Shown: positions 1 to 25,258 of the stretch, piece after piece
Numbering within the stretch: the first letter of the stretch is position 1
How the letters are laid out: each line of letters starts with the position of its first letter
IMG/VR virus record: IMGVR_UViG_3300025308_000337
Span: 1-25,258 of that record
DNA from: a virus
Direction: 5' to 3' (one strand)
DNA length: 25,258 nucleotides
The notes under the pieces: generated by a model
Databases searched by the model: none
Told to the model about the DNA's origin: nothing
What the model saw: the letters and a program-made list of their open reading frames with translations, nothing else
Program-made: the position numbers and the translations under genes

Positions 1-921
1 CTATTTCCCATTTAACTTATTTACCAGTTTTCCTAATTTTTCAGATTTAATTTTGTCTCGATATTCAAGAATAAGGTCTTGAATCTCTGTCTTGATTGTG
101 ATCAGCTTATTTTTCTCTGAATTGATCCTTGCGTTTTCTTTTGCAACCTCTCTTCTTAAAGAACCGAGCTTCTCTGTTAACTCAAAGTCTCCAGTTCTCT
201 TGTCTCTGATTATTCGGTCTAGGTTTTGAATTTCTTTTTTCTTAGAAGCGATATGAGAATCAAGAAGTTTCAAATTCTCTGTTAGAGATTTTTTAATTGA
301 CCTTGAACTTTCAATGTCTTTAAGAATGGCTTCATAATTAGGGATTTCTTCTTTTGCTTTTTCAACAAATTTCTTGTCCTGGAGTATTTGATCTTTTTCT
401 CTTCTCATTCTTTCCAGATCTTTATTAAGCTCATAAACAAAATCTGATTTTGTTGTGATATCCTTATTCATTCTGTCGCGCAGTTTGGTTTTTTCATCAA
501 GCTCAGAATTGGTTTTGTTCAGGGAAGAGATAATCTCGCACAGTTGCGCTTTCTTATCTTCAAGTTCTCTAATTAATTGGCCTTGCGCGTTCTGATGCTT
601 TGTTTTCTTGTTCGCTAATTCTTCCAGTTCTTTTCTACATTGCTCGATTTTCTTTAAATCAATTTCATAATTTTTCTTTACCTCTTGTTTCTTATAAATT
701 TCCTCGCAAATGGAAGATAGATTTTTAGCCCAATTGTTAACTTGCTCTTTTATCTCGATCAATCTCCGACCTTCTCTCTCGGCAGCTTTTTTGTTTGACC
801 TTAAATCTTCTAAAGAATTTTTTATTTGGTCCTGAATTTTCAACTCTTCGGCCTGAAGAGATTTAAGCCTGCTTTCGCTTGCTTTGCTTAGGATAACTTT
901 GACTGGTTTTATCAACCCCAT
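1..921 (-). CDS. Long coiled-coil protein of unknown function
   Basis: This encodes about 306 residues, almost all predicted alpha-helical coiled coil. It is rich in Lys, Glu, Leu and Asn, with heptad-like spacing from about residue 12 to 295. There is no signal peptide, membrane segment or catalytic motif. The stop codon occupies the first bases of the window, so the gene is complete. ATG at 921 is preferred over the in-frame GTG at 927, because a GGAG-like stretch lies about 9 bases upstream of it. The gene follows the virion-like gene 924..1319 without a gap and so probably shares its promoter. It is last in the tail-tip module, so a structural rod (fibre shaft), or an intracellular late protein resembling SMC-type coils, are both possible. 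Its function is not recognised. Confidence 0.8.
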   Translation of the reverse strand: MGLIKPVKVILSKASESRLKSLQAEELKIQDQIKNSLEDLRSNKKAAEREGRRLIEIKEQVNNWAKNLSSICEEIYKKQEVKKNYEIDLKKIEQCRKELEELANKKTKHQNAQGQLIRELEDKKAQLCEIISSLNKTNSELDEKTKLRDRMNKDITTKSDFVYELNKDLERMRREKDQILQDKKFVEKAKEEIPNYEAILKDIESSRSIKKSLTENLKLLDSHIASKKKEIQNLDRIIRDKRTGDFELTEKLGSLRREVAKENARINSEKNKLITIKTEIQDLILEYRDKIKSEKLGKLVNKLNGK

Positions 922-923
922 TT

Positions 924-1319
924 TCACTCTCCAAATGATACTATGTTCACAGAACCCGTATGCCCAGCCGTGGTATCTATGAAGATGTTTGTAACGCCGA
1001 ACTTGTCAACAGTAAAGCTTGCCCCAGCAGTAATCGTGATAGGGTTTGCATTGTCAGAATTCAAATAAACAGTTATTGCCTCAGATGTATCCTCGTTTGT
1101 GATCGTAGTATCAAAAGAAGTAGTTACCGAACCAAACATGCCCCCAGTGTTTTTAACGTCATAACCGTCAGCGCTCGCTCCAGGACTTAAGCTTGCTGCC
1201 TCGTGGAATCTTGATGTTGCCTGCTCTGCCACGACAATAACTCTCTGGGCTGTGTTTCCATTAGGATCCTCTGCATAGCTTGTTCTGTGCCGGTCATCTA
1301 AGGTTTTGGGAATAGCCAT
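924..1319 (-). CDS. Hypothetical beta-rich virion protein
   Basis: This 131-residue protein has a polar N-terminus (MAIPKTLDDRHRTSYAEDPNG) followed by a beta-rich, Thr/Ser/Gly/Asn-rich body. It has no cysteine, membrane segment or signal peptide. The composition is typical of small virion decoration or tail-tip proteins. It starts at ATG 1319, exactly 22 bases from a BRE/TATA element at 1341-1357, so its mRNA is probably leaderless. The coiled-coil gene 1..921 follows directly. I infer a structural role from the composition and the surrounding tail genes; no family is recognised. Confidence 0.75.
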   Translation of the reverse strand: MAIPKTLDDRHRTSYAEDPNGNTAQRVIVVAEQATSRFHEAASLSPGASADGYDVKNTGGMFGSVTTSFDTTITNEDTSEAITVYLNSDNANPITITAGASFTVDKFGVTNIFIDTTAGHTGSVNIVSFGE

Positions 1320-1340
1320 AATTGAAATTGCCTGGCGTTT

Positions 1341-1357
1341 TATTTAAAACCTTTTTG
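1341..1357 (-). promoter_or_regulatory. Archaeal BRE/TATA promoter P1
   Basis: On the minus strand this reads CAAAAAGGTTTTAAATA. It belongs to a family of seven near-identical elements in the window. Its inner edge is 22 bases from the ATG at 1319, which fits transcription starting at or next to the start codon. Confidence 0.8.
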
Positions 1358-1361
1358 ACAA

Positions 1362-1571
1362 TCAGTAAGAAACAAAATATTTTCTTGCAAAATTCACAAT
1401 CACTGAATTAATTGCAACGACCAAAGGAGTGAAATCTCCAAAACTGATTGAACCGATGTTTGCCTCTAAATAAGTTAGCACCGCTCCGATTCCAGCAATT
1501 AACGCTCCCTTGCCTACTTTGATAAGACCTTTCTTGTCAATAGTGAAGCTTGGACTTTTTTCGTCTGCCAT
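1362..1571 (-). CDS. Small two-helix membrane protein, holin-like
   Basis: This is a 69-residue protein when started at ATG 1571 (MADEKSPSF). An upstream in-frame TTG at 1577 is rejected because ATG 1571 lies exactly 22 bases from promoter P2. A charged N-terminus is followed by two hydrophobic stretches, at about residues 22-38 (ALIAGIGAVLTYLEAN) and 48-60 (TPLVVAINSVIV), and a short basic tail. Size, topology and position next to an XhlA-like membrane protein at the end of the tail genes resemble phage holin cassettes. Holins share little sequence, so the call rests on topology and context. A membrane-anchored virion or egress protein is the main alternative. Confidence 0.65.
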   Translation of the reverse strand: MADEKSPSFTIDKKGLIKVGKGALIAGIGAVLTYLEANIGSISFGDFTPLVVAINSVIVNFARKYFVSY

Positions 1572-1592
1572 AACCAAAAAAGCTTTTTAGTT

Positions 1593-1609
1593 TATTTAAA
1601 ATGTTTTTG
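1593..1609 (-). promoter_or_regulatory. Archaeal BRE/TATA promoter P2
   Basis: The minus strand reads CAAAAACATTTTAAATA. The edge of the element is 22 bases from ATG 1571. It overlaps the region just after the stop of the upstream gene 1613..1762, so the membrane protein downstream has its own promoter. Confidence 0.8.
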
Positions 1610-1612
1610 ACC

Positions 1613-1762
1613 TCACAAAATTATCTTCAAAGCTATCGCTGTTAAGACAGTTGCCATGTAATATCCAACTCTTTTCATCCATTTAACGTCTGATTCTATC
1701 TTTGTAATTCTATGATTCAGAGTTTCTATAAGATTGTCAAAGTTTTTTTGGGTTAGTTTCAT
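1613..1762 (-). CDS. Small membrane protein, XhlA-like
   Basis: This 49-residue ORF starts at ATG 1762 and ends at TGA 1613. It has an amphipathic N-terminal helix (about residues 5-28, LTQKNFDNLIETLNHRITKI), then a basic WMKR segment and a C-terminal hydrophobic helix (about residues 33-49). A short coiled helix plus one C-terminal membrane segment is the layout of XhlA/haemolysin-type phage proteins, which usually accompany a holin. The start codon lies just before the TAA (1764-1766) of the preceding gene, suggesting translational coupling. Together with the neighbour 1362..1571 it forms a likely membrane-lesion pair. The family call rests on layout and context. Confidence 0.65.
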   Translation of the reverse strand: MKLTQKNFDNLIETLNHRITKIESDVKWMKRVGYYMATVLTAIALKIIL

Positions 1763-1763
1763 C

Positions 1764-2237
1764 TTAGAAAGCATACCCCACTGTTATTGTCAAGCCGCCT
1801 ATTGAGGCAAGAGCCGTTAAAGGCAAGGGCGTGAATGTTGGCGTGTGGTCGTGCCTGTATTGAAAAGGGATAGAAGTTGTGTGAGAGTGGGGTGGAGATG
1901 TTGTCTGTCCAGAGCCGTCATTCACGGCAGATCCGCTATTGCTTGATCCTGGAGCTTGCAATGTTACTGCCTCTGTGACTCCACCTGGAAGGTTGCTTAA
2001 AGCTCCGGTTATAGGGCTGTTTGTCTTATCATAGTCTTTTCTTACAATAACTGTGACATCTGTTCCCGATCTGCTTGCAAATTCTGCATAAGCTCCTGAA
2101 ACTCCAGAGCATTGAATTAAAAGAGAATCATCTCCGACAGGCGTGTTTTGCAAAGACACTGTTATCTCTCCAGAACCATTGGTGCTCTGACTAGTAAAAC
2201 TTTCCATGGTGAAAATATGGCCTGCGAAATCTGTCAT
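1764..2237 (-). CDS. Virion/tail-fibre-like protein with His-rich motif
   Basis: This 157-residue protein is rich in Ser, Thr, Gly and Val, and looks beta-structured. A Gly/Ser-rich linker (about 95-112) precedes a histidine cluster at about 117-131, with the pattern HSH-x8-YRHDH. HxH clusters bind metal in trimeric bacteriophage fibre tips, so a metal-stabilised fibre segment is plausible. The gene follows 2239..2478 with one base between them and lies directly upstream of the XhlA-like gene. There is no membrane segment. I infer a tail-fibre or receptor-binding role from composition, the His cluster and position; the exact family is not recognised. Confidence 0.7.
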   Translation of the reverse strand: MTDFAGHIFTMESFTSQSTNGSGEITVSLQNTPVGDDSLLIQCSGVSGAYAEFASRSGTDVTVIVRKDYDKTNSPITGALSNLPGGVTEAVTLQAPGSSNSGSAVNDGSGQTTSPPHSHTTSIPFQYRHDHTPTFTPLPLTALASIGGLTITVGYAF

Positions 2238-2238
2238 A

Positions 2239-2478
2239 TTAAGTCTCTTCAGTGTCTATTTTTGGGTTTACTTCGGTGTTGAGCAAAGTATTTTTGCAAT
2301 CTGCTAACTTTGCAGAGTTGTCCTGCTCACTGTTTTTCTCTGCAGTCAAACAATCTTCCAATAACTGCTTTAAATGCGCTGAGTCGTTTACAGTGTTCAC
2401 GTCAAAGCTGTATGCTCTCAAATTATCTAACTCAACAATCAAAGTATTCCCAACAATTTTTATTTCATCTATTTTCAT
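2239..2478 (-). CDS. Hypothetical small protein of the tail-fibre operon
   Basis: This protein has about 79 residues when started at ATG 2478, where the ATGA overlap with the stop of the collar-domain gene suggests translational coupling. An in-frame start at 2496 would overlap that gene further. The N-terminal third has alternating hydrophobic residues (MKIDEIKIVGNTLIVEL), which looks like a short beta sheet. The rest is acidic and helical, with two cysteines. This resembles small accessory proteins or fibre-assembly chaperones encoded beside fibre genes, but no family is recognised. Confidence 0.6.
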   Translation of the reverse strand: MKIDEIKIVGNTLIVELDNLRAYSFDVNTVNDSAHLKQLLEDCLTAEKNSEQDNSAKLADCKNTLLNTEVNPKIDTEET

Positions 2479-2954
2479 TTTACCCTCATTATCCAAACAA
2501 CTTCATAAAACGGCGAAAGCGTGTCGCCAGTAGGAACTCCAGAGTATGTTGGCCCCGACTCATAAAAAAATCCGCCAGCTGGTCCTGTGGAAAAACTGGA
2601 GTTTGACAAGCTTGAGAACCCGCCGATTGTTCCGGAAGTTGTAGATCCTCTAAGATATCTTTTTGTTCCCCCGCCTGAAGCGTTTAGATTAGGAATTGTC
2701 TGGCCATCGTATACGCTTTCTGAATCGCTTAATGTCTGCCCGTTGCATTCAACCCAGCCAGAAGGTAAGGCGGGAGTGTTTGTAAAACTTTTAAGCCACG
2801 CCATCACAGAGCCTATTGGTGCTATGTGCGTTAATGTGTTGTCTGTTGGAGTGTTTCCATTAAACTCATCTTCAACATCCTCAAAATTCTGATTAACTTC
2901 ATCTGCATCTGCAACGGTTCCATTCACGAAATTAGTCGTAACAGCAAAACTCAT
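2475..2954 (-). CDS. Phage tail-collar domain protein (tail fibre)
   Basis: This 159-residue protein belongs to the phage tail-collar type. From about residue 46 it shows the diagnostic order GSVMAWL, then P-SGWVECNGQ, then an ...IPNLN segment and a KRYLRGS motif. It ends with PFYEVVWIMRVK, the conserved C-terminal strand of this family. The N-terminus (NFVNGTVADADEVNQNFEDVE) matches the usual collar-fibre lead-in. The protein probably forms part of the distal fibre that contacts the host surface. It overlaps the preceding gene (2951..3226) by four bases and the following gene at ATGA, so it is translated within a compact operon that starts at promoter P3. Confidence 0.85.
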   Translation of the reverse strand: MSFAVTTNFVNGTVADADEVNQNFEDVEDEFNGNTPTDNTLTHIAPIGSVMAWLKSFTNTPALPSGWVECNGQTLSDSESVYDGQTIPNLNASGGGTKRYLRGSTTSGTIGGFSSLSNSSFSTGPAGGFFYESGPTYSGVPTGDTLSPFYEVVWIMRVK

Positions 2955-3226
2955 AATATTTTCAACACCTCTTTTTTGCCCTGATCTGTTGACTCAACTT
3001 CTTTCACTAATTTGAATCCTAAAACATGAGCCAGTTCAACAATCCTGTAATAAAGCTCTTTTTTGTCTTCAACAATCCAAAGAGTAAAGCCAAGCATTTG
3101 TCTTTGAAAAGGATAAGTTGTCCGAGAATCATTGTAAAATTTCAAGCTTGTTTCTAACTTAGCTTTAAAAGCATTTATTCCAGATTCCTTAAAATACTTA
3201 TTTTGCATCTCTTCAATCGTCGCCAT
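2951..3226 (-). CDS. Hypothetical small helical protein
   Basis: This 91-residue soluble, mainly helical protein starts MATIEEMQNKYF and contains aromatic residues in a central amphipathic segment (FTLWIVEDKKELYYRIVEL). No cysteine or membrane segment is present. ATG 3226 is exactly 22 bases from promoter P3, so this is the first gene of a leaderless mRNA that continues into the collar-domain fibre gene with a four-base overlap. A role as chaperone or fibre-assembly factor is possible from context. The family is not recognised. Confidence 0.7.
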   Translation of the reverse strand: MATIEEMQNKYFKESGINAFKAKLETSLKFYNDSRTTYPFQRQMLGFTLWIVEDKKELYYRIVELAHVLGFKLVKEVESTDQGKKEVLKIL

Positions 3227-3247
3227 GTTTCATCAACCCCTTCGTTT

Positions 3248-3264
3248 TATTTAAAACGTTTTTT
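3248..3264 (-). promoter_or_regulatory. Archaeal BRE/TATA promoter P3
   Basis: The minus strand reads AAAAAACGTTTTAAATA. The inner edge is 22 bases from ATG 3226. The outer edge touches the stop region of the upstream fibre gene 3263..4150, so the promoter is squeezed into the short space between two genes. Confidence 0.85.
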
Positions 3265-4150
3265 ACACTAATTTGTCCTTTTGAACAAAACTTATCTCAA
3301 CTGTCTCTGATTTGTTTAAAGGAGTAAAAACCGCTCTACTGTAAATCTTAGGAGAACTGTCTGTATTAAATAATCCCATCTCAGATATATCATAGCCGTT
3401 TGCTTCAAGAGTATTAAGAAAGCATCTAAACGTGACTTGCAGGTTTGTTTCATCTAAGATTGGATATCCTGAAACAAAAATTTTCGGAAAATCATCAAAA
3501 CTTGCAAGCTTGATATCATCCATAACTATATCTCCATCAACCCATGTGTCTGCTGAATTCACAGAGAGCAAGGTTATTTTAGTGTAATCGCATGCTGTGA
3601 TTATTGGACTCCCATTAATAACGTCTGGATTGTTGCTTGTCAATTTTGTTATGAGATTCCATCCAACAGATAAGTTAGCTTTGGGAGTTATCCACTCGTA
3701 ATTGTTTGAACTGTCTGATCCAAAATTTATCTTTATGGCCTCGCTGGAGCCCAATTTGTTTAAAGTTGCGGTGTCTTTAATATAAATCCAAACGCTTAAT
3801 TCTTTGTCTGTAAAATCTAGAGAAGCTGTTGTTTTCTCTACATAGGCAATTGTTGAAGAGGCGCCGTCTTTGGTTAGATTCAAGGCGTTTAAACCTTCTT
3901 TAAAGGTCGTTGAATTCAGCGAGCTTGTCATGTCTGCTGAATCTGTCCAATTTGCTGTTTCGCAATCGTCAACGCTTTCTGTTCCCGACATTGGGACTTT
4001 AATATCTAAATCAGTGTCAGTTGCTTGGGAAGTCGCTGTTCCAATTCCAACTGCAAATCTTGAAGGGGCTGTATAATCTGGAATTTCCTTGAACATTCTG
4101 TTTAGAAAAATTCTAAGTCCCTCATTTGTGACCTTGCTGCCGTTTGTCAT
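3263..4150 (-). CDS. Tail-fibre/baseplate protein with inserted jelly-roll-like domain
   Basis: This is a 295-residue protein. Residues 1-52 (GLRIFLNRMF, FAVGIGTATS) and 220-295 (YPILDETN, GYDISEMGLFN, YSRAVFTPLNKSE) look like two halves of a common phage baseplate/fibre domain. Between them lies a segment of about 165 residues with features of carbohydrate-binding jelly rolls: a DCET-x-NW start, FKEGLNALNLT, LSVWIYIKD, WNLITKL and a closing DIVMDDIKL strand. This suggests a sugar-binding module inserted into a baseplate protein, fitting a receptor-binding role. The protein starts at ATG 4150, 22 bases from promoter P4. The domain assignment comes from reading motifs and has not been tested by a structure search. 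Confidence 0.75.
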   Translation of the reverse strand: MTNGSKVTNEGLRIFLNRMFKEIPDYTAPSRFAVGIGTATSQATDTDLDIKVPMSGTESVDDCETANWTDSADMTSSLNSTTFKEGLNALNLTKDGASSTIAYVEKTTASLDFTDKELSVWIYIKDTATLNKLGSSEAIKINFGSDSSNNYEWITPKANLSVGWNLITKLTSNNPDVINGSPIITACDYTKITLLSVNSADTWVDGDIVMDDIKLASFDDFPKIFVSGYPILDETNLQVTFRCFLNTLEANGYDISEMGLFNTDSSPKIYSRAVFTPLNKSETVEISFVQKDKLV

Positions 4151-4171
4151 ATTTATTTTTCCTCTTTATTT

Positions 4172-4188
4172 TATTTAAAACGTTTTTA
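4172..4188 (-). promoter_or_regulatory. Archaeal BRE/TATA promoter P4
   Basis: The minus strand reads TAAAAACGTTTTAAATA. The edge of the element is 22 bases from ATG 4150. It overlaps the TAA stop (4186-4188) of the tail-hub gene. The spacer contains GAGG, but no separate Shine-Dalgarno is needed if the mRNA is leaderless. Confidence 0.85.
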
Positions 4189-6144
4189 GTGATACCCAAT
4201 AATCACAACTTTAGTTAAGGTTCCTGTTGACGCGCCTGATTCTGTGACTCTCCATAATAATTCTGTTCCTGGATTTGCAAATACATGAGCAACTCCAGAA
4301 GTTATTGTTTCCCAGTTTTGACCGCCATCTGCAGATGCTTCATAAGTAAATGTTCCAGATGATGTGAATGTTGCTGTGATTTGATTTATGGTTCCATTGT
4401 TCTTGTCTACTGGAAGAGACTGAACTACCTCTCCGACGTTGAATGAAACAGATCCAACTCCCCAGCTGGCTGTTGAGTTTTCTGAATCGTGAAAGTCTTC
4501 ATCAATGAATTCCTCTGCATATTCATTTCCATATTGTTGCATGAAATACAAAAGCTCTTCAGAAGATCCAAATCCTAAAGGAGAGGTTCCTAAAATCCCA
4601 TATTGAGAGTTTCCCAAAATAAAGCCTGCTCCGGCAATATTTCCCCATCTGAATTCTCCCCAGATTCCAGATGTCGGATTTCCCCAAACTAATGTTGTTG
4701 ATTCTGTCAGATCCCTTGAATAAACAGCTCTCCATCTTGGAATGGGAACCTTAAGATTGTTGACAGGAGTGTTTGCTATATTTATCAATTCTAGAATTAA
4801 ATCTTGATTTCTTACAAATTGATCTTCCAATGCTTTTATTCTTCCCTCTGTGTCCTCTTGCCAGTCCGCCATTCTCCATGGTTTATCACCTACTTGAATT
4901 TCAATAGAAGCGGAGGGATATCTATAGGTTATTTTTGTAACAATGTATTGTCCGCTTGGGGTTTTTGGAGATACATTGTCTACAATTGTAATGATTTGGC
5001 CTAACTCCGGAATGCTTGCCTCTTGATTCTTAACTAGCAAATCTCCCATAACAAACGGCAAGCTTCTTCTATTCAATATTGAGCTTGCTCTTGTCTCTGC
5101 ATCAGCAATGCTTGTTATGTCGCTTATTGTCATCTGCTTTTCAAATCTTCCAAATTCTTCAATAGACTCGGAATTAACCAGATGAATGGGAGCAGGAGCT
5201 GACCACACATAATTGACTATTGCATAATTGTTTAAAGGAAAAGTCGTTCCCTCAGCTGGTTTTACTTTTTTGTTTTCTCTGTCAACATAATAAAAATGTC
5301 CTACAGATGCGTCTTTTGTTCCGCCTTCTCTTTGGGTTGTCGGCGGATTTCCTGAGTCCATGATTAATTCAACAATGTCCGGAGTTTTAGCGAGAGTAAT
5401 TCCAAGTTCTTCAAAATTTTCTGTAACTCCGATCTGGCCTGTTTCTGTGATATCTGTTTGAGTAAATGCCCCGTCAACTCTCAAATCATTAATTATTTGG
5501 GATGTGTCAAAATTCCATTTAGGCAGTTTGATAATTTCCTGGCCAACTGTCAAAGTCTTCCCGGAATCAATAAAACCGCGAGGTTGAAATTTTACTTTTC
5601 TTTCTGCATCAGAATAATTTAACTGCCAATCAAGAGCTTTTTTCAAGGCAACAACTCTCTCATAGACATCTGTATTCACGCATTTGAATTGATCTATTGT
5701 TCTGCCCTCTGCTGTTCCTGAATTTTCAACATCTGCAGTAATCTCTCCATAAACTTCAATTAAATCCTTAGCAATTTCAGAAATCACGCCAGCGCTTGCA
5801 TCAATATTTGAGTCATAAATATGATTAACGTTTTTTCTTACAAGTTTAATCATTTCATTCTTTGCAATTACTTTGATTTTAGCTCCTTCTGGCTGGATGT
5901 CTTCGATAAAACCATAAAAAGTTCTTCTATCTGTTGATGTTGTCCAGCCCGTCCAGATTTCAACTACCTGACCGTTAGTCAATTGAACAAGACTTTCAAC
6001 GCTTCTAGGCAAGATTAATTCTGCCTCGCTTACAGCAACATCATCTTCTTTTTCATACTCCCACTCTATTAATTTTCTTGGATCTGGCAAGCCATTATCA
6101 TCTTTTATCGTTATTCCATTGATAAGAACTTTTGTAAATCTCAT
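4186..6144 (-). CDS. Tail hub / baseplate protein
   Basis: This 652-residue protein directly follows the distal-tail gene and ends the operon. Residues 1 to about 430 have the layout of gp27/late-control-D-type tail hubs. They open with a beta strand (MRFTKVLINGITI) and contain an IEDIQPEGAKIKVIAKNE-type strand pair, a region for the hub core, and a closing segment PELGQIITIV then SGQYIVTKITYRYPSASIEI. A helix (about 437-465) follows, then a Trp/Gly-rich linker (about 480-535). The C-terminal beta domain (about 545-652) contains GTFTYEASADGGQNWETI, a form seen in receptor-binding modules. The protein probably closes the tail tube and carries a host-contact domain. The hub call is by position, length and strand pattern. 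Confidence 0.75.
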   Translation of the reverse strand: MRFTKVLINGITIKDDNGLPDPRKLIEWEYEKEDDVAVSEAELILPRSVESLVQLTNGQVVEIWTGWTTSTDRRTFYGFIEDIQPEGAKIKVIAKNEMIKLVRKNVNHIYDSNIDASAGVISEIAKDLIEVYGEITADVENSGTAEGRTIDQFKCVNTDVYERVVALKKALDWQLNYSDAERKVKFQPRGFIDSGKTLTVGQEIIKLPKWNFDTSQIINDLRVDGAFTQTDITETGQIGVTENFEELGITLAKTPDIVELIMDSGNPPTTQREGGTKDASVGHFYYVDRENKKVKPAEGTTFPLNNYAIVNYVWSAPAPIHLVNSESIEEFGRFEKQMTISDITSIADAETRASSILNRRSLPFVMGDLLVKNQEASIPELGQIITIVDNVSPKTPSGQYIVTKITYRYPSASIEIQVGDKPWRMADWQEDTEGRIKALEDQFVRNQDLILELINIANTPVNNLKVPIPRWRAVYSRDLTESTTLVWGNPTSGIWGEFRWGNIAGAGFILGNSQYGILGTSPLGFGSSEELLYFMQQYGNEYAEEFIDEDFHDSENSTASWGVGSVSFNVGEVVQSLPVDKNNGTINQITATFTSSGTFTYEASADGGQNWETITSGVAHVFANPGTELLWRVTESGASTGTLTKVVIIGYH

Positions 6145-6145
6145 T

Positions 6146-6517
6146 TTAGCTGTCTATGACACTCCCTTCAATTAACGTTAAGCTGTAATCAATCTCATTA
6201 ACATCTGCCTCAACCCATGTCCATGTAAATTCCTGAATAAGGACATTTCTTGTTGCATCAACCAAGCTGCTCACAAAAATCGCACTTGCTTGCTGCCCGT
6301 TTTGCAATCCTTCAATAAATGAAATAAATGATTTTAACTCGGCTTTTGTTCCAACCTTCACCCCGTCAACTGTGATGGTCCTTTGTGTTCCCATGATATC
6401 CATAATTAAAGCATCGCTCGAATCAGAGTATGGGATTGGTTGAGCGTATAACCCAGAGCTCTTTGTCTGCTTTTCTGATTTTACAGTTCCCAAATCAATT
6501 CCAGCTATGCTTGCCAT
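6146..6517 (-). CDS. Distal tail / baseplate protein
   Basis: This 123-residue, all-beta protein lies between the tape measure and the hub, the usual place of a distal tail (Dit-like or gp53/LysM-less) protein. It contains a strand pair around residues 45-56 (TQRTITVDGVKVG), a helix KAELKSFISFIEGLQNG and terminal strands (FTWTWVEADVNEIDYSLTLIEG). This resembles tail proteins that form the ring between tube and hub. Its ATG overlaps the stop of the tape measure gene (TAATG), so the two are coupled. The role is inferred from gene order and fold type. Confidence 0.7.
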   Translation of the reverse strand: MASIAGIDLGTVKSEKQTKSSGLYAQPIPYSDSSDALIMDIMGTQRTITVDGVKVGTKAELKSFISFIEGLQNGQQASAIFVSSLVDATRNVLIQEFTWTWVEADVNEIDYSLTLIEGSVIDS

Positions 6518-7797
6518 TATCTTACGCTAAACCTCCGATTAGTTTGTCTTTGCAAAACCTGGCTTACTTGGTCTGCTAATTTCTTTATGTCAGAATCGTC
6601 TCTAACCATTGGATGATTGATGTTTACGATAATGCTCCCGCCACCCATTTTTCCAAATAATTTTTCTGGCTTCTTAATCCCAATCAGAGTGTCATCAGGA
6701 GAAGTTTCGATTATTTGTCCGCCAGGCCTTAAAATAAAATCATTAGCTCTTTTACTCTCGCTTTTTTCCCTTCTTGTGAATAAACTTACAACGTAATTAA
6801 CAGCGCTTCTCACAGCATTAGCAATCCAGCTTCCAATGTCCTTTAACCCGTTCCAAATCATCTCAGACACTTTTTTCATGACATTCCACATCCATTGTCT
6901 GAACTGCTGATCTAACTCATACAAATAAACAAAAAATCCTTTAATCTGCTCCCAGAAAACTATGACTATCGCTATCAAAGCAGCCACAGTAGCTACAATT
7001 GCCCCCACAACTAAAGAACCGCCAGCTGTCACAACTGCTAAAATAATCATCGCAATTGCCGCAATAATTAGGCCCACTCCAATCCAGGCAGATGTAGTTT
7101 TTCCAAATCTTTCTATTATGGATTCTGCTGACAATTCCAAGCCCTCATATAGTGCTTTGAAAGCATCCGGCAAGGTTGTAATGAAAATCTCAATCAAAAC
7201 GGGAATAACATCACTCATGACAATTCTAAGCATTTTTAGAAAGGGATCCTTGACTAAAACCCAAATCTTGGCTATGAATTCCATCAAGGTTGTAAATGCC
7301 TGGACTAGTCCATCTCCAACGCTGCCCAATAAATCAGACATCCATTGACCCATGTCTAATTCTCCAGATGTGACTCCTCCAACTGTTTTGGCTGCTTTTT
7401 TAGCAGCTGCCCCCAAAGCTTTCAACACAGGCAATAAAATAGGAACCAGCGGAAGAAATAATAAGAAAATGATTAATCTTAGAATATTGAGAATTCCTTT
7501 AACTACTGGATTGCTCTGAGCAAAAGCCAATCCTTTCTTTAACAGTCCACCAACAAGCATGATTCCGCCAATAACAAGACCTATGCCTGCAAGCAATTTC
7601 CCAAATCCAGCTACTTTTGATCCTATCCCAGAAGCTCCAGAGCTAGCTCTTGCTCCACCGCTTGATCCGCCAAATCCAAGGCTTCCCATCAATGATTTTG
7701 TCTTTTCATGAAAAGACTCAGCAATGCTCTTGCCAAGACTTTTTCCTTCTTTGTCTCCCCTAACTTCAATAGGGATCTTAATTTCCATATCTGCCAT
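6517..7797 (-). CDS. Tail tape measure protein
   Basis: This 426-residue protein has the hallmarks of a tape measure. It has an amphipathic N-terminus, a Gly/Ser/Ala-rich patch (about 40-60) and several long hydrophobic helices (about 66-88, 103-128 and 237-283). The C-terminus NDFILRPGGQIIETSPDD, followed by IIVNINHPMVRDDSDIKKLADQVSQ, is conserved in tape measures. It sets tail length and is thought to be ejected with DNA, the hydrophobic helices possibly inserting in the host membrane. At roughly 1.5 angstrom per residue, 426 residues would give a tail of about 60 nm, which is short for a siphovirus. The gene lies directly after the two tail-assembly chaperone frames. Confidence 0.85.
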   Translation of the reverse strand: MADMEIKIPIEVRGDKEGKSLGKSIAESFHEKTKSLMGSLGFGGSSGGARASSGASGIGSKVAGFGKLLAGIGLVIGGIMLVGGLLKKGLAFAQSNPVVKGILNILRLIIFLLFLPLVPILLPVLKALGAAAKKAAKTVGGVTSGELDMGQWMSDLLGSVGDGLVQAFTTLMEFIAKIWVLVKDPFLKMLRIVMSDVIPVLIEIFITTLPDAFKALYEGLELSAESIIERFGKTTSAWIGVGLIIAAIAMIILAVVTAGGSLVVGAIVATVAALIAIVIVFWEQIKGFFVYLYELDQQFRQWMWNVMKKVSEMIWNGLKDIGSWIANAVRSAVNYVVSLFTRREKSESKRANDFILRPGGQIIETSPDDTLIGIKKPEKLFGKMGGGSIIVNINHPMVRDDSDIKKLADQVSQVLQRQTNRRFSVR

Positions 7798-7799
7798 AG

Positions 7800-8027
7800 T
7801 TATTTGAACAACTTGCTGAGAACTCTTGCAAAAGCATTTTCTAGGCGCCGATCATCTGTCTTTTGGAATTCTTTTTCAAGCTCCAAAATGTAGACCATTC
7901 TGTCATACGGAATTCTGTCAACTTGCTCTGGAGTCCAGTGGAAATAATGAGCAAAAAAGCAATACATTACTTCGTTGTTCAGATCGTCATGGTCCTGATG
8001 AAAGCCTCTCAGAGTTTCCCTGATCAA
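7800..8027 (-). CDS. Tail assembly chaperone, frameshifted (T) part
   Basis: This frame of about 75 residues contains HWTPEQVDRIPYDRMVYILELEKE, which fits the T segment of tail-assembly chaperones, and it ends two bases before the tape measure start. It lacks a good start: the only candidate is TTG 8027, overlapping the stop of the upstream frame. In this frame a TAA lies just before the run of nine A residues. It is therefore probably expressed by -1 slippage on that run as a C-terminal extension of 8024..8386, as in lambda G/GT. An independent start at TTG is the alternative. The fusion would read DIKKK then RLIRETLRGF. Confidence 0.8.
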   Translation of the reverse strand: MIRETLRGFHQDHDDLNNEVMYCFFAHYFHWTPEQVDRIPYDRMVYILELEKEFQKTDDRRLENAFARVLSKLFK

Positions 8028-8386
8028 TCTTTTTTTTTAATGTCAGGTTCTGCAAACTCTTGATATTCTATGAACAGATAGTCAGATACTTCAGCAGGCA
8101 GTTTCTTGATGCTTTCAATGTCAAAAGCAAACGGAGCTTTCACGATTGCTTTTGCCAGAATCTGCTCTTGGATCTCAGCATCATTCACTGTTATATTTGG
8201 CTGTCCGCCCAGGATAACGGTTTTTGTCGCTGAACTCCTTATCTTGTTTCTCACGCCAGTTGACAATTTTCTGACAGTCACGATTTCTTCTTTATCGTTA
8301 ACTATCAGGGGAATGTCTTTGGTTTGTTCCACTACCTTGTTATCCTCTATCTGGATTCTCGGAACATCTTTTTGTTCTTGCGTCAT
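8024..8386 (-). CDS. Tail assembly chaperone (G-like)
   Basis: This 120-residue soluble protein lies between the tail tube and tape measure genes, the fixed position of the G chaperone. It has an N-terminal beta region (RIQIEDNKVVEQTKDIPLIVND), a basic middle and a helical C-terminus with IKKLPAEVSDYLFIEYQEF. It begins at ATG 8386 behind a strong Shine-Dalgarno (GGAGG at 8394-8398, seven bases away). Its last codons are three AAA followed by GAT TGA, forming a slippery run. Some ribosomes probably shift into 7800..8027 to make a longer G-T protein that coats the tape measure during tail assembly. Confidence 0.8.
   Translation of the reverse strand: MTQEQKDVPRIQIEDNKVVEQTKDIPLIVNDKEEIVTVRKLSTGVRNKIRSSATKTVILGGQPNITVNDAEIQEQILAKAIVKAPFAFDIESIKKLPAEVSDYLFIEYQEFAEPDIKKKD
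8030..8038 (-). other. Candidate -1 ribosomal frameshift site, tail chaperones
   Basis: A run of nine A residues on the minus strand forms three AAA codons at the end of the G-like frame, followed by GAT TGA. It contains an in-phase A AAA AAA heptamer. Slipping back one base joins the frame to 7800..8027, whose own frame is closed by TAA immediately upstream of the run. Position and geometry match the conserved G/GT frameshift of tailed phages. Confidence 0.75.
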
Positions 8387-8425
8387 TCTTTTTCCTCCAA
8401 TTTAATTATAGCACAAAATAAAAAA

Positions 8426-9424
8426 TTAAGGCGTAATGTTGCTTGCCTGTGCTGGAGCAAATTCTTCACTGTTTGTGTAAACAACATTTGTCAAAGTTCT
8501 GGTAAAACCAGCCATGTCGTCTTTGACTACCTCTGTTGGCGATTGCGGGAGCGTGTTTTCGTTGAAGTGCACATTTGCAAAATTGAACACTATTGTGTCC
8601 CCATCTGGATTTGTAAACGTCAAAATCATGGTTGCCATTTCTCCAGAACTTGTTTCATCTGGAGCCAATCCAGTTGCGCCATCATAGAATTTCTTTAACA
8701 AAGCATAATCTTTGATTGCAGTTGTCAACCTGAAATTATACTCTCTCTGTTTTGCCACAACGCCTTGAGCAAATCTGCTGCCTGTCCCATAGACTAATTC
8801 AACAGTGTTCATTATTGTCAGTTCTAAATTCTGAACAGCTGCCGCGATCTGACCGTTAATGTCAATCACTCCGCCTGCAAACGTGAAGTTCTGGAAATTA
8901 TCTGCTACTGCTGGATTTGCTGACTCTGTGAGTTTGTCAAACCTGTAAGGACACTCTAAGGTTATTCTTACTGGTTCGTTAACTGCCGCAGTTAAAGTCA
9001 TTGTGTTTATAACACAACCAAGGAAAGTTTCATATCCTGTCGTTGTTCCAAACTCTGCTTCTCTGGTTACCGAAAAGCTTGGCAAAACATCTGTTTCTGT
9101 GTAGGTGTGCGTGTAAGGTCCTGCGCCGCCATCAGCATTTGTTCCAAGCAAACCTAACAGCCAATATCCATTAGTCATGTTCATGTTCACTGTCAAAGTT
9201 CCTTTATATCCTAAAGGAATTATTGCGCTCGGATTTCTGTCTCCAACACCATAAACTTTTCTTTTGTCATGACTTCTTAAAACAGAAGAGTCAACGCCCT
9301 GGCCAAAAGCAACATAGGTTTCATCTGAAGCCAAATGCTGAGCTATCTGCACGCTGTATGCGTCTGGATCTTCATAAGCAAACTTTATTCCTGTTTGCGC
9401 TCCGCTTATGTATGAGTCTGTGAT
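8426..9424 (-). CDS. Major tail tube protein, probable ATC start
   Basis: This encodes about 332 residues if started at ATC 9424. The first ordinary start codon, GTG 9352, gives 308 residues and has no Shine-Dalgarno. The 24 codons upstream of GTG 9352 are open and read like a normal protein N-terminus (ITDSYISGAQTGIKFAYED). A perfect AGGAGGT (9432-9438) lies seven bases before ATC, the same spacing as for the next gene. A TAG closes the frame just upstream. The protein is all-beta, Thr/Asn/Gly-rich, with GYKGTLTVNMNM and a C-terminal FTRTLTNVVYT strand. Length, fold and position before the G/T chaperones identify the tube subunit. Confidence 0.8.
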   Translation of the reverse strand: MTDSYISGAQTGIKFAYEDPDAYSVQIAQHLASDETYVAFGQGVDSSVLRSHDKRKVYGVGDRNPSAIIPLGYKGTLTVNMNMTNGYWLLGLLGTNADGGAGPYTHTYTETDVLPSFSVTREAEFGTTTGYETFLGCVINTMTLTAAVNEPVRITLECPYRFDKLTESANPAVADNFQNFTFAGGVIDINGQIAAAVQNLELTIMNTVELVYGTGSRFAQGVVAKQREYNFRLTTAIKDYALLKKFYDGATGLAPDETSSGEMATMILTFTNPDGDTIVFNFANVHFNENTLPQSPTEVVKDDMAGFTRTLTNVVYTNSEEFAPAQASNITP

Positions 9425-9431
9425 TTTTCTT

Positions 9432-9438
9432 ACCTCCT
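9432..9438 (-). promoter_or_regulatory. Strong Shine-Dalgarno before the ATC-start tail tube gene
   Basis: The minus strand reads AGGAGGT, a full match to the archaeal 16S rRNA 3' end (anti-SD ACCTCC). Seven bases separate it from ATC 9424. No ATG, GTG or TTG in the tail-tube frame lies within 70 bases, so this site is the main evidence for the unusual start. Confidence 0.75.
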
Positions 9439-9441
9439 AAT

Positions 9442-10095
9442 TTAATTGATGTTAAACATTGCCATGAAATCTGCATTTCTGTGCAATATAACGTTGCTCC
9501 TATCAGGACTGTTAATTAACGGTCCTACCAAAGTTGGTTTTATGAAAGGAGCATGAAAGAAAGTTTTAGAGTTAGCAATCATAAGATTTCTTATTGCTGT
9601 GATGTAATTGTCTACTTTGTTTGGGCTGTCAGCATAAACCATGATTGTTATTGCAACATTTGAAATAAACAAAGTTCCACCAACTCCAAGAGCATCTGTG
9701 GTTGTTGACATAATGTCTACTGCAATTCTTGGATAAGAATGAATCTTCAAATCGTCTCTTGGAAAATCTCCCCAAATTTTATCAGAACCATAATCATACT
9801 CTATTTCAAAGTCTCCATTTTGAGGATTTGCAAAAGTTATTTTGCAGGTCTTTGCTGTAATTGGTCCGAAAGAATAATCAACAGTATAATCTTTTCCAAA
9901 CTTTAGAGGAGTTGAATCCACTTCTATCGATCTTATATTTTTCACGTTTACCAGATTGATTATGTGTTCTGTTTCTCCGCTGAAAGTTCCGGAGTTTGTT
10001 GTCCTTGTGACTCCCCTTAATGCTGTTGTTAAAATATCATTATTTCTTAGAAAAACCACAATCTCTTCTTTTAAATCTGTTATCTGGAAGGTCAT
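9442..10095 (-). CDS. Tail terminator / tail completion-like protein
   Basis: This 217-residue mixed alpha/beta protein lies between the gp10-like neck gene and the tail tube, where tail terminators are encoded. The N-terminal helix (ITDLKEEIVVFLRNND) and the later YPRIAVDIMSTTTDALGVGG, then ISNVAITIMVYADSPNKVDNYITAIRNLM, fit the strand-helix plan of tail terminator proteins. Here the middle contains an extra beta segment (about 45-105). The product is expected to cap the tube and join it to the head neck. ATG 10095 overlaps the stop of 10092..10469 by four bases. The assignment comes from position and secondary structure. Confidence 0.65.
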   Translation of the reverse strand: MTFQITDLKEEIVVFLRNNDILTTALRGVTRTTNSGTFSGETEHIINLVNVKNIRSIEVDSTPLKFGKDYTVDYSFGPITAKTCKITFANPQNGDFEIEYDYGSDKIWGDFPRDDLKIHSYPRIAVDIMSTTTDALGVGGTLFISNVAITIMVYADSPNKVDNYITAIRNLMIANSKTFFHAPFIKPTLVGPLINSPDRSNVILHRNADFMAMFNIN

Positions 10096-10469
10096 GATAA
10101 CTGCCTCTTTATATTGTCCAAGACAATTGATTTTAGTTTTGTATTAACAGCTGTTCTGACAAACGGCTGCGGTCTTGTTCCCTTTCTCAAAATTCCTTTA
10201 GAAACTCCGTAAGCTGCTGATTCGTCTCCGAGCTTTCTCTTAGCCCAATCCTTTAATTCTTCAGGATCAACATAGTGGGGATTTGTTCCAAACTCAATAT
10301 CAAGACCGTAATTTAACATCTTGATAAAAATCACTCCTTCTTTGACCTCTGCATGAACAGAAAGTTTTAATGCTCCTGTATCAACAGGAACTGTAAGAAC
10401 TAACTCGTTAACAAAATCATTCGCTATGCCCCAAAGTGCTCTTTTTACAACTTCTTCTATTTCTCCCAT
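10092..10469 (-). CDS. HK97 gp10-like neck / head-tail joining protein
   Basis: This 125-residue protein has the gp10-family signature: TVPVDTGALKLSVHAEV at about 25-41, then YGLDIEFGTNPHYV (about 54-67) and the C-terminal RPQPFVRTAVNTKL. Such proteins sit at the head-tail joint of siphoviruses. It starts at ATG 10469 behind an AGAGG five bases upstream. The nearest BRE/TATA element (P5) is further away than for the leaderless genes, so this mRNA has a leader of about 33 bases. It is the first gene of the operon running through the tail genes to the hub. Confidence 0.85.
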   Translation of the reverse strand: MGEIEEVVKRALWGIANDFVNELVLTVPVDTGALKLSVHAEVKEGVIFIKMLNYGLDIEFGTNPHYVDPEELKDWAKRKLGDESAAYGVSKGILRKGTRPQPFVRTAVNTKLKSIVLDNIKRQLS

Positions 10470-10523
10470 TTAAACCTCTTGGATTTTGATATCCTCTTGG
10501 ATAATTGGAAAACCTCTTGGAAC
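10470..10523 (-). repeat. Leader with three TCCAAGAGG repeats
   Basis: Between promoter P5 and the neck gene, TCCAAGAGG occurs three times on the minus strand (around 10513-10521, 10493-10501 and 10475-10483). Each copy carries AGAGG, and the last serves as the Shine-Dalgarno of ATG 10469. The other promoters of this family lack such a leader. A ten-codon frame beginning with ATC 10502 and ending TAA directly before ATG 10469 spans two of the copies. Function unknown. Confidence 0.55.
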
Positions 10524-10540
10524 TATTTAAAACGTTTTTG
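10524..10540 (-). promoter_or_regulatory. Archaeal BRE/TATA promoter P5
   Basis: The minus strand reads CAAAAACGTTTTAAATA. It drives the neck-tail operon. The codon 22 bases from its edge is ATC (10502-10500) rather than ATG, and the first recognised gene starts 33 bases further on. Confidence 0.8.
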
Positions 10541-10553
10541 AATAACTCAAGAA

Positions 10554-10925
10554 TTAGTCAACCTTAAACAAAATCACGGTCTTAAACAATTCTGTGCCGT
10601 TAGCAGATCTCTTTAAAACATTGTCAACTCTATAAGTCTCTCCATCATAATCAATCAAATCCTCTTTATTCATTTCTTGATCTTGTCTTATCATTAAAAA
10701 AGCATCACCCAATTCAGTCAGCCCTTCTTTGTCCCAAGAATATCTAATTCCTCTTTTGACAAAAACAACTATTATGTCTTCGGGAGTTCCATTAACATAT
10801 TCTGCTGATCCTGTAATGTTTGAAATAACTTTTGTCTTTGGCGTTCTTGTTACAGTCACGCCTAAGTCTTGCAGCGCATTATTCAAAAAATCTGCTTCTA
10901 CTATCCCAATGTCTGATGCTGGCAT
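10554..10925 (-). CDS. Head closure / head-tail connector protein
   Basis: This 123-residue, mainly beta protein lies between the adaptor and the gp10-like gene, the position of the head-closure (Hc1, gp16/gpFII-like) protein. Two central strands (EDIIVVFVKRGIRYSWD), a helical MIRQDQEMNKEDLIDYDGETYRV segment and the closing TVILFKVD strand fit the small barrel of stopper proteins. The segment DLIDYDGETYRVDNVLKR is typical of stopper folds. ATG 10925 lies one base after the TAA of the adaptor gene, which suggests coupled translation. No transmembrane segment or cysteine is present. Confidence 0.7.
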   Translation of the reverse strand: MPASDIGIVEADFLNNALQDLGVTVTRTPKTKVISNITGSAEYVNGTPEDIIVVFVKRGIRYSWDKEGLTELGDAFLMIRQDQEMNKEDLIDYDGETYRVDNVLKRSANGTELFKTVILFKVD

Positions 10926-10926
10926 T

Positions 10927-11742
10927 TTATCCTATTGCAGGCCATTTAGGCAAGCTTTTAATTAAATAGTCTCTTTCTCCAACCCAAGAGTCAAGGTTTT
11001 TCTGAAAATGAGGATACGGCACTCCTTTGGTTACCTGATAATCTGGAGTTTGATAAGAAGTCGCAAAAGTGTAAGTCTGACCGATCATGTAAAGAGCGCT
11101 CATGATTGCCGCAATTGCCCCAGCCAATAACTCCACGACTCTTGGAACTTGCAGTTTAATAACCATAGAGCTTGAAAGATGGCTGTAAATCAAATCACAG
11201 TTTAAATCATTTGAATTGAGAGAGTTGATCTGTGTTACTTCTTCCCATCCATCCAAACCAACAATTCTTATCCAGTCTCCTTGGGCAAATTTAGTTCCAT
11301 CTTCAACGCTGACTGTTTGTCCGATCCCTGGAATATTATCAGATTGCGTTTCTTGATTTGTTGTTGATTCTTCCAGCCATCCCCAGATAAATTTTATTTT
11401 AACGTTTCTTAAAAGATTGTTTCTGTAAAAATAAGTTTGTTCTGCCGTAGGCAATAATTGTATTTTTCCCTCAGGATAAAATCTTAAGTTTGACAGACTA
11501 ATCGGAGTTTGATCTATCTCTACATTCAAAACTTTAAGCAACGGCAATTTCCTAATATGCGTATAATTGAATTGTTGGCCATCCTGAATTTCCATTGTCT
11601 TTTTAGGATTTGAAGTTGTGTTCATAATCCTGTCAACCTCCGCATCTGCTTGTTCAAGAATTCGAGCCATCTGCGTTGGATTAATCTCATTCACAGTAAT
11701 TCCTACTTTGTCATAAACATGGTCTGCAGTTGTATAGGTCAT
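10927..11742 (-). CDS. Head-tail adaptor protein (Ad1/gp6-like)
   Basis: This 271-residue protein begins with a helical segment typical of adaptors (YTTADHVYDKVGI, then MARILEQADAEVDRIM). A central insertion of beta strands around 130-190 contains VSVEDGTKFAQGDWIRIVGLDGWEEV, which looks like a small barrel. Helices return near the end (VVELLAGAIAAIMSALYMIGQTY). The position after the capsid genes and before the closure protein is that of gp6/gp15-type connectors, which form the ring beneath the portal. The start ATG overlaps the TGA of the small charged gene upstream. The central domain makes it longer than most family members. Confidence 0.75.
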   Translation of the reverse strand: MTYTTADHVYDKVGITVNEINPTQMARILEQADAEVDRIMNTTSNPKKTMEIQDGQQFNYTHIRKLPLLKVLNVEIDQTPISLSNLRFYPEGKIQLLPTAEQTYFYRNNLLRNVKIKFIWGWLEESTTNQETQSDNIPGIGQTVSVEDGTKFAQGDWIRIVGLDGWEEVTQINSLNSNDLNCDLIYSHLSSSMVIKLQVPRVVELLAGAIAAIMSALYMIGQTYTFATSYQTPDYQVTKGVPYPHFQKNLDSWVGERDYLIKSLPKWPAIG

Positions 11743-11915
11743 TTTTTGCTCTTTTTGGATTTAGATTTCTTTGGAGCAAGAACTTCGTTAATCTCCTTTT
11801 CTTCTTCTTGAGTTAACTCTTCTTCGCTAACCTCTCTAACGCTAGTGTCAACTTGTTTTTTTACTCTCCAAGCATACTTTCCATCTTCTCCAAGGTATCT
11901 TTCAACATCTGCCAT
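11739..11915 (-). CDS. Small charged protein of the head operon
   Basis: This 58-residue ORF starts at ATG 11915 (MADVERYLGEDGKYAWRVKK). A short ordered N-terminal third containing aromatic residues is followed by an acidic run (SEEELTQEEEKE) and a Lys/Ser tail (PKKSKSKKSKK). The TGA overlaps the ATG of the adaptor gene (ATGA), supporting expression within the head operon. Small proteins of this type are often found between capsid and connector genes in phages, but no family is recognised. A DNA- or scaffold-binding role is only conceivable from its charge. Confidence 0.65.
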   Translation of the reverse strand: MADVERYLGEDGKYAWRVKKQVDTSVREVSEEELTQEEEKEINEVLAPKKSKSKKSKK

Positions 11916-11960
11916 TTTCTTTATTAAATAAAGGGAGGGCTAAGATTAGCCCCAGCGTAA

Positions 11961-12248
11961 TCAAACGCCAATTGCCACAAGTGAAATTTCCCCAGATGAA
12001 ACGTCAGTGAAAATAACTTTATTCTTTTCCACTGCGTCAATTGTGAAGTTTTCCACTGTTCTCGCTCCAGCTGAAACATTATAACAAGACAATACTTCTT
12101 TAACTTCCGTGAAGTCTTGAAGTATCACCCAGTCATCTTGTTCGCCTTTGGTCGCAGTGTAAACTCCAACTTTCATCGGGGTTCCAGTGATTGTAACAAC
12201 ATTTCCGATCGCACCTACTCTTGTTTCGGTTATTTCTTCAGCTACCAT
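11961..12248 (-). CDS. Small capsid-associated protein, paralogue B
   Basis: This protein has about 95 residues when started at ATG 12248, right after the TAA of its neighbour. In-frame ATGs further upstream would lie inside that neighbour. It is beta-rich, and its C-terminal two thirds align by eye with the product of 12250..12522: VYTATKGEQDDWVILQDF with VYATAPYATQNDTVILSN, then FTIDAVEKNKVIFT with FSIEDATNKITLT, then a closing VAIGV/FAIVR strand. The pair therefore arose by tandem duplication. The place directly after the major capsid gene suggests a head decoration or fibre role. Unlike its partner it has a cysteine. Confidence 0.7.
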   Translation of the reverse strand: MVAEEITETRVGAIGNVVTITGTPMKVGVYTATKGEQDDWVILQDFTEVKEVLSCYNVSAGARTVENFTIDAVEKNKVIFTDVSSGEISLVAIGV

Positions 12249-12249
12249 T

Positions 12250-12522
12250 TTATCTGACGATTGCAAAGACATGGGCAGTTCCAACAGTTGCGCTAGTTAG
12301 GGTGATTTTGTTTGTTGCATCCTCGATTGAGAAATCACTCTCAACTTTGTTTGCCCCATCATCAACCATGACCTTAGCCATGAAGATTTCCTTGACATTG
12401 CTTAGGATAACTGTGTCATTCTGCGTTGCATATGGTGCAGTTGCATACACTGCCCTAATACCTGAATTGTCAGTTCCGCCAACAGGAGAAACTTCCTTTG
12501 CTGATACAGTTTCATCTGTCAT
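12250..12522 (-). CDS. Small capsid-associated protein, paralogue A
   Basis: This protein has about 90 residues, starting at ATG 12522 behind a GGAG Shine-Dalgarno with a five-base gap that lies across the capsid stop codon. An earlier in-frame start at 12585 would run inside the capsid gene and is rejected. The product is beta-rich, with an N-terminal Ser/Thr/Gly-rich stretch, and is paralogous to the protein from 11961..12248. Many tailed viruses encode head decoration proteins directly after the major capsid protein, and this pair would fit that role. The strong Shine-Dalgarno suggests high expression, also consistent with a stoichiometric capsid component. Confidence 0.7.
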   Translation of the reverse strand: MTDETVSAKEVSPVGGTDNSGIRAVYATAPYATQNDTVILSNVKEIFMAKVMVDDGANKVESDFSIEDATNKITLTSATVGTAHVFAIVR

Positions 12523-12530
12523 TTTGTCTC

Positions 12531-13637
12531 CTACTTGATGTTGGTAATGCTCGAGCAGAATTGAGTGTTTCTGATGATAAGACATTCATATATTTTCAAC
12601 ATGAACTTTTCTGAGTCATTAGTTTTAGCCAACTCCTCATAAGTCATATCTTGTAGAACTCTCATTTCAACCACTTGCATGTCCAGGAAATAAATTGCTT
12701 TACTTCCGGATGTGTTGCTCATGAACATTGAAGGAATCACAGGGACGGGTCCAACCATTGTATGCAATACAATTGACTGGAATCCCCAAAATACCTTTTC
12801 CTGAGCTTGCAAGTAACCGATCTTGTTCTGTAATAAACCAAGAACATCGGTATAAACTCCGCTTGAGCACACGGACAAGTTTGGCCTGCCACCATCATCG
12901 AATGCGTTCTGAACTGCTGAATTGACATCGTCCAAATTTAGGTCTGTGGATGATTTGTCAACTGTGTTCGTTGTCGCCATCAACTTAATAATTCCATCAA
13001 ACTCATTAGGGTCTGAGGAAACATCTCCATTGATAATCAAGTTCTCTTCAAGCTCTTTCAACTCTCTTGCTTTTACAAGCACTTCAAGTTGCTTAGCATT
13101 TGGAGCTGCCTGGTCGCCGAACATTCCCGTCGCTCCGCCTTGGCTCTGGAATCCAGATAAGGCATATGGAGGGATGGCTGCTCTAGCCTGCCCAGTAACT
13201 CTGCCAACTGCATAAAGGTACTTGATTGGCGTTGACCTTCTTGTTAAAGACGTGTTAGTCTCTGCCAAGTTTGAGTCTTCAGCTGCAACAAATCCACCAC
13301 CTTTTGCCGTGATGACATTGAAGTCAGCAGTCAAACCGAAGTTAGAAACCCTAGGAATTATTTCAGTTAAAGGAGTGTTCTTCCTTGACTGATCTATAAT
13401 CTTAGGATCAACATAAACAGGAACAAGTGCTACGCCAGCAGTTCCGGCTCCGCCAGTAGTTGTGGTTAAAGCTTTAAGTTGGACATTGTTTTGTCCAAAC
13501 ATGTTGCCCCTCATGTCAACTGTATAGTTGAATGATTTCACATCTACTTCTGTATATCTAGTCTCTGAAGGCAAAGCCCCGAAAGACTGGGTATATGCTC
13601 CGAAAGCGCTGATGTTATAAGATCCAGTTTGTGCCAT
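12531..13637 (-). CDS. Major capsid protein, HK97 fold
   Basis: This 368-residue protein sits directly after the protease-scaffold gene, the position of HK97-type major capsid proteins. An N-terminal arm (residues 1 to about 70) is followed by PVYVDPKIIDQSRKNTPLTEIIPRV, matching the entry to the P-domain. The E-loop region lies around 105-150 and the spine helix around 178-200 (APNAKQLEVLVKARELKELEENLI). A-domain segments include DDVNSAVQNAFDDGG and the C-terminal KIYECLIIRNTQFCSSI. The first 40-60 residues may be cut by the adjacent protease. The ATG overlaps the stop of the upstream gene (TAGAATG). No separate promoter lies in front of it. Confidence 0.85.
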   Translation of the reverse strand: MAQTGSYNISAFGAYTQSFGALPSETRYTEVDVKSFNYTVDMRGNMFGQNNVQLKALTTTTGGAGTAGVALVPVYVDPKIIDQSRKNTPLTEIIPRVSNFGLTADFNVITAKGGGFVAAEDSNLAETNTSLTRRSTPIKYLYAVGRVTGQARAAIPPYALSGFQSQGGATGMFGDQAAPNAKQLEVLVKARELKELEENLIINGDVSSDPNEFDGIIKLMATTNTVDKSSTDLNLDDVNSAVQNAFDDGGRPNLSVCSSGVYTDVLGLLQNKIGYLQAQEKVFWGFQSIVLHTMVGPVPVIPSMFMSNTSGSKAIYFLDMQVVEMRVLQDMTYEELAKTNDSEKFMLKIYECLIIRNTQFCSSITNIK

Positions 13638-13638
13638 T

Positions 13639-14655
13639 CTAACGAATCAACTCGATTGGTGTTGCTACCTTTTCATTTAATTGTGGCTCTGAGCCTGGCA
13701 AACCTTTCATTACAGGTTTTTCAAGGCTCTTGGATAGTTTAGAGACTTCAGCTTTCAAAGATTTGATCTCTGATTTCAAAACGCCTAAATCGGACTTGGA
13801 TTCTTTCTCCTCATCCTCGTCTTCATCTTCAGAATCAGCCTTTTTGTTTTTCTTGGCCTCTTCTTCTTTTTCAGACATCTTTTGTTTCAACTCCGCAACT
13901 TGCGCCTTCAACTTTGTCACATCTGCTTCGAGATTTGACTTAGTCTCGGTTTCAGTCTTAGAGTCGTCTGATTTAGCGTCTTCAGATTTCTCTTCTTTGC
14001 CGGCTTCAGTCTTCTTTTCTTCTTCCATTTTTTTAGCCGTTTCAACCGCCTCTTTCGATTTGGATGAATGTGATGTGTGATCTAGTGGGTTATTCATTGC
14101 TGTTAGCGCCTTCGCTACAACATTCTCTATTTTGCATTCTTCATTAATCGGATTTCCGGTAATTCCCACATTGATTAATTTAACTTTTGATAAAACTCTG
14201 ACAGATTTCGCCCCCATCCATTGAGTTATGGATTCAATCGGTTTGAAGGTGATTGAAAAAGCATCCAGATAACCTTCTTTAATGCTGCCCCATAATTCCT
14301 GAAACTCTTTGTGATAAGGATTTAATTCGACTTTAACCCTTAAGCCCTTTGCGTCAACATTGCTTTCAATAATCTTTCCTCTTGGATTAAGGCCCATGTT
14401 TTCTTCTATAATTGTTTCATGGTCCTTGTCAAATTTGAGAGTTATATTTCCTGTTTTAATCTGTAAATCCATGTCTTGCAGGCAATCTTCAGTGACTAAG
14501 TCATTAACACCATCTATTGATTTTGTGGAAATGTAACCAGTAATAATGTATTTCTTTTTTCCTTTGACTACAAGTTCCTGAAACTCTATTGATTTAGAAA
14601 CTGCGTAAAAAGACTTTGTCTCTGCCTCTTCTTTTAATGCTTGAATCTGCTCCAT
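13639..14655 (-). CDS. Prohead protease fused to scaffold domain
   Basis: This 338-residue protein has two parts. Residues 30-180 match HK97-family (U35) prohead proteases: LKFDKDHE with candidate catalytic His79, then YLDAFSITFKP with candidate nucleophile Ser134, then KLINVGITGNPINEE. Residues 195-320 form a highly charged acidic/lysine-rich coiled coil, as in scaffold proteins, containing LEADVTKLKAQVAELKQKM and a second coil. The fused scaffold should organise capsid subunits and then be digested. Start ATG 14655 is 22 bases from promoter P6, so the mRNA is probably leaderless. The gene heads an operon with the major capsid protein. Confidence 0.85.
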   Translation of the reverse strand: MEQIQALKEEAETKSFYAVSKSIEFQELVVKGKKKYIITGYISTKSIDGVNDLVTEDCLQDMDLQIKTGNITLKFDKDHETIIEENMGLNPRGKIIESNVDAKGLRVKVELNPYHKEFQELWGSIKEGYLDAFSITFKPIESITQWMGAKSVRVLSKVKLINVGITGNPINEECKIENVVAKALTAMNNPLDHTSHSSKSKEAVETAKKMEEEKKTEAGKEEKSEDAKSDDSKTETETKSNLEADVTKLKAQVAELKQKMSEKEEEAKKNKKADSEDEDEDEEKESKSDLGVLKSEIKSLKAEVSKLSKSLEKPVMKGLPGSEPQLNEKVATPIELIR

Positions 14656-14676
14656 ATGTCGGAAAGCTCTGCAATT

Positions 14677-14693
14677 TATTTAAAACCTTTTTG
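14677..14693 (-). promoter_or_regulatory. Archaeal BRE/TATA promoter P6
   Basis: The minus strand reads CAAAAAGGTTTTAAATA. The edge of the element is 22 bases from ATG 14655 of the protease-scaffold gene. It lies just before the end of the portal gene (stop at 14698). Confidence 0.85.
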
Positions 14694-14697
14694 AAGA

Positions 14698-16974
14698 TTA
14701 CTCTTGAACATAGATTACTCTTGATCTGCAATTGGGATGAGCTGGAGGCAACTCATGAAGATTACCATTGATGTCTCTAAACTTCTCATCCATCTTAACA
14801 ACTTTTCCATTTAATCCAAGGCAAATGTCAGAGGTTCTGTTGTCAACTGTTGCAGCCCATTTCTTCTTCAACTTCAATCCAGATTTCTTTGCTGCAAGAT
14901 AATTCCCAATGTTCTCTGCTCTGTTAGATTCTGTCCTCGCGATTGTCTTTGCCCTTGTTTCAGCAAGATCAAACTGCTTCTTTATTCTCTGCCTGATTTT
15001 ATTTGGCAGTTCTCCATTCAAAACTCCAATTGTGACCTCTTTTCTTATTTTGTTCATCAATTCATCAGCCAGATCTTTAAGATTTTCTTGAACGAATTCG
15101 TAAACTTCTTTTGCCTCATTAGGGCTTGCAGCCGTGTTAATTTGTAAGTTCTTCTCAATATCTTCTATTCCTTTAGAAATAGATTTGTCCATGTATTTGT
15201 TGACTTTCACCTTGAAATCTTCCCCGTCAAAAATCCCTTTATACTTGTCGGTCACATTCTTGAACTTTGATTTGATGTTAACGTAACCGCCCTTGATCTC
15301 TGCCAGATAACTCGGAGCAAGTTCTCTTTTTAACTCTTCATTAATCTCCTTCCGAACTTCTTTTAATCTTTTTGCAACATCTTTCTCTAGAGGCACGGCA
15401 TCTTCATCTTTAGCATACCATTGATCTCTCTGCATTTCTCTATAAAGCTTAGCCATCTCTCTTTGAGTCATTACCTTGCCAAACCCTGATTTCTTCTCCA
15501 CATCTTTGTCTTTATCTTCTTTATCTTCAAATTCTTCTTTCTCTGGCTCTGTTATCTCAAGCTCTTCCAACCCCAACTCTTCAGTTCTTATTTCATTGGC
15601 TGTTTTCAATCCCATCCTTATTTGAGCTTCATACAATTGATGTTGTTTAAGATCTTCATCCAAGTCATAATCAATAAATCTAAACTCGAGCTCTGGATGA
15701 CCAAACTCCGGCATGATAAAAGTGTTAATGTGATATTGCAGCACGCTTAATAATGGTCTGACAGCTTTTCTCTTTACAACCTTGTCATCAACAACTGCGA
15801 CTGCTTTGTTCACATCTTCAGTATATCCCATCTCTGTTGGCGTGACTCCGAAACAAGACCAAACTAATTTAGTAAACCATTTTTGCTGCTCCAGCACTTC
15901 CATGTCCTTGCTTGTTAATTGAATAGGCACATGTTTAACTGGAAGATTTGTAAAAACAGATTTGAAATGTTTCTTTTTTGTGTTTCCATAATTGTCTTCG
16001 AACATATATTGAGATTGCAATTGTTCTCTCCATGCTTTTAGTTGCTCTGTGCTTGCACCCTCAATGCTCATGAATCCGGCAGGAGTGTTGTTATTCAAAT
16101 AAAAATCAAGATTATATTCTCCGCCGTAAACTAAAGTTAAGATCGTGTCATGCAAAATCTCAATAGGTGATCTTCCATAAATAGAGTCTGTTCTTGGATT
16201 TGCCATCATGTAAACTATCTCTCTTTTTCCAAACGGCACAGGCCTTGCTCCAGCTGTCCAACCATATTGAAAATAAGCTGCCTTTTCCTGATACAAGTCA
16301 TCATATAACTGATTTCTAAAGAAATGAGCATAATCTGTTCCCTTCTCAAACGATTCTAAAACTCCTTTTTCAACATCACCTGGTAAGCCGCCAGTTAACA
16401 AAGTTCTTGTTGGAGGAACCACTATGTCAACTCTGTCTCCAATGTAACCGTAAATGTCAGGGTTCTTAAGAAAGGTCCCGCCGTCTCTTGCAAATAATTG
16501 AGAAAACTCTCCTTTTTGATTGAATATTTTAACTCCAACACCAGCGTCAACTTCGCAAATATCCCTCACCCATGATCTTACCAAATGTTCAAATGATTCC
16601 CCGTTCTTGTTAGGATGCCTGAAAAAGTTTTTGATTTGCATCTTCACTTCTTCATCTATCACATCTCCTTCTTGCGAACAATCCTCTTTCAAAAAAATAT
16701 CATATCTAACTGCCGACACTTCATCCTGAAGAGTTTTGATGACTGAAAAAACGTAAGGATTTTTAGCCAGAGTTCTCAGTTGGATAACATTGACATCTCT
16801 TGGAAAACCATAAGGTGGCTTGTATAAAAACCAAGGAATATATGCTTTGAAAATATCAGACTTAGGAGTGCCTACATTCCAACCCATCTGAGGTTCAGGT
16901 TGCTTGGCTTCTACTGCTGCGCCTGAGAAAAACGCCTTTGTTATAAGGTTCCTGAATGTTGATTTAACTGACAT
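14698..16974 (-). CDS. Portal protein fused to MuF-like head protein
   Basis: This protein has about 758 residues from ATG 16974. The open frame continues upstream to 17145, but that part overlaps the terminase and is rejected. Residues 60 to about 480 are portal-like (VNVIQLRTLAKNPYVFSVIK, a conserved entry; then YMMANPRTDSIYGRSPIEIL and NTPAGFMSIEGASTEQLKAW). A charged linker (about 490-560) joins a C-terminal MuF-type domain (about 650-758) ending with IARTESNRAEN, WAATVDNRTSDIC and PPAHPNCRSRVIYV. Portal forms the DNA gateway and MuF proteins are minor head proteins, usually encoded separately. The mRNA start predicted from promoter P7 leaves only a 17-base leader. Confidence 0.85.
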   Translation of the reverse strand: MSVKSTFRNLITKAFFSGAAVEAKQPEPQMGWNVGTPKSDIFKAYIPWFLYKPPYGFPRDVNVIQLRTLAKNPYVFSVIKTLQDEVSAVRYDIFLKEDCSQEGDVIDEEVKMQIKNFFRHPNKNGESFEHLVRSWVRDICEVDAGVGVKIFNQKGEFSQLFARDGGTFLKNPDIYGYIGDRVDIVVPPTRTLLTGGLPGDVEKGVLESFEKGTDYAHFFRNQLYDDLYQEKAAYFQYGWTAGARPVPFGKREIVYMMANPRTDSIYGRSPIEILHDTILTLVYGGEYNLDFYLNNNTPAGFMSIEGASTEQLKAWREQLQSQYMFEDNYGNTKKKHFKSVFTNLPVKHVPIQLTSKDMEVLEQQKWFTKLVWSCFGVTPTEMGYTEDVNKAVAVVDDKVVKRKAVRPLLSVLQYHINTFIMPEFGHPELEFRFIDYDLDEDLKQHQLYEAQIRMGLKTANEIRTEELGLEELEITEPEKEEFEDKEDKDKDVEKKSGFGKVMTQREMAKLYREMQRDQWYAKDEDAVPLEKDVAKRLKEVRKEINEELKRELAPSYLAEIKGGYVNIKSKFKNVTDKYKGIFDGEDFKVKVNKYMDKSISKGIEDIEKNLQINTAASPNEAKEVYEFVQENLKDLADELMNKIRKEVTIGVLNGELPNKIRQRIKKQFDLAETRAKTIARTESNRAENIGNYLAAKKSGLKLKKKWAATVDNRTSDICLGLNGKVVKMDEKFRDINGNLHELPPAHPNCRSRVIYVQE

Positions 16975-17012
16975 GAGTAGGAATGCATCATAATGGTTTT
17001 TGCTCTCAAAAC

Positions 17013-17029
17013 TATTTAAAACGTTTTTA
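17013..17029 (-). promoter_or_regulatory. Archaeal BRE/TATA promoter P7
   Basis: The minus strand reads TAAAAACGTTTTAAATA, overlapping the TAA stop (17027-17029) of the terminase gene. The codon 22 bases from its edge is an ATG (16991-16989) followed by another ATG, but these are out of frame with the portal gene, whose start is at 16974. Confidence 0.8.
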
Positions 17030-18550
17030 ATTGAAGAGCATAGCTCCAGTATTCCATCTTGTTGCAACTTCATATGCATATCCGAGAGCAATAGGAATAT
17101 CTGGATGAACTCCAATTTCAACCAACTTTTCTTCTTCTTGCGCAAAACTAATACATTCGTTCCTTAACTCATAAGATTTCTTTTTTGCTTCGTAAGACAT
17201 GCACGGAATTTCTATTTTGTTTTGCTCTAAAGCTGTGCCTAACCTTAAAACTAAATTCCTCTTGCTCACTGTAATAAAACCTTTGGAAGCTTTTGAGTTT
17301 TCTTCTCTTTCATCTCTGTTTCCTGTCCAAAATCTTTTTATTGGAAGATTTAATGAATTAACTTTGTCAATTACAGATTTAATAGAATTCTCTTCCAAAC
17401 CAATTAAATCAAACTTATACACCGAATTCAACTCCTTAATAAACTCTAGCTGATCTAAGGCTGACATTCCTTTCTTTGTTATGATATCCAAGATAATCCA
17501 ATGCCTTATGTTCTCTCTCTTAACTTCTCCTAAGATAACAAAAGCTGACCTGTCTGCTGTAATCCTATCTGAAAATGCAAAGTCAACACCAAGATAGACA
17601 GCATCAACAAAATCGGGCCGAGTTTTGTAAACATCTAATTCCGAATTTAGACATTGGTCAACCCATTCTCCTTTAATTAAAGAATTTGTGTCGTCTATCG
17701 GATCTAACATGTATTCGCATTGAAATCTTACAGAGCCGATTCTCTCTTTCGTTTGCATAAGGTCTTTCCAAGTCCATCTTTTTGGAGAAAGAATTTTCTT
17801 TTTATCCCAGTCAACTATTGCAGGCAATTTTTTGAAGAAGTAACCATTGTCTTTCAAGTGAAATAAAATGTCTGAAAACCTTAATGGGGTTCCCGTAACT
17901 TGAACCATTGCCAATTTGTTTGTTGTTGTTCCATCAACCGCCCCATCCCACTTATCCTTGATTGCCTGATCTACCAGTGTTGAATTTTCAGTAACAAGAT
18001 CGTCAGCATGTAATCTGTCTATATGGTTTCCTCTTATCGCCCTCTCCCCGATAGCTCTTAACAAAATCATATGCCCATTTTTCAAATACATAACTCTCTC
18101 ATTCCAATAAGCATTCTTTTGTGTTTTATCAACTCCTTCTGGAATAAGCCAGCGTAACTCTTTATTTTCATAGAAAAAATGTTTTATTCTCTCTGCCCAT
18201 GTGGCCTTAGCTGCGCTGTCTCCGGCAATTAACATCTGCTGTTGAATTCTTTTTTTAGTTGGATTAAAAGGATTTATCGGTTGCGTCGCGGCCATGTAGA
18301 TGGTCGTCCAAACCCCTACTAATTCTGTCTTGCTATGGCCTCTCGGCAATTGCATTAAGCAATGTCTTTTCTTCCACATGCTACTCCATAGATCTCGGTA
18401 ATAATCCTCTTCTACAAAGTCCATCTGCATATGTGGCTTCAAAAACCACTTTACAAATTTAATAAAATTCTTGTAAGTTGGATTTCTAAGCTTTCCAAGT
18501 AAGGATGCAAATTGCTCAATCTCATTGTAGCTCAGTGTTTCCGATGGCAT
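17027..18550 (-). CDS. terL: Terminase large subunit
   Basis: This 507-residue packaging motor has an N-terminal ATPase and a C-terminal RNase H-like nuclease. The Walker A-like motif is QLPRGHSKTEL at about 67-77, a variant common in tailed viruses. Walker B is DRLHADDLVTE (about 178-188). The coupling motif VTGTP is at about 218-222. Nuclease acidic residues are Asp323 (YLGVDFAFSDR), Glu386 or Glu387 (LIGLEEN) and Asp484 (HPDIPIALGYAYE). The length is normal for the family. The product cuts and pumps viral DNA into the prohead through the portal encoded next. The start overlaps the end of the upstream coiled-coil gene by 29 bases. Confidence 0.92.
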   Translation of the reverse strand: MPSETLSYNEIEQFASLLGKLRNPTYKNFIKFVKWFLKPHMQMDFVEEDYYRDLWSSMWKKRHCLMQLPRGHSKTELVGVWTTIYMAATQPINPFNPTKKRIQQQMLIAGDSAAKATWAERIKHFFYENKELRWLIPEGVDKTQKNAYWNERVMYLKNGHMILLRAIGERAIRGNHIDRLHADDLVTENSTLVDQAIKDKWDGAVDGTTTNKLAMVQVTGTPLRFSDILFHLKDNGYFFKKLPAIVDWDKKKILSPKRWTWKDLMQTKERIGSVRFQCEYMLDPIDDTNSLIKGEWVDQCLNSELDVYKTRPDFVDAVYLGVDFAFSDRITADRSAFVILGEVKRENIRHWIILDIITKKGMSALDQLEFIKELNSVYKFDLIGLEENSIKSVIDKVNSLNLPIKRFWTGNRDEREENSKASKGFITVSKRNLVLRLGTALEQNKIEIPCMSYEAKKKSYELRNECISFAQEEEKLVEIGVHPDIPIALGYAYEVATRWNTGAMLFN

Positions 18551-18995
18551 CTTTAAACATTTTAAGGTCTGCTTTTACAGTTTCAACAGCCTTCTCATGA
18601 TTCTTTACTATTTCTTCAGCTTGAAGTCTTTGCTTGTATTTTTGCAGCATTTCCATTTTCTTCTTAAAAGAATTCCTCGATATCCTTTCTTCGAATTTTT
18701 TCAAATCTCTTTCTTGCTCTTTGCTCAACTTTGGAAAACTCTTAAGCTGTTCTTGAGATGTTTTCAATCCGCCCTCAAATTTATGCAGTTGCGTTTCCAA
18801 GTCTTTTAGAGCATTCTTGATTCCCTCTTTTGTTAAGATTTGTTCAATCTTTGCCCTATGTTCTCCAAACATAATTTGATTTTTCGGATTGGTTTCATCA
18901 GGTCTGCTTAAAGGTCCTTTTTCGGTAACATGAACGTGAAGCTCTTGTTTAACCGGATCAAACGTAGCGCTTTTTTCAGTTTTTTGCTCAGACAT
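18522..18995 (-). CDS. Coiled-coil protein upstream of terminase
   Basis: This 157-residue, Lys/Glu-rich protein has coiled coils from about residue 48 to 145. The N-terminus is a short beta-like segment (FDPVKQELHVHVTEKGPL). It starts at ATG 18995 behind GGAGG with a five-base gap, one of the best ribosome sites in the window. It lies directly before the large terminase and overlaps it, so a role as a terminase partner is possible, although the HTH protein 19339..19908 is the better small-terminase candidate. Its frame is open back to a slippery A AAA AAG inside the zinc-protein gene 18908..19132, which may yield a fused form. Confidence 0.75.
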   Translation of the reverse strand: MSEQKTEKSATFDPVKQELHVHVTEKGPLSRPDETNPKNQIMFGEHRAKIEQILTKEGIKNALKDLETQLHKFEGGLKTSQEQLKSFPKLSKEQERDLKKFEERISRNSFKKKMEMLQKYKQRLQAEEIVKNHEKAVETVKADLKMFKDAIGNTELQ

Positions 18996-19132
18996 ATTTT
19001 CCTCCCTTGTAATTTTTTCTTTTTTTGCAATGCTTTAATGTGCTTGTTGCAAAACCTTCCAAGAGAGGTTTCCCAGTCTGCCACATTTCTGCATTGACCA
19101 TTCCCATACTCGCAAAACGCATTACTTCCCAT
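18908..19132 (-). CDS. Small zinc-finger-like protein
   Basis: This 74-residue product has Cys7, Cys14, Cys28 and His31 (CEYGNGQC...GRFCNKH), a spacing that can bind one zinc ion. After residue 36 it turns into a lysine run and overlaps the coiled-coil gene by 88 bases. The last 36 residues may therefore be non-native. An A AAA AAG heptamer at codons 36-38 could move ribosomes by -1 into the coiled-coil frame. The gene overlaps the zinc-ribbon gene upstream by 11 bases. Small zinc proteins beside terminase genes occur in phages (HNH-like or transcription factor-like), but no nuclease motif is visible here. Confidence 0.6.
   Translation of the reverse strand: MGSNAFCEYGNGQCRNVADWETSLGRFCNKHIKALQKKKKLQGRKICLSKKLKKALRLIRLNKSFTFMLPKKDL
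19019..19025 (-). other. Candidate -1 frameshift heptamer A AAA AAG
   Basis: The heptamer A AAA AAG is in phase with the zinc-protein gene (codons 36-38, CAA AAA AAG). Slipping back one base gives eight codons leading directly to the ATG of the coiled-coil gene at 18995. The same heptamer is the slippery site of bacterial dnaX. A GGAGG (19001-19005) lies downstream, not upstream, so the usual Shine-Dalgarno stimulator is absent. It is only a candidate. Confidence 0.45.
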
Positions 19133-19346
19133 ATTTCCTCAAATTCACTTTATTTTTGCACTCCGGACACTTGATTTCATTAGGAGCTTTTTTCAGAATG
19201 ATCTGTCCTTTTCCGCACTTACAGCACTTCATAATATAGAAATTCTTTGTTTCAAAAACTCTGTAATTGCCAGCTCTTCTTGCTGTTGAATTGCAATAAG
19301 GACAACGCTTAATTCCATATGTATTCGGCTGGACTATTTTATGCAT
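19122..19346 (-). CDS. Small zinc-ribbon protein
   Basis: This 74-residue, basic product has three CxxC-type pairs: CPYC at 15-18, CCKC at 41-44 and CPEC at 60-63. Two zinc ribbons, or one ribbon plus a knuckle, are plausible. Archaeal viruses often encode such proteins as transcription factors or nucleic-acid binders. The start ATG overlaps the stop of the HTH gene upstream, and the end overlaps the next zinc-finger gene, so these are cotranslated. The substrate is unknown. Confidence 0.7.
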   Translation of the reverse strand: MHKIVQPNTYGIKRCPYCNSTARRAGNYRVFETKNFYIMKCCKCGKGQIILKKAPNEIKCPECKNKVNLRKYGK

Positions 19347-19908
19347 TAGCCCTGCCCCCTGACAACATCCTCTCTAGTTTCTCTTGTTCTTCTTTTGTAA
19401 GCTTGTTATAGATATTTTCCCAGCTTTCAACATGACCCTGAAATTCTCCCGATTGACCTATAATCTTAATTGGGTCTGCTTCTTTTGGCTTTAATCCCCA
19501 CGCTTCAAGCTCTTCCCTTACATGCTTTCCCGCCTGGATTAATATTGCGATAGTTCTAATTTTTTCTTCATTATTTGTTGATGTAGATAAAATTCTCAGC
19601 GCCTGTTTTAATGATTGGTCTCTTTCAACTTCAAGATCTATTTTTATCTCCTCAATTTTTGATGGTTTGTAATTTCCCTTAATCCATTTGAAATCCTTGT
19701 AAATTGTTCTTTCACTCACATTATAGTGCTTAGCCCAGATTTTGATGTCATCTGTTGCGTTTCTGATGCCAATTTTCTTCACAACTCCTAGCAATTGCAT
19801 CCTTCTTTCCTTGCACTCATTTTTGACCGCGTTTTGCCCGCGATTCCCTTTAAATGGCCATTCAAAACTTTCGGATTTTGCCCGCGATTGAACCTCTTTT
19901 TCTGTCAT
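19339..19908 (-). CDS. HTH protein, candidate terminase small subunit
   Basis: This has about 189 residues from ATG 19908, supported by GGTGA four bases upstream and by the ATGA overlap with the methyltransferase stop. In-frame ATG 19944 is less likely. A helix-turn-helix at about 50-77 contains IKIWAKHYNVSERTIYKDFKWIKG. A helical core follows (LKQALRILSTSTNNEEKIRTIAIL). The C-terminus is amphipathic and charged (ESWENIYNKLTKEEQEKLERML). An N-terminal HTH, helical oligomerisation domain and position ahead of the large terminase are the layout of small terminases, so a DNA-recognition role in packaging is likely. A transcription regulator is the main alternative. Confidence 0.65.
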   Translation of the reverse strand: MTEKEVQSRAKSESFEWPFKGNRGQNAVKNECKERRMQLLGVVKKIGIRNATDDIKIWAKHYNVSERTIYKDFKWIKGNYKPSKIEEIKIDLEVERDQSLKQALRILSTSTNNEEKIRTIAILIQAGKHVREELEAWGLKPKEADPIKIIGQSGEFQGHVESWENIYNKLTKEEQEKLERMLSGGRANA

Positions 19909-20636
19909 AATTTCACCGCCTTTTTTCCTGTGAAAATCTCCCATCTTCCAATAATGATTTCAACATATTTCGGATCAAGTTCCATGATGTAACAAATTCT
20001 ATCAGTTCTTTCACAAGCCATTAATGTGCTGCCACTGCCACCAAACAAATCAAGAACTGTGTCTCCCGCGTCCGAGCTGTTCTGGATCGCAGTCATAATT
20101 AACCTAACTGGTTTTTGAGTTGGATGAACATACTTTCCTGTGGCTCTACGCCTTACAAACCAGACATCGCTTTGGTTTCTTTCTCCTCTAAATTTTTTGT
20201 TGTCAAAATAAAAATACATCATTTGTTCATAAGCTGAATGATAATCTCCTGGAAGAATTGAATAGCCATTTTTTACCCAGATAATCATTCTAGCCCTATT
20301 CTTTAAATTCTTAGAAACCCAGCTATAGATTGGCCCTACTTGCTTTGAACCGCAGCATATGTAAACAGCCCCTTCGCATATCCCCGTGTTAATCAAATTG
20401 AGCAAGTCAAGAATCTTAAAATTCACATCCCCCATAATTCCGCCCAATTCCTTAACTCTCCTTCCGCCCTTTCTTCTTTCTTCCGGCACATAATTAACTG
20501 AATAAGGTGGATCTGTAAAAATCATAGTGCTGACTTTTTTGTCTATTAGTCTCTGAACGTCAATTAAGCTTAAACTATCGCCGCACATTAATCGATGCTT
20601 GCCTAACAAAAAAATATCTCCTTTTTTAATTTCCAA
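19905..20636 (-). CDS. DNA methyltransferase, DPPY-type (N6A or N4C)
   Basis: This has about 243 residues from TTG 20636, chosen because GAGGTG lies five bases upstream. An in-frame GTG at 20642 overlaps that site. Numbered from the GTG, the order is catalytic motif IV FTDPPYSVNY (about 42-51), HPTQKPV (173-179), then motif I LDLFGGSGST (197-206), the circularly permuted beta-class arrangement. It probably transfers a methyl group from S-adenosylmethionine to adenine N6 or cytosine N4 in a short sequence. It is the last of three consecutive methyltransferases. No target-recognition region is visible beyond the core, as in small orphan phage enzymes. Confidence 0.9.
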   Translation of the reverse strand: MEIKKGDIFLLGKHRLMCGDSLSLIDVQRLIDKKVSTMIFTDPPYSVNYVPEERRKGGRRVKELGGIMGDVNFKILDLLNLINTGICEGAVYICCGSKQVGPIYSWVSKNLKNRARMIIWVKNGYSILPGDYHSAYEQMMYFYFDNKKFRGERNQSDVWFVRRRATGKYVHPTQKPVRLIMTAIQNSSDAGDTVLDLFGGSGSTLMACERTDRICYIMELDPKYVEIIIGRWEIFTGKKAVKL

Positions 20637-21255
20637 TTGCACACCTCAGTACATGCTTTCCTAACCTTGGATATACACAATTTCTCAGCACTTGCCTTTT
20701 GTTTTTTAATTTTATATTCATTAAATTTAGTCTGTGCAAGTCGATAAGTTCAGGTATTTGAGCCTCTCTTATTATTGCTTTTCTCTGTGAACCTTTAGAA
20801 GCTCGTCTATTCATTGTTCCGATCTGATGTTCAAAATCTATTTTGGATATTGTGAAATTACTCCAGAAACAATGCCTCCCTATTTTTTGTGGTTCTATTA
20901 ATGGTTGATAGTACGGCTTAACATTTTCTACCACCCACTTAACTTTGCAAAAATGTTTAAGGAATATAATTTCTTCGTACAACTTCATGTCAGGATATCT
21001 AAATATTCCCTGTCCTTTTAGGAAATGATTACACCCTGAATGGCTTTGACATGGTGGGCTACTCCAGATAAAATCAAATTCTTTAAAGTGTTCCAGTAAA
21101 TATTGATGTGCATCTCTAATTATGATAACATCCTTTGGAAATAATTTATGATACACATTTGCTATTTCTTGATTGTTCTCTACGGCTGTGACTTCTACAT
21201 TCTTCCATAACTTTCTGTTTCCTCCGATCCCTGCATAAAGATTTAAAATTTTCAA
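20626..21255 (-). CDS. C5-cytosine DNA methyltransferase, small
   Basis: This 209-residue product begins with AdoMet-binding motif I (LNLYAGIGGN, 4-13). It contains SSPPCQSHS with catalytic Cys69 and the motif VI-type sequence VVENVKPYY (108-116). This is the order of C5-cytosine methyltransferases. At 209 residues it is much shorter than normal enzymes (about 300-450), so the target-recognition domain is minimal or missing. It starts at TTG 21255, overlapping the stop of the ParB-methyltransferase gene (TTGA). It overlaps the next gene by about ten bases, so the three methyltransferases are tightly coupled. The substrate sequence cannot be told. Confidence 0.85.
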   Translation of the reverse strand: MKILNLYAGIGGNRKLWKNVEVTAVENNQEIANVYHKLFPKDVIIIRDAHQYLLEHFKEFDFIWSSPPCQSHSGCNHFLKGQGIFRYPDMKLYEEIIFLKHFCKVKWVVENVKPYYQPLIEPQKIGRHCFWSNFTISKIDFEHQIGTMNRRASKGSQRKAIIREAQIPELIDLHRLNLMNIKLKNKRQVLRNCVYPRLGKHVLRCAIGN

Positions 21256-22583
21256 ATTTTCTTATCCCCCACTTTTTTAATCACTTCAAACTTTGCAGCA
21301 GGTTTATAGAACAGATATCTTTCGATGACTAAGCTGACATAGTTTGGATCTAACTCAATGCCATAGCCCTTTCTTTTCAATTGGTCAGATGCAATTATTG
21401 AGGTTCCGCTTCCAAGAAATGGATCAAGAATTATCTCATTCTCAAAAGTGAAGAATCTAATACAGTTAAAAGGTAATTGAGTTGGAAAGGGAGCAGGATG
21501 ATTTCCGCCAAGGTTTGTTTCAGTCATCATTTCCCAGACATTTCCTGCGTACTTGTTTAGCAGGATGCTTGGAATCTGTTCTTTTTTCTCTCGCTTATCC
21601 TCTCCAAATTTGTAAGTTATCAACGTGTCATAAATTTCTGGCTTTTCTTCATTTGAATAAATTTGAATGATCTCTGTTTGAACCTTTGGAATGTAATATC
21701 TAGGAAAAGGATTTCTGTTTGTAATAGTCCCGCGAGCGCTTCCCGACGGCTTGCTCCAATAAATATTTCTAAAAAAGATAAATCCTAGTCTCTCAAGAAC
21801 CTCATCATATTTTGCAGGCATATTAATTGGTCCCCACTCTCTTCCAATGTTCACGCAAATAAATCGGCCTCTGTTCAAGAAAGTCTTAACGTTATCAAAA
21901 ATAGATTTAATCATTTCGATGTACTCTTTGTAATCTTTGTTATCCCTATATTTTCCATACTTGATATCAAGATTATAGGGCGGACTCGTAACGAGCAGAT
22001 CAACCTTATTTTCTCCAAGTAAGTTTCTTAATATTTTAGGATCAGTCGCGTCTCCGCAAATTATTCTATGCTTTCCATCCAAAATAACAATATCTCCCTC
22101 TTGTATGCTATATTTGTTTTCTAAATCAAAATCATCCTCAGTTGAAGAAGCATAAATTTGTTCTTTCTCTTTTTCTTTTAAAGCTAAGAGATAATTTATT
22201 TCTGAATTGTCAAACCCAGTTAAGTTGAGAATGTCTTCATTATCTTGTTCAATTTGCGTCAAGAGGTCAATTAATTTTTCTTCTTCGAATCTGCCGCCAA
22301 TCTTGTTCATAGCTAAGTTAAGAGCCCGCTCTCTGTTTAAGTCCAAATCTACAAGCATGCAAGGAACTTCTTTCATCCCCAATCTTTTAGCAACTTCAAG
22401 TCTTTGATGACCGCTTATTACAATATTTTCTCTTTCTGGGTTAGCATTAACGACTATTGGTTGAACCATTCCAAATTCCTTCACAGATTTCTCTAATTTT
22501 TTCAGCTCATCTTTGGTTATTTGTCTAGGATTATACTCAGAATCTTTCAAGCTGCTAATTTGAATTTGCCTTATCTTATCCAT
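21252..22583 (-). CDS. ParB-domain/DNA methyltransferase fusion
   Basis: This has about 443 residues from ATG 22583; an upstream in-frame TTG at 22598 is less likely. Residues 1 to about 100 are a ParB/sulfiredoxin-like nuclease domain (NPRQITKDELKKLEKSVKEFG, then VISGHQRLEVAKRLG). Residues 160-430 are a beta-class methyltransferase with VTSPPYNLD (198-206), HPAPFP (362-367) and DPFLGSGTS (387-395). The ParB part often provides DNA binding in such fusions, common in tailed phages. It shares the GDIVILDGKHRIICGD lead-in with 19905..20636 (GDIFLLGKHRLMCGD), so the two enzymes are related. The gene overlaps the winged-helix gene upstream by eight bases. Confidence 0.9.
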   Translation of the reverse strand: MDKIRQIQISSLKDSEYNPRQITKDELKKLEKSVKEFGMVQPIVVNANPERENIVISGHQRLEVAKRLGMKEVPCMLVDLDLNRERALNLAMNKIGGRFEEEKLIDLLTQIEQDNEDILNLTGFDNSEINYLLALKEKEKEQIYASSTEDDFDLENKYSIQEGDIVILDGKHRIICGDATDPKILRNLLGENKVDLLVTSPPYNLDIKYGKYRDNKDYKEYIEMIKSIFDNVKTFLNRGRFICVNIGREWGPINMPAKYDEVLERLGFIFFRNIYWSKPSGSARGTITNRNPFPRYYIPKVQTEIIQIYSNEEKPEIYDTLITYKFGEDKREKKEQIPSILLNKYAGNVWEMMTETNLGGNHPAPFPTQLPFNCIRFFTFENEIILDPFLGSGTSIIASDQLKRKGYGIELDPNYVSLVIERYLFYKPAAKFEVIKKVGDKKI

Positions 22584-23562
22584 TGTGCCTATCTCCAATT
22601 TTCTTTATTATCTTGGATACATTGCTTTCCATCTGCTGCAAAACTTGACCCAACATTATTTGATTTTCAGAACTGGTTTTCATCATCTCTCTTAGTTCCT
22701 TGAAATTGCTATGGATCTCTTGAGTAGTAATCGGGCGAGATTTCAGTGAATTAAAGAAATCTTGCACTTTCTCATTGTCAACATCAGCATCTTTTGGATG
22801 GACAGTTTCAGCTTCATGCAAATTATAAGAATTATCTATGATAAACCATAACCCATTTCCTGAATAAACTTCTAACTTGTCTCCCTTGTCATCATACTGC
22901 TTAGCTAAAGCGTTCTTGACGAGAGCATAATGTTGTCTTGTAACTCTGAACCTGTATTGTCCCTTCACGCTGAAATAACCGCCTAGAAATCGCTCTAATG
23001 CCCTTACAAGCTTGAAAAAATGGTGGATTGCGCAACTCTTAGCATCCTTGGCCAAATCAGCGACATAGCTTTCTTTTTCATAAATGATGATAGAATTATT
23101 TGTAAGATGTACCTTTCGTCCATTAAACTCTAATCCCTGACCACCGCCAAATAAATGTTTGAGTTCTTCAAAATCAATTTCTTTTTTTCTTAGGATTTCA
23201 GCTCTCTTGTCCCAATTCTTCAATCCTTCAGGTATTAATAGTTTGAACTGAAATGCATGGCCTCTAACTTGATCTTGTTTAAGAACTTCAAATTTACTAC
23301 CCCAGTTGGTAGTAGCTACCCGGGTTGTTTTTTTGAACTTCTTTTTGTCAAATTCTCCGGTAATTTCCCAAACACCGTAACCAACTTTTTTGATTAATTT
23401 CGCTTTCTTCAGCGTCGATAAATAGTATTGCAGAGATGTAGCTTTTAGATTCAAAACATCACAAATCTTAGATGGCCTAACACCTCTTTTTATGAACTCA
23501 TATACTAACAAGTTCAAATCTTTTTTCCCAGTTGTTTTTTGAAGTTCTTTTTGTTTTTTCAA
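22576..23562 (-). CDS. Winged-helix DNA-binding protein
   Basis: This has up to 328 residues. Residues 12-72 form a winged helix (LVYEFIKRGVRPSKICDVL, then LQYYLSTLKKAKLIKKVG, then a YGVWEIT wing). The middle is basic and aromatic (RGHAFQFKLLIPEGL, GGYFSVKGQYRFRVTRQHYAL). The C-terminus is helical with acidic residues. No ATG lies near the 5' end; TTG 23562 or TTG 23517 are candidates, so the N-terminus is uncertain. An AT-rich TATA-like run (23565-23577) sits directly before TTG 23562, which favours a later start. It heads the early-type operon of methyltransferases and zinc proteins. It could be a regulator or a replication initiator. Confidence 0.7.
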   Translation of the reverse strand: MKKQKELQKTTGKKDLNLLVYEFIKRGVRPSKICDVLNLKATSLQYYLSTLKKAKLIKKVGYGVWEITGEFDKKKFKKTTRVATTNWGSKFEVLKQDQVRGHAFQFKLLIPEGLKNWDKRAEILRKKEIDFEELKHLFGGGQGLEFNGRKVHLTNNSIIIYEKESYVADLAKDAKSCAIHHFFKLVRALERFLGGYFSVKGQYRFRVTRQHYALVKNALAKQYDDKGDKLEVYSGNGLWFIIDNSYNLHEAETVHPKDADVDNEKVQDFFNSLKSRPITTQEIHSNFKELREMMKTSSENQIMLGQVLQQMESNVSKIIKKIGDRHNG

Positions 23563-23594
23563 TTTTTTAAAAAAACAAGAATTAGCTTGAAATT

Positions 23595-23650
23595 CGATGC
23601 CCCAGGAGGGGGTGGGGTTTGCCGCCCCTCAACCCCCAACATGGGCATCG
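23595..23650 (-). ncRNA. GC-rich hairpin, candidate structured RNA or operator
   Basis: An 8-bp outer stem (CGATGCCC with GGGCATCG) closes two inner stems of five and four G-C pairs around a seven-base loop, with 5x5 and 1x4 internal loops. It is strikingly GC-rich against the AT-rich surroundings, which marks structured RNA in AT-rich genomes. It lies between the tRNA-Glu 3' end and the winged-helix gene. A T-rich run follows at 23568-23576 on the minus strand. It could be an independent small RNA, the end of the tRNA transcript, an operator or part of an attachment region. No C/D or H/ACA box was convincing. Confidence 0.5.
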
Positions 23651-23667
23651 AGCATTTTACCGTGTTA

Positions 23668-23839
23668 TGCCCCCGCCGGGATTTGAACCCGGGTTTGCGC
23701 CGTTCTCCACAACCTCAAGAAATTGAGGTTTATGATAAATAAAAGTGCCTGTCCTTTAGAGGACTGAGGTGGTTGTCTCGTCGACTTGAACCTCGGCGGT
23801 TCGAGAGGGCGCCGTCCTTGACCACTAGACTATGGGAGC
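23668..23839 (-). tRNA. tRNA-Glu(CTC) with 99-base intron
   Basis: The 5' exon (23839-23802) carries GCTCCCA, a D-arm matching other tRNA-Glu genes (GTCTAGTGGTCAAGGAC) and an anticodon loop with CTC. The 3' exon (23702-23668) carries a matching anticodon-stem side (GCGCC with GGCGC), T-arm CCGGG-TTCAAAT-CCCGG, acceptor CGGGGGC and discriminator A; CCA is not encoded. The intron (23801-23703) lies at 37/38. A four-pair CTCT:GGAG helix flanked by three-base bulges CGA and AAC, each cut after its second base, fits the archaeal splicing endonuclease. The spliced tRNA is 73 bases. Pair 7-66 is A-C and 3-70 is T-G, so the acceptor stem is weakened. No second tRNA is seen. Confidence 0.8.
23711..23730. 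repeat. Perfect inverted repeat inside the tRNA intron
   Basis: An 8-bp inverted repeat (AACCTCAA with TTGAGGTT, four-base loop) lies near the 3' end of the intron and may form a stem in the pre-tRNA. A second small inverted repeat (GTCC with GGAC) lies at about 23750-23763. Confidence 0.6.
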
Positions 23840-23862
23840 CTCTTTATTTATCCAGAGGATAC

Positions 23863-23872
23863 TTTAAAAGAC
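23863..23872 (-). promoter_or_regulatory. TATA-like box of the tRNA-Glu gene
   Basis: On the minus strand the sequence around this site is GTCTTTTAAAGTATCC. The TTTTAAAG is centred about 27 bases before the first base of the tRNA, a typical spacing for an archaeal tRNA promoter. Confidence 0.55.
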
Positions 23873-23878
23873 TTTTGT

Positions 23879-23940
23879 TTATGCCCCAACTAGGATCTCC
23901 CTAAGCAACTGAGAGGTTATAGGCAGTCCGTATATATTTT
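23879..23940 (-). other. Intergenic segment with TATA-like box and pairable sequence
   Basis: This part of the 174-base gap between the tRNA and the ATPase gene has no convincing ORF. On the minus strand AAAATATATA (23940-23931) looks like a TATA box. Downstream, CTCTC can pair with GGGAG around a nine-base loop, with AAC:GTT and TGCC:GGCA outside. It might be a small RNA or just spacer. Between 23941 and 24013 nothing stands out except a short tRNA T-loop-like TTCGAAT on the minus strand without a matching stem. Confidence 0.3.
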
Positions 23941-24013
23941 AGTCCATTAGTTATCAAATCCTGTGAAATGGCAACATTCGAACCAGATTTTCTATTCTTT
24001 ATTTTTTGGTTTT

Positions 24014-25258
24014 TTATTCCAAAAGCCATTTCCAGAGTGGAATGTATTTTATATTTGCTTCATCTCCAAACCATTCTGTTTTTTCTTCTTTTTCTGTATT
24101 TTCAGTTATTATCAAAAGATTATTGCACTTTAGTTCTTTGCCTGCTTTAATTAGTGCTCTTATTTCCCGATTCTTAGTTTTTAGATCAGTTATATTAAAA
24201 CATACTTGAATTAACTGCTTAATTTTTATTCCTTCTTTTACAACAAAGTCCACCTCTTCCTGCTGTTGATTTTTCCAATAATAAAGATTAATCTTGTTGT
24301 TTAACTCTTGTTTTTTCAGTTCTATGGCTACCGCGTTTTCGTATAACCTTCCTGAATTTTGACTTGAATTAAATGCTTTTGCATGAACAAATCCATTATC
24401 TATACAGTAGATTTTTTTAATTGAAGAAAGTTGTTCCTTAAGTTTGTATGAAAATCTGCTCAAGCTGAAGAAAATAAAAGATTCTTCTAGATATCCAAGA
24501 TATTTTTCAATAGTATGGCTACTTTTAATATTTGCTATTTTACTTAAAGAGTTATGAGAATATTCATTGCATAAGTTGGATAATAAATAAACCGATAAAT
24601 CTTCTATTGATTGTGAAGAGCGAATATTATATCTCTTTATTATATCCTTAAAAATTATCGAGTTAAATAATGTCGATAAATAATCCTTGTAATTTATTTT
24701 CTTAATTAGGGGCTCAGGATATCCACCATAAGTAAGATACTCGGCTAACTTTTCTTTAATTTCATAGGAAGTTAATTCTCTTTGATCAAGAGCAAGATAT
24801 TCTTTGAATGAAAATGGCAGAACAATTATCTGAAGATGCCTTCCCGTGAGGTGTGTCGCTAATTCTTTGCTTAATAGATGCGCATTACTTCCAGTTAATA
24901 CTAGATTAAGCCCTTGTCTTTGCAAACGATTAACAAAAAGTTCCCATTTTGGAAGATTTTGTATTTCGTCCAAGAAAAGTTTTTTAGGGTTTCCATACAC
25001 AGCATTCATTGACGAGACAAGTTCATCATAATTTTCAGTTTCAATAAGTTTCTCATCATCAAAGTTTATGTATCCAAAGGAGTTTTCTTTCTTTAAAAAA
25101 TGCAAGCTGAAAAAAGATTTTCCCGCTCTTCTGGGTCCAATTATAACCTTTATTAATTGGTTGTTTAAGTCTAATTTTATGCCCTGTCTATGAATATACT
25201 CCTCTTTCAATTTTGAGTCTAACTCTCGCTTCTGAAGTAGCAATAGGTCCTTTATCAT
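24014..25258 (-). CDS. AAA_14/DUF4143 ATPase
   Basis: This 414-residue protein starts with an ATG at the last base of the window; an upstream start outside cannot be excluded. The N-terminal ATPase has Walker A GPRRAGKS (41-48), Walker B LFLDEIQ (94-100), LTGSNA (121-126) and an arginine in LTGRH (137-141). The C-terminal DUF4143 part has GRLYENAVAIELKK and the nuclease-fold-like YYWKNQQQEEVDFVV. These proteins are common in archaea and bacteria; their role is unsettled, with links to mobile elements and toxin-like systems. It lies beyond the tRNA on the side away from the viral genes, so it is probably a host gene. Confidence 0.85.
   Translation of the reverse strand: MIKDLLLLQKRELDSKLKEEYIHRQGIKLDLNNQLIKVIIGPRRAGKSFFSLHFLKKENSFGYINFDDEKLIETENYDELVSSMNAVYGNPKKLFLDEIQNLPKWELFVNRLQRQGLNLVLTGSNAHLLSKELATHLTGRHLQIIVLPFSFKEYLALDQRELTSYEIKEKLAEYLTYGGYPEPLIKKINYKDYLSTLFNSIIFKDIIKRYNIRSSQSIEDLSVYLLSNLCNEYSHNSLSKIANIKSSHTIEKYLGYLEESFIFFSLSRFSYKLKEQLSSIKKIYCIDNGFVHAKAFNSSQNSGRLYENAVAIELKKQELNNKINLYYWKNQQQEEVDFVVKEGIKIKQLIQVCFNITDLKTKNREIRALIKAGKELKCNNLLIITENTEKEEKTEWFGDEANIKYIPLWKWLLE

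Follow-up and report, generated by a model that had tools for sequence, protein, structure and literature searches.

A conserved A_AAA_AAA motif and a predicted −1 ribosomal frameshift in the tail chaperone genes of a provirus with a probable Pacearchaeota-like host

Conservation of the −1 frameshift in tail chaperone genes has been described for tailed phages (review PMC5009743, citing Xu 2004). A −1 frameshift has also been predicted for the haloarchaeal siphoviruses HVTV-1 and HCTV-1/2/5 (PMC5009743, PMC8211752). The only experimentally demonstrated archaeal −1 frameshift named in a 2021 review is that of fucA1 from Saccharolobus solfataricus (PMC8211752), whose viral examples are predictions confined to haloarchaea, and a viral population has been linked to a Nanoarchaeota archaeon in one groundwater study (PMC10980836). 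An earlier sequence-only reading of the DNA analysed here regarded the documentation of programmed frameshifting in archaea as poor; this is correct as far as experiments are concerned, but since the predictions for HVTV-1 and HCTV-1/2/5 exist, the present locus is not the first archaeal case. As we describe below, two overlapping frames of this DNA, G and T, very probably encode the tail chaperones G and GT of a siphovirus-like provirus of a Pacearchaeota-type DPANN archaeon, with GT made through a ribosomal −1 slip on A_AAA_AAA.

The window, that is, the whole stretch of 25,258 nucleotides analysed (IMG/VR record IMGVR_UViG_3300025308_000337), carries the relevant features on its minus strand, a strand left unstated in the sequence-only reading:

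8426..9352, minus strand: tail tube protein (Phage_tube_2)
8394..8398, minus strand: GGAGG, the Shine-Dalgarno sequence of G
8024..8386, minus strand: G, a tail assembly chaperone ORF of the Phage_TAC_5/XkdN type, 120 aa, ATG start
8037..8039, minus strand: TAA in the T (−1) frame, blocking T initiation upstream of the slip site
8030..8036, minus strand: predicted slippery heptamer A_AAA_AAA inside the A9 run 8030-8038; the G frame continues with GAT TGA
8024..8026, minus strand: TGA, the stop codon of G, one codon past the slip site
7800..8036, minus strand: T, predicted −1 frame extension of 78 codons counted from the KK codons, plus stop
6517..7797, minus strand: tape measure protein, its ATG right behind the T stop
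23668..23839, minus strand: tRNA-Glu(CTC) whose anticodon loop is interrupted by a 99-nt intron; the 3' end of the tRNA adjoins the viral genes
24014..25258, minus strand: AAA_14/DUF4143 ATPase beyond the tRNA, a probable host gene

The tail tube gene is thus followed by the two overlapping frames, first G and then T, and these by the tape measure gene. Elsewhere in the window, also on the minus strand, three methyltransferase-like genes are neighbours (19905-22598): a gene that joins a ParB-like N-terminal domain to an N6/N4 DNA methylase (21252-22598), a 209-aa ORF (20626-21255) whose matches to C5 methylases are confined to their N-terminal third, and a further methylase-like ORF (19905-20642). 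At 19122-19346 (minus strand) lies the gene for a small zinc-ribbon protein that weakly resembles archaeal S27e and RNA polymerase subunit P.

The family, predicted fold and gene order of G support its assignment as an XkdN-type tail assembly chaperone, in agreement with the tail chaperone reading proposed earlier. All 25 of the G homologues searched match Phage_TAC_5 (PF08890) at E≤0.01 (best 1.6e-8) and 19 of the 25 match the XkdN-like PHROG 389; the window G itself scores E 6e-4 and 20.2 bits against Phage_TAC_5, under the curated Pfam cut-off of 27 bits. Its AF2 model (pLDDT 86.6) superimposes on YqbN (3klu) with a VIA-align Z of 9.0 over 92 residues at 3.0 A and approximately 11% identity, and the HK97 chaperone 2ob9 (Z 7.5) stands next to YqbN among the nearest folds. 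Foldseek likewise places YqbN at rank 1, with a probability of 0.96 but an E value of 0.18. Named top matches of the model in a viral structure library include tail assembly chaperones such as Mu FS-gp41, and the haloarchaeal HHTV-2 and ChaoS9 appear lower down. T is predicted to be helical (model pLDDT 78.4). A search of the Protein Data Bank with T gave no convincing match. Among 50,697 phage records neither G nor T has a match, and likewise none was found for the capsid; the terminase reaches only distant phages in this collection (23-26%).

The last codons of G read GAC ATT AAA AAA AAA GAT TGA, and the A9 they contain (8038-8030) is the sole run of at least eight A in the window on either strand. 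The T frame lies at −1 relative to G; an in-frame TAA (8039-8037) abuts the A-run, from which the frame is open down to 7800. A single −1 slip at A_AAA_AAA (8036-8030) would produce a 195-aa GT fusion in which T adds 76 residues to G, with the junction translation ...PDIKKKRLIRETL..., where PDIKKK is followed by RLIRETL. The nine A's in the final codons of G, the TAA directly ahead of them, the need for exactly −1 to join the frames and the junction KKKRLIRETL had all been given in the sequence-only reading and are reproduced here. Its further statement that T has no ordinary start stands apart from a TTG at 8027-8025; the only other T-frame start ahead of the T core in the window is an ATG one residue before that core.

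We followed the locus through viral contigs, where scans returned 16 loci for the G query, 31 for the G profile and the best 80 of 186 for the T profile. The junction could be read in 28 contigs, the window and 27 others, which include a few near-duplicates and share common ancestry and hence are not 28 independent events. The alignment of homologues that had been suggested as a check favours the predicted frameshift: the downstream frame is at −1 in all 28, and all 28 carry A_AAA_AAA in phase and in the same alignment column. This exceeds chance: among 312 Lys-Lys pairs encoded across ORFs from 25 of the contigs, G genes counted in, a phased heptamer occurs at only 57. The distance from slip site to G stop is 1, 2, 6 or 11 codons, depending on the contig. 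Divergence in the T frame is 0.29/0.20/0.55 at the three codon positions (25 sequences), showing that it evolves as a protein under selection, and T retains the conserved motif YWFFA...TPEQVD.LPYDR. In more distant T relatives (L074 onwards, approximately 32% identity) the frame is mostly at −1 to the upstream frame and the junction sequences differ. Conserved phase, conserved heptamer and coding selection on T together argue for the −1 frameshift that had been predicted from the window.

Of the rival readings of the −1 overlap on the A-run, we consider transcriptional slippage unlikely, though the least so: RNA polymerase would add or skip A's, such that some mRNAs would encode fused GT by ordinary translation. 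The A-run comprises 9 (n=10), 10 (n=13) or 11 (n=1) residues in 24 of the 28 relatives, in principle enough for a polymerase to slip; however, the remaining four (L017, L057, L061, L064) have A7, the heptamer minimum and short for polymerase slippage, with the phase unchanged. These four relatives favour ribosomal over polymerase slippage, and it is the in-phase heptamer that is constant while the run length varies.

Very improbable is termination at the G TGA followed by reinitiation on the overlapping TTG, giving a separate T protein. The TTGA overlap on which this would depend is present in the window and in L007, L015, L045 and L049, but elsewhere the TTG is replaced by TTA, CTA, GTA, TGG or AGA, and in the window it has no Shine-Dalgarno sequence ahead of it. 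Furthermore, eight relatives lack any ATG, GTG or TTG in the T frame ahead of the core YWFFA, and in another six the sole T-frame start is a Met one residue before the core; in some of the eight the G stop lies 6-11 codons past the slip site. Reinitiation is excluded for the relatives without starts, in which T would not be initiated independently, and it would in any case leave the conservation of A_AAA_AAA unexplained. A sequencing or assembly error artificially splitting one gene has a next to negligible probability: homopolymers are prone to errors, but the −1 relation is kept across 28 contigs from many metagenomes with runs of 7, 9, 10 and 11, which refutes an A-run error as the family-wide explanation, and contig L002, which possibly derives from the sample of the window, overlaps the window with 100% identity over 7,636 bases.

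Ribosomal slippage at A_AAA_AAA is accordingly the best-supported reading of the sequence arrangement and its conservation. Under this mechanism, the majority of ribosomes would terminate at the G stop to give the 120-aa chaperone, and a minority, with lysyl-tRNAs on A_AAA_AAA, would move back by one base and read on into T to give the 195-aa fusion, the slip frequency setting the G:GT ratio. By analogy with lambda, G may form a coat on the tape measure protein, and the recruitment of tail tube subunits may fall to the T domain. No pairs downstream of the slip site were obtained with RNAalifold over 25 sequences, single-sequence folds gave a mean z of −0.13, and no Shine-Dalgarno-like stimulator was seen upstream. 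Since no RNA structure was found, the slip site seems to work alone; with neither structure nor stimulator, the sequence gives no guide to slip efficiency, a point against the frameshift reading. We think it likely that DPANN (Pacearchaeota-like) ribosomes carry out programmed −1 frameshifting on a bare A_AAA_AAA, with neither a structure nor a Shine-Dalgarno stimulator, and that tailed archaeal viruses of an entire clade rely on this.

The flank of the window supports a Pacearchaeota-like DPANN archaeon as the predicted host of this virus. The same intron-bearing tRNA-Glu(CTC) (23839-23668), with a similar intron of 94-102 nt, occurs in DPANN genomes (eleven near-full-length matches, 72-77%), and two of these genomes, G023 and G025, combine the tRNA match with close relatives of the neighbouring ATPase, which is 71-73% identical to Pacearchaeota/Nanoarchaeota proteins. 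The archaeal nature of the virus, previously asserted without evidence, is thereby backed by both the tRNA and the ATPase. Viral genes begin immediately past the 3' end of tRNA-Glu, as expected of integration there, and this end is the probable attachment site; no second copy of it, representing the other attachment site, is present within the window, which fits a truncated provirus. G was not found in 371 genomes of the DPANN phylum or in 295 genomes of the phylum of Methanoregula, and the host link consequently rests on the window's own flank. A G profile search of genome contigs found no provirus, and a PF08890 search of genomes for proviruses gave sub-threshold matches only, all within longer open frames. 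Rfam C/D-box matches inside the ATPase fell under the cut-off and were rejected.

Two of the other viral contigs contain hints of their own hosts. L218 (1877-2725) has a weak match (5e-7) to the small subunit of archaeal DNA polymerase II (PolD), hinting at an archaeal host. In L210, from a related virus, an XPB-like helicase is broken by N- and C-terminal intein halves plus an HNH domain across two overlapping ORFs (1227-2480 and 2470-3732), each with its own ATG, which looks like a natural split intein.

A correct gene model for T is gained from this analysis, where ordinary gene finders would miss T or give it a false start. Conserved throughout the lineage and minimal in form at seven A's, the site offers a simple, testable substrate for archaeal frameshifting from viruses linked to DPANN archaea with reduced genomes, and the locus is an indication that lambda-type control of the chaperone ratio reaches into tailed viruses of DPANN hosts. 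If our reading is true, this is, to our knowledge, the first recoding event of such a kind tied to the DPANN superphylum.

The locus resembles lambda gpG/gpGT in its short overlapping frames between tube and tape measure, a −1 shift near the end of G and the products G and GT. The lambda slip site is G_GGA_AAG, whereas the window is predicted to use A_AAA_AAA and to have an archaeal host, and no counterpart in the phage collection could be detected by sequence. With XkdN/YqbN of Bacillus prophages (PF08890, PDB 3klu) G has family and predicted fold in common, but it differs in its sub-cut-off Pfam score (20.2 vs 27 bits) and low identity to YqbN (~11%). An A_AAA_AA-type slippery site read by archaeal ribosomes is likewise found in fucA1; that gene, however, encodes a cellular enzyme, and its site, A_AAA_AAT, comes with rare codons as well as a putative stem-loop, whereas the window is viral and no structure was found. 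HVTV-1 is also an archaeal tailed virus, and its annotation joins the two tail chaperone frames into one CDS immediately ahead of the tape measure gene. Its G shows no recognisable relationship to the G profile used here (hhalign probability 0.1%), and its own GGGAAAG sits well upstream of its G stop. The hosts of HVTV-1 and the HCTV viruses are halophilic euryarchaea, as opposed to the DPANN host proposed for the window virus. The mechanism is therefore already known, having been predicted earlier in haloarchaeal viruses, and what is new here is the DPANN-type host lineage.
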